From Chitinophaga pinensis DSM 2588 (lineage in GTDB: Bacteria > Bacteroidota > Bacteroidia > Chitinophagales > Chitinophagaceae), in assembly GCF_000024005.1 (NCBI RefSeq), contig NC_013132.1:1636001-1700000 (forward strand): a stretch of 64,000 nucleotides of DNA, given 5' to 3'. Under the pieces are notes generated by a model, which worked only from the letters and a program-made list of their open reading frames with translations, had not been told where the DNA came from and made no database searches. Position 1 is the stretch's first letter. Each line of letters starts with the position of its first letter. This document shows positions 1-64,000 of this stretch, in pieces. The position numbers and the translations under genes were made by a program.

Positions 1-1
1 G

Positions 2-97
2 TACAAAGACAGGGCAAAAGTGGTGAAAGCGCTCGATGATATGAATTATAAAATACTCGGTACCAGACGTTCCGATGATCTCGGATACGGTTACTGA
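2..97 (+). CDS. C-terminal end of an unidentified protein (partial)
   Basis: An open frame runs in from the left edge and stops with TGA at 95-97, giving 31 residues that end in DDLGYGY. It is too short to assign to a family. Its stop overlaps by a few bases the stop of the CLC-type gene on the other strand, so the two genes converge. That it is a real gene end is inferred from the open frame and the tail-to-tail layout. Confidence 0.45.
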   Translation, partial: YKDRAKVVKALDDMNYKILGTRRSDDLGYGY

Positions 98-1353
98 GCC
101 GGCTGGTCTTTATAACTGTACACTGTATAAGGATAGATCTTTTTGGCAGTATACCTGGCCACTGTACTGGCGATCAGTACCGGCACGGCAAGAATGAAGC
201 CGCCGGATAAACGGCAGGCCAGTGAAGTTGATGTCAGTGGTGCATGTATACTGCCACTCAATACCGCAGCAATACCCATGATGATGAAATTGGCTACAAT
301 CAGCTGACTATCGAAGTAATGATTGCAGACTGTTGCCAGTAATAACCCCAACAGAGCGCCCATTACAATGCTTGGCGCAAATACACCTCCATCACCTCCT
401 GCACCCAGGGTCACAGAAGAAATGATTGGTTTCAGTAACACGATTGCCAGCAGGGTAATACCGAAAGGAATGGTAAATGCCTCATGCTGGGAACGTCCAA
501 CCATTTCAGTAACTGCGCTATAGCTATCTCCAAATAATGCTGGCAGGATGAATATACCTGTACCGATAATAGCTGCCCCGGCAATAATACGTGTAGAATC
601 TTTTTTTATCGTCCCAAACCGGTGTTTTATACCAATGACTGTTTTGGTAAAGAATACAGAGATGATACCAGCTATCACACTCAATCCGATAATGTAAGGG
701 ATCGCACTTACTTGCCAATGCGTAATGCTGAGCTTTAAGAAGGGCTCTTCATGAAGCAGTTGCAGCAAACCCCATGCGGCCAGTACAGCAGAGATACTGC
801 TGAGCAGGATGGTTTTAGTCACTTTGCGGGCAATGACTTCAACGGCGAATAGTAAACCTACCAGTGGACTGCCAAACAGCGTTGTCAGACCACCAGCTAC
901 ACCAGCACAGATCAGTTCCGTTTTATAGCTGTTGGCGATGGATGCCTTTTGCCTGGTCATAGCCCCGATAGTAGCAGTAGACACAACTGTAGAAACCTCT
1001 ACGCCGGTCGAGCCACCGAAGATAACTGTCAGAAAACCATTGATAAAGTGAGAAGGTATTTTATAGCTGGGTAATTCATTGCGGCGGGTGTCCAGGGTCA
1101 GATAGATCTCTTTAATACCCTTGTTGGGTTTCTTCCGGAAAGCATATTTACGGAGTACATGTATCAGTACCAGACCGATCAGCGGGAATATGAGGAAAAG
1201 GTAGGAGGAAGCGGAGATAGTCTTAAAAAAATGCTCTTCGTAATGTTCAGTAATATGCTTCAGTACGCTTGCGAGGAGGGCTGATAATAAACCCGCCATA
1301 ACAGAAGCAACAAAAAGTTTTATATAATTGAACTGAATAATCTTCTTACGCAT
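91..1353 (-). CDS. CLC-family chloride channel or transporter
   Basis: A polytopic membrane protein of about 420 residues of the CLC family, which moves chloride or other anions across the inner membrane. Seen: about ten hydrophobic segments, a helix-start motif GGSTGVEVS (around residue 114) and GGVFAPSIVMGALLG, matching the family's GxFxP anion-site signature. The usual GREGP motif is changed: its gating glutamate position is threonine, and a glutamate lies three residues later. The first selectivity motif GSGIP is also degenerate. ATG at 1353 is preferred; a TTG at 1380 lies inside a TAACTTTG promoter-like element. Substrate and mechanism (channel or exchanger) cannot be read from sequence. 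Confidence 0.85.
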   Translation of the reverse strand: MRKKIIQFNYIKLFVASVMAGLLSALLASVLKHITEHYEEHFFKTISASSYLFLIFPLIGLVLIHVLRKYAFRKKPNKGIKEIYLTLDTRRNELPSYKIPSHFINGFLTVIFGGSTGVEVSTVVSTATIGAMTRQKASIANSYKTELICAGVAGGLTTLFGSPLVGLLFAVEVIARKVTKTILLSSISAVLAAWGLLQLLHEEPFLKLSITHWQVSAIPYIIGLSVIAGIISVFFTKTVIGIKHRFGTIKKDSTRIIAGAAIIGTGIFILPALFGDSYSAVTEMVGRSQHEAFTIPFGITLLAIVLLKPIISSVTLGAGGDGGVFAPSIVMGALLGLLLATVCNHYFDSQLIVANFIIMGIAAVLSGSIHAPLTSTSLACRLSGGFILAVPVLIASTVARYTAKKIYPYTVYSYKDQPAQ

Positions 1354-1377
1354 AGCATTCCCTTGTTTTTGACGCTG

Positions 1378-1385
1378 CAAAGTTA
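1378..1385 (-). promoter_or_regulatory. Predicted -7 element of the CLC-type gene
   Basis: On the minus strand the octamer TAACTTTG matches the Bacteroidota -7 consensus TAnnTTTG exactly and sits about 25 bases before ATG 1353. No clear TTTG partner is seen at the expected upstream distance, so the call rests on the -7 element and its position. Confidence 0.4.
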
Positions 1386-1399
1386 GGGCATGAAAAACA

Positions 1400-1430
1400 A
1401 ATGGAGCGTCTATTTTGTAGACGCTCCATT
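1400..1430 (-). terminator. Hairpin terminator after the dienelactone hydrolase gene
   Basis: A perfect 13-bp stem (AATGGAGCGTCTA and its complement) with a 5-base loop lies 20 bases past the stop of the gene at 1450-2292 and before the next minus-strand gene. Confidence 0.7.
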
Positions 1431-1449
1431 AAAATGTGCTTAAATACGC

Positions 1450-2292
1450 TTATTTAAAGATTACTCCAAAGAAGGTACGCATGTCATTCCAGGAAGCGGT
1501 ATCAGCAGCAGCATTGTATTCAATAGGCATATTGAATTTCTTGCCGTTAGCAGTAGACGCAGGGTTGGTAAATGCATGGGTAGCACCTGCATATTCCTTA
1601 AATGTATAAGGGATGCTCAGGGAATCCAGTTGTTTTTTGAAAGTAGCTACGTCCTGAGCTGGTACAAATGGATCAGCTGCGCCATGACATACCAGGATCT
1701 GCGCTTTTGTCAGTCCCTGCTGTGGAGGAACGGTCTGCAGACCACCATGGAAGCTCACTACGCCATTTACCGGAAGACCCAGTTTCGCGCCATTCAGAAC
1801 CATAGAACCACCGAAGCAATAACCGATCGCAGCAATACGGGTAGTATCAGCCTGTGGGAAGGTTTTTGCCTTTGCCAGCGCTGCCTGTAATCTGCTGAAA
1901 CCCAGCTGTGGGTTCATATAAAATGGGGTAGCGTATGCTTTAGCCTGGTCAGGGTTTTCTGCATGTTTTCCACCACCATAAAAATCAATACCGATTGCTA
2001 GGTAGCCCAGCTCAGCCAGTTGTTTAGCACGGCCTTTTACGTAATCATCCAATCCCCACCACTCAGGTACGATCAGTACAATTGGTTTTTTAACGGTAGT
2101 ATCGCTGCTGAAAGCGACAATGCTGTTAAGGGTAACGCTGTCAGCCTGGATAGTAACAGCTTCTTCTGTAATTGTTGGTTTGGTAACGGTGCTGTCAGCA
2201 GTATGTTCTGCACCTGCCTGCTGATTGTTACATGCAGCCATGCAGAATGCAAGTGCTGCGGGAGCGATCATTGTTGCAATGTTGAATCTCAT
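1450..2292 (-). CDS. Dienelactone hydrolase family lipoprotein
   Basis: An alpha/beta hydrolase of 280 residues, exported and probably lipidated: a hydrophobic N-terminus ends at a lipobox-like MAAC (Cys21). The catalytic triad of the dienelactone hydrolase family is visible: Cys159 in GYCFGGS, Asp207 in GAADPF and His239 in GATHAF. The family opens lactone or ester bonds; many members near the envelope have no known substrate, and none can be assigned here. About 40 residues between lipobox and core look like a flexible linker. It stands alone, divergent from the histidine kinase gene, with its own terminator. Confidence 0.88.
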   Translation of the reverse strand: MRFNIATMIAPAALAFCMAACNNQQAGAEHTADSTVTKPTITEEAVTIQADSVTLNSIVAFSSDTTVKKPIVLIVPEWWGLDDYVKGRAKQLAELGYLAIGIDFYGGGKHAENPDQAKAYATPFYMNPQLGFSRLQAALAKAKTFPQADTTRIAAIGYCFGGSMVLNGAKLGLPVNGVVSFHGGLQTVPPQQGLTKAQILVCHGAADPFVPAQDVATFKKQLDSLSIPYTFKEYAGATHAFTNPASTANGKKFNMPIEYNAAADTASWNDMRTFFGVIFK

Positions 2293-2441
2293 GTGATAGT
2301 ATTTGAGTATTTGTGTTTTATATGGAAAAAACGGCGCAAAGTTAAAGATTAATACTGATAGGGCTGCTTGCTGTTTATTTAAATAGGTACTGTTCTACCT
2401 GACACAGCTAAAATTAGCATAGGATTGTATAATTTCAAGAC

Positions 2442-3992
2442 ATGGAACAAGGATTTAACACTGCAATGGCAAATACACTGCTAGGTGAAGCGGGCATCTC
2501 GTCTGCCGGACTACTGGAGCAATTGCCGGTGGCAGCTTATATATGTGATGTGAATGGCGGCATCATATGTTGCAATGCGCGCGCTGTAAAATTGTGGGGA
2601 AGAACACCCTCTGCGGGGGAAACCATATTTCATGACAGTACGGTGATCGCTGCTGTATTAGAGGAGGGATTACCCTTAGAAGATTGGCAATCAACGATTA
2701 GTCATGCTGATGATACTTCAGTGATCGTCAGGGGGAGTATTACGCCGCTAAAAGACGGGGATGGGAGCGTGATCGGACTGATACATTGTTTTGAGAAAGT
2801 GGCCGTAACCATTGTTCCGGGTACAGAAATACGGGCCGGTCATCTCGCAGAACTGAATGAGCAGCTTCAACAGAGTGAGGAGAGATATTATAAGATGATC
2901 GAAGAGGTGGAAGATTACGCCATACTCTCCATGGATAGATCAGGGATTATTCAGAACTGGAACAAAGGCGCTGAAAAGATTAAGGGATACCATGAATCTG
3001 AAATTGTCGGCCGGCACTTTAGTGTGTTTTATCTACCGGAAGACCGTAAACGACAATTACCGGAACAATTGATTTCGGAAGCGATGAAGACCGGAAAAGC
3101 GGCACATGAAGGCTGGCGGATGCGTAAAGACGGGACCCGTTTCTGGGGCAGTATTGTTATTACAGCTTTACATGACGCAGACCGGCAGGTGATCGGCTTT
3201 TCAAAAGTCACCCGCGACCTTACAGAAAGAAAGCTGGCGGAAGACAGGATCCGACAGTATGCAAGCGACCTGGAATTTCAGAACAGGGAGCTGGAACAAT
3301 TCGCTTATGCAGCGGCTCATGATATGAAAGAACCACTTCGGAAAGTACAGTTCTACAATAACTATATCAATGACAATGCAGCAGATGCATTACCGGAAAA
3401 GGCGCGGGAATACCTGCACCGTTCCATTAATGCAGCCTCCCGGATGCAGGGACTCATTGACGATCTGCTGATGTATTCGCAGGCATCAGCCTTTTCTAAA
3501 GAACCCGAAGACGTAGATCTGACTACCATTGTAAATGAGGTATTGGAGGCTCACCAGCCTACAATAGACAAATTGAAGGCGGTCGTCCATCTGGACCCCT
3601 TGCCGGTGATGCGTGTCATTCCGTTCCAGTTTAGTCAACTATTTGATAACCTGATCAGTAATGCACTCAAATACCATCACCCTGAACGCCATCCCCATAT
3701 CAACATTACTATTACAAAAACGCAGTTGCCTGCAGAGGATATCCTTCTTAACAATGCGGAGCTGAATGGATATAAATTATCTGTATCCGATAATGGGATC
3801 GGTTTTGAATCTGACCATGCAGAAAAGATATTCGATGTATTCCAGCGTTTGCATACCCTGCCGGATATTGCCGGTACGGGTATCGGACTGGCCATCTGTA
3901 AAAAGATCGTGCTGAATCATCGCGGGCAAATTAAGGCATATGGCATACCGGGTATCGGCGCTACCTTCGATATCTTCATTCCGATTGAATAG
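2442..3992 (+). CDS. PAS domain sensor histidine kinase
   Basis: A 516-residue kinase without evident membrane spans, so probably cytoplasmic. Domains in order: a degenerate PAS (about 20-130), a clear PAS with PAC end (about 145-265, closing with VTRDLTERK), a HisKA dimerisation helix with phospho-acceptor His near residue 293 in AAHDMKEPLRK, and a HATPase domain with N box (NLISNALKYH), G1 (DNGIGFE) and G2 (GTGIGLAICKK). The H-box style AHDMKEPL is common in bacteriophytochrome-like kinases. The gene faces a single receiver gene with only 3 bases between the stops, and that receiver is the likely partner by position. Confidence 0.9.
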   Translation: MEQGFNTAMANTLLGEAGISSAGLLEQLPVAAYICDVNGGIICCNARAVKLWGRTPSAGETIFHDSTVIAAVLEEGLPLEDWQSTISHADDTSVIVRGSITPLKDGDGSVIGLIHCFEKVAVTIVPGTEIRAGHLAELNEQLQQSEERYYKMIEEVEDYAILSMDRSGIIQNWNKGAEKIKGYHESEIVGRHFSVFYLPEDRKRQLPEQLISEAMKTGKAAHEGWRMRKDGTRFWGSIVITALHDADRQVIGFSKVTRDLTERKLAEDRIRQYASDLEFQNRELEQFAYAAAHDMKEPLRKVQFYNNYINDNAADALPEKAREYLHRSINAASRMQGLIDDLLMYSQASAFSKEPEDVDLTTIVNEVLEAHQPTIDKLKAVVHLDPLPVMRVIPFQFSQLFDNLISNALKYHHPERHPHINITITKTQLPAEDILLNNAELNGYKLSVSDNGIGFESDHAEKIFDVFQRLHTLPDIAGTGIGLAICKKIVLNHRGQIKAYGIPGIGATFDIFIPIE

Positions 3993-3995
3993 CAA

Positions 3996-4400
3996 CTAGT
4001 CTTTGCTGATATCCAGCATCTGGCGGGCCATGTTATTCAGGTCTTCCGTTTTGGTGGGTTTTACAAAATAGAGATCCGCACCATTGTCCAGGCAATGTCT
4101 TACATGGTCGGCCTGGCTGGATGTGCTCCATACAACTTTAGGGATCGCCTGTAGCTGCGGGACGCCGGCTATCTTTTCCAATATTTCTACTGCATTGAAA
4201 ATCGGCATTTTATAATCGAGTATAAGCAATGAGGGCAAACAGTTCTCTGGACAGTTGACCAGATAGTCAATCGCCTGTTGCCCATTCATGACAGAATAGA
4301 TATTTGCAGCCGGATCCTGTTTTAAAATTGCGTCTTTCAGGATTTCCTGGTCTTCCGGGTCATCATCTGCTAAAAAAATAATTTTAGCCTTGCCATCCAT
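3996..4400 (-). CDS. Single-domain response regulator (CheY/Rcp1-like)
   Basis: A stand-alone receiver domain of about 134 residues with no output domain. Counted from ATG 4400: acidic pocket Asp12-Asp14, phospho-acceptor Asp62 in LLILDYKMP, the switch Ser/Thr in WSTSS and the conserved Lys114 in FVKPT. Such proteins relay phosphate or act by protein contact. A further upstream in-frame start at 4451 exists, but the extra 17 residues do not look like a receiver. It converges with the PAS kinase, a frequent arrangement for Rcp1-like partners. Confidence 0.87.
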   Translation of the reverse strand: MDGKAKIIFLADDDPEDQEILKDAILKQDPAANIYSVMNGQQAIDYLVNCPENCLPSLLILDYKMPIFNAVEILEKIAGVPQLQAIPKVVWSTSSQADHVRHCLDNGADLYFVKPTKTEDLNNMARQMLDISKD

Positions 4401-4508
4401 AAGTAAGATATAAATTTGTAAACTTCCGTATTGAGGGCTTAAATTATACAATCTTTCGAAAATTTCAATAGCATGTGTTGCCAGGCCGGGATAGTAGTAC
4501 TAACTATA

Positions 4509-5309
4509 TTATGGCTGTAGTGCGGGCTGAGCAGACACACGGATATAAGCTCTTTTGGCCGCATAAAGTGCCTGTATGATCCGGCGGGGGCTTCTCCATT
4601 CAAAAAGACGGATGATCCAGACGGTAAATTTGATCAGCTTTCCGGCTGGTTGTAATAATCCCACTGCAAGTTTCCCGATACCGGCATCTCTGGCTGCAAT
4701 ACAGGCCGTGTAATCAGCTCCCTTTTTCTCCGATAGTTCTTCGGCAAAACGCCAGGCGCCGTCCCGGGCATTGGTAAGACTGAATTGTATCAGAATAGAT
4801 TCATTATTGCCGGCGTTCAGGCCAAGCAGGGACAGAAAAGGGGAGATGCGGTTGATTTCTGTAAGGACTTCTCCTGTCAGAGAACCCAGAATATCATTAA
4901 TGGTATTGAAATCTCTTCGAATAAAGCGGATGTCCTGATCACCGGATGTTTCCACAGCAGCAATACCCAGGTCCAGGTTAATATGGGCATTCATGCCCAG
5001 CAACAGATGCTGTAAAACCAATACGGATGATTTTTCGGCGCCTTCAAATGCGACCAGCCAGGAGCCGGTAGGCGGCTGACCATTTTTATACTGGCGAACG
5101 GCTTCTATATACCTGTTGGCAAATGTGACGTCCAGTTTTTCCATCCTGGGGCCATCTTCAAATTCATGATTGAGAATGCCTTCCTGTACCCTGACGGTTA
5201 CTTTGTGATAGAGGGCGGCAAAGAAGCCAAGTCTGCTGTTGGTATCTGCGGAGGTAGTAATAATGTCTTCCAGTTGCTGAATGACTTCATTAATAGTGTG
5301 GGCGGCCAT
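4509..5309 (-). CDS. DUF5995-like protein of unknown function
   Basis: A 266-residue soluble-looking protein without signal peptide. The central segment with NGQPPTGSWLVAF and GMNAHINLDLGIAAV resembles the DUF5995 family, found in Bacteroidota and Actinomycetota. The conserved His and Asp in NAHINLDLG suggest a metal or active site, but no function is established. The C-terminal part is helical and ends in a basic stretch. It lies downstream of the GH16-like gene and is separated from it by a hairpin, so co-transcription is not required. Confidence 0.65.
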   Translation of the reverse strand: MAAHTINEVIQQLEDIITTSADTNSRLGFFAALYHKVTVRVQEGILNHEFEDGPRMEKLDVTFANRYIEAVRQYKNGQPPTGSWLVAFEGAEKSSVLVLQHLLLGMNAHINLDLGIAAVETSGDQDIRFIRRDFNTINDILGSLTGEVLTEINRISPFLSLLGLNAGNNESILIQFSLTNARDGAWRFAEELSEKKGADYTACIAARDAGIGKLAVGLLQPAGKLIKFTVWIIRLFEWRSPRRIIQALYAAKRAYIRVSAQPALQP

Positions 5310-5369
5310 AATGTGGTGTTTTGGGGGTAAACTTTGCTGGCCGTAAATCTAACTTAATTTAATAAGAAA

Positions 5370-5409
5370 AGGGTTAACCAGAAGGTGGAAACCTTCCAGG
5401 CGTAACCCT
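5370..5409 (-). terminator. Two-step hairpin terminator after the GH16-like gene
   Basis: On the minus strand an outer stem AGGGTTA/TAACCCT encloses an inner stem GAAGG/CCTTC, followed by a T-rich stretch. It lies directly behind the stop at 5433. Confidence 0.55.
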
Positions 5410-5432
5410 CTCCATTACAAAACTTAAAACAC

Positions 5433-6209
5433 TTACGCTGCCGTAAATGTGAATGAGTGTATAATGATTTCTACTTCCTGGTTATTGGAAGGCGCACTAC
5501 CCTCAAACAACCAGAGGTTCATGTGCACCGGCAGGGCTAATGTGCTCACATTATATCCTGCAGGAGTCGTCCATGGGAAGAAGGAATTTGCTTCAGTAAG
5601 GTTGTGTCCATGGTAACCTTTGTAGGCTACGGACGTCGCAGTCCTGGTGAACTTATACGAAGAGTAGGTGCCATTCAGGGCCAGCTCATAAGTCTGGGAT
5701 ACGTTGCCTGAACCGGTGGCAGGATACACAGTATAGTTATAATTAGGCCATGCGTTATTGCCCCAGCGAGCAAATTCGATGTCTACTTCATGATGACCAT
5801 TATCGCCGGATTTGTAATTGAACAGACCCAGTACAATGTTTCTATCCAGTTTATCTACAGCGCCTTCTACTTTCCATACATAAGTGCCATAGCCGAAAGA
5901 CTGCGTAGTGGTTACTTCAGGGCAATACCATCTGCCGGTGGCAGCGTCTTTCCTTATTTTCAGGTGCAGGTGACCAGCGCCATCCACCCATACATTGCTG
6001 GATGAGTTGCTCCAATAGTTGGGACCTGGACCGGAAGTGCCTGCTTCATTTCTTACCTCCCAGGTATATCCGCTGAAACTGACATAAGTAGCTTCTGCAG
6101 CAGGCTTACGGCCTCCGTTGGCCTGATCTGTACCAGTCGTGGATGCCGCGTCTTTGGCGCAGCTGCTGAATATAGCCAGGATAGCAATCAGCATTGTGAA
6201 CTTTTGCAT
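5433..6209 (-). CDS. GH16-like glucanase fold lipoprotein
   Basis: A 258-residue exported lipoprotein (lipobox SSC at residues 15-17) with a concanavalin A-like beta-sandwich of glycoside hydrolase family 16 type. The catalytic signature ExDxE appears as Glu141-Val-Asp143-Ile-Glu145 in HEVDIEFARWG, so all three acidic residues are present. Aromatic residues (WEV, YWS, VWVDG, YGTYVWKVEG) fit a sugar-binding cleft. The substrate is unknown. The gene is monocistronic, with no SusC/SusD partners nearby, so it is not part of a classic polysaccharide utilisation locus in this window. Confidence 0.75.
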   Translation of the reverse strand: MQKFTMLIAILAIFSSCAKDAASTTGTDQANGGRKPAAEATYVSFSGYTWEVRNEAGTSGPGPNYWSNSSSNVWVDGAGHLHLKIRKDAATGRWYCPEVTTTQSFGYGTYVWKVEGAVDKLDRNIVLGLFNYKSGDNGHHEVDIEFARWGNNAWPNYNYTVYPATGSGNVSQTYELALNGTYSSYKFTRTATSVAYKGYHGHNLTEANSFFPWTTPAGYNVSTLALPVHMNLWLFEGSAPSNNQEVEIIIHSFTFTAA

Positions 6210-6324
6210 AGTTAATGGTTTACTTTAGGGAAAATGAGGGTTTTGCTATTATGACAATTGGGGTGGAGGTATACTTTGATGTGACCGCAAGAAATTTTTT
6301 AAATAGATAGGAAGGGCAATAAAA

Positions 6325-6348
6325 AAGGCCCTCCAACGGGAGGACCTT
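6325..6348 (-). terminator. Terminator of the Rrf2-type gene
   Basis: A 10-bp stem with one mismatch (CCTCC-AACG-GGAGG core) is followed on the minus strand by a run of seven T, 16 bases after the stop at 6364. Confidence 0.75.
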
Positions 6349-6363
6349 CTATAATAAGTAAAC

Positions 6364-6861
6364 TTACTTTCTGAGTTTCTGGAGATTAAACCAGTTTTCT
6401 GCTTCGGCTCTTGTTTCATCTGGGATGATATCCAGGAGTGTTGTATGCAGCCAGCGGAGGTTTCTTGTTTTCAGGAAAGCTTCCAGTTTCTGACTGGCTT
6501 CCAGGAAAACGGCATGTACAGTACATACGCCTGTCTGCCCTCCATTTGTCATACCGATTACGCAACCGGAGCGTACATCATGACATTCGAAGAGAGAGAC
6601 CCTGCCTTCCACTGCCACGGCTATATCCCAGAATGAGATTTCCTCGGCCGGTCTGGCCAGGACATATCCTCCTTTCACTCCCAGGGCCGAACGTACAAGT
6701 CCGCCCTTTTGCAAACGGGTAAAGATCTTTGCGAGATAGCTTTCTGAGATATTCTGAAATGTAGCCATATCCGCAATCGTCATGGCACTATCCCTGGACA
6801 CGTCCACCAGATAATACATTGAGTGAATCGCGTATTCAACACCTTTTCCCAGTAATGGCAT
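6364..6861 (-). CDS. Rrf2 family transcriptional regulator
   Basis: A 165-residue Rrf2-type winged-helix regulator: helix-turn-helix in residues 25-60 (ADMATFQNISESYLAKIF), then the family wing VKGGYVLARP. Three cysteines (93, 100 and 113) lie where IscR and NsrR hold an Fe-S cluster, but the spacing CX6CX12C is wider than in those proteins, so cluster binding is only possible. It follows the FAD oxidoreductase gene by 32 bases on the same strand, and that gene is the likely co-regulated partner. Confidence 0.88.
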   Translation of the reverse strand: MPLLGKGVEYAIHSMYYLVDVSRDSAMTIADMATFQNISESYLAKIFTRLQKGGLVRSALGVKGGYVLARPAEEISFWDIAVAVEGRVSLFECHDVRSGCVIGMTNGGQTGVCTVHAVFLEASQKLEAFLKTRNLRWLHTTLLDIIPDETRAEAENWFNLQKLRK

Positions 6862-6893
6862 ACAATTTTAAGCTGGTTATCCCCCAAAGATAG

Positions 6894-8081
6894 CTAAAAA
6901 GCAGGATCTGCCGGGATTGCAGCCGCAACGTTTGCCTCTGGGTCTGGAGATGGTACGATCCATACAGTGTTAATTTCTGTCTTGATCTGTTTGCCCACTG
7001 CTTCATTCGCTTCCATTTTCCGCTCAAATCCTCTGGTGAATAATGCCTTTTCAGGCCCAAGGTCGACGCAGGTAACATAAGTGGATTGCACATACGGTAG
7101 TTTCTCTCCGCCAAAGAGATCGGCCACAGCATTGTGACCTGACCACTTACCCTGGAACAGGGAATACTGACAGGACATCAGCGCATGGTTTACGCCATCT
7201 GGTTTGGAGAGGGCCGCATCTCCGGTGACCATAATATTGCTATAACCAGGTAATTTGAAATACTCGTCAACGGCCAGTCTGTTCATATTGTCTTTGTCGC
7301 CGGTGAAGAAAGCATGTAGCGGATTAGCCTCCAGACCGGCCGTCCATACAACGGTGCCGGCAGGGATCTGTTCTCCGTTAGCCAGGTAGACCAGGTTTTC
7401 TTCAATTTTTACCGGAAGGGTGCCCAGACGTAATTCAATATGCTGGTTCAGCAACACTTCATTAATATAGGTACGGGCTTCAGGGGAATAGGCGCCGCCT
7501 ACATTACCCTGCCGGTCGATCAATACTACCTTTATCTGCCGGTCCGCATATTTATTAACAATCTCCTGTACACCCGTCACGATCTCCAGTCCTGTCAATC
7601 CACCGCCGACTACCACTACCGTATCAGCGCCATTTTCTTTAAAACCGCCGGCTGCCAGCTGGGCAATATGTGCGTGCAACTGCGTAGCGCCCTGGAAATC
7701 GTCGATATGATGGATCTTTTCTGCCCCGGGAATATCAGGACGTTTTAATCTGCTGCCTGCTGCAACAATCAGATAATCATATGTTAAGGTTGTTTGCTGG
7801 CCATCCTGGTCCATGATCAGGCGATGTTCCGCTGGCTGAATGTCTGTGACCAGACCGGTCAACAGGGATACGCCCAGCGGTTCCAGTAATGGCTGGATAT
7901 TGGTCCGCACGGTATCAAGGTGTGCTTCATACAGCCTTGGACGGTTGGTTAAGTAGTTGTCTTTATTGATCACGGTGATCTTCAGTTCAGCCGTTTTTCC
8001 CATTTCCCGGCTCTGTCTTACAGCGCTCACAGCACTCCAGAACCCGGAGAAACCGCCGCCTATAATGATGAGATGTTTCAT
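6894..8081 (-). CDS. NAD(P)/FAD-dependent oxidoreductase, NDH-2-like
   Basis: A 395-residue pyridine nucleotide-disulfide oxidoreductase fold: an FAD-binding GGGFSGFWSA at the N-terminus, a second dinucleotide site VVVVGGGLTGLE near residue 157, and the flavin-contact motif VTGDAAL near residue 290. Layout and length match type II NADH dehydrogenases and ferredoxin-reductase-like proteins. Redox-active cysteine pairs are absent, which argues against a disulfide reductase. There is no C-terminal membrane helix, so membrane attachment is uncertain. It leads a two-gene unit with the Rrf2 regulator. A TATATTTG element on the minus strand at 8119-8126 fits its promoter. Confidence 0.82.
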   Translation of the reverse strand: MKHLIIIGGGFSGFWSAVSAVRQSREMGKTAELKITVINKDNYLTNRPRLYEAHLDTVRTNIQPLLEPLGVSLLTGLVTDIQPAEHRLIMDQDGQQTTLTYDYLIVAAGSRLKRPDIPGAEKIHHIDDFQGATQLHAHIAQLAAGGFKENGADTVVVVGGGLTGLEIVTGVQEIVNKYADRQIKVVLIDRQGNVGGAYSPEARTYINEVLLNQHIELRLGTLPVKIEENLVYLANGEQIPAGTVVWTAGLEANPLHAFFTGDKDNMNRLAVDEYFKLPGYSNIMVTGDAALSKPDGVNHALMSCQYSLFQGKWSGHNAVADLFGGEKLPYVQSTYVTCVDLGPEKALFTRGFERKMEANEAVGKQIKTEINTVWIVPSPDPEANVAAAIPADPAF

Positions 8082-8118
8082 AAAGAGTTAATTTAGATAA
8101 TTCGGATACATGTTGTCG

Positions 8119-8126
8119 CAAATATA
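8119..8126 (-). promoter_or_regulatory. Predicted -7 element of the oxidoreductase/Rrf2 unit
   Basis: The minus strand carries TATATTTG, an exact TAnnTTTG match, 37 bases before the ATG at 8081. Directly upstream is GTTTTATTCCAAACAAAAC, with GTTTT and AAAAC at its ends as a short inverted repeat. That would be a natural place for an Rrf2 operator, but this is inference only. Confidence 0.4.
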
Positions 8127-8250
8127 GTTTTGTTTGGAATAAAACGGGAAATTATTTTTGTAAAGGGGAGTCAGAAAAGGGGCTTTATCAGGTTATAGTG
8201 GACAGGGAAAATTATTGTATTTAATTGTGGAACAGTGCTTTAAGTGGGTG

Positions 8251-8283
8251 TTTGCTCCTTTGCAGGAAAAACCCTTATATTTG
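8251..8283 (+). promoter_or_regulatory. Predicted promoter of the 64-residue gene
   Basis: TTTG (8251-8254) and TATATTTG (8276-8283) are separated by 21 bases, a good match to the Bacteroidota promoter TTTG...TAnnTTTG. The start site would fall almost on the ATG at 8290, so the mRNA may be nearly leaderless. Confidence 0.45.
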
Positions 8284-8289
8284 GGTATC

Positions 8290-8484
8290 ATGAAAGCAAA
8301 AATTAGCAAAAAGGGTACTGCCTTCTTAAAGAGTACACAGGCTTCTAATGCATTAATTGCAGCTGTTGTGAATAATTTCAAACAATTATCCAATGGGGTT
8401 GCTATTCCTTTTCATGTAGCCATCAATGACGGAAGATCTTTGCGTGACCTGGAAGTCAGGGTCCGTAAAGTGACTTCTATGTAA
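8290..8484 (+). CDS. Small hypothetical protein (64 aa)
   Basis: A small basic protein starting MKAKISKKGTAF and ending EVRVRKVTSM. I do not recognise a family. ATG 8290 is preferred over an upstream start at 8215 because the upstream part overlaps the promoter elements and reads as non-coding. It precedes the membrane protein gene at 8520 by 35 bases and may be co-transcribed with it. No signal peptide or membrane span is visible. Confidence 0.5.
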   Translation: MKAKISKKGTAFLKSTQASNALIAAVVNNFKQLSNGVAIPFHVAINDGRSLRDLEVRVRKVTSM

Positions 8485-8519
8485 CCCGGTATCCATATTT
8501 AGCCATATCTGCCTCAAAG

Positions 8520-9320
8520 ATGAATTTAGCATTAGGTGCTTTTATCCTCACGCTGTTATTTCTTCCTGCAATATCCTTCAGACTGGCTGTTAACCGCCTG
8601 GAAAATCTGAAAGGGCTGTTGTCTACTTTATCGATCACTGACTCTATATGGGTATTTACAGTGGTCCCTATTTTTATCCATATCATTATCCTGCTCTGCT
8701 TCTGCCTGTTCAATGTGACAGTAAAGTTTGACCTTATCCTGAATATTATTTATTCCAACGCAAGATTTACCCTGAACAATGCTGTATTAGGTCCGGACAT
8801 CATTAAATTTCTGGGGTATAACCTGCTGGCTATTTTTCTGGGTGGCGTACTGGGGTTTGTGATTAATAAGCTGGAAATGGGCTGGAAGCTGGTATCCCGT
8901 TTATTTGGTCTGGGAAATGAATGGTACGAAGCATTTGAAGGCGATATCCTGAATATATCAGGAGAACAAAGCAATGTGTCTAACATAGACCTGGTCTACC
9001 TGGACGTGCTGGCCAATACCAAGGAAGCCAGTATCCTGTATTCGGGTATCCTGGTGAAATATTACTATAAACCTAAGTCGACCGAGCTGGATTATATCGT
9101 GCTGCAACGTGCTGTAAAAAGGGATCTGCGAAAGGAGTTCAGATCAGATAAACCGCATGTGGAAGCAGGTAAGGCCAGCTTTTACGATCAGCATACGGGC
9201 GACTCCATGCCTGTAAAGGGGGATTACCTGATCATCCCGATGAAAGAAGTGCTGAACATCAATATTACCTACCTGTATTTTGACATCCCGGAAGACGCGA
9301 TTGATCAGCTGGCAGAATAG
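8520..9320 (+). CDS. Hypothetical membrane protein with cytoplasmic tail
   Basis: A 266-residue protein with about three membrane spans in the first 125 residues (around 5-20, 42-66 and 97-118), followed by a soluble domain of about 140 residues containing YYKPKSTELDYIVLQRAVKRD and a conserved-looking ending VLNINITYLYFDIPED. Its layout resembles membrane-anchored proteins of unknown function such as DUF6338 members, but I cannot confirm the family. It converges with the Crp/Fnr gene, with only 7 bases between the stops. Confidence 0.7.
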   Translation: MNLALGAFILTLLFLPAISFRLAVNRLENLKGLLSTLSITDSIWVFTVVPIFIHIIILLCFCLFNVTVKFDLILNIIYSNARFTLNNAVLGPDIIKFLGYNLLAIFLGGVLGFVINKLEMGWKLVSRLFGLGNEWYEAFEGDILNISGEQSNVSNIDLVYLDVLANTKEASILYSGILVKYYYKPKSTELDYIVLQRAVKRDLRKEFRSDKPHVEAGKASFYDQHTGDSMPVKGDYLIIPMKEVLNINITYLYFDIPEDAIDQLAE

Positions 9321-9327
9321 TCAGTGA

Positions 9328-9891
9328 TCAGACCTGTAATCTGCTCAGGGTCTCCCTGCTGACGCCCAGATATGCGGCGATCATCGCTTTGGGTACCCGC
9401 TGAAATAAAGTAGGATACTGGTGTAATAACTGCTGATATCTGGACTGCGCATCATTCTTCAGCAATGCCATAACCCTGTTCTGCATACTGATAAAGCCGG
9501 AGGTGACTTTCAACCGGCAGAAACGTTCATATTGATGTATTTCGTCACACAGCCTTTTACGGTCATCATAAGACATGTATAACAGCTCGACATCTTCCAG
9601 GCATTGAATAATAAAGGAAGAGGGAGCACCGGTATGCATGGCCTGATAATCTGATACCCACCAGTTCTCCATAGAGAATTGCAGAATATGCTCTTTGCCG
9701 TTATTGTCTACCAGGAAGGTTTTCAATAAGCCTTTCAGCACAAAATATTCATGATTGACGGGATCGCCCTGATGAAGAATGATGGCATGTTTTTTAAACC
9801 GTTTCTCTTTAAAGCAGGAAACTATGCGCTCATATTCGGCATCAGTCAGATCAGCTAATTCCGCAAAATGTTTTCTCAGCGCCGGGTACAT
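9328..9891 (-). CDS. Crp/Fnr family transcriptional regulator
   Basis: A 187-residue regulator: a cyclic-nucleotide-binding-like beta-barrel (about residues 25-110, with ILHQGDPVNHEYFVLKGLLK) and a C-terminal helix-turn-helix (MIAAYLGVSRETLSRLQ). The barrel lacks the full set of residues that contact cAMP in E. coli CRP, so the ligand is unknown. ATG 9891 is chosen over TTG 9909 because the latter overlaps a CACCTTTG -7-like element. It is divergent from the DJ-1/PfpI gene, and a perfect TGTGA-N6-TCACA palindrome lies between them, so self-control and control of the neighbour are both likely. Confidence 0.9.
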   Translation of the reverse strand: MYPALRKHFAELADLTDAEYERIVSCFKEKRFKKHAIILHQGDPVNHEYFVLKGLLKTFLVDNNGKEHILQFSMENWWVSDYQAMHTGAPSSFIIQCLEDVELLYMSYDDRKRLCDEIHQYERFCRLKVTSGFISMQNRVMALLKNDAQSRYQQLLHQYPTLFQRVPKAMIAAYLGVSRETLSRLQV

Positions 9892-9920
9892 AAGTTCAGT
9901 TGAACGCAAAGGTGAATGAT

Positions 9921-9944
9921 TTGATGTGACCTACATCACATCAA
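9921..9944. promoter_or_regulatory. CRP-type operator palindrome
   Basis: TTGATGTGA, six bases (CCTACA), then TCACATCAA: a perfect 9-bp inverted repeat that contains TGTGA-N6-TCACA, the E. coli CRP consensus. It overlaps the -33 zone of the regulator's own promoter and lies about 65 bases before the predicted start site of the DJ-1/PfpI gene, a distance typical of class I activation. Confidence 0.8.
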
Positions 9945-9961
9945 ATCTGTGATACAGGTCC

Positions 9962-9993
9962 TTGTCGCAAGGTAGCACCTAAAGGTAGCTTTG
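9962..9993 (+). promoter_or_regulatory. Predicted promoter of the DJ-1/PfpI gene
   Basis: TTG (9962-9964) and TAGCTTTG (9986-9993) are separated by 21 bases and match the Bacteroidota promoter form. The -7 element ends 15 bases before the ATG at 10009. Confidence 0.6.
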
Positions 9994-10008
9994 TGAAAAA
10001 ATAAATAT

Positions 10009-10782
10009 ATGAAGACGAAGATAAAATATGTCTCAGCATTAATGGCCCTGATCTCCGTACTGGCATTGCATACAACAAGCGTATCCGCGCAGCAGAAAAA
10101 GAAGGTACTCATTGTAGTGACTTCCTTTTCCGCATTGAAAGATGGTACTAAAATGGGCCTCTGGCTGGAAGAGTTCACCACTCCTTACTACCTGTTAAAA
10201 GAAAACAATATCGAACTGACGATCGCTTCTCCTGAAGGCGGTAAAGCACCTGTTGATCCGAGAAGTATATTACCTGATTTCCTGACGCCGTCTGCAAAAC
10301 AATTTCTGGGGGATGGGCAGGCACAGAAGGTGCTGAATAATACCGTAAAACTGAGTACGGTTAAGGCAAAAGATTATGACGCAGTATTCTACCCCGGTGG
10401 ACATGCACCTATGTGGGACCTGCCTGAAAATGCAAAATCAGTTGCCCTGATCCAGGCATTCATCGAACAGCAAAAGCCTGTTGCCTTCGTTTGTCATGGT
10501 CCTGCTGCTTTAAAGAATATTAAGACAAAAAGCGGGGCTTACTTCACCAGTGGTAAGACAGTTACCGGCTACTCTAATAATGAAGAACAGACCGGTCAGA
10601 CGACACACCTGATACCTTTCTCCCTGGAGGATATGTTGAAAGAGCGTGGCGCTAAATATGAAAAAAGTGAAACGCCATGGGGGCCATTTGCAGTACAGGA
10701 CGGTTTGCTGATCACAGGACAGAATCCTGCTTCTGCAGCACCAACGGCACAGAAATTACTGGTGGCTTTATCCGCAAAATAA
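10009..10782 (+). CDS. Exported DJ-1/PfpI family protein, Hsp31-like
   Basis: A 257-residue protein of the class I glutamine amidotransferase-like fold. The nucleophile elbow is Cys162-His163 in AFVCHGPAAL, and the acidic partner is probably Glu54 or Glu55 in LWLEEFTTPYY, as in Hsp31-like chaperones, glyoxalases and deglycases. An N-terminal signal peptide (residues 1-28, ending SVSAQQ) sends it out of the cytoplasm, unlike most Hsp31 proteins. It is probably controlled by the divergent Crp/Fnr regulator. A role in carbonyl or oxidative stress is inferred from the family. Confidence 0.87.
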   Translation: MKTKIKYVSALMALISVLALHTTSVSAQQKKKVLIVVTSFSALKDGTKMGLWLEEFTTPYYLLKENNIELTIASPEGGKAPVDPRSILPDFLTPSAKQFLGDGQAQKVLNNTVKLSTVKAKDYDAVFYPGGHAPMWDLPENAKSVALIQAFIEQQKPVAFVCHGPAALKNIKTKSGAYFTSGKTVTGYSNNEEQTGQTTHLIPFSLEDMLKERGAKYEKSETPWGPFAVQDGLLITGQNPASAAPTAQKLLVALSAK

Positions 10783-10815
10783 AAGTATGATCCGGGATGC
10801 ATAGCGCATTCCGGA

Positions 10816-11373
10816 TTAATGCTTTCTATATTTGTGACGTATGCCAGTTAATAAAAGTGTAAGTACGATAAACGCGAATGTATATGATGCATACCACAGG
10901 CCATATTGGTAGCAGGGCAATGGTTTGGTAGACCAGTTAGTATGCAGGTAGTCGGGGAGAAAACTAGTGATGAATAGCCAGATATTTTCTATATAAAAGG
11001 AAAGATTACAGAGTATAACCATTGTAATGGTCCAGATAATACTATAGCGCCTTCCTGGTGATAGCGATAAGAGGATATTGATAACCAGTAATAATATCGG
11101 AATTGATAATGCCCGCAACCGGAATAAGAAAAAGCCATGTCCTGCATCGTCCTCGTAATGATAGGCAATAAGTAGTTCAAGCAGCCATAAGAATAACAAA
11201 AAGCAGGCGACAGCAGCAGCTGTTATATTGGCTGAAACAAGCAGATTTTTCTTATGTAGATGAATGAACGTGAAAATTGGTGATAATACCATTAGCAGGA
11301 GAATAGTAAATGCATAGCCGGGAAACAGTGCCCACATATGGTTAGAGAAATATAATAAAACGTCACTCATCAT
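10816..11373 (-). CDS. Hypothetical integral membrane protein
   Basis: A polytopic protein of about 185 residues with five likely membrane spans and no recognised family. The start at Met 11373 (MMSDVLLYFSNHMW) is preferred; the frame stays open to 11499, but that extension would overlap the TTG start of the sterol desaturase gene and reads as non-coding. It ends in a basic tail (GIRHKYRKH). The divergent layout suggests a shared control region with the neighbour at 11484. Confidence 0.55.
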   Translation of the reverse strand: MMSDVLLYFSNHMWALFPGYAFTILLLMVLSPIFTFIHLHKKNLLVSANITAAAVACFLLFLWLLELLIAYHYEDDAGHGFFLFRLRALSIPILLLVINILLSLSPGRRYSIIWTITMVILCNLSFYIENIWLFITSFLPDYLHTNWSTKPLPCYQYGLWYASYTFAFIVLTLLLTGIRHKYRKH

Positions 11374-11483
11374 GTAGAAATACAGGTTATAGGAATGCGA
11401 TGTATAAAGATAGTATCCTTTTTCATTTAGTATGTATTCAGCCAATAGCAGCGATAAGGAGAATTGTTTAGATTTACACTGCT

Positions 11484-12167
11484 TTGAATATCGAAACACT
11501 CCTCAACTATCTGTTGCAGCTACCCGTAGGGTACGTCTGGCTCATTTTCCTGCTGGAAAACGTGCTGATTACCTGTGTCGTCTTATTAATAGGCCGTTTT
11601 TACTATAAAGGCCCTTATACGCCAAAAGAATGGACCATTTGCATCATTACTAATATCATCAATACTATTGTTACTTATGCCGGTTTCTGGCTTTGGAAAC
11701 ATGGAATTGTTAAGATTACGATGGGTGTTTCATGGAATCTCCTGCTGGATTTTCTGCTCCTGTTCCTGGCGATGGACCTGCTGATGTACGTTTTTCATAT
11801 TGCTATCCATAAAACCTTCCTGTATAAAGCGGTACATCGGCTGCATCACGAAGCCGTCGATCCGAAGCCGATAGATCTGTTCGTCCTGCATCCTGTTGAA
11901 GCATTTGGTTTTGGTAGTTTGTGGCTGTTGCTGCTGGTTGTATATCCATTCAACGTCTACGCCATTGTGATCTATCTGATGATCAATGTCATCTTCGGAT
12001 TAGCAGGGCATCTGGGGATAGAGCCTATACCGGAAAAGATCCTGCGCTTACCGCTGATTAAATACCTGGGGACGTCTACTTTTCACCATAATCATCACCA
12101 GGACATAACTCACAATTTTGGTTTCTACACGAGTATATGGGACCGCTTGTTTAAGACTTATAAATAA
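11484..12167 (+). CDS. Sterol desaturase/fatty acid hydroxylase family protein
   Basis: A 227-residue membrane di-iron enzyme candidate. The histidine boxes of the family are present: HIAIH (105-109), HRLHH (118-122) and HHNHH (201-205), with His210 after it. Four or five membrane spans surround them. The family hydroxylates or desaturates lipids or carotenoids; the substrate here is unknown. The start is a TTG at 11484, because the next in-frame methionine lies near residue 80, inside the membrane core. It converges with the small membrane gene at 12182. Confidence 0.85.
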   Translation: MNIETLLNYLLQLPVGYVWLIFLLENVLITCVVLLIGRFYYKGPYTPKEWTICIITNIINTIVTYAGFWLWKHGIVKITMGVSWNLLLDFLLLFLAMDLLMYVFHIAIHKTFLYKAVHRLHHEAVDPKPIDLFVLHPVEAFGFGSLWLLLLVVYPFNVYAIVIYLMINVIFGLAGHLGIEPIPEKILRLPLIKYLGTSTFHHNHHQDITHNFGFYTSIWDRLFKTYK

Positions 12168-12181
12168 GCTGGTGTTACGAC

Positions 12182-12484
12182 CTATGAAATGATATTAAAG
12201 GAGACCAATACGATGGTCACACTTACGCAGATCAACGCAATCAGGAATACATAATCAGCCATTTTCTCCATCCGTTCGCTGCTACGGCTACCTTCTGCGC
12301 GCATAGACAGGAAAGAAAGAAAACAACTGGCCATTAAGAGTAATGCTGCAATGCCGGTACTGTCATCGATCAATGTACTATGATTAAAGTGCATGACTTT
12401 GATAGAGGTCAGCACAATTAAACAAAAGCCCAGGAGGTTAGTGGACGTATTGAGGATGTGTGGTGATTTACTGCCGTGTGTCAT
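12182..12484 (-). CDS. Small hypothetical membrane protein (100 aa)
   Basis: Three hydrophobic segments (about 15-30, 40-58 and 78-98) with a short charged loop (SMRAEGSRSSERMEKM) between the second and third. No family is recognised. It is monocistronic, and its stop lies 14 bases from the stop of the sterol desaturase gene. Confidence 0.55.
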   Translation of the reverse strand: MTHGSKSPHILNTSTNLLGFCLIVLTSIKVMHFNHSTLIDDSTGIAALLLMASCFLSFLSMRAEGSRSSERMEKMADYVFLIALICVSVTIVLVSFNIIS

Positions 12485-12806
12485 AATACTGGATTACTAA
12501 AGTGAAAAGTACATAAAACCCGATTCCCCCGGCCAGATCATGAAAATTATAAGGAATTTTTAAGACCATTGATCGCTGCAGGCTTTATTGTACTGTCCGG
12601 TTTCCCCGTTCTTTTGCGTGGTTTTAATGCAGATATCAGTGGTCATGTGGGCGTAGCGAAGGGGAGTGTATTTATTGAAGGTGGCGGCAATTATGGATTC
12701 ATCGATATTCGGAAGGATAGAAAGAACGGCGCCAATAAAACAGGTGCTGCTGTGGTGGTAGTTGGATAAGCATTTAGTTTGTAAATGCCTTTGATCGCTT
12801 TAAACG
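12485..12806. other. Gene-poor spacer
   Basis: About 320 bases with no convincing gene. A 66-codon frame (TTG start at 12569) is open on the plus strand but lacks a promoter, a good start and any recognisable composition. It may be the remnant of an older gene or plain spacer. Confidence 0.4.
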
Positions 12807-12840
12807 CAAAGAGGTCGACAGGAACAGGTCGACCTCTTTG
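12807..12840 (-). terminator. Perfect 13-bp hairpin behind the membrane gene
   Basis: CAAAGAGGTCGAC and its exact complement flank an 8-base loop. It lies 20 bases after the stop of the minus-strand gene at 12861. The A/T ends of the stem stand in for a U-tract. Confidence 0.65.
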
Positions 12841-12860
12841 TGTGCAGGAAGGAATCTCTA

Positions 12861-13202
12861 TCAACGCGGATTCTTCCTTCTGTATGCAAATATCTTAGTG
12901 AGCGAGACCAGGACACTGATAAGCATCAGCCCGATCATAAACAGAAAAGTCGATTTATCCATGCCCAGGAGGAACACGATCATAATTGCCACAGGCAGCA
13001 ATAACATGCCGTATCCTCTCCAGCCGAACAGACGTTGAAAGAGAGAGACCATAACGCCCCAGATCAGGCTATAAAACGCGCAGCTGGTAAATAATGATAA
13101 TATGGCCTGACCGTCTTTTACCGGAGTCATGAATTGATAGAACAATATACACCACGCGGCAACCAGTATGATATACAAAAGAATATAAGGGACTCTCTTC
13201 AT
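12861..13202 (-). CDS. Small hypothetical membrane protein (113 aa)
   Basis: Four predicted membrane spans fill the protein, and it ends in the basic KIFAYRRKNPR. ATG 13202 (MKRVPYILLYIILVAAW) starts directly before the first span; a longer frame to 13310 adds 36 residues that do not look like protein. No family is recognised. Confidence 0.6.
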   Translation of the reverse strand: MKRVPYILLYIILVAAWCILFYQFMTPVKDGQAILSLFTSCAFYSLIWGVMVSLFQRLFGWRGYGMLLLPVAIMIVFLLGMDKSTFLFMIGLMLISVLVSLTKIFAYRRKNPR

Positions 13203-13453
13203 TGAATTTGTAATAACTATCTGTAAAAATAATAAAAAGGAGGAATCTGCATAGTCAATGCCCTGCGAACAAGCCCCTGATCTTTTAGTGAATGTATCAA
13301 AGAATGCCACGATTGTAAAACAGGGGTGGCCTGATGCTTATGCCGTGTAGACACAACTAGAAGTGCCTGGATCAGCCGGAAGAGACATTTCCTGGATAGG
13401 GAATGTAACTTTTACAATTATTCCCCCGTTCTATCTGAAAACCTATATTGTTT

Positions 13454-13969
13454 ATGAAGCTCAATGTTTACCCTGTTATCCTCGTGTTAATCGCCTCGCT
13501 GTTGATATCGTGTAAGAAGGACATGGAGTTTGGAGATGATTATTCCAAAAGTGAAAAAGCCTGGAACGGCTTTAAGGCTTATTCCGGTAATTCCTATCGT
13601 TATATGGTGGCTACGGCCAGCTGGGCGGGTACTGCATCTGAAACTATTATGACTGTGAAGGATGGGCATGTCATAGCACGTTCATATGTACAGAAAGAGC
13701 GAATACCTGGCAGTCCCGATTTTGTAACACGCACACAGTGGGAAGAAGATGCGGCCAGTCTGGGCTCGCATACAGCAGGCGCCGGATTGTTCACACTGGA
13801 TGATATCTATAGTAGTGCAAAGAATGATTGGTTGAAAAAGCGAGATAATGCGAAGACGTATTTTGAAGCAAATAATCATGGGATGATCTCCAGTTGTGGG
13901 TATGTGGAAGATGGATGCGCGGATGATTGTTTCAGAGGAATCAGTATTGGGTTTATTGAGACGTTATAA
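13454..13969 (+). CDS. Hypothetical lipoprotein (171 aa)
   Basis: A lipoprotein signal with lipobox ISC at residues 18-20 is followed by a small periplasmic or surface domain. The domain has a YRYMVATASW strand, a VKDGHVIARSY strand and a C-terminal segment with four cysteines (CGYVEDGCADDC and one earlier), which could form disulfides. The pattern of a solute-facing small lipoprotein recalls DUF6174 members, but the family is not confirmed. ATG 13454 is used; a TTG two codons earlier is also open. It is followed by a terminator. Confidence 0.65.
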   Translation: MKLNVYPVILVLIASLLISCKKDMEFGDDYSKSEKAWNGFKAYSGNSYRYMVATASWAGTASETIMTVKDGHVIARSYVQKERIPGSPDFVTRTQWEEDAASLGSHTAGAGLFTLDDIYSSAKNDWLKKRDNAKTYFEANNHGMISSCGYVEDGCADDCFRGISIGFIETL

Positions 13970-13990
13970 TAGCATTTATCTGTGAATAGG

Positions 13991-14020
13991 AAAAAGGCAG
14001 CCTGAGGGCTGCTTTTTGTT
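13991..14020 (+). terminator. Terminator of the small lipoprotein gene
   Basis: An 11-bp stem with one G-T pair (AAAAAGGCAGCC against GGCTGCTTTTT), a TGAG loop and a T-tract, 21 bases after the stop at 13969. Confidence 0.8.
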
Positions 14021-14071
14021 TTATAAGTGGCTTTATTATATCATTGCGATAGTGTAATAATTGCAACAGAT

Positions 14072-15439
14072 ATGGTATTGTTTGATGAACAGATACGAAG
14101 AATAAAAGATAAACTTTCCCAGGCCCGGAATGTTGATAAATACTTAACGGTATTAGGCGCAAAAAATCATAAATACCAGGTGAATGAGCCTGTTGCTGCG
14201 GAGGATATCCTTAAACTGGAAGAACAATACGGGGTTAGCTTCCCTGATTGTTACAGGTCTTTCTTATTACAGGTTGGGAATGGTGGTACCGGGTATGAAG
14301 ATTCGGCAGCCGGCCCTTATTATGGTATTTATCCATTGGGGAGAAATATAAAAGAGCTCATTGGTGATAAAGCAGAAGAATATCTGAAGAATGATTGTGT
14401 CATTTATCCGGACATGTCAGCGGAATATTGGCAATCATTAAATGCAAAGATTGATGACGATGAAGAGCTTTCGGATGAGGAGCTTTATAGAGAACTGGGT
14501 AAAATATGGGGAGGTGTTATTCCTATCGGATCCCAGGGTTGTGCGTATATTCATGGGCTTATTATAAATGGTGCATATAAGGGACGTGTTGTGAATATCT
14601 CTATGGATGGCCCAAAACCACAATTCACTTTTGAAGTCAATTTCCTGGATTGGTATGAACGCTGGCTGGATGAAGTCATTTCTGGTCAACTATTACAGGA
14701 TGGTGTAAATTGGTTTGGTTATGCAATGGGAGGCCCAGACACGACAATGATCCACCTGTTCTTAGAAACGGGTAGTATCAAGGAAAAAGAAGAATGTTTA
14801 AAGGGCATTTTATGTAAACACAAATTAGAAGCGGAGACAATAGAAATTGTTGAAGAACAATTGTTAAACGGCAGCAAGGAGTTTAAACAAGATCTGCTTC
14901 ACATACTTACCAAATTTGATTATGGAAGAGCAAAACCTTATCTGGTTGACCTGGCCCGAACGGATATAGGAAGTGTTTGCAGTATGATTCGTTGGTATGC
15001 AAAAAGCACCAGTGTTGAATGGGTACCGCTTATTCGCAAATACATAGCCGATGTTGATGATGCGGAGAAATTCAGGTTTTGCACATATTTACTGGCTGAT
15101 GCAACAGCTGACTTTGGTGACCTGATTGTTCCATTTGCAGAAAGAGAACATGAAGAAATGCAAGTGACAGCATTTTATACATTGGGGAAATTGAAAAATA
15201 AAAGCGACTTTTTAGAGACCTTTATAAAAGGACTAAATGCCTCTTCTAACAGGGTTATTCATAGCGCATTGCAGGCACTTTCTGATGTGTACGATATAAG
15301 GCTATTACAACATTATAAAAGAATCGCAGAAAAATTCCCTGAAGAAAAGGACTATATCTTATCAAATCTGAATCATAGGTTAGCAGCGTATGGCTTGAAC
15401 AATAAGACCATTCTGCTGAAAAACGACTTGGGTGAATAA
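14072..15439 (+). CDS. SMI1/KNR4 (SUKH) domain protein with helical repeat tail
   Basis: A 455-residue protein. The N-terminal part (about 40-230) has the SUKH signature: KLEEQYGVSFPDCYRSFLLQ, then GNGG and GPYYGIYPLG. SUKH domains serve as immunity proteins against nuclease and other polymorphic toxins, and also as general binding modules. The C-terminal half (about 260-440) looks like HEAT-type helical repeats. ATG 14072 is preferred to GTG 14027. Base use is more AT-rich than the core genes. No toxin gene is adjacent; the nearest candidate is the RHS locus 6 kb away, past the IS element. Confidence 0.8.
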   Translation: MVLFDEQIRRIKDKLSQARNVDKYLTVLGAKNHKYQVNEPVAAEDILKLEEQYGVSFPDCYRSFLLQVGNGGTGYEDSAAGPYYGIYPLGRNIKELIGDKAEEYLKNDCVIYPDMSAEYWQSLNAKIDDDEELSDEELYRELGKIWGGVIPIGSQGCAYIHGLIINGAYKGRVVNISMDGPKPQFTFEVNFLDWYERWLDEVISGQLLQDGVNWFGYAMGGPDTTMIHLFLETGSIKEKEECLKGILCKHKLEAETIEIVEEQLLNGSKEFKQDLLHILTKFDYGRAKPYLVDLARTDIGSVCSMIRWYAKSTSVEWVPLIRKYIADVDDAEKFRFCTYLLADATADFGDLIVPFAEREHEEMQVTAFYTLGKLKNKSDFLETFIKGLNASSNRVIHSALQALSDVYDIRLLQHYKRIAEKFPEEKDYILSNLNHRLAAYGLNNKTILLKNDLGE

Positions 15440-15475
15440 GTTTTTAAAGACATTCTATTATTAAAGCCCATATCA

Positions 15476-15523
15476 ACCTTCAAAAAATAAGCTGTCAGTA
15501 ATGACAGGTTATTTTTTGAAGGT
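15476..15523. terminator. Bidirectional terminator hairpin
   Basis: Two 22-base arms pair with one mismatch around a GTAA loop. The arms contain A-rich and T-rich runs on either side, so it can serve both the SUKH gene (plus strand) and the aldo/keto reductase gene (minus strand) that converge here. Confidence 0.85.
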
Positions 15524-15550
15524 AAAAGGTTGAATTCGTTTGTGATATTG

Positions 15551-16411
15551 TTACTGCACCAGTCCATTCAGCTCCTTTATATCATCGGCAGTCAGTTCAA
15601 TAGTCGCCGCCTTTATATTCTCCTCCAGGTGAGCCACGCTGGAAGTACCAGGTATCAACAGAATATTATCTGCACGATGTAATAACCAGGCCAATGCCAG
15701 CTGATGCATGGTCACTTGCTTACGGGTAGCTATTTCCTGGAGCTTTTCTTCTAACTGCACCATGCCGCCGCCTATCGGGAACCAGGGAATGAAGGCGATG
15801 TTTTCAGATTTGCAATATTCCAGTACGGACTCCCATTGACGATCCAGTACGCTATAGCGGTTCTGCACTGAAACGACCTTAAAGTGTTTTTGCGCGAGTT
15901 TAATATCCTCTACAGATACCTCAGATAAGCCCAGGTGTCTTATTTTGCCTTGTTGCTGTGCTTTCGCCAGGAAATCAAAGCTGATTTCTGCCGGAACTTT
16001 AGGATCGATGCGGTGTAATTGATAAAGTGCTATCTGTTCCAGTTTAAGTCTGCGCAGACTGCCGTCAAGTGCATCCTGTAAGTGCTGTGGACTGGCGTCG
16101 TTATTAATATCTGCCCAGGGGCCAAAGCGTACAAGGCCGCCTTTGGTGCCTACAATGACATTATCCTTATAAGGATATAACGCATCTGCAATTAATTGCT
16201 CGGAGGTAAATGGGCCGTACTGATCGGCTGTATCAATAAAGTTTACGCCTAATTCAACAGCTCGTTGTAGAACATCTATTGAGTTCTGCGGATTTTCAGG
16301 CATCCCCCAGATCTTTGGGCCGGTAATACGCATAGCTCCATAGCCCATACGATTGATCTCTATATCGCCACCTAATAAAAAGGTCGGTTTAAAACTTGAT
16401 GATGTCTCCAT
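15551..16411 (-). CDS. Aldo/keto reductase
   Basis: A 286-residue (beta/alpha)8 NADPH-dependent reductase. The catalytic tetrad is visible: Asp60 (FIDTADQYG), Tyr65, Lys90 (VGTKGG) and His133 (YQLHRID). The C-terminal IPGTSSVAHLEEN fits the cofactor phosphate site. The substrate is unknown; similar proteins reduce aldehydes and quinones. It lies 65 bases behind the AraC-type gene on the same strand and is that regulator's most likely target. Confidence 0.92.
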   Translation of the reverse strand: METSSSFKPTFLLGGDIEINRMGYGAMRITGPKIWGMPENPQNSIDVLQRAVELGVNFIDTADQYGPFTSEQLIADALYPYKDNVIVGTKGGLVRFGPWADINNDASPQHLQDALDGSLRRLKLEQIALYQLHRIDPKVPAEISFDFLAKAQQQGKIRHLGLSEVSVEDIKLAQKHFKVVSVQNRYSVLDRQWESVLEYCKSENIAFIPWFPIGGGMVQLEEKLQEIATRKQVTMHQLALAWLLHRADNILLIPGTSSVAHLEENIKAATIELTADDIKELNGLVQ

Positions 16412-16476
16412 ACCAGAAATTTTATGAAAGCAAAGCTATGGCGACCAGCCTTTCCTACCGAAGACTTTTCAAAGTA

Positions 16477-17346
16477 CTATTTATACTTTTCAAAGTTTTT
16501 GCGATAGTCGGAGGGTGTGACGCCTGCATACTTCTTAAAAAACCGGTTGAAATAGCTCTGGTATTCGAAGCCGAGGCCAGCTGCAATGTCCGCCAGGGTG
16601 TATTCTGTATAGCTCAGTAATGATTTTGCTTCAGCAAATAAGCGCTCGCTGATGTGCATAGTGGTGGACTTCCCTGTTGCTTTCTGTACCGCCATATTTA
16701 AATGGTTTACGTGTACAGCGATACGGTCCGCATAATCGGATGCCTTTTTAAGGGAGATCGGCTGTAAAGGCATGTCTATGGGGAACTGATGGTTTAACAG
16801 GCGGATGAATTCGGCAGCAACACGGGGAATCCCGTTCTCCGCTGTATCTGTTGTACGTCGCATTTTGATGGCCTCATGGAATATCAGGCTGAGATGGCTA
16901 CGGTATAACTCGTCCTTATCTGTGTAATCCATGTCAGCGTCGGAACGCATCCGGATAAATAACCCTGTTAAGAACTGTTGCGTAACGGCGTCCGGGAAGT
17001 AAACGGGAGACTCCTGGGTGGTGAACAGGCGATCCATAAGACCGGAAAGTTGTGCGCTGGCGCGGATAAATTCGTCGTTAAATACACAAAAATACCCATC
17101 AGCAGGAATGAGCCTTTCCGGAACCGTCCAATTATAAGGCACAATCGGATTGACCAGCATCAGGGCCGGTTTGTCAACGTAAATGTCTGGTAATGACCCA
17201 TAACGTAGGCTGCATGGAGATCCCTCTGTAACGAGACTGATTTTATAAAAGTCCCTGCGATTATAGGAATCCAGGGTGCACTTGCCTTCATTAATACCGG
17301 CTACCCTGAATTGCCCTTTAGCCTTTTTCATCATTATCGTCGCCAT
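16477..17346 (-). CDS. AraC family transcriptional regulator
   Basis: A 289-residue protein with an N-terminal cupin-like sensing domain (about 20-170) and two C-terminal helix-turn-helix motifs, the second with the family signature LADIAAGLGFEYQSYFNRFFKKYAGVTPSDYR split over residues 248-280. It probably controls the aldo/keto reductase gene downstream, in answer to an unknown small molecule. It is divergent from the second Crp/Fnr gene across a 210-bp control region. Confidence 0.92.
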   Translation of the reverse strand: MATIMMKKAKGQFRVAGINEGKCTLDSYNRRDFYKISLVTEGSPCSLRYGSLPDIYVDKPALMLVNPIVPYNWTVPERLIPADGYFCVFNDEFIRASAQLSGLMDRLFTTQESPVYFPDAVTQQFLTGLFIRMRSDADMDYTDKDELYRSHLSLIFHEAIKMRRTTDTAENGIPRVAAEFIRLLNHQFPIDMPLQPISLKKASDYADRIAVHVNHLNMAVQKATGKSTTMHISERLFAEAKSLLSYTEYTLADIAAGLGFEYQSYFNRFFKKYAGVTPSDYRKNFEKYK

Positions 17347-17487
17347 TCTTCAAATTTATACAATTCAAAGAAATTTAACTCCCGATTTTTATGAATTGTC
17401 ATATTATATACCCAAGGGTGGTATGTTGGTCAAATCTTTCCTCTGCCGCAAATGAAACTGCTAAGGATTCGTTAAATTCAGGTCAAC

Positions 17488-17533
17488 TTTTCACTTAAGT
17501 TAAAATGCAGAGATATCCAGTTGCGGAAATTTG
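17488..17533 (+). promoter_or_regulatory. Operator-promoter unit of the second Crp/Fnr gene
   Basis: The palindrome TTTTCACTTAAGTTAAAA (17488-17505) is followed after exactly 16 bases by TGCGGAAATTTG (17522-17533). The same palindrome, the same 16-base gap and TGCGGANNTTTG recur on the minus strand at 18463-18508, which makes both copies credible as sites of the regulator encoded between them. Confidence 0.65.
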
Positions 17534-17556
17534 GATACTTTGCCTGATACCTGTGA

Positions 17557-18183
17557 ATGTATCAGGAGGAATTTATATCCTTTAATATGACGATCATGAC
17601 TGAAAACAACGAGATCCTCGCGCAGCATCTAAAGAATTTCGCGGCTTTGACAGAAAAAGACATCGCAGAGAGCGAGACATTCTGGAAAACACGGAAGATC
17701 AATAAAGGCGACTTTTTTAATATGCAGAGTATGGTCTGCAACGATCTCGGACTAGTCGTAAAAGGTATTTTCCGTATTTACTATCATGATCCTAAAACGG
17801 AGACGGATAAAAATATCTTCTTTTTTTCTGAGAATCAGTTCGTCGTTTCTTTCAGAAGTTTTATCTCTCAAAACCCTTGTTGGTACTATATAGAGGCGAT
17901 GGAAGATGCGGAAATTATCTTTATATCCTACAGGGATCTCCATAGCCTTTATGCGAAGAATACCAACTGGCTGCATTTCGGAAAACTGCTGGCGGAATTG
18001 TTCTTTGCTTATGCACAGACACGTGCAGAAGAATTCATGTTTTTCTCCCATGAAGAACGATACCTGCGCTTGTTAGATGAACATCCGAATATCATCGAAA
18101 GGATTCCTGCTTATCATATTTCATCTTTTCTGGGAATCACGAATCCTTCATTAAGCAGGATCAGAAAACGGGTGAAACGCTAA
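17557..18183 (+). CDS. Crp/Fnr family transcriptional regulator
   Basis: A 208-residue regulator with a cyclic-nucleotide-binding-like barrel (about 35-130) and a C-terminal helix-turn-helix (HISSFLGITNPSLSRIRKR). Key cAMP contacts are not evident, so the ligand is unknown. The first ATG at 17557 is used; others at 17587 and 17596 are possible, the latter with more family-like sequence after it. It faces a decayed small membrane gene that carries the same palindrome in its promoter, so that gene was probably its regulatory target. Confidence 0.88.
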   Translation: MYQEEFISFNMTIMTENNEILAQHLKNFAALTEKDIAESETFWKTRKINKGDFFNMQSMVCNDLGLVVKGIFRIYYHDPKTETDKNIFFFSENQFVVSFRSFISQNPCWYYIEAMEDAEIIFISYRDLHSLYAKNTNWLHFGKLLAELFFAYAQTRAEEFMFFSHEERYLRLLDEHPNIIERIPAYHISSFLGITNPSLSRIRKRVKR

Positions 18184-18221
18184 TAGGATAAACTGCCCTG
18201 AACCGGCGATTTTTCATACAC

Positions 18222-18396
18222 TTATATGGCGCTTTTCATATCAGCCGTTCTGGACAGGTGAAATGCGGCAAGCAGGTAATAAAAGACGCCAAATGCGGCA
18301 TATCCCGGCCAGGCTGTTTATACCCATGGTAGGTACGTTGGCCATCACAATAAAGGGAATACCGCCAATTACTGATTGACCACCGCTAATGATCAT
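18222..18396 (-). pseudogene. Decayed small membrane protein gene
   Basis: From ATG 18396 the minus strand reads MIISGGQSVIGGIPFIVMAN and on to about residue 32. A frame change near 18305-18325 then leads into YAAFGVFYYLLAAFHLSR, a clear membrane span, ending with TAA at 18222-18224. Both halves are hydrophobic and protein-like, but no single frame joins them. More start-proximal sequence up to about 18460 may belong to it in further broken frames. The family is unknown. Confidence 0.5.
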
Positions 18397-18462
18397 CCTG
18401 ACTGTATGTTGTTGTATGATAGTATGACGTTGACATGATGTTGTATTTGTTGTTTCTCATGT

Positions 18463-18508
18463 CAAAGGTCCGCAGTACCGGTCAATCCATTTTTCACTTA
18501 AGTTAAAA
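18463..18508 (-). promoter_or_regulatory. Second copy of the Crp/Fnr operator-promoter unit
   Basis: The same 20-base string TTTTCACTTAAGTTAAAATG seen at 17488 is present at 18491-18510. On the minus strand it is followed after 16 bases by TGCGGACCTTTG (18463-18474), pointing at the decayed gene. Confidence 0.65.
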
Positions 18509-18533
18509 TGATGACCTGAATCGTGTGCAGGTC

Positions 18534-19271
18534 TCAGTGTTTGATAAGTTCCACCAGGATCCCTAAAAGTCCCAGTGAAAGCAAAAATGTAAGCATCCCC
18601 AGCAGATAGGCGGCGAAGGCTTTTAGGTAACTGGTCACTTTCTTTTGGTCAAAGAATTGCCCGATTGCCCATGTACAATATAGTATGGATAATATCCCTG
18701 AAATCTGCATCAGCGATAACTTTGTTAATCCTTCGAAAAACGCAAAGACAGCATAGATCAGCATCGCTATTCCCATGACGAAACATATCAGGATCAGTAT
18801 CTCGAAAAAATTGTAATCATACTTTCTGAAAAAGAGTTTGGTCCAAAAGGCAATACCTAATCCCATTAAGATATTAGCATAACCATAGTGATGTTGTACC
18901 CATGCGAAAATTAAATTCATTGCAGCGTGTTCTGTTTGCTCCGTTCCATGATAGGATATATATTCTTTTTCGATGTGGAATAGGTTAATGATAATTGTAT
19001 AAATGAGTGAGGTGACGATGATGAAGATGATTGGTTTTACCAGTCTGCTCCTGTTTTCTACAATAAACTCCTTTACATTTTTTCCGGGTCTGACGAGCAT
19101 TTCTTTGATAGTATAAAATATGCCTTTTTCAAAATGCAGGATGTGCCATATTTCATGTAAAATATAGTCTTTATCAACTCTTTTAAGCTGCATCGGTTGA
19201 CCACAATTGCCACAAAATTTATTGTCAATTGTAATATTGCAGTGTTTGCAGATCGCTATATTGTTATGCAT
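18534..19271 (-). CDS. DUF3667 domain membrane protein
   Basis: A 245-residue protein with an N-terminal zinc ribbon (Cys8, Cys11, Cys20, Cys23), the DUF3667 stretch IFYTIKEMLVRPGKNVKEFI, and four or five membrane spans behind it. Function is unknown; the family is widespread in Bacteroidota. It is monocistronic. Base use is AT-rich, like the accessory region that follows. Confidence 0.85.
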   Translation of the reverse strand: MHNNIAICKHCNITIDNKFCGNCGQPMQLKRVDKDYILHEIWHILHFEKGIFYTIKEMLVRPGKNVKEFIVENRSRLVKPIIFIIVTSLIYTIIINLFHIEKEYISYHGTEQTEHAAMNLIFAWVQHHYGYANILMGLGIAFWTKLFFRKYDYNFFEILILICFVMGIAMLIYAVFAFFEGLTKLSLMQISGILSILYCTWAIGQFFDQKKVTSYLKAFAAYLLGMLTFLLSLGLLGILVELIKH

Positions 19272-19806
19272 AGAGGGTGTAGTTTATGGCTTGGATGTCT
19301 TCTTATATCTGTAAAAGGTTTTTGCAAACGTCAGTAGATTTATTTTTTTCTCTGCTACACTTTGGTGTAGAATAGTACGCAGATTACTTGCGTAGTGATG
19401 AATTATTTTGCATTATTTCGACTTACAGTGTTTCGTGTATTCATATACAACTAATGTGGTATAGTGACTATCAGTAGCTTTACGAAACTTCACGTTTCAT
19501 TTGAATTATTTACTGCCAATATTTTGAATGACTATTAGAATTGTTCAACCTATACAAATGAGATATTGTCAAAAATTGTTCGTAGCTATAAATTGTCCAT
19601 CTAAATATTGGGGTCATCCCTGGGTATACTGATCGTTCAAACCTGTTATGTTCTCAAAATACTTATAATCTACCCCTTAGCTTTTGCTAGTGTTGTTATA
19701 AGTGTCAGGGCTCTTCGCATAAGAAGATTAAACTACATGTAATTAATCAACAAGTTGTATGAAAATGTTATCCTATATCTTGCTATTAATATAATAGCCA
19801 TTGTAG
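19272..19806. other. AT-rich gene-free stretch before the IS element
   Basis: About 530 bases, visibly AT-rich, with no convincing frame on either strand. It holds a few short inverted repeats (for example CTACAC/GTGTAG near 19350). It may be decayed accessory DNA. Confidence 0.5.
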
Positions 19807-19820
19807 TGTAAGTACCCCGT

Positions 19821-20609
19821 TTAGCAAACAGTATTCTTCTGGAGAATCGTTTCTTCAAGAACCATGTTTTTCCACTCTTCTGGGGTAAGATTATTTAATG
19901 CTTCATGTGGTCTACGCTGATTGTATTCTTCCAGCCACTCCTCTGTTAACTCTCGTACCTGGTTAAGGTCAAAAAATAAGTATGCATCAAGAACAGCCTC
20001 ACGATATAGACGGTTAAACCTTTCTATATATCCGTTTTGCATTGGCTTACCTGGCTGGATGTATTGAACGATGATATTATTCGTTTTGCACCATAGGCAA
20101 AACTTTGTAGAAGTGAACTCCGGTCCATTATCTACTCGTATACTATTCGGCTTACCACGTGTTGTCAATATTCGGTCCAGTACCCGCGTAACCCTCTTGG
20201 CAGATAGGGATGTATCGATCTCAATAGCCAATGCTTCTCTTGAACAGTCATCCATTACATTAAAAGTCCGGAAGCGTCTATTACCAGTCATACTATCACT
20301 CATAAAATCCATACTCCAACTAACGTTAATCATTTGTTGCCTGATCAGTGGTTGCTTTATCCGGGCGGGTAATCGTCTTTTCCCTTTCCTACGTTTGTTG
20401 AGTTTTAATAGCCTATAAACACGGTAAATCCGTTTATGATTCCATTTATGGCCTGCCCTCCGCAAATAAGAGGATAGCTTCCTGAAGCCGTAATTAGGAT
20501 GCTTAAAAGCCAATTCCTGCAATGCAATAATAACTGCATTATCATTCTTACGGCTATTGTAATAGAATTGAGATCGTGGAAAGGATACAAGTCTACAGGC
20601 CCTACTCAC
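19821..20609 (-). CDS. IS3-family transposase OrfB (DDE integrase)
   Basis: The catalytic part of the transposase: HTH_21-like N-terminus, then a DDE integrase core with Asp in SMDFMSD, Asp in RVDNGPEF and Glu in NGYIERFNRLYREA. The listed start is a GTG, but the frame is open further upstream (AHELVSEEGI). The protein is therefore most likely made as an OrfAB fusion by a -1 frameshift on the A7 run at 20672-20678 near the end of orfA. Confidence 0.93.
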   Translation of the reverse strand: MSRACRLVSFPRSQFYYNSRKNDNAVIIALQELAFKHPNYGFRKLSSYLRRAGHKWNHKRIYRVYRLLKLNKRRKGKRRLPARIKQPLIRQQMINVSWSMDFMSDSMTGNRRFRTFNVMDDCSREALAIEIDTSLSAKRVTRVLDRILTTRGKPNSIRVDNGPEFTSTKFCLWCKTNNIIVQYIQPGKPMQNGYIERFNRLYREAVLDAYLFFDLNQVRELTEEWLEEYNQRRPHEALNNLTPEEWKNMVLEETILQKNTVC

Positions 20610-20641
20610 AGAAATACCTTCTTCACTAACCAGCTCATGCG

Positions 20642-20932
20642 CTATTTGTCTTTGGGTGGCAGGGCCCAGCCTTTTTTTGTGAAGAGATCTTTAAGAAGTT
20701 GATTATCCAGGGATACATCAGCATACATCCTTTTCAGACGCGCATTTTCTTCTTCTAGATCTTTCAAACGCCTTACATCTGAGGCTTCCATACCTCCATA
20801 ACGACTCTTCCAATTATAGAAAGTCGCTTCTGAAATGCCGTGTTGTCGGCAGATCTCTTTGGTCGGTATCCCGGATTCTTGTTGTTTAAGGATAGAAACA
20901 ATCTGGGATTCTGTAAATCTTGTTTTTTTCAT
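20642..20932 (-). CDS. IS3-family transposase OrfA
   Basis: A 96-residue helix-turn-helix protein (TESQIVSILKQQESGIPTKE, then HGISEATFYNWKSRYGG) with a leucine-zipper-like helix (RRLKDLEEENARLKRMYADV), typical of IS3 OrfA. It binds the element's ends. Its 3' end holds a run of seven A on the coding strand, where ribosomes can slip by -1 into orfB. Confidence 0.95.
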   Translation of the reverse strand: MKKTRFTESQIVSILKQQESGIPTKEICRQHGISEATFYNWKSRYGGMEASDVRRLKDLEEENARLKRMYADVSLDNQLLKDLFTKKGWALPPKDK

Positions 20933-21183
20933 GATGAACAGATTAGTTTAAAATTAACACTTTTATCTAATTTTAAACTGTCTGCCGTTAAGGGGTACTT
21001 ACAGTAGCTGTTGGGTAATCCCCGAGATCCTTATCTAAATATTATTCACCTCAAATGATAATTATAGAAAGAGACGTGTCTCTTAAATTGTTTAACGTGC
21101 CACTAAAAAAACAATCTTTCAATAACATTAAACTGGATGCCGAGCTAATGTCTGATGACAGGAGTTCTCTAATACAATAGGCT

Positions 21184-24100
21184 ATGAAGACTAAAATAAC
21201 AATATTATTATTTGCACTTGTATCGCCATTCATACGTGTTATGGCGCAGGCGCAAGGAGGGCTGGAAATACCCAATTATACGGCGCACTCTCCCAATGTG
21301 GCGGCGCTCGGTCAGTATGGAGAATATAAGGTAGAGCAATCAACGGGTGTACCCTCTATATCAATACCGTTATATACAATAAAGGGAGGGAAATTGGAAC
21401 TGCCAATATCTTTATCTTATCATGCCAGTGGGATAAAGTTAGATCAGGAATCCTCGTTTGTGGGACTTGGATGGACACTGAACGCAGGAGGAGCTATTGC
21501 AAGAGTTGTCAGAGATAAGGCCGATGAGGGAAGCTGGGGATTTTTAATAACCGGTAAATCTATTCCCAATTATAATTCAATTGATGAACTGGACGCCGCG
21601 GGAAAAATTGGTAATAATGCGTATTTGGCTTCCGCTGTAAATCTGGATAAGGAACCGGATAATTTTTCAGTAAACACCAATTTATTTCGTGATGAGTTCT
21701 GCTTGGATAGTACAGGAAGGCTTATAAGTATGAATCTAGATTCAAATAAGTATACCGCCGATTTTGTAAATAATATAATTATTGCAAAGGATAAAGTTGG
21801 TAATACCTACAGATTTGGCAAGGCGCTGGATGGGACGGCTACTGTTGAAACCAGTATTACAAATTATTCCTCTGTTGACGATGGTGTTGCTAACGGAACA
21901 GTTGAAAGCGGGAGATATATATCTGGCTACTATTTATCGGAAATTATTTCTGCAGATAATTCGGATACTATATTTTTTAAGTACAAAAAAGGCCATTATT
22001 TAGAAACGAAGGTAGTAAATACCACCCGTTATATTTTGGATGATGGAGGTCAGCTTTCTACAATTGATGCCAATGGACAAAACTTTGATGCGACAAGCAT
22101 AACATCTATGACCACGACAATTCCAGATGTCCAGGTTCTGGATAAAGTTCTTTTTAGGAATGGTTCACTAGAGTTTACCAGCGCTGATGACAGATTGGAC
22201 TATCCTGGTAATCCCGGTTCCCGTTTTAGAATAACCGGATTTAATGTTTTTGATAGCAAAAGGAATTTGATACAGACGGTAGCGTTTCTGAATAATAGTT
22301 ATTTTGAAAGAACCGCATGGGGGAAGCCATTAATTAACATAGATATCCCTGAGGTTAAGAAAAAGAGTCTGAAATTAAATGGAGTCGCTTTTTATGATAA
22401 AAAAGGAATGTTCATTAATGATTTCAAGTTTGAATATGATGCTACACCATTGCCTCCTAGGAATACAACCCCACAGGACTTCTGGGGGTATTATAATGGA
22501 AAGACCAATGAAACCTTAATTCCTCGTACATTTTATACTAAACTATATGACGGATCCCCGGTTTATGTTGGTTCAAATCGTGACGCTGATTTCAACTATA
22601 TGAAGGCAGGTAGTTTGAAAAAAATTACATACCCGACCGGAGGATATACAGTCTACGATTTCGAGCCTAATTATTACCTTAATAAGCAACAGCAGGAGAA
22701 CAAGGTTGAACGTTTGAAATCTGTCAGTTTGTATGCAATAAACCGTTTACCAAGTTGTGACCTGGTTGATTTTCTTAATGGCGTACCTGCTAATAATAGC
22801 TTAGAATTTACGATCACTGAGGATATTGGATCATCATCAACAAGTGCTAATCTGACTGTAAGTTTCAGTGGATATAAATATACACAGAACGCACAATCCA
22901 TGACCTTCAAGCTGACAAATCTGTCCAATAATTCAGTCTACAACTTTGAGCAGTCGCCAAGTGAAAAGGGACAACGAAAAACAGTAAATCAGCAAATTAC
23001 AATTCATCCGGGAGATAGATTCAGATTAGAGGCCCGGACTAACGGCGTTACAGAATCAGACTTTAGTATATGCAACAGCCCATATATTGAATCTTTGTTG
23101 ACATACAAATATTGGGAGGTCTCAACAATAGAAAATGTACAGCCGATACAGGCGGGTGGTTTAAGAGTAAAAAGGATCTCGAACTACGAATCTAACGATT
23201 CAATTATTACAAGAAAGATGTACGAATATGGTGATACAAAATATAATGTAGGAGTTGGGGAACTTATTACGACGCCAGGAAATAATTTTTATCGTTATCC
23301 CAAATTGTATACTGGTATCAATGCTAGTTCTGATTTGGTGAAAATGATGTGGTTTTCTTCAGAAAGCCAGGTTGAACTTGGATATAATAAAGGTTGTCCG
23401 GTAAACTATACAATGGTACAAGAGAAACTTATTGCACCGGATGGCACCCCCAATGGCAAAACAGAGTACTATTATAATCGCGCCGTAGGAGATTATGAGC
23501 CTAAATCAAGCTGGAAATATCCTTACAATACTATTATTTATCCGAGCTGGCGTAGCAATGACCTTTTGAAGGTGAAGAATTACAAGTATGAGAATAATAA
23601 TTTTGTACCTGTTAGTGCTGTGGAATATGAGTATAATGAATTACCGGTAAGGAAGGTTAAAATCTTAAAATTAATAGAATATGAACCCGATTTATATCAT
23701 GCATTCAATGGGGTACTTTTTATTAATAATCCCAGTCGATTCTATTACTATAACTATTATGTATCATGTGGGAAAATATTGAGGAAGAAGGAAATATCCA
23801 AGGAGTATGTTGGAACAGACTCAATAGTTGTTGAAACAAGCTATGAGTATAATAAATATCATGATATTAACCGGGTATTATCGGTAAATAGTAAACAGGA
23901 ATCTACAGAAACTATAACAAAGTATACAGGTGATATCAATTACAATAACCTCATATCAAAAAACATCCTTGCTTTACCGATACAACAGGAACGGAGGGTA
24001 AATGGGAACGTGACATTTGGTAATATATTAACCTACAATGAAGCAGGAAATGTTGAAGGCCGGGCAATATTTTACTCATCTGCCCCGGTAGCTCCTGTTG

Positions 24101-24573
24101 CATATACTTCCTACACAGTATTACCTCCGCTTTATAAAAAAATGCAGTCACTGGTTTACAATTCTACAACGCAAAATGTGCGGGAAATAATAGATGAAAG
24201 TACGTTTAATACAATTTATTTGTGGAGCTATTCGCGTCAATTTCCTATTGCAGAGATAAAAAATGCCAGCAGTGCAACTATTTCAGCAATATTGGGAAGT
24301 GCAAATATTGCAGCATTCGAGACCAAATCTCCTACTGATGAAGAGGTAAACTTATTCCTTGCGCCTTTAAGGAGTGATGCAAGATTAAAAACCGCTAAAA
24401 TCATTACTTATACATATTCTCCACTTGTTGGAATGACAAGTATGACAGATATCAGAAGATACACAAGTTATTATGAATATGATGGTTTAGGTAGGTTGAG
24501 GGCGGTGAAGGATGGTGATGGTGCAATCCTTAAACTGTATGAATATAAATATGGCGCTTCAATAACTCAATGA
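21184..24573 (+). CDS. RHS/YD-repeat family exported protein (first of the pair)
   Basis: A 1129-residue protein with a signal peptide (residues 1-24, ending MAQAQ). The N-terminus (LEIPNYTAHSPNVAALGQYG and the segments SISIPLYTIKGGKLELPISLSYHASG, split by GVPS) resembles the start of SpvB/RHS-type shell proteins. The body is beta-rich, and the C-terminus has YD-type repeats (YYEYDGLGRLRAVKDGDGAI). RHS shells enclose a toxic C-terminal domain; here the core and variable tail lie in the next gene, 45 bases on. Strongly AT-rich against the core genes, which suggests horizontal origin. Confidence 0.82.
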   Translation: MKTKITILLFALVSPFIRVMAQAQGGLEIPNYTAHSPNVAALGQYGEYKVEQSTGVPSISIPLYTIKGGKLELPISLSYHASGIKLDQESSFVGLGWTLNAGGAIARVVRDKADEGSWGFLITGKSIPNYNSIDELDAAGKIGNNAYLASAVNLDKEPDNFSVNTNLFRDEFCLDSTGRLISMNLDSNKYTADFVNNIIIAKDKVGNTYRFGKALDGTATVETSITNYSSVDDGVANGTVESGRYISGYYLSEIISADNSDTIFFKYKKGHYLETKVVNTTRYILDDGGQLSTIDANGQNFDATSITSMTTTIPDVQVLDKVLFRNGSLEFTSADDRLDYPGNPGSRFRITGFNVFDSKRNLIQTVAFLNNSYFERTAWGKPLINIDIPEVKKKSLKLNGVAFYDKKGMFINDFKFEYDATPLPPRNTTPQDFWGYYNGKTNETLIPRTFYTKLYDGSPVYVGSNRDADFNYMKAGSLKKITYPTGGYTVYDFEPNYYLNKQQQENKVERLKSVSLYAINRLPSCDLVDFLNGVPANNSLEFTITEDIGSSSTSANLTVSFSGYKYTQNAQSMTFKLTNLSNNSVYNFEQSPSEKGQRKTVNQQITIHPGDRFRLEARTNGVTESDFSICNSPYIESLLTYKYWEVSTIENVQPIQAGGLRVKRISNYESNDSIITRKMYEYGDTKYNVGVGELITTPGNNFYRYPKLYTGINASSDLVKMMWFSSESQVELGYNKGCPVNYTMVQEKLIAPDGTPNGKTEYYYNRAVGDYEPKSSWKYPYNTIIYPSWRSNDLLKVKNYKYENNNFVPVSAVEYEYNELPVRKVKILKLIEYEPDLYHAFNGVLFINNPSRFYYYNYYVSCGKILRKKEISKEYVGTDSIVVETSYEYNKYHDINRVLSVNSKQESTETITKYTGDINYNNLISKNILALPIQQERRVNGNVTFGNILTYNEAGNVEGRAIFYSSAPVAPVAYTSYTVLPPLYKKMQSLVYNSTTQNVREIIDESTFNTIYLWSYSRQFPIAEIKNASSATISAILGSANIAAFETKSPTDEEVNLFLAPLRSDARLKTAKIITYTYSPLVGMTSMTDIRRYTSYYEYDGLGRLRAVKDGDGAILKLYEYKYGASITQ

Positions 24574-24618
24574 TTGAACAAACCCGATTTAAGCAATTAA
24601 GATACATTGTAAAGTATT

Positions 24619-27600
24619 ATGAGTATTAATCAGTATATCATAAATATTAAACTATTGGCTGTCGCCATTATTCTGCCGGCAAGTTTATTCGCGCAGAAGC
24701 CAGGTGGAAGCCTGGGAGCCGCAACGCCTGTAACTACTCCTTCTCCATATACACATACCACCATTAATTATGTAAGAACCTGGGAGCCGGAGGCGCCGCT
24801 GAAGGATACGAATGCAATTACCTCTCCAACGAGGTTAGTCAGGGAGGTTAAACAAACTACTGAATATCTCGACGGTTTAGGACGTGCTATACAGAGGGTC
24901 GCGAAGGGAGTAAGTCCCAATGGAAGAGACCTGGTACAAATGTTTATATACGATCCATATGGTCGCGAACAGTATAGTTATCTTCAATATACTCATCAGG
25001 CATCAGGAGATGGTAAATTTAAGCGGGATCCTTTTTCTGCGCAAAACTCTTTTTATAAAAATGGTATTTTAAATCCAGGACTTTCAGGAGAGAATATTTT
25101 TTATACTAAGAAGGAAATTGAATTATCTCCCTTGGATCGGGAATTAAAAATGTATGCTCCGGGGAATAGTTGGATAAATAGACCCGTGGAGACACGTTAT
25201 CTGGTAAATGGAATAGGTGATTCCGTAAGAATCTGGACGATGGGATCCACATTTCCTGTCAGTACTAGTAGTTATGCGAATGGGCAATTGAGCAAAATTG
25301 TTTCAATAAATGAGCACGGAAATCAGACGGTTGAATATAAGGATAAAGATAGCAGGATTATTCTAAAAAAAATACAGATCAGTGACGTTCCCTCTACAGG
25401 TGCATTTGGTTGGCTTTGTACTTACTATGTATATGATGATATGGGAAATCTGCGATATGTAATTCCTCCTTCTGGGGTAGAAGCAATCAAAGGTAACTGG
25501 ACCATAACAGCGGCTGTAGATACTGGCTTATGCTATCACTATCAGTATGACGCTCGTCAGAGGATGATCGTTAAGCGAGCGCCAGGAGCTGGTCGTACTT
25601 TATTGGTTTACGATAGCCGTGACAGAGTTGTATTTGCGCAAGATTCAATACAGCGGTCCAAGGTGCCAATGGAGTGGATAGCAACGTTTTATGATGATCT
25701 GAATCGTCCGACGATGACTGCTATTTATAAAAATACCATCTCGCTTGAGGATTTACAGAAGAGTGTCGATGCCGCAGTTGCTTCAGCAACGATTTCTTAT
25801 GTAGCTCCGGCAAAAGCAGATTTAGCTGTTTATGAACATGACGGGAGGTCTTTATACACGGCAACAAATAGTATTACAGTATTTGAAGACTTTGACTCAG
25901 GTAACGGTGAAATGGTTATGGAAACTAAACCATCTACAGGTGATACAATTTCTTTACTGGCAAACAATCCACTTCCCAATATATCTCCTTCTTTATTAAC
26001 GCCATTGGCTTATACTTTTTATGATAACTATAACTATCCAGGGAAGCTCGCTTTTGTTGGTCTGGATACTGCTCAATTGCAGGTCGCAGATACATTATTC
26101 CCGGATAGAAGACCTGTAACCAATCTTACAGATGGTCTGGTTACAGGTGGTAGAGTGAGAGTGTTGGGAACGGATAATTGGCTTACGACGACAAATTATT
26201 ACGATGATAAGGGAAGGGTGCTGCAGCTTATTAGTGAAAATAATCTTGGAGGTAAAGATGTCATTTCAACTCGTTACAGCTTCAAGGGTGTTATTCTCGC
26301 CAGCTATCTACGTCATCAGAATCCGAAAAGTGTAGTTCCTCAGACGACGGTTCTGACAAGTATGACTTATGATAATGGAGGGCGTCTATTAAATATTACA
26401 AAGAGATTGAATGATGATGTCAGTAAGGAGAAAATAATTGTCTCTAACAGTTACGATGAGTTGGGACGTATGCGTCTTAAACGCTTAGGTGTTTCATCAT
26501 CAGGAGCCTTGCTTGATACTTTGAACTATACTTATAATATACAGGGATGGCCACTAGGAATTAATCGGAATTTTGTTAACAGTGGAAATCTTACATCTAA
26601 CTGGTTTGGTCAGGAGATAAGTTATGATTACGGTTTTACAAACAACCAATATAATGGCAATATTGCAGGTGTAAAGTGGAAAACAAGGGCAGATAGCACC
26701 TATGCTTATGGTTATAGCTATGATAGAGCAAATCGCCTGCTGAGTGCCTTTTTTACGCAAAGAAATGGCGTGAATTGGTCTCAGGGAACGAAAGATTTTT
26801 CTGTCAGTAATTTGAGTTACGATGCCAATGGAAACATTAAAACCATGTTACAGAAAGGATTGGTAGGTACAACTAGCAAAACAATAGATAGCCTCGTATA
26901 TACCTACTCCGCTAACAGTAACAGGCTGCTAGGTGTAAAGGATGTAGATTCATCAATTACAAAGTCTGCAAAGCTGGGTGACTTCATAGATCTTAATACT
27001 GGTGTTCAGGACTATTACTATGATAACAATGGAAACATGGTTGCCGACCAGAACAAAAGAATAACTTCAATTACTTATAATCATCTGAATTTACCGACTG
27101 TAATTACGATGGTGGGAAAAGGAACGATTACCTATACATATGATGCCGCAGGTCGTAAATTGTCGAAAACAGTGATTGATAATACAGGTAACTCTCCTAA
27201 GACTACTGTCACAGACTATGTTGGAGCATTTGTATATAAACAAGATAGTCTTGAATTCATAAGTCACGAAGAGGGCAGAATAAGACCTGTTTATAAAACA
27301 GGAGAGTCGGTTCGGTATGCTTATGATTATTTTGAAAAAGATCATCTCGGTAACATCAGGACTGTGCTCACAGACCAGACTGACTTTACTATGTACGCAG
27401 CTTCAATGGAAGTGGATGCAGGGGCGAAAGAAGCCGCTTTATTCAGTAATATAGAAGAAACAAGGGTAGAAACTCCCACCGGTTATCCACAGGATAATAC
27501 AACAGAAAAAAACAAATCAGTTGCCCGGTTAAATGGTAAGACAGGTGGGAAAAAAATTGGTCCATCACTTGTGTTACGGGTAATGGCAGGTGATACTGTA

Positions 27601-29010
27601 CGGGTCAATGCGCGAGCGTTTTACAAGTCCCAGGGGCCTAAGGATGATGATAAACAGGCTCCGGTCGAAGATATGTTGGCTGGACTTCTACAGGCATTTG
27701 GAGGGAATTCTGTGAGAAACGGAGAGCATAATGTTGTAATGGTTTCAAATACAACACCGTTTAATAGTGATTTTTATGGTAACACATATCAGCGATTAAA
27801 GGAAAAAAATAATGACAATGGGCAATCAAATCGTCCCAAGGCATATTTAAATTTTGTACTATTTGATGATGATTTTAAATTGGTAGAACAGAATAGTGGT
27901 GTACGACAGGTAAAGGCTAGTCCGGATGAGTTACAGGAATTGGCGGTAGAGAAGATGAGTGTGGCAAAGAGCGGGTATTTATACGTTTATACAAGTAATG
28001 AAAGTCAGCAGGATGTTTATTTTGACAATGTGATTTTAGGATTAAATAGTGGACCTTTGCTGGAGGAAACACATTATTATCCGTTTGGGTTAGTAATGAA
28101 AGGAATCAGCACAAAGGCCGCTGGATCTCTAGGCAATAGAATGAGGTTTAATGGAAAAGAGGCCCAGATTGATGAATTTATGGATGGTAGTGGTTTGGAG
28201 CAATATGATTATGGAGCTAGAAACTATGACGCCCAATTAGGATTGTGGCATAATATCGATCCTTTGGCAAATCTCAGCAGAAGGTGGTCGCCATATGTTT
28301 ATGCATATAATAATCCTTTACGTTTTATAGATCCAGATGGGATGTTACCAGAAGATAACTTAGACAAAAATAGTGTTGGGATGATGTCAAAGCAATCTAA
28401 AAAAATGAGTTCTGACAACGCAGTGACGTCTGAGTCTAAAAAAGCATTAGAGAATGTCCTTAATGAGGATGCTCTAATAGAACGTAAACAGATGGCAAAA
28501 AAAATGGATGAGAACGGATCTTTTCTCGATATGATCTTGGGGGAACAAGGGCCAGGAAAAGGAGCAAAAAAGACTGGTAGTAAGAAGGAGAACAAAGCTG
28601 ACCCCGCACCTGAACCTCAGATTATTTCTCTCGTTAAAAGAGCACGGGTTGCGCTAACTAATAATACGGTCCTTGTTAAGATAATGTTTAATGAAAAGAC
28701 AAATAAAATTGAAAAATTTGATTTTTCAATAGGAGGTAAGCATGGAGAAATTAAATCTATCGGAGACTTCGACCAACAAATTTTCCAGGGGGTGGTCACC
28801 TATAAGTTGTATTTCGAAGCGACATTAGGAGTAGAAGAATCTGTATCGGCTGAAATGACAAAAGAAGGTGGATCTTTTGGAGCGAAAATTGGGACGGAGA
28901 CTAAACAAACAAGTGGAGAAACACATCACGTGGTTATTTATGGTAATATTTATAAAGGGCAAATAACGTTAAGTGGATCATTTCTGGCACCGGAAGACAT
29001 CGAAGAATAA
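24619..29010 (+). CDS. DUF6443/RHS-core protein with variable C-terminal domain
   Basis: A 1463-residue exported protein (signal peptide ending LFAQ). Order: DUF6443-like N-terminus (TTEYLDGLGRAIQRVAKGVS), many YD repeats, then the RHS-associated core, with YDYGARNYDAQLGLWHNIDP, and DPDGM near residue 1240. After it comes a Lys/Glu/Ser-rich linker and a beta-rich end domain of about 130 residues with no recognised family. By family rule that tail is the toxin or effector. Its alternating Ser/Thr and hydrophobic residues (VEESVSAEMTKEGG, then FGAKIGTETKQTSG) recall beta-hairpin pore formers, which is speculation. A tiny membrane gene follows by 4 bases. Confidence 0.85.
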   Translation: MSINQYIINIKLLAVAIILPASLFAQKPGGSLGAATPVTTPSPYTHTTINYVRTWEPEAPLKDTNAITSPTRLVREVKQTTEYLDGLGRAIQRVAKGVSPNGRDLVQMFIYDPYGREQYSYLQYTHQASGDGKFKRDPFSAQNSFYKNGILNPGLSGENIFYTKKEIELSPLDRELKMYAPGNSWINRPVETRYLVNGIGDSVRIWTMGSTFPVSTSSYANGQLSKIVSINEHGNQTVEYKDKDSRIILKKIQISDVPSTGAFGWLCTYYVYDDMGNLRYVIPPSGVEAIKGNWTITAAVDTGLCYHYQYDARQRMIVKRAPGAGRTLLVYDSRDRVVFAQDSIQRSKVPMEWIATFYDDLNRPTMTAIYKNTISLEDLQKSVDAAVASATISYVAPAKADLAVYEHDGRSLYTATNSITVFEDFDSGNGEMVMETKPSTGDTISLLANNPLPNISPSLLTPLAYTFYDNYNYPGKLAFVGLDTAQLQVADTLFPDRRPVTNLTDGLVTGGRVRVLGTDNWLTTTNYYDDKGRVLQLISENNLGGKDVISTRYSFKGVILASYLRHQNPKSVVPQTTVLTSMTYDNGGRLLNITKRLNDDVSKEKIIVSNSYDELGRMRLKRLGVSSSGALLDTLNYTYNIQGWPLGINRNFVNSGNLTSNWFGQEISYDYGFTNNQYNGNIAGVKWKTRADSTYAYGYSYDRANRLLSAFFTQRNGVNWSQGTKDFSVSNLSYDANGNIKTMLQKGLVGTTSKTIDSLVYTYSANSNRLLGVKDVDSSITKSAKLGDFIDLNTGVQDYYYDNNGNMVADQNKRITSITYNHLNLPTVITMVGKGTITYTYDAAGRKLSKTVIDNTGNSPKTTVTDYVGAFVYKQDSLEFISHEEGRIRPVYKTGESVRYAYDYFEKDHLGNIRTVLTDQTDFTMYAASMEVDAGAKEAALFSNIEETRVETPTGYPQDNTTEKNKSVARLNGKTGGKKIGPSLVLRVMAGDTVRVNARAFYKSQGPKDDDKQAPVEDMLAGLLQAFGGNSVRNGEHNVVMVSNTTPFNSDFYGNTYQRLKEKNNDNGQSNRPKAYLNFVLFDDDFKLVEQNSGVRQVKASPDELQELAVEKMSVAKSGYLYVYTSNESQQDVYFDNVILGLNSGPLLEETHYYPFGLVMKGISTKAAGSLGNRMRFNGKEAQIDEFMDGSGLEQYDYGARNYDAQLGLWHNIDPLANLSRRWSPYVYAYNNPLRFIDPDGMLPEDNLDKNSVGMMSKQSKKMSSDNAVTSESKKALENVLNEDALIERKQMAKKMDENGSFLDMILGEQGPGKGAKKTGSKKENKADPAPEPQIISLVKRARVALTNNTVLVKIMFNEKTNKIEKFDFSIGGKHGEIKSIGDFDQQIFQGVVTYKLYFEATLGVEESVSAEMTKEGGSFGAKIGTETKQTSGETHHVVIYGNIYKGQITLSGSFLAPEDIEE

Positions 29011-29014
29011 TTTT

Positions 29015-29137
29015 ATGGATACAGAACAACACAGAATCGCTGAAATGCTTGCATATTTAGATAAGTATTTCTTTGCCATCTTCGTGGCAGTATTGGCATA
29101 CATAGTGTTAAGAATGGTGTTTAGGAAACGTCAGTAG
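29015..29137 (+). CDS. 40-residue single-span membrane protein, RHS partner
   Basis: ATG 29015 lies 4 bases behind the RHS stop, so translation is probably coupled. The product begins MDTEQHRIAEMLAYLDKY, has one span FFAIFVAVLAYIVLRMVF and ends in the basic RKRQ, giving an N-out or N-in single-pass topology. In polymorphic toxin loci the gene directly behind the toxin is usually its immunity gene, so a membrane-sited immunity or accessory role is inferred. No family is recognised. Confidence 0.6.
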   Translation: MDTEQHRIAEMLAYLDKYFFAIFVAVLAYIVLRMVFRKRQ

Positions 29138-29535
29138 TCTAGAAATGTTTAACAAACATCCTGGGCAATCTTAGAGGATAATTTGCAAGTATATTCCTCA
29201 AATCACTTTGCCGAAATAGTAAAGGGACTGTCATATGACAGTCCCTTTACTATTTCGGCAAAGTAATTTCAATCAATTAGGCACATAATTGGTTATTAGT
29301 GTTTAACTTCTATAAGGCTCCGTATTGATACCAGGCACTTAGTGCTCATTGAGTAGAAGGGAAATTTATGTCGATCATTTCAGGAAAAAGTTTATCCTGT
29401 GCGGTCGGACCGTAGCATTGGTCTTTTTTAAGGAAATGGAAGGAATGTCCTACAACCGGAAAAACGACGAGTGTCGAACCACGCGCGTAAATGAAGTCTT
29501 CCTGTCTATCGCCCGTCAGGCCCACGAATTACCAC
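29138..29535. other. Spacer between RHS locus and tRNA-Glu
   Basis: About 400 bases that contain the palindrome listed separately and no convincing gene. A 90-codon plus-strand frame (29349-29621) runs through the tRNA and is rejected. Confidence 0.5.
29201..29268. repeat. 68-bp near-perfect palindrome behind the RHS operon
   Basis: Two 34-base arms centred on CATATG at 29232-29237 pair at 33 of 34 positions (the exception is 29204/29265). The position after the last RHS gene fits a terminator. The length and near-perfection exceed what termination needs and suggest selection, a recombination site or a recent origin. Confidence 0.85.
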
Positions 29536-29574
29536 AAAATAAAAACGGAGATAATACTTTCGTACTATCTCCGT
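29536..29574 (-). terminator. Terminator of tRNA-Glu
   Basis: On the minus strand a hairpin (ACGGAGATA paired with TATCTCCGT, plus an inner TAC/GTA pair across one mismatch) is followed by TTTTTATTTT, starting 7 bases past the encoded CCA end. Confidence 0.85.
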
Positions 29575-29580
29575 CCGTGT

Positions 29581-29655
29581 TGGTACCGCGTACGGGAGTC
29601 GAACCCGTCATTCCTCCGTGAAAGGGAGGCGTCTTAGCCGATTGACCAACGCGGC
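29581..29655 (-). tRNA. tRNA-Glu (anticodon TTC), CCA encoded
   Basis: Cloverleaf on the minus strand: acceptor GCCGCGT with ACGCGGT (the top pair is G-U), anticodon stem CCTCC/GGAGG around CTTTCAC with anticodon TTC, T-arm ACGGG-TTCGACT-CCCGT, discriminator A and an encoded CCA at 29581-29583. It decodes GAA and GAG. It marks the boundary between the AT-rich RHS block and the glycolytic genes. Confidence 0.95.
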
Positions 29656-29825
29656 TGATCTTTTCGCCTCAGACATGATCACCATGTTTAGAGGACTGCA
29701 AAGGTAAGCGGTATTTTCATATTTCCAAAAAAAAGTTGCTTAACTTAAATTTATATTGCTTTATCCCGCTATAGCTTGTAAATTCGCTACTCAATTTTTT
29801 TCAATCTCAACAAACTCAGTGTAAA

Positions 29826-30842
29826 ATGGGAACTACTCTTAAAATCGGTATTAATGGTTTCGGTCGTATTGGCCGCTTAGTATACCGTCAGATCTACAAG
29901 ATGCCAGGCATAGACGTGGTAGCTATTAATGACCTTACAAGTCCCGCTGTATTAGCTCATCTGTTGAAGTACGATTCTGCACAGGGTCGTTTCGATTCAG
30001 AAGTTAAGCATTCTGATAACGCCATCACCGTTGACGGTAATGAGGTAAAAATATACGCACAGAGAGATCCTTCACAAATTCCCTGGAAAGAGCATGGTAT
30101 TGATGTGGTGATTGAATCTACAGGTTTCTTTGCAGATAAAGATAAAGCAGCAGCTCACCTGACCGCAGGCGCTAAAAGAGTAGTAATCTCTGCTCCTGCT
30201 ACCGGCGACCTGAAAACAGTAGTTTTCAACGTAAACCATGATATCCTCGATGGTAGCGAAACTATCATCTCCTGCGCTTCATGTACTACGAACTGTCTGG
30301 CGCCAATGGCGAAAGTACTGGATGATTCCTTCGGTATCGAACTGGGTACTATGACCACCATCCACGCTTACACCAATGACCAGAACACCCTGGACGCTCC
30401 GCATCCAAAAGGTGACCTGCGCCGTGCTCGTGCCGCTGCAGCTAACATCGTTCCAAACAGCACCGGTGCTGCTAAAGCAATCGGCCTGGTACTGCCTTCC
30501 CTGAAAGGTAAACTGGATGGTAACGCACAGCGTGTTCCAACTATCACTGGCTCCCTGACTGAACTGGTTTCCGTTCTGAAGAAGAAAGTAACCGCTGAAG
30601 AAATAAACGCTGCAATGAAAGCTGCCGCTAACGAATCTTTCGGTTATACTGAAGATGAAATCGTAAGCACTGACATCGTTGGTATCAACTACGGTTCACT
30701 GTATGATGCTACTCAGACGAAAGTTATCACTGTTGGCGATAAACAACTGGTGAAAACTGTATCCTGGTACGATAACGAAATGAGCTACGTTTCTCAGCTC
30801 GTTCGTACAGTGAAATACTTCGCTGGTCTGATCAACAAATAA
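29826..30842 (+). CDS. gapA: Glyceraldehyde-3-phosphate dehydrogenase, type I
   Basis: A 338-residue NAD-dependent enzyme of glycolysis that converts glyceraldehyde 3-phosphate, phosphate and NAD to 1,3-bisphosphoglycerate. Seen: Rossmann start [16 protein letters not shown], catalytic Cys153 in [10 protein letters not shown], the histidine in [10 protein letters not shown], and the C-terminal [12 protein letters not shown]. It is directly followed by pgk with a hairpin between. Codon use is strongly biased and GC-richer than the neighbouring RHS genes, as expected for high expression. Confidence 0.98.
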
Positions 30843-30860
30843 GCTATAAACGCTATATCT

Positions 30861-30915
30861 GTAAATGGTGAATGGTAAATGGACTCACAGAGACCATTCA
30901 CTGTTCACCATTTAC
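30861..30915 (+). repeat. gap-pgk intergenic hairpin of short GGTRAAT units
   Basis: Arms 30861-30882 and 30894-30915 pair over 22 positions with three mismatches; the outer 12 (GTAAATGGTGAA) are perfect. Each arm is built from repeated ATGGTRAA units. There is no T-tract, so it is a weak terminator at most; an mRNA-stability or attenuation role between gap and pgk, or a dispersed repeat, is possible. Confidence 0.7.
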
Positions 30916-30959
30916 CTTTTACTCTCGGTATACTTCTCCCACTTTTAAATAATTGCATA

Positions 30960-32156
30960 ATGAGTCAATTCTCCGACTTTAACTTTAGTGGCCATAAAGC
31001 AGTGGTGCGCGTAGATTTCAACGTGCCCCTTAATGATAAATTTGAGATCACGGATGATACCCGTATGACCGCCGCTGTACCAACTATCAGGAAAATCCTG
31101 AAAGATGGTGGTAGCGTAATCCTGATGTCTCACCTGGGCCGCCCGAAAGATGGTCCTACTGACAAATACTCCCTGAAACACCTGGTATATCACCTGGTAA
31201 AATTACTGGATGGCGCCACCGTGAAATTCGCGGAAGATTGCATCGGTCCCGTAGCAGAAGAAGCAGCTGCAAAACTGCAGTCCGGAGAAGTACTCCTGCT
31301 CGAAAACCTGCGCTTCCATAAAGAAGAAGAAAAAGGTGACAAAGCCTTCGCTGAAAAATTATCCAAACTGGGTGATGTATATGTGAATGATGCCTTCGGT
31401 ACCGCTCACCGTGCACATGCTTCTACAGCGGTAATCGCTGAATTCTATGCTGCTGACAAACGTATGTTCGGTCTGCTGATGGAAGCTGAAGTTAGCAATG
31501 GCGAGAAAGTACTGAGCGGTTCCGGTACTCCATTTACCGCTATCCTGGGTGGTGCTAAAGTGAGCGACAAGATCCTGATCATCGAAAACCTGATGGAAAA
31601 AGCAAATAACATCATCATCGGTGGTGGTATGGCTTACACCTTCCTGAAAGCACTGGGTAAAGAGATCGGTAGCTCCCTCTGCGAAAATGATAAACTGGAC
31701 CTGGCACTCGAACTGCTGGCTAAAGCCAAAGCAAAAGGTGTGCAGCTGATCCTGCCTGTTGACTCAGTAGCTGCTGATAAGTTTGCCGCTGATGCCAACA
31801 CCCAGATCGTTAGTAATGACAATATCCCAGCCGGTTGGATGGGGCTGGATATAGGAGAGAAATCCGTTGCGCTGTTCAGCGAAACAATCCAGCAGTCCAA
31901 AACTATCCTCTGGAATGGTCCAATGGGCGTATTCGAAATGAAAGCTTTCCAGAACGGTACCAAAGCGGTTGCCGACGCTATCGTACTGGCTACCGCACAG
32001 GGTGCATTCTCCCTGGTAGGTGGTGGTGACTCCGTAGCTGCTGTAAACCAGTTCGGTCTGGCTGAAAAAGTAAGCTACGTATCTACCGGTGGTGGTGCAC
32101 TGCTCGAATTCTTCGAAGGTAAAACCCTTCCTGGTATCGCTGCTATCAAAGGCTAA
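30960..32156 (+). CDS. pgk: Phosphoglycerate kinase
   Basis: A 398-residue two-domain glycolytic kinase that transfers phosphate from 1,3-bisphosphoglycerate to ADP. Seen: VRVDFNVPL near the N-terminus, SHLGRPK, the substrate-site arginine/histidine motif GTAHRAHAS, the nucleotide segment [11 protein letters not shown], and the C-terminal [13 protein letters not shown] 30960 gives the usual length; the open frame further upstream crosses the hairpin. It probably forms a unit with gapA. Confidence 0.98.
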
Positions 32157-32181
32157 GCGATTCCGTACACTATATTAAAAG

Positions 32182-32228
32182 ACGCTTGGCGTTGCATACC
32201 TGCCGTATGCAGCGTTAAGCGTTTTTTT
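32182..32228 (+). terminator. Terminator of pgk
   Basis: An 18-bp stem with three G-U pairs and a 5-base loop is followed by seven T, 25 bases after the pgk stop. Confidence 0.9.
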
Positions 32229-32241
32229 GTATCTTGACTGT

Positions 32242-33498
32242 ATGAGTAAATTGTTTCGCCATCTCTATTTCCAGGTGATTGTAGCTATCTTCCTTGGTAT
32301 TATCACTGGCGCCCTATTCCCTTCTGCCGCTGCTACCGGTAAAATGATGAGCGAGATTTTCATTAATCTGATCAAAATGCTCATCGCCCCGATCATCTTC
32401 CTGACTATCGTCCTCGGTATCGCCCGCATGGGTGATATGAAGAAAGTCGGCCGTGTAGGCGGGAAAGCCCTGCTGTATTTCGAACTGGTGACCACGCTCG
32501 CCATTGTTATCGGACTGATCGTGGCGAATCTCCTGCAACCAGGTACCGGCATGAAACCCAGGAACGTGAACGCGGAACAGGTGGCGAAATACCAGGAACA
32601 GGCAACTCATTTCAGCTGGTCGGAGTTTCTCATGCATATCGTACCCTCTAACGTGGTCGATTCCTTTGCTAAAGGAGATATCATTCAGGTACTGGTATTC
32701 GCAATCCTCTTCGGTTACGGACTGACGAAAATGAAAAGCGTAGGAGACTCCCTGCTGCTGACTTTCGAAAAATTGTCAGAAGTCTTCTTCAACATACTCA
32801 AATTTATCATGAAACTGGCGCCGATAGGCGCCTTTGGGGGAATGGTCTTCACCGTTGGTAGCTTCGGACTGAGCGCCTTATACCCTATGCTGAAGCTAAT
32901 GGGATGCGTCTACCTGACTATGTTCCTGTTCATCTTTGTAATACTGGGACTAATCGCCTATAAATATGAATTCAGTCTCTGGAAATACCTGGTGTTTATC
33001 CGGAATGAACTCCTGATCGTACTGGGTACCTCTTCCTCAGAATCCGCCCTGCCAGGTTTAATGGAAAAATTGGAACGCCTCGGATGCGCCAGACAGGTAG
33101 TCGGACTCGTCGTACCTGCCGGCTATTCCTTCAACCTTGATGGCACCAGCATCTATCTTTCTATGGCAATGATATTTCTGGCTCAGGTTTCTAAAGTACC
33201 TTTAGATATCTGGCAGCAGCTGACGATCATCGGCATATTGATGATCACCTCAAAAGGAGCCGCCGGCATTACCGGCAGCGGATTCATCGTACTGACATCC
33301 ACCCTGACAGCTATAAAAGTGATACCCCTCGAAGGGCTCGGTATCCTGATAGGAGTGGACCGCTTTATGTCTGAAGCCCGTGCTATCACAAACCTTATCG
33401 GAAATGGCGTTGCGACGATTGTTATGGCAAAAAGCGAAGATGCATTTGACATGGAAAAATATATGGCAGCTACCGGTAAGAAGCAAACAACCATTTAA
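32242..33498 (+). CDS. Dicarboxylate/amino acid:cation symporter (DAACS family)
   Basis: A 418-residue inner-membrane transporter of the GltP/DctA type that takes up glutamate, aspartate or C4-dicarboxylates with H+ or Na+. Signature parts are present: the first re-entrant loop serine-rich GTSSSESALPGL, the NLDGTSIY metal/substrate helix (GYSFNLDGTSIYLSMA) and the second loop SKGAAGITGSGF. ATG 32242 is used; a TTG at 32227 lies in the pgk terminator tail. The propeller histidine kinase starts 12 bases on. Confidence 0.95.
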   Translation: MSKLFRHLYFQVIVAIFLGIITGALFPSAAATGKMMSEIFINLIKMLIAPIIFLTIVLGIARMGDMKKVGRVGGKALLYFELVTTLAIVIGLIVANLLQPGTGMKPRNVNAEQVAKYQEQATHFSWSEFLMHIVPSNVVDSFAKGDIIQVLVFAILFGYGLTKMKSVGDSLLLTFEKLSEVFFNILKFIMKLAPIGAFGGMVFTVGSFGLSALYPMLKLMGCVYLTMFLFIFVILGLIAYKYEFSLWKYLVFIRNELLIVLGTSSSESALPGLMEKLERLGCARQVVGLVVPAGYSFNLDGTSIYLSMAMIFLAQVSKVPLDIWQQLTIIGILMITSKGAAGITGSGFIVLTSTLTAIKVIPLEGLGILIGVDRFMSEARAITNLIGNGVATIVMAKSEDAFDMEKYMAATGKKQTTI

Positions 33499-33510
33499 CG
33501 CCTTCACCAC

Positions 33511-36500
33511 TTGACGAAGCTGTACTTATCGAAATATCTGTATGTTTCAGCCGTATTGATCTGGCTGATGATATGGCCTTGTGCACAAGGCCGCGCACAG
33601 GGATCTTCTTATACATTCTCTCACCTTGACAGAACCGACGGACTGGCCAGCAATCACGTATCAGCGATCATGCAGGATAGTAAAGGCTTTATCTGGATCG
33701 CCAGTACCGCCCTGCAACGCTATGACGGGATCAATCTCGTCACCATCGCCAGCTTCGATAAAGTGCCCGGCTCTATCTATTATGACGATATCTGCCTTTG
33801 TGAAGATAATAAAGGCCGTATCTGGATGGGCGCTCCTGACAATATCCGCTATTACGATCCGGCTACTGCTACCGTCTCCGTATTAAAGATCGATATCCCG
33901 CCCTCCATACACGGCAGCCTCAGTTGCAGCCGTATCATACAAGACCACGCTGGCGCCATATGGGCTACCACCCAGGAAGGATTATTGCAATATGATGATG
34001 TGCGAAACCGCTTTGTAAAGCCTGCTAATATTCCGGAAACCATCAGAAGAGACTTATATAGCACCATTGTAGAAGATAAGAAAGGCAACCTCTGGATCAG
34101 TGGTCGCAGTGGTGTGTATAAGTTCGACCCCTCCCGTAAACATCTTTATTACGCTGATAATAACCCGGAACATGATCCGCTGCTGGCCATCAGAACCAGT
34201 GTGAAACGTTTTTATATCGATCGGCAGCAACGCATATGGGTGGCTGCCAGGGGAGGCGACTCCCTCTATCAATACTATCCGGACACCCGGGAAATGCATA
34301 CCTTCTCTTTTTCCATGCCCTTTTCGAATGGGAATATGGTAACGGATATCATTGCAGACCGTGATCTGAACATATGGGTAGCTACGGAAAATGGCGGTAT
34401 CTACCGCTTTAATGAGCCTGCCGGTAAGTTTGACATCAATATCCGGGCGAATAACGAAGACGACCAGGACCTGTACTACGATTTTGAGGTGAACTGCTTC
34501 CTGAGTGACCGTAACGGCCGCTTATGGGTAGGCACCGATCTGGGGGTGAATATCCTGAGTATACCGGACAATTCCTTCCGGATCATGGACCATCGCACCG
34601 TCTTCAAAGGCTCAGAAGCCCGCCTGCCCAAAACAGAAGTAACAGGTCTTTTCCAGGATAGCCATGGGAATATTTATGCCGGTTACTGGGGGAGAGGCTT
34701 TTGCTGGCTGAATCCCTCGCTGGAATTATTAGGGCAATACCTGCATGATGCGAAAAGTCCTGCCTATCAATTGCCGGAGGAACGAAGTCTCGTCTGGAGT
34801 TTTGCGGAAATGAAGAATGGGACGGTACTGATCGGACAGGAAAATGGCAACTTGTCCATATTTGACCCGACCAAAGGGAAATTTCTGAAGCATTACCAGC
34901 CCAACGTTTTTGGTGACCAGACCCTGATGACCATGCTACCGGAAGGGGATACGGCTGTCTGGATCGGTCTGTACAAAAGGGGACTTGTACGCTGGGATAC
35001 CCGTACAGACGCTTTTATTGCTTATCCCGCTTTACTGGAATATGTCAACCGGCCTATAACGATTATGGACATCGCCCGGCGTTCTGACTCCCTGCTGTGG
35101 ATTTCCACCAGCGATGCAGGACTGATCCGCTTTAATACCCAGAAAGGAAGCGTGAGTGCCTCAAAATTATTCCTGCACGATAAACTGACCGTCAGCAATA
35201 TCACCTGTATAGAATTCCTGGATGACAGCACACTGATTGCCGGAACAGATCATGGACTCTGGGTTTACAATACCTTCAGTAATGTAGCCCGTCCACTGAT
35301 GATCAATGGTGCCTTGTTTGACGAATGGGTACTCAATCTGCAGGTAAATGGCTCCGTAGGTACCTGGTTTAGCACCCAGTATGGATTCTATTATTTCAAT
35401 AAACAACAGGGATCAATCGAGACATTCGTACAGAGTGGCGATATCATAGACAATAACAGGAAAGTACGCAGGACAGTCAGTATGCTGCATGATGGCCGCT
35501 TAATGGTCGGCGCTTCTGATCATTTTGTCATCTTTGATCCGGCTGCATTACAGGTAGCGCCACCGCCGCCTGATGTGACGATCCTTGGTTTCCGGGCAAT
35601 GGATAGTGTGATCCATATAGGAGTGGAGAGAGGAAAGTATGCGCCGGTAACATTGACGCACCGGCAGAACTTTATCAGTATAGAGTTTAAAAGTCTGCTG
35701 TATCACCATGAACCTGTAGGTTATCTGTACCAGCTGGAAGGCGTCGATGAAGAATGGGTAAAAGCAGGGGGGCTGCTGGTAGCAAGATATACCAACCTGC
35801 CACCGGGTAGTTATCTGTTCAAAGTACGCAGTGTGGATCCTGCGGGTACTTTTTCATCGGGCGTGACCACCATTACCGTGAATATCTTACCGGCCTTCTG
35901 GCAAACGTCGTTGTTTAGAATATGCTGTGTATTACTGATTATAGTATTAATCTACGTTTACTTCAAACTGCGTGTAAATGCGGTAAAGAAGGAAGCCCGC
36001 AGACGTACGGCTATTCAGCAGCAGATCGCGCAGCTGGAGATGAAGGCGCTCCGTGCACAGATGAACCCTCACTTTATTTTCAATGCGCTGAATTCCATTC
36101 AGACATTTATGATGAAGCGCGAAACGGAGCAGGCATTGTCTTATCTGGGACGTTTTGCAAGGCTGATCAGGAATGTACTGGACAATTCACAGTTGAACAG
36201 TATCCCGATTTCTAATGAACTCCGTATGCTGGAAAACTATCTGGAACTGGAGAAACTGCGTTTCGGAGATCAGTTCAGTTATAAGATTACGGTAGATGAT
36301 GAACTGGATCCCGACTTTACAGATATTCCTACCATGATCTTACAGCCTTTTGTAGAGAATGCGATCTGGCATGGATTGCTGCATAAGAAAGAAGACGGTC
36401 ACCTGTCCATTGCTTTTCACCAGCAGAATGGAAGTCTGTTATGTGTGATAGAAGATAACGGGGTAGGAAGAGAAAGAGCAGTGGCACAACGTCAGCAGGG

Positions 36501-36666
36501 GAATGAGCATCATTCCCGTGGATTGCAGATCACGAGGGACAGGCTGGCCTTATACAACAGACGTTTCAACCTGGATGCTACTTTTGATATAGAAGATTTG
36601 TATGACGACGCAGGACAACCAAGCGGCACACGTGTCAATGTCTGGTTCCCGCTGAGTGAAGTATAA
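33511..36666 (+). CDS. Two-component propeller sensor histidine kinase, LytS type
   Basis: A 1051-residue membrane sensor. Signal peptide (1-30, ending GRAQG), about 14 Reg_prop blades making two seven-bladed periplasmic propellers (for example GLASNHVSAIMQDSKGFIWI), a Y_Y_Y domain (about 700-780), one membrane span (about 793-815), a His_kinase domain with the phospho-acceptor near His854 in QMNPHFIFNALNSI, and a HATPase domain (NAIWHGLLHK, DNGVGRERA). It starts with TTG. No LytTR regulator is next to it, unlike most of its relatives, so its partner is elsewhere. The symporter upstream suggests it senses a related nutrient. Confidence 0.92.
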   Translation: MTKLYLSKYLYVSAVLIWLMIWPCAQGRAQGSSYTFSHLDRTDGLASNHVSAIMQDSKGFIWIASTALQRYDGINLVTIASFDKVPGSIYYDDICLCEDNKGRIWMGAPDNIRYYDPATATVSVLKIDIPPSIHGSLSCSRIIQDHAGAIWATTQEGLLQYDDVRNRFVKPANIPETIRRDLYSTIVEDKKGNLWISGRSGVYKFDPSRKHLYYADNNPEHDPLLAIRTSVKRFYIDRQQRIWVAARGGDSLYQYYPDTREMHTFSFSMPFSNGNMVTDIIADRDLNIWVATENGGIYRFNEPAGKFDINIRANNEDDQDLYYDFEVNCFLSDRNGRLWVGTDLGVNILSIPDNSFRIMDHRTVFKGSEARLPKTEVTGLFQDSHGNIYAGYWGRGFCWLNPSLELLGQYLHDAKSPAYQLPEERSLVWSFAEMKNGTVLIGQENGNLSIFDPTKGKFLKHYQPNVFGDQTLMTMLPEGDTAVWIGLYKRGLVRWDTRTDAFIAYPALLEYVNRPITIMDIARRSDSLLWISTSDAGLIRFNTQKGSVSASKLFLHDKLTVSNITCIEFLDDSTLIAGTDHGLWVYNTFSNVARPLMINGALFDEWVLNLQVNGSVGTWFSTQYGFYYFNKQQGSIETFVQSGDIIDNNRKVRRTVSMLHDGRLMVGASDHFVIFDPAALQVAPPPPDVTILGFRAMDSVIHIGVERGKYAPVTLTHRQNFISIEFKSLLYHHEPVGYLYQLEGVDEEWVKAGGLLVARYTNLPPGSYLFKVRSVDPAGTFSSGVTTITVNILPAFWQTSLFRICCVLLIIVLIYVYFKLRVNAVKKEARRRTAIQQQIAQLEMKALRAQMNPHFIFNALNSIQTFMMKRETEQALSYLGRFARLIRNVLDNSQLNSIPISNELRMLENYLELEKLRFGDQFSYKITVDDELDPDFTDIPTMILQPFVENAIWHGLLHKKEDGHLSIAFHQQNGSLLCVIEDNGVGRERAVAQRQQGNEHHSRGLQITRDRLALYNRRFNLDATFDIEDLYDDAGQPSGTRVNVWFPLSEV

Positions 36667-36697
36667 AAAAACTCCGTCAGGTACACCTGACGGAGTT
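36665..36697 (-). terminator. Terminator at the 3' junction of kinase and TPM genes
   Basis: A perfect 12-bp stem (AACTCCGTCAGG, TACA loop) with a run of T following it on the minus strand. It serves the lemA-TPM unit and also sits right behind the plus-strand kinase stop. Confidence 0.85.
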
Positions 36698-36724
36698 GAT
36701 ATGAATGATTGTCTGTAATAAGAG

Positions 36725-37519
36725 TTACCAGTTTCCACTGGCGCCGCCGCCACCGCCGTCGCCACCACCGAAGTCAAAGCCACCGCCACTGTCTCCGCCA
36801 CCCCAGCCGCCGGAGTCGCCTCCACCACCGCCAAAGCCGCCACCAAAGCCTCCTAATCCGCCTATAGGGCCGATCCATCCGCCTGAGCCTCTTCTGCTGA
36901 TAGTGGTGCCGCTACCACCGCCACCGCCACGATTTCTCATGACAAGCAGAATGATGATGATAACAAAAATACCCATGAACAAGGCATTTTTACTATTGCT
37001 GCTACCCTGCTTTTTTGGATCTGCCTTGTACTCGCCTGCTGCTGCCGCGATCAGTTTATCAGTAGCTTCATCAAAACCGCGGTAGTATTGTTCCTTTTTG
37101 AAATTAGGCTCGATTGCTTCGTCTATAATACGATTGGCAATAGCATCCGGAATAACGCCTTCCATTCCATAACCGGTCTCAATACGGACCTTTCTGTCAT
37201 CGATGGCGGCAAGTATAACGATACCATTGTTTTTCCCTTTCGCACCAATACCCCATTCCCGAAGTATCTTAATGGCTACTTCGCTGGTTTCGTAGTCACC
37301 GATGGTTTTCATGGTGACGATTACGATCTGTGAAGAGGTACTGTCATTATAGGCGCGGAGCTTCTGCTCCAGCATGTCGGATTCATTGCCTAACAATACG
37401 CCTGCAAAATCATTGACGGCCCGGGGAGGATTCGGCCTTGGCGGAATATTCTGTGCCTGAACCTTCCATCCGGCGATCAATAATATAAGCAGCCATAACC
37501 AGCATATTTTCCTCATCAT
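36725..37519 (-). CDS. TPM domain protein with glycine-rich tail (YgcG-like)
   Basis: A 264-residue membrane protein: signal peptide (1-22), TPM domain (about 25-170, with VNDFAGVLL at its start and RIETGYGMEG), one membrane span (about 175-193), and a tail of about 70 residues that is mostly glycine with Trp, Phe, Ser and Asp. TPM domains were first described as phosphatases and assist photosystem II repair in plants; in bacteria they accompany LemA without a settled role. Third gene of lemA-TPM-TPM. Confidence 0.9.
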   Translation of the reverse strand: MMRKICWLWLLILLIAGWKVQAQNIPPRPNPPRAVNDFAGVLLGNESDMLEQKLRAYNDSTSSQIVIVTMKTIGDYETSEVAIKILREWGIGAKGKNNGIVILAAIDDRKVRIETGYGMEGVIPDAIANRIIDEAIEPNFKKEQYYRGFDEATDKLIAAAAGEYKADPKKQGSSNSKNALFMGIFVIIIILLVMRNRGGGGGSGTTISRRGSGGWIGPIGGLGGFGGGFGGGGGDSGGWGGGDSGGGFDFGGGDGGGGGASGNW

Positions 37520-37556
37520 ATTAAATTTTACAGTGTGACAGGTGAAAGCCTTTTGC

Positions 37557-38012
37557 TTATCTGCCGATCACTATATCGTCTGGTAATTCATTTTCATCAT
37601 CCCCTTCAAAAGGAAAATGTTGGCAAAGCGATTCGCCTATTTCCCTGATACATGCATCAATACCCGCAACATATTCGTTCCTGGTGAAGTAGCTGACCAG
37701 TAGTTCTGCTTCTTTTACCCAGAATGCGGAGCCTACTTTTTCGTGTATACCTCTGTCGCCCAGGATGGCAAACTGACGGTCTTTCAAAGCGATGTACAGG
37801 ATAACGCCATTTCTGCGTTTGGTTTTTTCCATGCCGAGCTGCCGGAATATTTCCTTCGCGCGTTCCATGGGACTGACATATTTACAACGGCTTTCCACAT
37901 ATAATCTGATCTCCCCACTCGTGAGTCTTTCCGAATCACGTATAGCCTGCACCAGTTGTTGCTTTTCAGCTTCTGTTAGTAATTCTTTCTTACTGAATGG
38001 GAATATGCTCAT
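37557..38012 (-). CDS. Second TPM domain protein, no membrane anchor
   Basis: A 151-residue TPM domain protein without signal peptide or span. Family parts are present: ERLTSGEIRLYVESRC, RRNGVILYIALKDRQFAILGD (split here over residues 63-83) and an acidic end. It lies between lemA and the larger TPM gene with short gaps of 11 and 37 bases. Being cytoplasmic by sequence, it may pair with the anchored TPM protein or LemA from the inner side. Confidence 0.87.
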   Translation of the reverse strand: MSIFPFSKKELLTEAEKQQLVQAIRDSERLTSGEIRLYVESRCKYVSPMERAKEIFRQLGMEKTKRRNGVILYIALKDRQFAILGDRGIHEKVGSAFWVKEAELLVSYFTRNEYVAGIDACIREIGESLCQHFPFEGDDENELPDDIVIGR

Positions 38013-38023
38013 GCCGGTTGTTT

Positions 38024-38614
38024 TTAGAATTGCACTTTAGGAGCATTCTCAGCACCTGGTTGTGCTTCGAAATATGGTCTCTGCTGGAAGCCGCCAAACC
38101 CGGCAACGATGTTGTTAGGGAAAGTACGGATCGCGCTGTTATACACTCTTGCCTGATCGTTGAAGTCTTTACGGGCAACAGCGATACGGTTTTCAGTACC
38201 TTCTATCTGTGCCTGCAGATCTTTGAAATTCTGATTGGCCTGCAGGGTCGGGTAGCTTTCAGATACCGCCAGTAATCTGCCCAGCGCAGCGCTCAGCTGA
38301 CCCTGTGCAGCCTGGAACTGCTGTACTTTTTCAGGAGTAAGGTCTTCAGCTCTTACCTGGATAGACGTAGCTTTTGCACGTGCTTCTATCACCTGTGTCA
38401 GTGTTTCTTTCTCGAAATTTGCAGCACCTTTTACTGTAGCAACGAGGTTCGGAATCAGGTCAGTTCTGCGTTGATACTGGCTTTGTACAGTACCCCAGGA
38501 CGTTTTTACAGACTCGTCGAGATTCACGATCTTATTGTACTTGGATACACCACAGCCGCCTAATATTACTACTACGGCTATGATAATTACGATTACGAGT
38601 GTGCTTTTTTTCAT
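38024..38614 (-). CDS. lemA: LemA family protein
   Basis: A 196-residue protein with one N-terminal hydrophobic segment ending in a lipobox-like LGGC, then the long helical LemA domain: NLDESVKTSWGTVQSQYQRR, DLIPNLVATVKG and FNDQARVYNSAIRTFPNNI. Function is unknown; LemA genes regularly lead operons with TPM proteins, as here. The order lemA-TPM-TPM and the single terminator after the third gene support one transcript. Confidence 0.93.
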   Translation of the reverse strand: MKKSTLVIVIIIAVVVILGGCGVSKYNKIVNLDESVKTSWGTVQSQYQRRTDLIPNLVATVKGAANFEKETLTQVIEARAKATSIQVRAEDLTPEKVQQFQAAQGQLSAALGRLLAVSESYPTLQANQNFKDLQAQIEGTENRIAVARKDFNDQARVYNSAIRTFPNNIVAGFGGFQQRPYFEAQPGAENAPKVQF

Positions 38615-39040
38615 CTTATAAAAATTTAAGTTTAAACCAGGTTGTTTTTAGTTTTAAAATGCAACAGTACCATATCACTTTGGTTTGTCGTAACTTAGGA
38701 ATGCAGTTTAGGGGCATCCGATCGAACCTCCATGAACAGTCTGGATAGTAATAGCAAACATAGGAGCTTTTTTTTAATCTGCAAGGGTATTGAGAAATAC
38801 GATAAAACGGTATTATTTCACTTTCACAGAAAAGATAATAGCATTGTCAAAAAAATCAGGCCCCGTATGTACCTTTCTCTATAATTTTACTGGTATTTCA
38901 CGATAGCAAGGGTACGGAACAGCTTGTATTTTAAGATCTTATCCATAAATAGGTTAGTATAAACGCTTGTTTTTCAGTGTCTATCTTTCATTCGTTTGTA
39001 ACGCTTTTATTTTTAATTATTTGAATCTAAGGTTGCGTCA
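38615..39040. other. Divergent control region, lemA and receiver gene
   Basis: About 425 bases without a gene, AT-rich. It must hold the promoters of lemA (minus) and of the receiver gene (plus). No exact TAnnTTTG at a good distance was seen, and no strong hairpin. Confidence 0.4.
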
Positions 39041-39505
39041 ATGAGTGCACAACACATCCATATCCTGTATATTGATGACGAGGTACATAATTTAAATGCT
39101 TTTAAGGCATCTTTCCGTAGACTTTATACAGTATTTACGGCTACTTCGGCTGAAGAAGCGGAGGAGATACTTGCCAGAGAAGACATACAGATCATCATTT
39201 CAGATCAGCGGATGCCTAAAATTACAGGAATTGAATTTTTTGAATCAATCCTGGGCAAATATCCGGAGCCAATCCGGATGTTGCTGACAGGCTACGCTGA
39301 CATCAACGCCGTTATCGACGCCATTAACAAGGGGCAGGTGTATAAATATTTCTCCAAACCCTGGAATGACGATGAATTACGGCAGAACATAGATAAGGCA
39401 TATGAAGTATATGCCCTCAGAAAAGAGAATAAGGAGTTGACAGCAAAATTGCTGGATGTGAATGAGAAGCTTGAATTTCTGCTCCGGCAGAAGCTGATTT
39501 CTTAA
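39041..39505 (+). CDS. Response regulator with receiver and short coiled coil
   Basis: A 154-residue protein: receiver domain (1-120) with Asp12/Asp13, phospho-acceptor Asp55 in IIISDQRMPKITG, switch residues MLLTGYAD and Lys106 in YFSKPWND, then a heptad-like helix (about 115-150). The sequence style (QRMP, TGYAD, SKPW) is that of receivers that head HD-GYP or kinase proteins, here without an output domain. No kinase is adjacent; by distance the nearest is the propeller kinase, 2.4 kb away. Its role is probably phosphate relay or protein contact. Confidence 0.88.
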   Translation: MSAQHIHILYIDDEVHNLNAFKASFRRLYTVFTATSAEEAEEILAREDIQIIISDQRMPKITGIEFFESILGKYPEPIRMLLTGYADINAVIDAINKGQVYKYFSKPWNDDELRQNIDKAYEVYALRKENKELTAKLLDVNEKLEFLLRQKLIS

Positions 39506-39517
39506 TTTTCAGCCCGG

Positions 39518-40741
39518 TTATCCTTTGGGTTTACTAAAGTGAACAGTGCCGTCATAAATTTTATACTCCAGCCCTTTTTCCCAACAAAGTTCATTCAGGA
39601 AGTCGGAGACAGGTTTATCCTTGTCAAGATCCCCGGAGAAGTGGATGTCGGCAATGCCGGCAGCAGTAAAGGCAACCTTCAGTCCGAACCAGCGCTTCAG
39701 CACAGGAATGACTTCTTCCAGCGGCTTGTTGTGAAAGCGGAAAATACCATCCCGCCAGCCAAGGGTAACGTTCTCGTCAAAACGTTTTACTTTAAAACGC
39801 TCACCTGGTCTGTAAATAGCCTCATACCCCGGCTTCAAAGTTACGTCCAGACTATCGCCTACATCAGTTACCACAGTGCCTGTAACCAGTGAAGTTGTGA
39901 TGGTATTGCCATCATAAGAATTCACATTGAATGCCGTACCCAATGCGATGACGGAGGTCGTACCTGTGTGCACAATAAAAGGTTGCTTTGGATTGTGTGC
40001 AACGGTGAAATAAGCCTCCCCTTCAAGGTATACTTCCCTGGTCTTACCAGGAAAGATGAAAGGAAATCGCAGTGTGGAACTGGCATTCAGGTGTACTTCC
40101 GTGCCATCGGATAACTCTATGCGGTAATCCGTTTTAGGCGGTACGGTCAGGGTATTCCATTCAATGGTACTGCTTTGGTAAATGGTGTCGTGCGTAATTC
40201 GTTTTAATGGAATGGAGGCTATACTGTCACCATGTACTACGCCTGCTACGGGAACGGGTTCGGTAGCTTTATTGGTATTGATATTGACAGTCGTATCTGC
40301 CGGCAGGGTGTATTTAACATCTGCTGTTTTGCGGACCGGCGATTGTTTTGGTGTACGATGTGCCAGCACTGCGCGGTTTACTGCGGAGGGGGACTGCACT
40401 TTATAATAATGTTCAAACGCGTACCAGCTGCCTGCACAGGCAGAAAGTGTCAGGAATACGGCCGCTGCTGCGCTGTTACGTTTGATAAAACGAAATATTC
40501 TGATGTGTAATGGCTGGGGTGAAAGGATAGCGGCAATCTGGCACCAGTCATGCTCTACACGCAGATCATCAAGAAATGCACTGTCAGTATAGAGTATCGC
40601 CTGTTCCTGTTCATGCCAGCATTTACGAACCTGCTCATCGGTTTGCATGACCTTTTGCAGCAACTGATCTTCCACTTCACTTAATTCGCCAAGTTGCTTA
40701 CGCAGAAGTAATGTGTATATATACTCTTGGTCGTATTTCAT
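39518..40741 (-). CDS. FecR family anti-sigma factor with DUF4974
   Basis: A 407-residue inner-membrane protein: cytoplasmic anti-sigma part (1-85), membrane span (about 90-110), periplasmic FecR domain with PKTDYRIELSDGTEVHLNA and GEAYFTVAHNPKQPF, and a C-terminal DUF4974 secretin/TonB-like domain. It normally relays a signal from a TonB-dependent receptor to an ECF sigma factor. It sits behind the sigma gene in the usual order, but no SusC-type receptor gene follows. Confidence 0.92.
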   Translation of the reverse strand: MKYDQEYIYTLLLRKQLGELSEVEDQLLQKVMQTDEQVRKCWHEQEQAILYTDSAFLDDLRVEHDWCQIAAILSPQPLHIRIFRFIKRNSAAAAVFLTLSACAGSWYAFEHYYKVQSPSAVNRAVLAHRTPKQSPVRKTADVKYTLPADTTVNINTNKATEPVPVAGVVHGDSIASIPLKRITHDTIYQSSTIEWNTLTVPPKTDYRIELSDGTEVHLNASSTLRFPFIFPGKTREVYLEGEAYFTVAHNPKQPFIVHTGTTSVIALGTAFNVNSYDGNTITTSLVTGTVVTDVGDSLDVTLKPGYEAIYRPGERFKVKRFDENVTLGWRDGIFRFHNKPLEEVIPVLKRWFGLKVAFTAAGIADIHFSGDLDKDKPVSDFLNELCWEKGLEYKIYDGTVHFSKPKG

Positions 40742-40797
40742 CGTAGTAATGAGAAGATGATTGAGGGTGATAAAGTTGTGTGTTAATGTAGTAGGGT

Positions 40798-41160
40798 TTA
40801 CGAATCTAAAAGAACAGCCAGTTGATTGGTTAACGCCTGGGGTACAAGTGCCGGTCCTGTCTTACAGGGCGGGCAGGCAGCTGCCGTTGCTGCGGGCTGC
40901 TGCAATTGCAGGCATCGCTCATATAATAACTGATAGAAAAATCCTCCGGGAGAATGCGCGATCTTCCTGTAGGTGCGTTCCTGCCATACTTCTATAAATA
41001 ACTGCTGCACGACCTCTTTTCCGCGTTCTACATTTCCCAACATCTGGCAGGCTTTGAGACAGAGGGGCTTGTAGTATCTCATAAAGAAGTATTGATAAGC
41101 CTCAAGTCTGTTATCCTTCTTAAGCGCGGATAACATGGTGATGTCCTCGCTGGTTTGCAT
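40798..41160 (-). CDS. Shortened ECF sigma factor (region 2 only)
   Basis: A 120-residue protein. The region 2 helices are present (YQYFFMRYYKPLCLKACQ, DNA-melting part KEVVQQLFIEVWQER). After about residue 88 the sequence becomes a Gln/Ala/Pro-rich tail with CPPCK, and the helix-turn-helix region 4, which reads the -35 element, is missing. Usual length is 160-200. Only 56 bases separate it from fecR, too few for region 4 in any frame. It may be non-functional, a truncated relic, or act with another protein. Confidence 0.75.
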   Translation of the reverse strand: MQTSEDITMLSALKKDNRLEAYQYFFMRYYKPLCLKACQMLGNVERGKEVVQQLFIEVWQERTYRKIAHSPGGFFYQLLYERCLQLQQPAATAAACPPCKTGPALVPQALTNQLAVLLDS

Positions 41161-41335
41161 ACGAATGGTAATTGGTTGTAGTGTGTACCGGTTTCGGCTG
41201 GTAATTTCGCCTAAAAGAACAAGAATTTAGTTAATAGGCTGTTAATGGAGCAAAAAGGGCCAGCTGAAACAGACAAATCAATATTTCCGACTTTCCCTTA
41301 AATTGCACCTTTCTAAAAGTTTAATTTACTGGAAC

Positions 41336-42706
41336 ATGCAAGTTTGGAAAGATTATCAGGTACAGAATAAAGATCGTTTCCTGGAAGAACTGCTGGAACT
41401 GCTGCGCATTCCCTCTGTTAGTGCGGATTCCCGCTTTAACCCGGATGTAAAAAACTGCGCTGAAGCTGTAAAACTGCGTTTGCAGGAAGCAGGTGCTGAA
41501 AAAGTGGAAGTGTGCCCTACCGCTGGCCATCCTATCGTATACGGTGAAAAAATCATCGATCCGAAACTGCCTACGGTACTGGTATATGGTCACTATGACG
41601 TACAACCGGCCGATCCGCTGGAACTGTGGGACAGTGGTCCGTTTGAGCCTGTGATCAAAGACGAAAAGATCTATGCACGTGGCAGCGCTGACGATAAAGG
41701 TCAGTTCTACATGCATGTCAAAGCGTTCGAAACCATGTCCAAAACCAACACTCTGCCCTGCAACATCAAATTTATGATTGAAGGGGAAGAGGAAGTAGGT
41801 TCTGCCAACCTGGGTATTTTCATCAAAGAGAATAAAGAAAGACTGAAAGCGGACGTAGTACTGATCTCCGATACTGCTATGATCAGCCTCGAAAACCCAT
41901 CCCTGGATACTGGCTTACGCGGTCTGTCCTATATGGAAGTAGCCGTGACCGGTCCAAACCGTGACCTGCACAGCGGCGTGTATGGGGGTGCTGTAGCTAA
42001 CCCGGCTACCATCCTGTGCAAAATGATCGCTTCCATGCACGACGAAAACAACCACATCACCATTCCCGGCTTCTATGATAAAGTACAGGATCTCAGCCAG
42101 GCAGAACGCGACGCACTGAATGCAGCTCCCTTCGATGAAGCGGAATATAAAGCCGACCTGGGGGTAGACGAACTCTGGGGGGAAAAAGGTTATTCTACCA
42201 TCGAGCGTACCGGTATCCGTCCTACCCTGGAGGTAAACGGTATCTGGGGTGGATATACCGGCGAAGGTTCTAAAACCGTGCTGCCATCCAAAGCATTCGC
42301 TAAGATCTCTATGCGCCTCGTGCCTAACCAGGACTGGGTCGAGATCTCCCAGTTGTTCCAGGCACACTTCGAAAAGATCGCGCCTAAGAGCGTAAAAGTA
42401 AAGGTAACAACCCACCACGGTGGCAGCCCTTACGTAACGCCGACAGATCATATCGCTTTCAAAGCCGCCAACGAAGCCATCCAGGCTACCTTTGGTAAAG
42501 CGCCTATCCCGATGCGTGGCGGTGGAAGTATTCCGATCGTAGCGCTGTTCGAAAAAGAACTGGGCCTCAAAACTATCCTCATGGGCTTCGGTCTGGATAG
42601 TGATAACCTGCACTCGCCAAATGAAAAATACGGTCTGGCTAATTTCTATAAGGGTATCGAAACCATCCCTTATTTCCACAAATACTTTGCGGAACTGAGC
42701 AAATAG
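41336..42706 (+). CDS. M20 family dipeptidase
   Basis: A 456-residue zinc dipeptidase of the M20 family (carnosinase/CNDP-like subgroup). Metal and catalytic residues: His86 and Asp88 in VYGHYDVQP, Asp119/Asp120 in GSADDKGQ, Glu151-Glu152 in MIEGEEEVGS, and a late histidine in DNLHSPNEKYGL. The lid domain lies at about 190-370. It probably cleaves peptides in the cytoplasm. ATG 41336 is preferred to a TTG at 41303. Confidence 0.95.
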   Translation: MQVWKDYQVQNKDRFLEELLELLRIPSVSADSRFNPDVKNCAEAVKLRLQEAGAEKVEVCPTAGHPIVYGEKIIDPKLPTVLVYGHYDVQPADPLELWDSGPFEPVIKDEKIYARGSADDKGQFYMHVKAFETMSKTNTLPCNIKFMIEGEEEVGSANLGIFIKENKERLKADVVLISDTAMISLENPSLDTGLRGLSYMEVAVTGPNRDLHSGVYGGAVANPATILCKMIASMHDENNHITIPGFYDKVQDLSQAERDALNAAPFDEAEYKADLGVDELWGEKGYSTIERTGIRPTLEVNGIWGGYTGEGSKTVLPSKAFAKISMRLVPNQDWVEISQLFQAHFEKIAPKSVKVKVTTHHGGSPYVTPTDHIAFKAANEAIQATFGKAPIPMRGGGSIPIVALFEKELGLKTILMGFGLDSDNLHSPNEKYGLANFYKGIETIPYFHKYFAELSK

Positions 42707-42733
42707 CCTTATCGTACTATTTTAATAAATTTG

Positions 42734-42764
42734 AAGGCCGGCGTGTGACATACATGCCGGCCTT
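42734..42764 (+). terminator. Hairpin after the dipeptidase gene
   Basis: A 13-bp stem with one G-T pair (AAGGCCGGC core) and a 5-base loop, 27 bases after the stop. There is no long T-tract. Confidence 0.6.
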
Positions 42765-42783
42765 ATATATTATAGTCAATAAG

Positions 42784-43179
42784 ATGAAAGAAGTAGAAAA
42801 AGTAAGGCTCGATAAATATCTCTGGTCCATCAGGATCTTCAAATCCCGTTCCCTGGCCTCTGCCGGTTGTGAAGCTGGTAGGGTGAAAATGAACGGTGTG
42901 ACAGTCAAAGCGGCCAGAAACGTGGCCCTAAACGATGTATATGAGATCCGGACAGAAGGCCGTAAATGGGTGATCCAGGTGACCGCCCTGCTGGCCAACC
43001 GTGTACAGTACACAGAAGCAATTAAGTTCTATAACGATATCACCCCCGAGGAAGATAAAGCACAGGAACGTCAGGCTTCCGTATTCCAGACCGGTAAACG
43101 CCCCAGCAAGATCGGTCGTCCGACTAAGAAGGAACGCCGGGAACTGGACGATTTCATGGGTGGCGAGGAAGATCTCTAA
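42784..43179 (+). CDS. S4 domain RNA-binding protein, Hsp15-like
   Basis: A 131-residue protein: an S4 domain (about 5-70, with RLDKYLWSIRIFKSRSLASA, then AGRVKMNG) and a basic tail GKRPSKIGRPTKKERREL. Hsp15 binds stalled 50S subunits that carry nascent chains and recycles them; that role is inferred from the family. ATG 42784 is used because the frame upstream crosses the hairpin. Confidence 0.9.
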   Translation: MKEVEKVRLDKYLWSIRIFKSRSLASAGCEAGRVKMNGVTVKAARNVALNDVYEIRTEGRKWVIQVTALLANRVQYTEAIKFYNDITPEEDKAQERQASVFQTGKRPSKIGRPTKKERRELDDFMGGEEDL

Positions 43180-43277
43180 AAATATCCGTTTTTCAGTAGT
43201 AAATTCGCATGCTTTTCTGGCGGCCTTTGCAAAAAATCAGCCGCCTGCATGTAAATTTTGTAAATCATTATCCATAG

Positions 43278-44498
43278 ATGTCTAAGCAAAGCGATCTTCT
43301 CCCTGCCGAATACCTCGTAAAATTGGCTGAGGAATTTGGAACTCCGGTATATATTTATCATGCTGAAAAAATAAAGATCCAGTACGAAAAGCTGCAAACG
43401 GCTTTCCAGAAGACGGATGCTCGCTTTTTCTATGCCTGTAAAGCGCTTACCAATATCAATATCCTGAAGTATATCAACTCCCTGGGCTGTGGACTCGACA
43501 CCGTATCCATCCAGGAAGTACATCTGGGTCTGAAAGCCGGTTTCGCTCCTAACAATATCATCTTCACCCCCAACTGCGTGGACCTGGATGAGATCATTGC
43601 TGCGAAAGAACTGGGTGTTAATATCAATATCGATAATATTTCCATCCTGGAACAGTTCGGTAACCGCTTCGGCGATTCTTACCCGATCTGTATCCGCCTG
43701 AACCCGCATATCATGGCAGGTGGAAACTATAAAATATCTACCGGTCACGTTGACAGCAAGTTCGGTATCTCTATTCACCAGCTACGTCACATCGAACGTA
43801 TCGTAAAAAGTACCAAACTGAAAGTAACCGGTCTGCACATGCACACAGGTTCCGAGATCAAAGACGTAGACGTATTCCTGCGTGGGGTAGAAATCATGTT
43901 CGAACAGGCCGTACACTTCCCTGACCTGGAATTCATCGATCTGGGCAGCGGTTTCAAAGTAGCTTACCAGGCCGGCGATCCGGAAACTGATATCAACCTG
44001 CTGGGTAGAAAACTGTCCGAGGCATTTAATAAGTTCGCCGCTACCTATAAACGTCCTTTACAGGTATGGTTTGAACCAGGTAAGTTCCTGGTAAGCCAGA
44101 GCGGTTACTTTGTTGTAAAGGCCAATGTGATCAAACAGACTACCGCAACCGTATTCGTAGGGGTGAACTCAGGCTTTAACCACCTGATCAGACCTATGTT
44201 CTACGACGCATTCCACCTCATTAAAAACATCTCTAATCCGAAAGGAACCGAACGGATCTATACGATTGTAGGTAATATCTGCGAAACAGATACCTTCGGT
44301 TGGGACCGTAAGCTGAATGAAGTGAAAGAAGGAGATTTCCTGGTCTTCTACAATGCCGGCGCCTATGGTTTCGAAATGTCCTCCAACTTTAACTCCCGCC
44401 TGAAACCTGCCGAAGTGCTGGTAAAAGACGGTAAAGCACAGCTTATCCGTAAGCGGGATACCCTCGAAGATCTGCTACGCAATCAGATCGAGTTATAG
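43278..44498 (+). CDS. lysA: Diaminopimelate decarboxylase
   Basis: A 406-residue PLP enzyme, fold type III, that makes L-lysine from meso-diaminopimelate. Seen: PLP lysine Lys55 in FYACKALTN, LGCGLDTVS, the histidine in GLHMHTGSEI, the phosphate-binding glycines IDLGSGF, FEPGKFLV, and from the other subunit the cysteine in GNICETDTFG and GAYGFEMSSNFN. It could in principle be another family III decarboxylase, but the motifs fit LysA best. Confidence 0.92.
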   Translation: MSKQSDLLPAEYLVKLAEEFGTPVYIYHAEKIKIQYEKLQTAFQKTDARFFYACKALTNINILKYINSLGCGLDTVSIQEVHLGLKAGFAPNNIIFTPNCVDLDEIIAAKELGVNINIDNISILEQFGNRFGDSYPICIRLNPHIMAGGNYKISTGHVDSKFGISIHQLRHIERIVKSTKLKVTGLHMHTGSEIKDVDVFLRGVEIMFEQAVHFPDLEFIDLGSGFKVAYQAGDPETDINLLGRKLSEAFNKFAATYKRPLQVWFEPGKFLVSQSGYFVVKANVIKQTTATVFVGVNSGFNHLIRPMFYDAFHLIKNISNPKGTERIYTIVGNICETDTFGWDRKLNEVKEGDFLVFYNAGAYGFEMSSNFNSRLKPAEVLVKDGKAQLIRKRDTLEDLLRNQIEL

Positions 44499-44527
44499 TA
44501 TCTAAATAATTAATACTTAAAATATTA

Positions 44528-44562
44528 ATGCAGATTTGTATAAGCAAATCTGCATTTTTTTT
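44528..44562 (+). terminator. Terminator of lysA
   Basis: An 11-bp perfect stem (ATGCAGATTTG), 6-base loop and eight T, 30 bases after the stop. Confidence 0.9.
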
Positions 44563-44727
44563 GAAGGGTTGTAAGCAGTTTTAACATAAATTTGCAAAAT
44601 CATTTTACCAATGCCTCCTGCTTTTACCTGCCACTGTATATACTGATAGTAGACACACAATATTTTATTATCCCATTCGTCTGTTATAGTATAAGTATAC
44701 GATGAGTATTTTTTACATATTTTGATT

Positions 44728-47064
44728 ATGAAAGTTTTATCAGCTAACTCCGAGGTGTTCAAGGGAGAGGAAGTATTGATAGACAGCCATATCTCATTCG
44801 GTCCTTACGTTAAGTTTCTGAAAGAGAAGGCTGCCAGGAAATCGGACGCGCGCGCTGCCTACTATCAGCAGATAGTCAGTCAGTTTGAAGGTAACCCCGC
44901 GTTGCTCGGCCCCATAGCAGGCGCAGATGACCTCTCCTCCTATCAGGAATACGTGGATCTTGTTATTTCAACTATTTTCCCTGTCACTGTTGACATGGAT
45001 AAAGATATCTATGGTATCGGCGTACCTAACAAGTTTGCCATCTTCTACTACTCCGAACTGTTCAGAAAACTGTTTGCCGCCAATGGTGACAAACTCGTTG
45101 CCGTACCGGAAGGAATGTCCGTAGAGAAAGTGAAGAAAGACAAACTGGAATGGTTATACAAACTGATACTTGAAAAGGTATATGATTTCCCGGTAGATTA
45201 CCGCAACGAGATTATCCATCATGTAACATTGCCAGATAGCAATGGTCTGAAAAAGTATATCAAACTTCAGATCGATGCCCGCTTCGTAGACGTCATCGTG
45301 AAAGGTGAAGTACCAAAACTCTCCTACGATAACGTCTGCCGTACCAAATTCTCGCTGGACGCACTCCAGGAAATGTTGCCCCTGCGCAACTTCGCCCTGG
45401 AAGGATTCGTGATCTGGACCATACAGGACGTTACCAAAGATGAAGTGCAGAACAGTATGAAAAACCTCATACTCGATATGCATGACGGTAATGAACAACA
45501 GACTTACCGCCGGATGGAAGAAGAGGTGGAATCACTCATGCAGGAGAGAGATACCAGCGTACATATCGTGCCGATCCCTAAGATCAATGGCCGTTATGTA
45601 CTGGAATGCGATCTCTGCGAAAGTGGTGTAATGCTGGGCGTTATCAATAACGGCAAACAACAGCAGCAGTTATTTCAGCAACTGCTGGACCATCTTACCC
45701 GTCAGAAAGAACCATTATTCATTCCTGATGTGACAGAAGCGACCTTACTGGCTTATCCTTTCCTGCGCTATCTGCCGTTGAAAGGAATCAGAAGTTATGT
45801 AATGGCACCCGTATGGCACGAAGGCCAGTTGCTCGGTATTGTCGAATTAGCATCTTCAGAACCAAACAGGATCACCGCCGAAACAATGGGCAGAGCAATG
45901 CCTGCTTATCCGCTGCTGATCATGCTGCTGACAAGAGGTGTCGATATACTGAACAACCGCATCATACAGGTTATAAAAGAACAGTTCACCGCCCTGCAAC
46001 CCGCGGTAGAATGGAAGTTCACCGATGCGGCATGGCACTATCTCCATACACCGAAAGAAGAACGCAAAGACATTGGTAACATCGCCTTTGAAAATGTCTA
46101 TCCTTTATACGGCGCCGTGGATATCCGTAACTCTTCTACAGAACGTAGCAATGCGATTCATGAAGACTTGCGTGAACAGCTGCTGCTGATCAAGGAAACA
46201 CTGGAACATATCGGTAATGCCATCTATCTGCCACTGCTGGAAGAACTGAAATTCAAAAACGATGAACTGATCACTGGTATCACCAGCGGCATGCTCTCAG
46301 AAGATGAACTGAAGACGAACAACTACCTGGACGAAGAGATCGGACCATTATTCCGTCACCTGCATGAAAGTCATGCTGAATTGCAGCCGGTACTGGAACG
46401 TTATTTCTCCCTCGTAGATACCACAGAAGGGCATATCCTGCACCACCGTCAGGAATATGAAGACAGCCTTGCCGGTATCAACGCCGAGATCAATAAATAC
46501 CTGGATAAAGAGAAAGAAAATATTCAGCACTCATTCCCATGTTACTTTGAAAAGTATCGTACCGATGGTGTTGAATACAATATCTATATTGGCCAGTCTA
46601 TCGCTCATAACCGTAAATTTGACTTACTCTATCTGCGTAACCTCCGCCTCTGGCAGATCTCTTCCATGGCAGAGATTGCGAAAATGACGAACAAACTGAA
46701 AGATACCCTGAAGGTGCCTTTGCAGACAACTCAGCTGATATTGGCCCACAGTAATCCGATCGATATCAGTTTCCGTCAGGACGAACGCCGCTTTGATGTG
46801 GAAGGCGCTTATAATATCCGTTACGAGATCATGAAGAAACGGATAGATAAAGTGCATATCCGTCAGACAGGTAAACGCCTGACCCAACCGGGTACTATTT
46901 CTATTGTATATGCTTATGCGAAAGAAATGGAAGAATACCTGAAGTATATCACCTTCCTCCAGAATAAAGGGGTATTGTCGCCTGAGGTAGAAATGCTGGA
47001 TCTGGAAGATTTACAGGGTGTCAGCGGACTGCGGGCATTACGCGTGAAAGTGAATATGGACTAA
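44728..47064 (+). CDS. GAF domain protein of unknown role
   Basis: A 778-residue cytoplasmic protein. Residues about 260-430 resemble a GAF domain (RSYVMAPVWHEGQLLGIVELAS). The N-terminal part (VFKGEEVLIDSHISFGPYVK) and the long helical C-terminus (from about 470) have no named domain. No enzymatic output domain is visible. I know such proteins from Chitinophagaceae only as GAF domain proteins. It is alone between the lysA terminator and a large intergenic hairpin. Confidence 0.75.
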   Translation: MKVLSANSEVFKGEEVLIDSHISFGPYVKFLKEKAARKSDARAAYYQQIVSQFEGNPALLGPIAGADDLSSYQEYVDLVISTIFPVTVDMDKDIYGIGVPNKFAIFYYSELFRKLFAANGDKLVAVPEGMSVEKVKKDKLEWLYKLILEKVYDFPVDYRNEIIHHVTLPDSNGLKKYIKLQIDARFVDVIVKGEVPKLSYDNVCRTKFSLDALQEMLPLRNFALEGFVIWTIQDVTKDEVQNSMKNLILDMHDGNEQQTYRRMEEEVESLMQERDTSVHIVPIPKINGRYVLECDLCESGVMLGVINNGKQQQQLFQQLLDHLTRQKEPLFIPDVTEATLLAYPFLRYLPLKGIRSYVMAPVWHEGQLLGIVELASSEPNRITAETMGRAMPAYPLLIMLLTRGVDILNNRIIQVIKEQFTALQPAVEWKFTDAAWHYLHTPKEERKDIGNIAFENVYPLYGAVDIRNSSTERSNAIHEDLREQLLLIKETLEHIGNAIYLPLLEELKFKNDELITGITSGMLSEDELKTNNYLDEEIGPLFRHLHESHAELQPVLERYFSLVDTTEGHILHHRQEYEDSLAGINAEINKYLDKEKENIQHSFPCYFEKYRTDGVEYNIYIGQSIAHNRKFDLLYLRNLRLWQISSMAEIAKMTNKLKDTLKVPLQTTQLILAHSNPIDISFRQDERRFDVEGAYNIRYEIMKKRIDKVHIRQTGKRLTQPGTISIVYAYAKEMEEYLKYITFLQNKGVLSPEVEMLDLEDLQGVSGLRALRVKVNMD

Positions 47065-47090
47065 TTGAGCATGTAGTTTCTATAAAGCTT

Positions 47091-47181
47091 AGATGCCGTT
47101 TTGATATTTATTATCCTTCATTAATCCTTCGTTGCGTGAACGAAAGATGAACGAAGGATAACAAATATCAAAACGGCATCT
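47091..47181. repeat. 91-bp hairpin between convergent genes
   Basis: Arms 47091-47133 and 47139-47181 pair with four mismatches; the outer 19 bases (AGATGCCGTTTTGATATTT) are perfect. Within each arm the unit ATCCTTCRTT appears in tandem copies. It ends 22 bases before the stop of the phosphoesterase gene. It can terminate both genes, but its length suggests a dispersed repeat or a MITE-like remnant. Confidence 0.8.
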
Positions 47182-47202
47182 GACTTTACATCAATCCGGA
47201 TA

Positions 47203-50200
47203 TCAGAACCTGAATCCGAAAGTAATATAAGGTAATATACCTTCTTCGGAACGACCTACCACCGCAGACAATACCACCAGGTTAGCAGGGGTAAAATAGA
47301 TACCTCCGCCATAACCATCGTGCCATGCACTTGATTTCTGGCTCTGGTACCATACACGACCTACGTCATTGAACGCGATCAGACCCACACTGGCAGGGAA
47401 CAGATAAGAACGGAAGTCAAATAATTTGATACGTAACTCGATGTTATTGTATACGGAAGCATTACCACTGAAACGGGCATTACGGTAACCTCTCAGGTTC
47501 TGTACACCACCCAGGGTAGTTGCCTGGAAATATTCATAATCTCCCCAGATCTTATTAGCACCAAAACGGGTCACCAATACGACGCTGGTCGGTACATGGA
47601 AATTAGTATAAATACTCAGGTCACTCTGTAACTGCAGATAATTCTTGTTCTGTGCATTCAGTCCCTGACTACCATACACAGAAGTATTCCAGCTGATACC
47701 CCTTGTTGGGATCAGGTTGTTGTCACGGGTATCAATCTTTAAACCTAAACGTAAACCAGCATATGTTTTTGACTGGAATACAGAGAGAGAATCCAGTCCG
47801 TTTTTAGGGAAATCTGCAGTGATACGGCCTACAGTTTCATCCTTATCCAGTGTGTAATAGGTGAAGGACGGACCGTAATACAGTTCTACGTTCTGCGACA
47901 GTTTGGTATTCAGTAAAGGCTCTACATTATACAGGCTGAAACGGGTACGGTAATACCGGATACCCAGTGATTTATCAAAATCAGATTCGTTGCCGAAACC
48001 AAAGAAGTTTACTGTATTGTTAGGCGCTTTTACATTCGCGGCAATGGTAAGATCAGAGTTGCCGATCGCATCGGTGAATTCACCAAAGTAGCGGAATTGC
48101 CATGCATTGGTACCCAGGGAATGTCCTGCCAGTAAGGTGTGTCTGGTAGCAAACGGACGTTTGCGGAAGCCCTGTGTGGTATATTGGAAACCTGCTCCCA
48201 GTGACAATCCATCATCCTGGTTAAAGGCTGCAGAAGCCAATGGCATCAGTTTATTATACTGGTAACGGAAGAAGGTGCGCTCGTAACGGATGTTGTCAGG
48301 ATTGGAAGACAGGATACGTCTGTCATTGCCATGCATATCAAAACTATCTTTCCTGTTGGCCAGGTCATAGATACGGATACGTTTACCTGCATGACTGCCG
48401 GTGCTGTCCACATAAGTATCCACATTCCTGCCACCGATGACGCGAATCCTGATAGGAGAGCCGTTATCACCTTTTACAACATATTTGTCCTCGCCACCCA
48501 GACCAAAGATCCTGATCTCACGGGTGTCTTTCGGATCAAACAGGCGATGATAGATCGTTTGTTCCAGTTCTCCTTTTTTATTGATCTTGGTAACAGCAAC
48601 GTCTATTTTTCCTTCCGGCTGGCGCTCAATAGTGAATAACTCATCTTTTTTAGTGCCTACTATTTCTACATGTTTGGAAATGAAGCTGTAGAACTGAAGG
48701 GCTTCTTTTTCCAGTATGTCACGACGTGCTTTCAGGGTGGTGTATACACGTTCACCTACCTGTGATCTGATATTGTCAGGGAACTGGTTAACGGCATTCC
48801 TGATAACAGTATCTGTCATACGCAGTACGAAAGCATGGGAAATGTCTTTCCATTCCTGCTCACTCAGTTCGTTCATGAAAGAACGGTCAAATGGTTGCGC
48901 CGTAGGGTTTTGTCCTTCGATATATCTGATCTTCGGACGGAAGCCCTGGATATTAGGCAAGGCCCATTTCCTGGAAGCGACACGCGGCAAAAAGCCTTCA
49001 TTCACAAAGAATGCCTGGTCGCGGTCACGTGGAATCGGGAAGTATACCTGTGTTTTTGCTTTTTTGCTCTTTTCCGCTCCCCATCTCCACTGGTCGTCAT
49101 GACGGTCCCAGTCGGCCATCAGCCAGTCCAGCAAACGTGCATTCAGTACGGCTGCCTGGTTAACGGTGTTATCATTGTCGCCCTGTATCTGTTCAAGCAG
49201 CTTCGGTGTATTCAGGGTTTTACCTTTTACATCCGGCTCTCTTTCCTCGAAGAGATACACGTCATCTCCATATGTGTTAGCGTAGACACCCAGTACGGTA
49301 TCTTTCGGCAGATATACAAATCTAGGATTAGTATGATGAACACCTGCCGCATCCGCTAATGTACCGACAGCCATAGGAGCATAAGGATTGGCCGCTGAGA
49401 TCTGGTCCTGTACGACATCTTTGGCGATCGTTTCACGTAATGCTTCGGGTACCGCTTTCGCGGGATATTTCTTCAGGGAGCGGAGTACCCATTCAGTCCC
49501 TTTTTTATCTTCCAGTCGCAGGGACATGGTCTGCATCCCGCCGCCACGTTTCAGGATCTTCATACCCCCTTGTTCCTTATTCAGGTCCAGTACCGGTAAG
49601 TCCATCGGCGTTGCCCATACATTCCGGTAGTTGCGGCCCATCAGCCAGTAATGGAAACCGGTTTTGTTGATATACTGTGAATCTGCTGCCATGGAGACAG
49701 TAGGCGGTAACTGACTGGCGGAAGGACTTGTATTAGCAATGGTGCTGGAACGAACGTCCTGTAAACTAAACAGTTGTTGTGCGTAGGAAGGACCATCTGT
49801 CTTATCGATAGTGTAGTACTTCACTTCTACATGACCGCTTTTGGAGATCTCCAGTACCGTATAACCGTTTTCATTGCTGGCGTATAAAGACTTGCTGCCT
49901 TTTTTTACACGGTTTTCCTTCGCACCTGAGCCACTTACGACATAGAAGTTCTGATCGTCGTTAATGAGCTGCAGGGTATGATCATGGCCGGATACGAAGA
50001 TGGCCGGTCCATGTGGTTTGATCGCTGCTTCAATACCTCTGATCATTGACTGATAGACCGGATTGGGAATATCTTCCGGCGTACCGAACACGCCACGCGT
50101 GATCGGATAGATAGATCCGATCAGCGGTAATGGGATGTACAGGTTCTTTTTCAGATCAGTGAAAGGGAAGATATGCTGCTTGATGGTATAATAGCCACCA

Positions 50201-50874
50201 TGTACGCTATAACTTCTGAAAGGATGGTGTGCCGCGAATATGATCAGTTTATTTCTGTTACGGCTCACGATGTCGCTGACTTCTGCCAGTACTTCTTCCC
50301 GGGTTTTGGTATCGCAGGAAGATTCGGAACCGGGTTTCTGGTAAGGGAACAGCCACCACTCAGTATCCATAATGATGAGGGTGGTGTTGTTATCGAGATG
50401 TACTTCTTCCGGTCCGGGACAACCATCCTTCGGCAGGAAGTTGACGTTAGGCAGTTGTAAGGAATCTATATACAGCTGCTGATTGATCACCGTCTGCCAT
50501 CCATCTGGTTTTGACCGTTTCCAGTCATGGTTACCAGGGATAAAGATGGCTTGTGTGGCAGTATTTTTCACCAGTCCTACCTGGTAGTCAAGTATTTGTC
50601 TGGCCTCGTCATATCTTGCGGCGCCTGCATCGGGTAAGCCGAGCGGGTATACGTTATCGCCCAGGAACAATACGGTATTTCTGGCATCCTGGAGGTTGAT
50701 GCGTTGTTTCACGGCATCGATAACAGGGTTATGACCGTCTTTATGCAGTTCCCCGGCATCGCCGATCAGGATTATTCTGCGTGCGAGACTGTCATCTGTC
50801 ATCTGTGCCTGAGATAGCAATGGCAGGAATAGAAGGGGTAAAAGGTGTCTTGCTTTTGGTAAAATGCTAATCAT
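47203..50874 (-). CDS. Exported metallophosphoesterase fused to an outer-membrane barrel
   Basis: A 1223-residue protein. After a signal peptide (1-23) comes a calcineurin-like phosphoesterase (about 30-330) with all metal motifs: GDAGE, FLGDNVY, PGNHDWK, AAHHPF and SGHDH. A middle part of about 500 residues has no named domain (it holds MADWDRHDDQWRWG and YFPIPRDRDQAF). The last 350 residues are amphipathic strands of the BamA/TamA (surface antigen D15) type, ending in the terminal Phe of FGFRF that barrels need. The enzyme part is expected at the outer membrane, periplasmic side. Its start overlaps the stop of the SdiA-like gene (ATGA). Confidence 0.88.
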   Translation of the reverse strand: MISILPKARHLLPLLFLPLLSQAQMTDDSLARRIILIGDAGELHKDGHNPVIDAVKQRINLQDARNTVLFLGDNVYPLGLPDAGAARYDEARQILDYQVGLVKNTATQAIFIPGNHDWKRSKPDGWQTVINQQLYIDSLQLPNVNFLPKDGCPGPEEVHLDNNTTLIIMDTEWWLFPYQKPGSESSCDTKTREEVLAEVSDIVSRNRNKLIIFAAHHPFRSYSVHGGYYTIKQHIFPFTDLKKNLYIPLPLIGSIYPITRGVFGTPEDIPNPVYQSMIRGIEAAIKPHGPAIFVSGHDHTLQLINDDQNFYVVSGSGAKENRVKKGSKSLYASNENGYTVLEISKSGHVEVKYYTIDKTDGPSYAQQLFSLQDVRSSTIANTSPSASQLPPTVSMAADSQYINKTGFHYWLMGRNYRNVWATPMDLPVLDLNKEQGGMKILKRGGGMQTMSLRLEDKKGTEWVLRSLKKYPAKAVPEALRETIAKDVVQDQISAANPYAPMAVGTLADAAGVHHTNPRFVYLPKDTVLGVYANTYGDDVYLFEEREPDVKGKTLNTPKLLEQIQGDNDNTVNQAAVLNARLLDWLMADWDRHDDQWRWGAEKSKKAKTQVYFPIPRDRDQAFFVNEGFLPRVASRKWALPNIQGFRPKIRYIEGQNPTAQPFDRSFMNELSEQEWKDISHAFVLRMTDTVIRNAVNQFPDNIRSQVGERVYTTLKARRDILEKEALQFYSFISKHVEIVGTKKDELFTIERQPEGKIDVAVTKINKKGELEQTIYHRLFDPKDTREIRIFGLGGEDKYVVKGDNGSPIRIRVIGGRNVDTYVDSTGSHAGKRIRIYDLANRKDSFDMHGNDRRILSSNPDNIRYERTFFRYQYNKLMPLASAAFNQDDGLSLGAGFQYTTQGFRKRPFATRHTLLAGHSLGTNAWQFRYFGEFTDAIGNSDLTIAANVKAPNNTVNFFGFGNESDFDKSLGIRYYRTRFSLYNVEPLLNTKLSQNVELYYGPSFTYYTLDKDETVGRITADFPKNGLDSLSVFQSKTYAGLRLGLKIDTRDNNLIPTRGISWNTSVYGSQGLNAQNKNYLQLQSDLSIYTNFHVPTSVVLVTRFGANKIWGDYEYFQATTLGGVQNLRGYRNARFSGNASVYNNIELRIKLFDFRSYLFPASVGLIAFNDVGRVWYQSQKSSAWHDGYGGGIYFTPANLVVLSAVVGRSEEGILPYITFGFRF

Positions 50875-51719
50875 CGTGATGAGTTGTACTTAAATTTCAG
50901 AATATTGGCCTGCGCCTCGTCTACCGCTTCGTTAGATATGTACATGTCGCCATTGGCAGTGAAGGAGATCCCTTCAGGCTGCGCGAATCTGCGATGTCGT
51001 AGATTATAAGCCTCCTGTACTTTGCCGTCGAGGTCAGTGATGACCAGCATACGATTGACCGCAGATACGATGTACAGGCGATTTTCAATGGGATGAACGG
51101 CGGCTCCTGAAGGCTTGAAATGCCCTACATCTCCACCGGTGAGTCTTGCAATCTCAGCTACATTGATACGGAATGCAGGTGCGGTGTCATACTCCATGGT
51201 GTTCAGCTGGAACCGGTAAGCGGAAGTAAAGCCCTCTCTCTTGTCTTCTTCACAGGCTTTGCAGATAGCTACCAGGCTGTTGTTTCTTGCATCAAAATAG
51301 AGGCTTTCAAATTCCCTTTTGCCGGGGATAGATAGTTTGTAATGCGTAGCGTCGGCGGTGTCAGTAAACATGCCATGCACCTGGTACAGGTGTCCGTTAC
51401 TCTTTAATACAAACCAGTCGTTACCTGTAGTCGCGAGATCTTCGTAGTCGCCGCTTTTGTCAAACTTGGAAGTTGGGTAGGGCTTTTCAGTATCCAGGTC
51501 GATAGAGTAGATCTTGCCCTCCTCGTCATTGATCGCCATGATATGGTGTTCGTCCGGAGCCAGTACAATCCCGGAGATTTCCTGCATGGACTGCCGTACA
51601 CGGTAACGGGTAGGTTCTGCAAGGTTATAACCCTTTGGAGAGCTATATTGTTTATCTTCCTGATTGAAAGCATTACAGGACAAGAACAGAAAAAAGAACG
51701 CAATATATCTTACTTGCAT
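50871..51719 (-). CDS. SdiA-regulated-like lipoprotein
   Basis: A 282-residue lipoprotein (lipobox LSC after residue 13) with a beta-propeller of the SdiA-regulated/esterase-like type: repeated blades such as ISGIVLAPDEHHIMAINDEE, DYEDLATTGNDWFVLKSNGH and EGISFTANGDMYISNEA. Function is unknown; a calcium-dependent esterase role has been suggested for the family. ATG 51719 is preferred over 51740. Its stop overlaps the next start by 4 bases, so it is translated together with the phosphoesterase-barrel protein and may act on the same substrate. Confidence 0.82.
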   Translation of the reverse strand: MQVRYIAFFFLFLSCNAFNQEDKQYSSPKGYNLAEPTRYRVRQSMQEISGIVLAPDEHHIMAINDEEGKIYSIDLDTEKPYPTSKFDKSGDYEDLATTGNDWFVLKSNGHLYQVHGMFTDTADATHYKLSIPGKREFESLYFDARNNSLVAICKACEEDKREGFTSAYRFQLNTMEYDTAPAFRINVAEIARLTGGDVGHFKPSGAAVHPIENRLYIVSAVNRMLVITDLDGKVQEAYNLRHRRFAQPEGISFTANGDMYISNEAVDEAQANILKFKYNSSR

Positions 51720-51858
51720 AGATGAGTGGTTAATATTCAATGCAAAAACACAACGGACTGGATATCCGCTGTATTTCGTATTGCTTATTTGCAGAATAAA
51801 ATTAACTTAAAAATGCAGTAACTTGCTGATCTCAGTTTTGCTTTTTTAACTAAGGCTT

Positions 51859-53148
51859 ATGCACACAGGATTAATCATAGAAGCAGCAGAAACATATGTT
51901 GCAAAGCAATACCAGGAACATCCTCACCCTAACCTGGTCTATCATAATTTAGAACATACAAAGCTGGTAGTTGCAGCAGCACAGCAGATTGCAGCGCATT
52001 ACCGGCTCGCAGATAACGACCTGCTGATTGTATGTGTGGCCTGCTGGTTTCATGACCTTGGCTACCTGATGGGAGAAACGAAAATGCACGAGGAAAAGGG
52101 CGCAGAGATGGCAAGAGCGTTCTTAAATGTACAACAGATTCCAGAAGATGTACAACAACAGGTGACCGGCTGTATCATGGCTACCAAAATGCCACAGCAT
52201 CCGAAGAACCTGCTGGAAGAAATTGTATGTGATGCAGACCTTTTCCACCTCGGTACCAAGGAGTTCAGAGACAGGTCCCGTCTGCTGAGACAGGAAATGG
52301 AACTCTACAGCGGCAGAGAGATACCGGGCGCCGTATGGAATGCCGGCTCGCTGCGACTCCAGGAATCACATCACTACTTTACCGCCTATTGTAAGGCATT
52401 ATTGCAACAACAGAAAGACGAGAACATCGCCAAATTGAAAAGTAAACTCGAAAAACAGGAAGAAAAGGCACACAAAAAAGAAAAAGCAGCAAAACATGCT
52501 GCTGAAGATGCGCCTGTAGAAGCAGCAGTAGCTGTAGTCGTGCCTGATGCGACCGTGACCACCGCAGAAGAAAAGAAGAAAGACAAGAAAAAGGATAAGG
52601 AGAAAGAAGCGAAGCCGGGAAGAGGAGTGGAAACCATGTTCCGTACTACGTCCACCAATCATATCCGCCTCAGCTCCATGGCCGACAGCAAAGCACATAT
52701 CATGATATCGGTGAATTCCATCATCATCTCCGTGATATTAGGCGTGTTGTTCAGAAGACTGGAAGATTACCCTAATCTGATTATACCTGCCTTCATCTTT
52801 TTAATGACCGGTGTACTGACCATCATCTTCTCCGTACTGGCTACTCGTCCTAATATCAACGTAGGTAAATTCACCAAAGCGGATATTGACAGTAAAAAGA
52901 CCAACCTGCTGTTCTTCGGTAACTTCCATAAGATGTCCCTGGAAGAATACAGCTGGGGGATGACCGAGATGATGAAAGATAACGAATATGTATATGGCAG
53001 CATGATCCAGGATATCTATCACCTGGGTGTGGTGCTTGGTAAGAAGTATAAACAGCTGCGTATTGCTTATAACATCTTTATGTTCGGACTGATCATCTCC
53101 GTGGCAGCGTTCCTGATAGCAGCATTATTTTTTCCGGTGAAGAACTAA
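51859..53148 (+). CDS. HD-domain protein fused to a Pycsar-effector-like membrane domain
   Basis: A 429-residue protein. The N-terminal HD phosphohydrolase domain (about 10-190) has His33, the His65-Asp66 pair in CWFHDLGYL, and a late aspartate in CDADLFH. A charged Lys/Glu/Ala linker (about 190-255) follows. The C-terminal part (about 260-429) matches the membrane effector domain of Pycsar systems (former DUF5706): SSMADSKAHIMISVNSIIIS, two spans, KMSLEEYSWGM and a third span. In Pycsar defence that domain answers cyclic UMP or CMP. No cyclase gene is near. It lies 2 bases before ppk1. Confidence 0.88.
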   Translation: MHTGLIIEAAETYVAKQYQEHPHPNLVYHNLEHTKLVVAAAQQIAAHYRLADNDLLIVCVACWFHDLGYLMGETKMHEEKGAEMARAFLNVQQIPEDVQQQVTGCIMATKMPQHPKNLLEEIVCDADLFHLGTKEFRDRSRLLRQEMELYSGREIPGAVWNAGSLRLQESHHYFTAYCKALLQQQKDENIAKLKSKLEKQEEKAHKKEKAAKHAAEDAPVEAAVAVVVPDATVTTAEEKKKDKKKDKEKEAKPGRGVETMFRTTSTNHIRLSSMADSKAHIMISVNSIIISVILGVLFRRLEDYPNLIIPAFIFLMTGVLTIIFSVLATRPNINVGKFTKADIDSKKTNLLFFGNFHKMSLEEYSWGMTEMMKDNEYVYGSMIQDIYHLGVVLGKKYKQLRIAYNIFMFGLIISVAAFLIAALFFPVKN

Positions 53149-53150
53149 GC

Positions 53151-55235
53151 ATGAGTAACAAGACGATTTCTATGAATGTACCGTTATATGACCGCGACCT
53201 GAGCTGGTTGTCGTTCAACTACCGCGTACTGTGTATGGCAAGAGACGAGAAAGTGCCTTTGTACGAACGGATTAAGTTCCTCTCTATCTTCTCCTCCAAC
53301 CTAGATGAATTCTTTAGAGTACGTATGCCGGCAGTGCTGGCTGTGAATAAAGTACTGGATAATAATCCGGCTGCCGCCGGAGAGGAGATCATTTCTCCGG
53401 ATACCCTGCCCGCTATACAGGAAGAGATCAACCGGCAGCTGGGCGTGTTCGGACAGACCCTGACCGGACAGCTGTTACCAGCCCTTGGAAGTTATAACAT
53501 ACATCTCTACTACAACGAACCTATCCATACACAACACCATGAGCACCTGCGGGAATATTTCCTGACCCGTGTGCTCAGCTTCCTGCAGCCACTCTGGTTG
53601 CGTAGAAAGAAGCCGGAAGAAGTATTCCTGGAGAATAACCAGTTATACCTCGTGGTGTCTGTGACGGAAGATAGCGCTCCTGATATGCAGCAGTATGCAC
53701 TGGTGAATATCCCGAGTGCCGTACTGCCCCGTTTTATAGAACTGCCAGCCCTGGACAATGTCTATTACATTGCGATGCTGGATGACGTGATCAGGGATAA
53801 TATCGGCTTTCTTTTCCCGGGTTATACGGTGAACGGATGTTATAGTATCAAGATCACCAGGGATGCAGAGACGGATATGAATGAGCTGGCTAACGATATC
53901 CTGGAGCAGGTGGAAACCATGATTGTCAAACGTGAGCTGGGTATCCCTACCCGTTTCCTGTTTGACGCCGCGATGCCACTGGCCTTGCGGAAACTGCTGG
54001 CCGTTTACTTCCATATACTGCCGGAAGAGATGGTAGAAGGCGGCAGGTATCATAACCTGAAGGACCTGGCCGATCTGCCTATGCCGGTAAAGTCCCCCGC
54101 ATTTGCTTACCCTAAGCAGTCTTCCCTGCCGGAATCCTCACTGGAGAATACACCTCGTTTGCTGGAAGAAGTCATGAGGCGGGATATTCTCCTGCACGCG
54201 CCCTACCAGCGTTATGACTATATCCTGCGCTTCTTCAATGAAGCTGCAGTAGATCCTTCGGTACAGGAAATTTACATCACACTGTATCGTATCGCTTCCA
54301 GCTCCCAGATTGCCAATGCACTGATCAGTGCCGCGCATAACGGGAAGCAGGTAACGGTATTCGTGGAGTTGAAAGCCCGCTTTGACGAGGCGAACAATAT
54401 CCGATGGGCAAAGAAGATGAAGGCGGCAGGCGTAAAGATCATCTACAGCATTCCCGGACTGAAAGTACATGCGAAGATCGCCCTGGTAAAACGCCGTCGT
54501 GGATACCAGTGGGATTATGCAGGTCTGATGGCTACGGGTAACTTCAATGAAAGTACGGCCCGTTTCTATACTGACCATGTGCTCATGACCGCTCACCCGG
54601 GTATGACACAGGAACTGGAGCTGCTGTTCCTGTACCTGCAGGCAAGGGAACAACCGGTCAAATACAGCTACCTGACCTTTAATCACCTGCTGGTAGCCCA
54701 GTTTAACATGATGGCCCGTTTCAAACAGCTGATCAACCGGGAAATTGAAAACGCCCGTGCCGGTAAGCCTGCTAAGATCACCATCAAACTGAATAACCTC
54801 CAGGAAAAGGAAATGATTGCGAGCCTGTATGCTGCCAGCCAGGAAGGAGTGGAGATCGATATGATTGTGCGTAGTATCTGCTGCCTGGTGCCCGATCAGC
54901 CGGAAAGCAGTAATATAAGGGTACGCCGTATCGTGGACCGCTACCTGGAACATGCCAGGGTCTTTATTTTCCATAATAACGGTAATGAAGAGGTATATAT
55001 GGGTTCTGCCGACTGGATGAACCGTAACCTCCACAGGCGTATTGAAGTGGTCTTCCCGATCTATGATCCGGCATTACAACAGCAACTGAAGGAAATTATC
55101 CGTTTACAGCTGGCTGATAATACCAATGCGGTCAGACTTGATGCGAACATCCATAATATTGAAATAGAACCGGTGGCAGGAGCCGCGCCCGTTAATGCGC
55201 AGGCATCCATCTACCAGTATGTACAATCACTGTAA
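53151..55235 (+). CDS. ppk1: Polyphosphate kinase 1
   Basis: A 694-residue enzyme that builds long polyphosphate from ATP. Domains: N-terminal helical (YDRDLSWLSFNYRVLCMARD), head domain, then two phospholipase D-like C-domains with the phospho-histidine region GLKVHAKIALVKRR, MATGNFNESTARFYTDH, and the second active-site set MGSADWMNRNLHRRIEVVFP. The gene begins 2 bases after the HD/Pycsar-like gene, so both proteins are probably made together. Confidence 0.96.
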   Translation: MSNKTISMNVPLYDRDLSWLSFNYRVLCMARDEKVPLYERIKFLSIFSSNLDEFFRVRMPAVLAVNKVLDNNPAAAGEEIISPDTLPAIQEEINRQLGVFGQTLTGQLLPALGSYNIHLYYNEPIHTQHHEHLREYFLTRVLSFLQPLWLRRKKPEEVFLENNQLYLVVSVTEDSAPDMQQYALVNIPSAVLPRFIELPALDNVYYIAMLDDVIRDNIGFLFPGYTVNGCYSIKITRDAETDMNELANDILEQVETMIVKRELGIPTRFLFDAAMPLALRKLLAVYFHILPEEMVEGGRYHNLKDLADLPMPVKSPAFAYPKQSSLPESSLENTPRLLEEVMRRDILLHAPYQRYDYILRFFNEAAVDPSVQEIYITLYRIASSSQIANALISAAHNGKQVTVFVELKARFDEANNIRWAKKMKAAGVKIIYSIPGLKVHAKIALVKRRRGYQWDYAGLMATGNFNESTARFYTDHVLMTAHPGMTQELELLFLYLQAREQPVKYSYLTFNHLLVAQFNMMARFKQLINREIENARAGKPAKITIKLNNLQEKEMIASLYAASQEGVEIDMIVRSICCLVPDQPESSNIRVRRIVDRYLEHARVFIFHNNGNEEVYMGSADWMNRNLHRRIEVVFPIYDPALQQQLKEIIRLQLADNTNAVRLDANIHNIEIEPVAGAAPVNAQASIYQYVQSL

Positions 55236-55252
55236 AACATCCTATCCGGCTT

Positions 55253-55765
55253 ATGAAAAAATATTTGTGGCTCCCTGCTTTGCTGATAATGTTGAGTGCT
55301 GGCGTGACGTATGCACAGGAAAAGCAACACCTGGACCTTGAACATATTTATAACCCTGCTGCCGATGCTGCGGCTGATCTGGCCAAGGCACAACAGCAGG
55401 CAGCGGCGCAGAATAAGCATATCCTGATTGAAGTAGGCGGTAACTGGTGTATCTGGTGTAAACGCTTTTACAAGATGTTGCACGAAGATACCACCCTGCT
55501 CTCCCAGGCAGAAAATAACTATGTGATCTACTACCTGAACTATAGCAAGGAAAACAAAAACCTGCGACTCCTGCAGCAACTGGGATATCCGCAGCGTTTT
55601 GGTTTTCCGGTGCTTTTAGTGCTGGACGCAAAAGGCAATCGCCTGCATACGCAGAATACCGGCTTGCTGGAAGATGCAGATGGTTATGATAAAAAGAAAG
55701 TCGCAGATATGCTGAAACAATGGTCGCCACAGGCACTGAATCCTGCTTTTTATACCAATCAATAA
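55253..55765 (+). CDS. Exported thioredoxin-like protein
   Basis: A 170-residue periplasmic protein: signal peptide (1-21, ending TYAQ) and thioredoxin fold with active site Cys66-Ile-Trp-Cys69 in EVGGNWCIWCKRF, the cis-proline region in GFPVLLVLD. The CxxC and the KHILIEVGGNWC start resemble DsbD C-terminal or DUF255-like proteins. It probably reduces or forms disulfides in the envelope. It follows ppk1 by 17 bases. Confidence 0.88.
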   Translation: MKKYLWLPALLIMLSAGVTYAQEKQHLDLEHIYNPAADAAADLAKAQQQAAAQNKHILIEVGGNWCIWCKRFYKMLHEDTTLLSQAENNYVIYYLNYSKENKNLRLLQQLGYPQRFGFPVLLVLDAKGNRLHTQNTGLLEDADGYDKKKVADMLKQWSPQALNPAFYTNQ

Positions 55766-55772
55766 GTCCGAT

Positions 55773-56276
55773 ATGGAGCACACCCCTTTTCCACCAGCTG
55801 CCCTGGCGTTTATGCGTTTTGCCGGACAGCCCTTCAGGTTTTCCCTGTATCTGTTCTGGAAACTGCCTATCGCCTGGCTATCAGGCGTCCGCCTGAAACA
55901 GCTGACGGAAACGGGGTGTGTGACAGTTATACCCTTCAGGTGGTTATCTCAGAACCCCTTTCGCTCCACCTATTTTGCCTGCCTGGGCATGGCCGCCGAA
56001 ATGAGCACCGGCTTACCGGCCATGATGTATGTCAGAGGCGCAACCCCCAAACGTGTATCGATGCTGGTGACTGGTATGCAGGCCAGCTTTATGAAAAAAG
56101 CGACTGCTAAGACCTGGTTTACCTTTGAGGAAGGAGCTATTCTCAGAGATGCAATCGCACGTACGGCCGCCAGCGGCGAACCGGAAACAGTTACGGTTAA
56201 CAGCATCGGCAGAAGCCACGATGGCACAGTAATTGCCTCGTTTGCTATTACCTGGTCCTTTAAGGGCAAGGCTTGA
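55773..56276 (+). CDS. DUF4442 hotdog-fold protein
   Basis: A 167-residue protein of the DUF4442 family, a hotdog-fold relative of PaaI-type thioesterases. Seen: the family motif NPFRSTYFACLGMAAEMSTG and the strand EGAILRDAI. The catalytic acid of thioesterases is not obvious. It probably acts on an acyl-CoA or related ester, but no substrate is known. It starts 7 bases behind the thioredoxin-like gene. Confidence 0.82.
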   Translation: MEHTPFPPAALAFMRFAGQPFRFSLYLFWKLPIAWLSGVRLKQLTETGCVTVIPFRWLSQNPFRSTYFACLGMAAEMSTGLPAMMYVRGATPKRVSMLVTGMQASFMKKATAKTWFTFEEGAILRDAIARTAASGEPETVTVNSIGRSHDGTVIASFAITWSFKGKA

Positions 56277-56315
56277 GTACATATACCATTACAGTTCATT
56301 CTTCAATATCACCAC

Positions 56316-57719
56316 ATGAAAATTGCATTTCACGGCGCCGCACGTACGGTTACCGGATCAAAGCACCTCATTTCTCTCACAAATGGTAAAAGGATCTTAC
56401 TGGACTGCGGTATGTTCCAGGGTATGGGAAGAGAGACGGATGCGATGAATGAAGAATTCGGATTTGACGCAGCCAGCGTGACTCATGTGATTCTTTCTCA
56501 TGCGCATATAGATCACTCAGGACTGATCCCTTTGTTAGTGAAAAGAGGCTTTAAAGGGACTATTTACTGTACACCTGCTACCAAAGATCTGACGGAGATT
56601 CTGCTGCTAGACTCTGCAAAGATCCAGGAAGACGATACAAAGTTTACCAATAAGAAATTACGCAAGGAAGGTAAACCGGAGATAACACCTCTGTATACCA
56701 TCGATGATGCAAAGAAAAGTATCAATGCGCTGAAAAAGGTGAACTACAATACATGGTTCCAGGTGGATGATAATGTGGAGGTATACTTTACAGACGCCGG
56801 TCATATTATCGGTAGTGCAGCGGTACACCTGCGTATAACAGAGAATGGCAAGACCACACAGATTACTTTCAGTGGAGATATCGGTCGTTATAATGATGCC
56901 ATACTCCGTTCTCCGGATGTATTTCCACAGGCGGATTATATCCTGATGGAATCGACCTATGGCAGTACTCTGCACGCAGAAGCGGCTCCTTCAGACGATC
57001 TCCTGATAAAATATATACACGATACCTGTAAGGTGAAAAAGGGAAAGCTGATCATACCGGCTTTCAGTGTAGGCCGTACACAGGAACTATTATATGCCCT
57101 AAACAGGGCAGAACTGGATGGTAAATTGCCAAAGGTGGACATCTTTGTGGATAGTCCGCTGTCCAGGGAGGCAACCGATGTAGTAAGACACCATCCGGAA
57201 ACCTTTAACAAGACGGTAAAGAAATTACTGGAAAGGGACGACGATCCGTTTGACTTCCCTGGTCTGCATTATATCAGTACGGTGGATGAATCCAAGGCGC
57301 TGAACTTCCGGGAAGCGCCCTGTGTAATCATCTCCGCATCAGGTATGGCGGAAGCGGGCAGGGTGAAACACCATATTGCCAATAATATCAATGATAGCAG
57401 AAATACGATCCTGATCGTTGGTTATTGTGAGCCGCAATCACTGGGTGGCCGTCTGATGCGGGGAGCGAAGGAGGTATCTATCTATGGTACCCGTTACGAG
57501 GTAAGAGCTGATGTGGGTGTGATCCGTTCCATGAGTGCGCACGGTGACTATGAAGATCTGAGTCAGTGGTTGTCCTGCCAGGATCCGAGAGAAGTGAAGA
57601 AGTTATTCCTGGTACATGGCGAATATGAGGTACAGACTATTTTCCGTAACTGGTTGCTGAAGAAAGGATTTCAGGATATTGAGATCCCGGAACGGCATTC
57701 GGAGGTGGGATTAGGATAA
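56316..57719 (+). CDS. Beta-CASP MBL-fold RNA nuclease family protein
   Basis: A 467-residue metallo-beta-lactamase/beta-CASP protein, like the CPSF-73 and RNase J relatives. Zinc motif His62-x-His64-x-Asp66-His67 in SHAHIDHSG, motif 3 histidine in DAGHIIGS, aspartate in FSGDIGR, beta-CASP insert with YGSTLHAE and SASGMAEAGRV, and the RMM domain end HGDYEDLSQW with HGEYE. It most likely processes RNA ends in the cytoplasm. It closes the ppk1 cluster and is followed by a terminator. Confidence 0.92.
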   Translation: MKIAFHGAARTVTGSKHLISLTNGKRILLDCGMFQGMGRETDAMNEEFGFDAASVTHVILSHAHIDHSGLIPLLVKRGFKGTIYCTPATKDLTEILLLDSAKIQEDDTKFTNKKLRKEGKPEITPLYTIDDAKKSINALKKVNYNTWFQVDDNVEVYFTDAGHIIGSAAVHLRITENGKTTQITFSGDIGRYNDAILRSPDVFPQADYILMESTYGSTLHAEAAPSDDLLIKYIHDTCKVKKGKLIIPAFSVGRTQELLYALNRAELDGKLPKVDIFVDSPLSREATDVVRHHPETFNKTVKKLLERDDDPFDFPGLHYISTVDESKALNFREAPCVIISASGMAEAGRVKHHIANNINDSRNTILIVGYCEPQSLGGRLMRGAKEVSIYGTRYEVRADVGVIRSMSAHGDYEDLSQWLSCQDPREVKKLFLVHGEYEVQTIFRNWLLKKGFQDIEIPERHSEVGLG

Positions 57720-57736
57720 TCTCCGGAAAGCATTAT

Positions 57737-57770
57737 AAAAAAGCGTCTGCTATATGGCAGACGCTTTTTT
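57737..57770. terminator. Bidirectional terminator
   Basis: A 14-bp perfect stem (AAAAAAGCGTCTGC) with loop TATATG. A-run and T-run flank it, so it serves the nuclease gene (plus) and the aminopeptidase gene (minus) that converge here. Confidence 0.9.
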
Positions 57771-57775
57771 ATTAA

Positions 57776-60313
57776 TTAGTTCTTTAACTCGGAGGCTACT
57801 TTCTTCATAAACTCACTTTGTTTCAGCAAAGCGGTCTTTTTATCAGGCGTAGCAAGCGCAGCTTTTTCTTCTTTGTTTTTGGCGATAGGTTGCAGCATAT
57901 TAACCAGGTAGTTATTGACCATCTTGTTGTTGAACATAAGGGCCATCTTTTTGATGTCTTCCACACCCTGCAATACCTGATCTGTATTATCCACAATGCT
58001 GAGGATAGAGAGGTATTGGATCGCAGCTTCCAGTTTATCCTGTCCGCTGGTTTCGTTGAATGTCTTCGCAAAGAAGGCTACATCGCTTTCATTACCTTTC
58101 TGTGCATATACGGTAGTGATCGCGTTGCTCAGTGCACCTTTGGAATCAGCTTCCATCTGTTTTGCCAGGGTATAAGCCTTGTCCAGGTTCAATACACTCA
58201 GGCTTTCCAGGGCAGCGCCGGCAGCAGCATAAGAACGATCTTTTACTGCAGCTTCAAATACAGGCGCCAGTGCAGGATCTTTCAGGGAACCCAGTTGACC
58301 CAGGGCCGCTGCACGCACTGTTGAATTATCGTCTTTCTTCGCCAGTTCCTGTAAGGTAGCAAAAGAAGCTTCTTTCACCACTGGATCTGACAGTTTCAGC
58401 CCACTGATTGCCATTGCACGCAGACCGTAGAATTTATCTTTCAGGGCAGCCACCACTACTTTCAGGGCAGCAGGGGTTGTGCTCTGCTCTTTCAGACAAG
58501 CTTCGATCGCTTCGCGACGGTCCAGATATTCAGGAGCATGTGCATACTGGAAGATATAACTGTTGATATCTCTGTGCTCTTTTCTTTCTGCCAGCAGTAC
58601 TTTATCACCGTCAAAGTTCACCAGATCCGGTTTGGTAGCGCAAGGCAGGGTGAAAGTGCTTGTTTTATCATAGATAGTAACCTGGTGACGTACCTTCTTA
58701 CCACCAGCATAGATATCGATCGCTACCGGTAACTGGAAGATCTTATTGCCTCCCTGTTGCTGTTCTACGGTAACGGTAACAGTTTTATTAGCCTCATTAA
58801 AGGTGGACTTGATATCCAGCACAGGATAACCCTGGCCATAATACCACTGGTTGAAGAACCAGTTCAGGTCCTGACCGCTTACTTCTTCAAAAGCCAGGCG
58901 GAGCTGCTGCGCTTCAGCAGATTTGAAAGCGTTTGTTTTCAGGTAGAGGTTCAGCGATTTAAAGAAGGCGCTGTCACCTACTACATTACGTAACATGTGC
59001 AGGATACGGCCACCTTTCTGGTAGCTGATCGCGTCGAACATGTCTTCTTTATCATGGTAGTGGAAACGCACCAGGTCTCTGTCGCCGGAGTACTGGGCAA
59101 ATTTCTCATAGCTCTGCATGGCTTTGTAGGCATGATCATCCGCAGCGTCTTTACCATATTTATAAGCCATCCACAGGTATTCGCTGTAGTCGGCAAAAGA
59201 TTCGTTCAGGGTCAGGTTGCTCCAGGACTCAGCAGTCACCAGGTCACCAAACCAGTGGTGGAACAGTTCGTGTGCCACTACCGCTTCGTTATAGTTGTTG
59301 TTATCCAGGAGTTCCCTGTCAGTTTTCTGGAGGAAGTCGCCATGTATGGTAGCGGTGGTATTTTCCATCGCGCCGGAAACGTAGTCTCTTACGACAACCT
59401 GAGAGTATTTTACCCATGGGTAGTCATAACCCAGGAGCTTGGAGTAGAAGGTCATCATTTCAGGGGTGTTACCGAAGATGGCTTTCGCATAAGGTGCATA
59501 TGCCTTTTCCACATAGTAGTTCACCTCTTTACCTTTCCACTGGTCTTTGATGATGGCGAAGTCGCCCACAGCCATCATGAACAGGTAAGGAGAGTGAGGG
59601 AGGTCCATTTTCCAGTTATCGGTACGGGTGCCGTCAGGGTTATTTTTCTGATTAACCAGTTTACCATTGGAAAGGGTGGCATATTTCTTATCAACGGTGA
59701 TACTGATTTCTTCCGTGGTCTTCTGGTAAGTACGATCTATCGTAGGGAACCAGGCAGAACTGGATTCTGTTTCACCCTGTGTCCAGATCTGTACCGGTTT
59801 GTTGGCGACAGCACTGTCAGGGTTGATAAAATACAGACCTTTGGCGTCGGTGATAGCGGAGCTGCCTTCAGATTTTACTTCTTCCGGACGGGCTACGTAA
59901 TCTATATAGATAACAAATGATTCTGTTCTCTGGTAAGGTTTATCCAGCGCAATATGCAGCTGTAAGCTGTCATAGCTGAATTTCAGCGGCACGTTCTTGC
60001 CTGCTTTTACGATGGCTACCTGTTTGATATCCATTGCTTTAGCGTCGAGGGTAAGAGAGTCGGTGGTATAAAAGTGAGGCTTCAGCGTGAGCCATGCTTT
60101 ACCGAATAAGTACCTTTTGGCATAATCGAAACGAACATCCAGTTTAGTGTGCGTCAGGTCATGCACTTTTGTAGCGGTGGCGCGGTAGATTTTGAGGGCG
60201 GGATCTTCTTGTTGTGAAGGGGCCTGTTGAGCAGCGGCTGGCGTATAATAAAATATACCGGTAAGACCTGCTAACAGTACACTTTTAAGCGTGTGCTTCA
60301 AAGGTTTGAACAT
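57776..60313 (-). CDS. M1 family aminopeptidase
   Basis: An 845-residue zinc peptidase with signal peptide (1-29, ending AAAQQ), so periplasmic. Active site: GAMEN at 314-318, the zinc ligands His348 and His352 in HELFHHW and Glu371 in LNESFADY. The N-terminal beta domain lies at about 45-250. The C-terminal part (about 600-800) is made of HEAT-like helical repeats (DPVVKEASFATLQELAKK). It removes N-terminal residues from peptides. Confidence 0.95.
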   Translation of the reverse strand: MFKPLKHTLKSVLLAGLTGIFYYTPAAAQQAPSQQEDPALKIYRATATKVHDLTHTKLDVRFDYAKRYLFGKAWLTLKPHFYTTDSLTLDAKAMDIKQVAIVKAGKNVPLKFSYDSLQLHIALDKPYQRTESFVIYIDYVARPEEVKSEGSSAITDAKGLYFINPDSAVANKPVQIWTQGETESSSAWFPTIDRTYQKTTEEISITVDKKYATLSNGKLVNQKNNPDGTRTDNWKMDLPHSPYLFMMAVGDFAIIKDQWKGKEVNYYVEKAYAPYAKAIFGNTPEMMTFYSKLLGYDYPWVKYSQVVVRDYVSGAMENTTATIHGDFLQKTDRELLDNNNYNEAVVAHELFHHWFGDLVTAESWSNLTLNESFADYSEYLWMAYKYGKDAADDHAYKAMQSYEKFAQYSGDRDLVRFHYHDKEDMFDAISYQKGGRILHMLRNVVGDSAFFKSLNLYLKTNAFKSAEAQQLRLAFEEVSGQDLNWFFNQWYYGQGYPVLDIKSTFNEANKTVTVTVEQQQGGNKIFQLPVAIDIYAGGKKVRHQVTIYDKTSTFTLPCATKPDLVNFDGDKVLLAERKEHRDINSYIFQYAHAPEYLDRREAIEACLKEQSTTPAALKVVVAALKDKFYGLRAMAISGLKLSDPVVKEASFATLQELAKKDDNSTVRAAALGQLGSLKDPALAPVFEAAVKDRSYAAAGAALESLSVLNLDKAYTLAKQMEADSKGALSNAITTVYAQKGNESDVAFFAKTFNETSGQDKLEAAIQYLSILSIVDNTDQVLQGVEDIKKMALMFNNKMVNNYLVNMLQPIAKNKEEKAALATPDKKTALLKQSEFMKKVASELKN

Positions 60314-60458
60314 GATTATTAACTATTTTTTGCCACGAATTAACAGGATTTATCACAAATAATTGTTATTCGGGCTGTTAATATTAAACAAATCATGATA
60401 ATTGGCTATTATTCGGGATCATTCGCAAAGCCCCCGCCCGGTAAGTGTTTAAAAATGT

Positions 60459-60466
60459 TATTTTTG
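60459..60466 (+). promoter_or_regulatory. Predicted -7 element of the biotin carrier gene
   Basis: TATTTTTG matches TAnnTTTG and lies 24 bases before the ATG. No clear TTTG partner is seen upstream. Confidence 0.35.
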
Positions 60467-60490
60467 TTCCGATACAGCTAAAACCATGTT

Positions 60491-60991
60491 ATGATAAAAG
60501 CTATTGTGAATGGCGATCTGTCGTTTAAAGTCGCAACAGATAAGTATGCAGTTTCCTGTGATGAACAGCCGGTGAATTGGTCGGGGATATCATTACCAGG
60601 TGGTAATCATAGTGTTATATTGAATGGGAAGAGCTATATAGCGCAGGTAGCCAAGATAGACCGGGATACAAAAACGGTCACTATTATAATAGATCAGCAG
60701 GAATACGAGGTGGCCATAGAAGAACCAATCGATCAGTTGCTGGCGGAGATGGGGATGAAAGATGCGTTGAGCCGGAAAGTAAATGATCTGAAGGCGCCTA
60801 TGCCGGGATTGGTACTGAAAGTACTGGTAGAACCAGGGCAATCGATAAAGAAAGGTGATCCGGTATTGATACTGGAGGCGATGAAAATGGAGAATGTCTT
60901 TAAGGCCGCGACAGATGCAGTAGTAAAAGAGGTAAAAGTAAAAGAGCGTACGGCGGTGGAGAAAGGAGAGGTACTGGTTATCTTGGAATAG
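60491..60991 (+). CDS. Biotin carboxyl carrier domain protein
   Basis: A 166-residue protein whose C-terminal half (about 100-166) is a biotinyl domain: APMPGLVLKVLVEPGQSIKK and biotin-accepting Lys132 in EAMKMEN. Such carriers work with biotin-dependent carboxylases or sodium-pumping decarboxylases; the N-terminal half resembles the end of propionyl-CoA or pyruvate carboxylase alpha chains. No carboxylase gene lies next to it, so it must partner with subunits encoded elsewhere. Confidence 0.9.
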   Translation: MIKAIVNGDLSFKVATDKYAVSCDEQPVNWSGISLPGGNHSVILNGKSYIAQVAKIDRDTKTVTIIIDQQEYEVAIEEPIDQLLAEMGMKDALSRKVNDLKAPMPGLVLKVLVEPGQSIKKGDPVLILEAMKMENVFKAATDAVVKEVKVKERTAVEKGEVLVILE

Positions 60992-61026
60992 ATTTTGTAA
61001 TTATTAAATCAATATAAAGCGATCAG

Positions 61027-61050
61027 GAATGACGGACTCGTCCGTCATTC
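61027..61050 (+). terminator. Hairpin behind the biotin carrier gene
   Basis: A 10-bp perfect stem (GAATGACGGA) with a CTCG tetraloop, 36 bases past the stop. No T-tract follows, so termination may be partial. Confidence 0.55.
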
Positions 61051-61065
61051 GTAGTTATTTAAGTA

Positions 61066-62871
61066 ATGTGTATGCTGCAATTTTTAAAGAGATCTTTTTT
61101 CACTTTGTTCTTCCTTGGGATGGCATTACATATGTCGGCCCAGGATCAGCAGTATTTTGTGTATATACAAAGTGAAAGATCCCAGCCTTTTTATGTTAGA
61201 TATGATGGTAAGTTGCTCCCGTCTTCAGACAAGGGGTATCTCATACTTTCCAAAATGCCTGCCGGTACAGCTTCTCTGCGTATTGGTCTGGCTAAGAGTG
61301 ATGCGCCTGAGCGTGAGTACCAGTTACGTATTACCGGTCCTGCCGATCAGGGATTTCTGTTGAAGCAGGATGGTGACAGGGGATATGCCCTGTTTAATCT
61401 GCAGACGTTTGCAGTGACCAGGCCATCAACAGGTAAGTCTAAGGAAGCGGTAGCAGCTGCGGAAGCACCTGCCCAGGATGCGCCTGTAGCTACTGAACAG
61501 ACACCTGCCCCGGTTCCGGTGGCAGAAGTGGCAGCAGCAACGCCGGCACCGGAGGTGACAACGTCGCCTGCGACAACAGCGGCGGATACGACATTGGTAC
61601 CAGCACCACCAGTACCGGTTGTTTCTGATGAACAGAAGAACCAGCAGATGATGGCTTCTCTTAAGAAAGACCTTGATTCTACTTTCACAGCAAAGTCAGG
61701 TGCAACAGTAGGACCAGGTACCCGTCCGGTAAATCCGGTCACGCCACCTCCGGCTAAACAGACGAATAAATTCTCTCAGGCGCTTGATAAAGTAGTGAGT
61801 GATGATCGTCCGGATGAGGTAGAACTGGAACAGCCTAAAGCGCCGGTAACGGCAGCTGCGCCTGTAGACAGTGCTAAGAAGGTAGTACCAGCGGAAGTGG
61901 CGACTGAAGCGCCGAAGAAGAAGAGGAAAAGACGTGAACGTGAGCCGCTGACAGAAGAAGAACAGCAACTGGCTAGTGCAATACTGGCTGAAGAGAATAA
62001 AGGAACAGTTACTGAATCAGCAAGTGTTCCGCAGGCAACGACAGAGACAACACCGGCGCCTGCGCCCGTACAGGATACTCCGGCGGTAGCTCCGGCAACA
62101 GAACCAGCCCGTGCTACAATGCCAGCTGAACCCGTTAAAGAAGAGGGATCATCAAAGAGAGATAAGAAGTCGCGTAAGAAGAAAGCAGATGATCCGGCTT
62201 TTATAGACTTTATGGATACAGGTGGTCATCAGGCGCCACCAGCAGGAACCCCGGTGCCGGCAGCAACGACTGAAACGCCTGCACCAGCACCTGTGGCAAT
62301 TCCGGTAGAAGATCCGGCAGCAGGAACTAAAAAGAAGAAGCGTAGTAAACTTGCTGAGAAGATTGATACAATAGATACATCAGAGCGTCCTAATAATGTA
62401 GTGAATGATCCGACAGGTTATGCAGTAAGTGATCTGTCTATTGATCATCCTAAAGAAAGCAAAAAGGATAGAAAGAAGAAAAAAGAGGTGGAAGAAGTGA
62501 CACCCGCTGTAGCTGCTCCTGTAACAGAACCGGTGACTGACACAAAATCTGCTGCTGGGCTGAAAATGATCAATTCTGATTGCGGGAAGGTGATGGATGA
62601 TGAGACGTTCAGGAAAGTGCTGAAGAAATTTGCAGCCGCGAAGGATGACGACGCGATGATAGAATCTTTCCGTAAGCAGACAAAAGGTTATTGCCTGGAG
62701 TCGGCTCAGATCAGGACTATGGTACAGTTAATGAGCAATGACGATTCTAAATATCGCTTACTGGATCAGGCTTACCCTAAAGCGTATCATTCAGACGAGT
62801 TTCCCGGAATGGAAAATCTCCTGTCTGATAAATACTACAGAGGACGTTTCAAAGCGATGTTACACAGATAA
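61066..62871 (+). CDS. DUF4476 protein with long Pro/Ala/Thr and Lys-rich middle
   Basis: A 601-residue exported protein (signal peptide 1-25, ending HMSAQ). A small beta domain (about 26-125) with FVYIQSERSQPFYVRYDGK comes first, then about 370 residues of low complexity rich in Pro, Ala, Thr and Val, broken by basic clusters such as KKKRKRRERE and RDKKSRKKKADD. A C-terminal DUF4476 domain (about 505-601) follows, with DDETFRKVLKKFAAAKDDD. Function is unknown. The middle part is probably disordered. ATG 61066 or 61072 could be the start. Confidence 0.8.
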   Translation: MCMLQFLKRSFFTLFFLGMALHMSAQDQQYFVYIQSERSQPFYVRYDGKLLPSSDKGYLILSKMPAGTASLRIGLAKSDAPEREYQLRITGPADQGFLLKQDGDRGYALFNLQTFAVTRPSTGKSKEAVAAAEAPAQDAPVATEQTPAPVPVAEVAAATPAPEVTTSPATTAADTTLVPAPPVPVVSDEQKNQQMMASLKKDLDSTFTAKSGATVGPGTRPVNPVTPPPAKQTNKFSQALDKVVSDDRPDEVELEQPKAPVTAAAPVDSAKKVVPAEVATEAPKKKRKRREREPLTEEEQQLASAILAEENKGTVTESASVPQATTETTPAPAPVQDTPAVAPATEPARATMPAEPVKEEGSSKRDKKSRKKKADDPAFIDFMDTGGHQAPPAGTPVPAATTETPAPAPVAIPVEDPAAGTKKKKRSKLAEKIDTIDTSERPNNVVNDPTGYAVSDLSIDHPKESKKDRKKKKEVEEVTPAVAAPVTEPVTDTKSAAGLKMINSDCGKVMDDETFRKVLKKFAAAKDDDAMIESFRKQTKGYCLESAQIRTMVQLMSNDDSKYRLLDQAYPKAYHSDEFPGMENLLSDKYYRGRFKAMLHR

Positions 62872-62891
62872 TAAACTGACTAACCAACAGG

Positions 62892-62937
62892 AAGGTCACA
62901 GGGTTGTATAAAAGCAACTTTGTGACCTTTTTGTTTT
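62892..62937 (+). terminator. Terminator of the DUF4476 gene
   Basis: A 15-bp stem with two G-T pairs, an 8-base loop and a T-rich tail, 20 bases after the stop. Confidence 0.9.
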
Positions 62938-62971
62938 TGCGCCTTACCTTCGCGGTTCGCAATTAGTAAAT

Positions 62972-63724
62972 ATGAGATACTTTATAGAGGTAGCATACAA
63001 GGGTACCAGCTTTGGTGGTTTTCAGATTCAGGATAATGTGGAGACGGTGCAGTCGGTTATTGATCATGCTATCAGTACATTAATGAGAGGAGCTATAGTA
63101 ACGACAGGTTCCAGTCGTACAGATGCGGGTGTACATGCAAGGCAGAACTTCCTGCATTTTGATATGGAGCAGCCATTGCATCCGCAGTTTCTCTATAAGG
63201 TGAATGCGATATTGCCACCGGATGTGGTGATGCGTAATATATACCGTGTAGCGGATGACGCGCATTCGAGGTTTGCGGCATTGAGTCGCTCTTATGAGTA
63301 TACCTTATATATGGAGAAGGATCCGTTTATGAGGGACAGGGGTTATTTCTTCCCGTATACGTTGCATCCGGAGCTGTTGCATGAAGCGGCTAGTGTGTTG
63401 AGAGAGTACGAGAACTTCATGACGTTTTCCAAGCGGAATACACAGGTGAAGACATACAACTGTAATATCATGTCGTCGGAGTGGGAAGTGGGAGAGGACC
63501 GTATCGTATATAGAGTGACGGCGAATCGTTTTTTAAGAGGTATGGTGAGGGGAATGGTAGGTACGATGTTGAGAGTAGGGCGGGGGAAGCTGACGATGGA
63601 TGGTTTCAGAGAGGCGATAGAAAGCCGTAATTGTGTGAATGCTGATTTCGCGGTACCGCCGCAGGGATTGTTTTTGATGAAGGTAGCTTATCCGGAGGGG
63701 ATGTTAGCGGACAAGGTGCAATAA
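62972..63724 (+). CDS. truA: tRNA pseudouridine synthase A
   Basis: A 250-residue enzyme that makes pseudouridine at positions 38-40 of the tRNA anticodon arm. The catalytic Asp51 is in SSRTDAGVHARQN; also seen are VNAILPPDVV, SRFAALSRSYEYTLY and the late FLRGMVRGMVGTML. The N-terminus MRYFIEVAYKGTSFGGFQIQ is typical. A TACCTTCG element at 62946-62953 may be its -7 region (one base from consensus). Confidence 0.96.
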   Translation: MRYFIEVAYKGTSFGGFQIQDNVETVQSVIDHAISTLMRGAIVTTGSSRTDAGVHARQNFLHFDMEQPLHPQFLYKVNAILPPDVVMRNIYRVADDAHSRFAALSRSYEYTLYMEKDPFMRDRGYFFPYTLHPELLHEAASVLREYENFMTFSKRNTQVKTYNCNIMSSEWEVGEDRIVYRVTANRFLRGMVRGMVGTMLRVGRGKLTMDGFREAIESRNCVNADFAVPPQGLFLMKVAYPEGMLADKVQ

Positions 63725-63794
63725 AAAATATTGCACCTAATCAATTGATAATTATATAATTAATATAATCGTCACAGTTGTCTTTTAAAAAAGA

Positions 63795-63825
63795 TTTGGT
63801 AGAGAACAGAAAACTCCTACCTTTG
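63795..63825 (+). promoter_or_regulatory. Strong promoter, probably P1 of an rRNA operon
   Basis: TTTG (63795-63798), 19 bases, TACCTTTG (63818-63825): an exact Bacteroidota promoter. The upstream AAAAAAGATTTGGTAGA (63787-63803) recurs at 63975-63991, so a second promoter follows just at the right edge. Confidence 0.75.
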
Positions 63826-64000
63826 CATCCCGTTTCGATAGAACGAGACGCGGAAAAAGCTCTTCTCAAGTACTGAATTTCTCTCTTTTCTGAATAGATA
63901 CCGATCGCCCAAAGTGGCGATGGTGTTGAGTTTTAAAGAATCGTTGCTAAAACGATTGCTAAAAATAAATTTTCAAAAAAGATTTGGTAGAAATGAAAAA
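63826..64000 (+). other. Structured leader, probably of an rRNA operon
   Basis: After the promoter come a hairpin (CGTTTCG/CGAGACG, 63831-63850), a second (ATCGCC/GGCGAT, 63904-63921) and a third (AATCG/CGATT near 63940-63957), with no open frame. At 63975-63991 the -33 block of the first promoter is repeated. The layout is typical of leaders before 16S rRNA in this phylum. The RNA itself lies outside the window, so its identity is inferred. Confidence 0.55.

Follow-up and report, generated by a model that had tools for sequence, protein, structure and literature searches.

An RHS locus in Chitinophaga pinensis DSM 2588 raises the question of what a 40-residue membrane protein does directly behind the variable tail of a large RHS protein. 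The locus was analysed within a window of 64,000 nucleotides, to which the positions below refer. An earlier note on this DNA had described an RHS shell divided over two exported proteins and, four bases behind the second, a small one-span gene as a candidate immunity or holin-like partner. Our preferred answer, to which we give a probability of about 0.6, is that this is an RHS polymorphic toxin locus in which the tail is the toxin and the 40-residue protein is its immunity.

Gene order, shell and borders of the locus

Gene A (21184-24573, + strand) encodes 1129 residues and gene B (24619-29010, + strand) 1463 residues, and the gene for the 40-residue single-span membrane protein (29015..29137, + strand) follows. 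All three genes run in the same direction, with 45 nt between A and B and 4 nt between B and the small ORF. The stop of B ends at 29010, the ATG lies at 29015 and the product has one hydrophobic span, as had been reported. Both large proteins start with what looks, by eye only, like a Sec-type leader. The block is indeed AT-rich, with a GC content of 37-40% compared with 42% on the left and 47% on the right, and the borders described earlier were located on either side: IS3-family transposase ORFs (19821-20609 and 20642-20932, - strand) and tRNA-Glu(ttc) (29581-29655, - strand). An intergenic scan returned three terminator-like sites, of which none lies directly behind the 40-residue gene, and one promoter-like site, which is below the mean for shuffled sequence.

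The site beside the tRNA-Glu and a GAPDH-like gene differs among relatives. Less than 1 kb replaces the RHS block in G294, about 8 kb of other genes lie at its site in G357, another RHS pair is present in G308, and no RHS match was found within the stretch fetched from G332 and G309. The presence of the RHS block thus varies among relatives. In G327 (L200:1-4500), the site holds a broken gene A, with the contig beginning inside it, and behind it a multi-span ORF of 145 residues, but no B. This ORF matches none of the 66 downstream proteins described below at E 10 and is possibly a left-over immunity gene.

The shell part of B, residues 1-1241 (24619..28341, + strand), comprises the leader, DUF6443 (residues 67-188, E 4e-35), YD repeats and an RHS core ending PLRFIDPDG. 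The core is recognised by Rhs_assc_core (TIGR03696; residues 1153-1242, E 3e-14) directly before the variable tail, and it matches YenC2 at E 8.9e-6. No PAAR domain was found in B in the search in which DUF6443 was the sole match up to E 1. The part of PMC8765631 that deals with self-cleavage describes a PxxxxDPxGL motif with an Asp pair, which in RhsA is D1324/D1346, 22 apart. B carries PLRFIDPDGM, with M replacing the L, and D1214/D1238, spaced by 24, are likely the corresponding self-cleavage pair. Among 68 B proteins, a stricter cleavage pattern matched 21, while a loosened two-residue pattern matched 47, with Asp at both positions in 35.

No Pfam or NCBIfam family matches gene A up to E 1. 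Its link to the RHS shell consists of a YD-like C-terminus, seen by eye, and recurrence upstream of B: an A-like match precedes B in 57 of 69 loci, and contig ends cut into some of the remaining 12. The earlier picture of a shell shared by two exported proteins holds for B, with its RHS core, but the part of A in the shell is not confirmed.

Tails, downstream genes and gene A across the genus

RHS polymorphic toxins are described as having a variable tail after the RHS repeats, an adjacent immunity gene and polyimmunity loci (Zhang et al. 2012, PMC3482391, in the part on RHS systems). Relatives of the B shell were found at E 1e-100 in 75 of the 79 genus genomes, representing many candidate toxin-immunity pairs. 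For comparison, 69 loci were taken, namely the 60 top-ranked of the listed foreign matches, 8 of 9 same-genome regions and the window; L027, with fragmentary matches, was left out. Three were then dropped, one running off its contig (L081) and two almost without a tail (L021 and L026), giving 66 usable loci. In these, the match to the shell stops at about residue 1242, beyond which the tail varies. As downstream gene we took the longest of the ORFs with a start between -70 and +160 nt relative to the stop of B, except in the window, for which the 40-residue ORF was chosen by hand. Under this rule, which has closeness built in, 63 of the 66 downstream genes start no further than +27 nt from the stop.

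A replaceable tail with a co-varying downstream gene in relatives had been set beforehand as the test of toxin-immunity pairing. Similar tails are found in 38 of 2,145 locus pairs and similar downstream genes in 17, and all 17 of these pairs are tail-similar as well. Label permutation, which ignores the shared ancestry of loci, gave at most 4 overlapping pairs in 10,000 runs. At the threshold used, 21 of the 38 tail-similar pairs are without a similar downstream gene. Co-variation is thus found at the level of the class, across the 66 loci, and for this reason immunity is the best reading of the 40-residue gene.

The nature of the tails and of their partners points in the same direction as this class pattern. 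Nine Pfam families occur among the 66 tails, including Peptidase_M91 with seven members, and TseH, Tox-MPTase3, Ntox44, Ntox24 and CHAP were each matched by a single tail; Imm53 was matched once among the downstream genes. A Taxilin match among the tails is probably due to chance. By a crude rule, 34 of the downstream proteins look lipoprotein-like or bear a leader, 10 have several spans, 2 are small with a single span and 20 fall outside these groups, so that most partners (46 of 66) look exported or membrane-bound, as an exported toxin would often need. In 13 instances a relative of a downstream protein recurs elsewhere in the loci; in 12 of these it lies 0.5-2 kb downstream of B, and extra copies are therefore usual here. 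As read from sequence, the class pattern is that of a polymorphic toxin-immunity system with polyimmunity.

Several individual loci show further arrangements. Three tandem copies of one downstream (immunity-like) gene are present in L128 (L128:9315-11412). In L113, an 82-aa ORF located 398 nt past the B stop is, by eye, partly near-identical to the 63-aa two-span partner of L127, and adjoins an unrelated tail. Downstream of a complete RHS locus, L020 carries an orphan RHS core and tail followed by a 163-aa lipoprotein-like gene (L020:11325-12721), the product of which resembles, by eye, a lipoprotein of L021. Alpha/beta-hydrolase-like GxSxG motifs were noticed by eye in the tails of L126, L129, L079 and L109; all of these except L109 have a downstream gene that looks multi-span.

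Gene A follows a different course from the tail. In the 49 loci with long A and B, the median pairwise identity is 25% for A compared with 58% for the B shell, and A is best conserved near residues 50-100 and over its last ~80 residues. Of the 1,176 pairs of these loci, 32 share an A type (at least 50% identity) and 19 share a tail type, and the two coincide in 2 pairs, with 0.5 expected by chance; the tails are unlike in 30 of the 32 A-similar pairs. For comparison, 10 of 10 pairs with similar downstream genes in the same set are also tail-similar. The A type of the window itself reappears in L123, at 60% identity, beside a different tail and partner. This variability, and an exchange that occurs mostly apart from the tail, suggest that A is a third, perhaps targeting, module. 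It looks like a module exchanged mostly separately from the tail, and a targeting role would be in keeping with its variability.

The tail and the 40-residue gene of the window

The tail of the window (residues 1242-1463 of B; 28342..29007, + strand), which is the predicted toxin, has no Pfam match up to E 10, Ntox25 included. No paralogue of it was found in its own genome, and there was no match at E 0.01 among 533 candidates of comparable full length. Tail matches are present in 2 of 294 family genomes and in 3 of 79 genus genomes, self included in both counts, and a profile search of 394 family genomes matched self and G055. The genome collection contains one confirmed tail locus, in C. filiformis. 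One of the three genus genomes, G349, was dropped as chance; its match (E 0.046) falls within an ORF whose start resembles, by eye, that of a flavin monooxygenase. Six relatives of the tail were found, P0001 (C. filiformis, G307), P0002 and P0006-P0009, with lengths of 157-239 aa. All six are standalone proteins and none is RHS; a lipoprotein-like leader was seen by eye in four, and P0008 and P0009 are without one as predicted. Around the relatives in L034 and L036, the best short frames score only 12 and 13 against the 40-residue protein. The description of the tail as belonging to no known family is accurate as far as Pfam goes, yet the standalone relatives form a small family of their own.

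Positions invariant in this tail family include F, G-x-HG, G, GV-x-T, N, G and P. An AlphaFold2 model of the tail places eight strands within its last 130 residues. Two relatives mostly lack an insert at about 161-190, which is poorly predicted; elsewhere in this part, 10-residue means of pLDDT are 67-88. The model is weak overall (pLDDT 61, pTM 0.43), and that of P0007 is no better (62 and 0.42). In the model, the tail ends in a beta domain (about residues 1332-1463) that belongs to no Pfam family. Fold searches returned nothing above noise, and no recognised catalytic signature was found in the beta domain. The tails of L087 and L094, a type present in 2 of 79 genus genomes, were also compared; their ends look alike and their partners are multi-span. 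Homology with these beta-rich tails was rejected at an hhalign probability of 0.4%, and the best of the 65 other tails reaches 4.1% when each is compared with the window tail as a single sequence.

Chance is an unlikely source of the small ORF's coding score, strong span and position. In 20,000 simulated downstream sequences, an ATG ORF of at least 40 aa within 30 nt was obtained in 3.2%, and one with an equally strong hydrophobic span in 0.01%. The codon score of the small ORF is above that of 99.8% of 2,000 random sequences and above only 24% of equal-length pieces of the window's long ORFs. No paralogue was found in its own genome. The small protein is matched at E 10 or better by 22 of 79 genus genomes, self included, but besides self only G344 falls below E 0.1, at 4.4e-4 for the one genome and about 0.03 over all 79. 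The G344 relative has 42 residues, the same MDT start, YFFA and VFRK in common and 40% identity. It scores 78 against the small protein of the window (67 for its own longer start), compared with 27 for the next best of 924 TM-bearing short frames (64 loci, 794 kb, nested starts counted), and none of 20,000 segment-preserving shuffles reaches 78. Differences between the two genes number 20, 14 and 23 by codon position, the second changing least. With this diverged copy in one other species, the 40-residue gene looks real. None of the other 65 downstream genes in the comparison is as short.

The G344 copy sits among non-RHS genes, away from RHS, and no match to the window tail was found in that genome; it would fit an orphan immunity gene. 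A profile search of 396 order genomes gave 8 matches including self, and the 7 others, weak and partial, were dropped. In C. filiformis G307, the bearer of a standalone tail relative, the genus search found no small-gene match at E 10, and the order-genome profile gave a weak 26-residue match inside a 604-residue frame. The tail and the 40-residue gene were not found together in any other searched genome, and their pairing thus rests on position and on the class rule. On that footing the earlier proposal of an immunity gene is the best reading.

Competing explanations and known systems

In the reading of a toxin with its immunity, A and B would be exported, and B, perhaps with A, would build an RHS shell around its own C-terminal tail. 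The Asp pair would free the tail after DPDG, near M1242, as the motif suggests, and A, to judge from its variability, probably confers binding or delivery specificity. The freed beta-rich tail, to judge from the membrane nature of its partner, would attack competing bacteria at their envelope or membrane, and the 40-residue protein in the producer's membrane would neutralise it, as its position, the co-variation in the class and the orphan homologue indicate. The fullest version, a three-part weapon whose modules are swapped separately, namely a hypervariable targeting protein A, a conserved shell B and a cassette of a new membrane-acting beta-toxin and its 40-residue single-helix immunity, is unlikely to be correct as a whole. 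The beta domain may not be toxic, since its relatives are standalone, without a small-gene relative near the two that were read and with none in C. filiformis.

Among the other explanations, the one to be taken most seriously, though it is improbable, keeps the RHS toxin system and makes the 40-residue gene unrelated or a leftover, with protection coming from elsewhere or lost. The small gene has just one convincing relative, an orphan located away from RHS, and is itself the shortest among the 66 downstream genes; C. filiformis has the standalone tail relative without the small gene at E 10. Its distance of 4 nt nevertheless fits the immunity slot seen in the other loci, and the alternative + strand frames of at least 30 aa that start before the tRNA gene (29349-29621 and 29491-29637) run into that gene. 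It is more doubtful still that the tail, instead of being a toxin, serves in adhesion or ligand binding, as the domain may do in the standalone proteins, and that the small gene is a membrane accessory. In favour of this reading, the six relatives are standalone and non-RHS, four of them with lipoprotein-like leaders by eye. Against it, the tail fills the toxin slot, and known toxin families are present among the other tails of this shell; the small gene stands at the usual distance behind it. A holin-like protein releasing the A/B complex or the tail would be small, with one span and a basic C-terminus, as the 40-residue protein is. A release gene should, however, recur with the shared shell, and the downstream gene instead changes with the tail; by a hydropathy rule, a small one-span gene is found in just two of the 66 loci, the window and L099. 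The holin-like alternative of the earlier note is thus very unlikely.

The kind of system proposed, a toxin tail with its immunity, is already known and the locus type is common in the genus, while the combination of this tail with its tiny partner was found only here. What appears to be new is that the tail belongs to no Pfam family, that its partner has about half the length of the CdiI proteins that give immunity to CDI ionophores, and that the first protein is hypervariable. In a literature search covering few subscription journals, we found no paper naming DUF6443 or dealing with two-protein hypervariable Bacteroidetes Rhs systems with immunity, and recognised none describing this pair of tail and small gene. 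If the preferred reading is true, this small operon offers a test of whether a toxin can be blocked by one helix of 40 residues, and protein A provides a handle on target choice or reach by leader-bearing, PAAR-less Bacteroidota RHS proteins.

The loci share with the RHS polymorphic toxins, as treated in the relevant part of PMC3482391, the layout of tail and immunity gene, the Ntox24 and Tox-MPTase3 families and polyimmunity. Unlike in those systems, a separate hypervariable exported protein A precedes the shell gene; many partners are lipoprotein- or membrane-like, where that part names one lipoprotein family (Imm65) and two two-helix families; and the tail and partner of the window, unlike the families there, match no Pfam family. 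Membrane immunity is known from Tse5/Tsi5, described in the corresponding part of PMC9637101 as a T6SS-delivered, pore-forming Rhs effector, for which an alpha-pore is suggested, with a membrane immunity protein. The Rhs shell is common to both, as are the C-terminal toxin and membrane immunity protein (both predicted here), but Tsi5 has two predicted spans compared with one, and the window has a beta-rich tail and no PAAR match. The CdiI proteins of CDI ionophores are small, hydrophobic, two-helix proteins of 72-100 residues in the section of PMC11630599 that covers them. A small hydrophobic partner beside the tail is shared with these systems, with membrane action presumed here, but the partner has 40 residues and one span. 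Ntox25 is given there as a predicted beta-barrel ionophore domain, and is the family that the window tail did not match in Pfam.

The TcB-TcC cocoon of Tc toxins, as far as PMC8765631 portrays it, likewise has a two-protein RHS shell and an Asp self-cleavage motif, and the B core matches its YenC2. It differs in that A has no SpvB/TcdB match (Pfam up to E 1) and both proteins here seem to bear leaders. The co-varying immunity-like genes here suggest bacterial targets. Exported proteins with swappable tails and downstream immunity, sometimes encoded by two genes, are also a feature of the TANFOR toxins of Bacteroidetes in the part of PMC7073777 devoted to them. The TANFOR domain (TIGR02542) was not matched in A or B. 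Elsewhere in the same genome, outside the window, one sub-cut-off TANFOR match (G000:C1:3412950-3413330, E 2.8e-5) lies in a 2047-aa frame.
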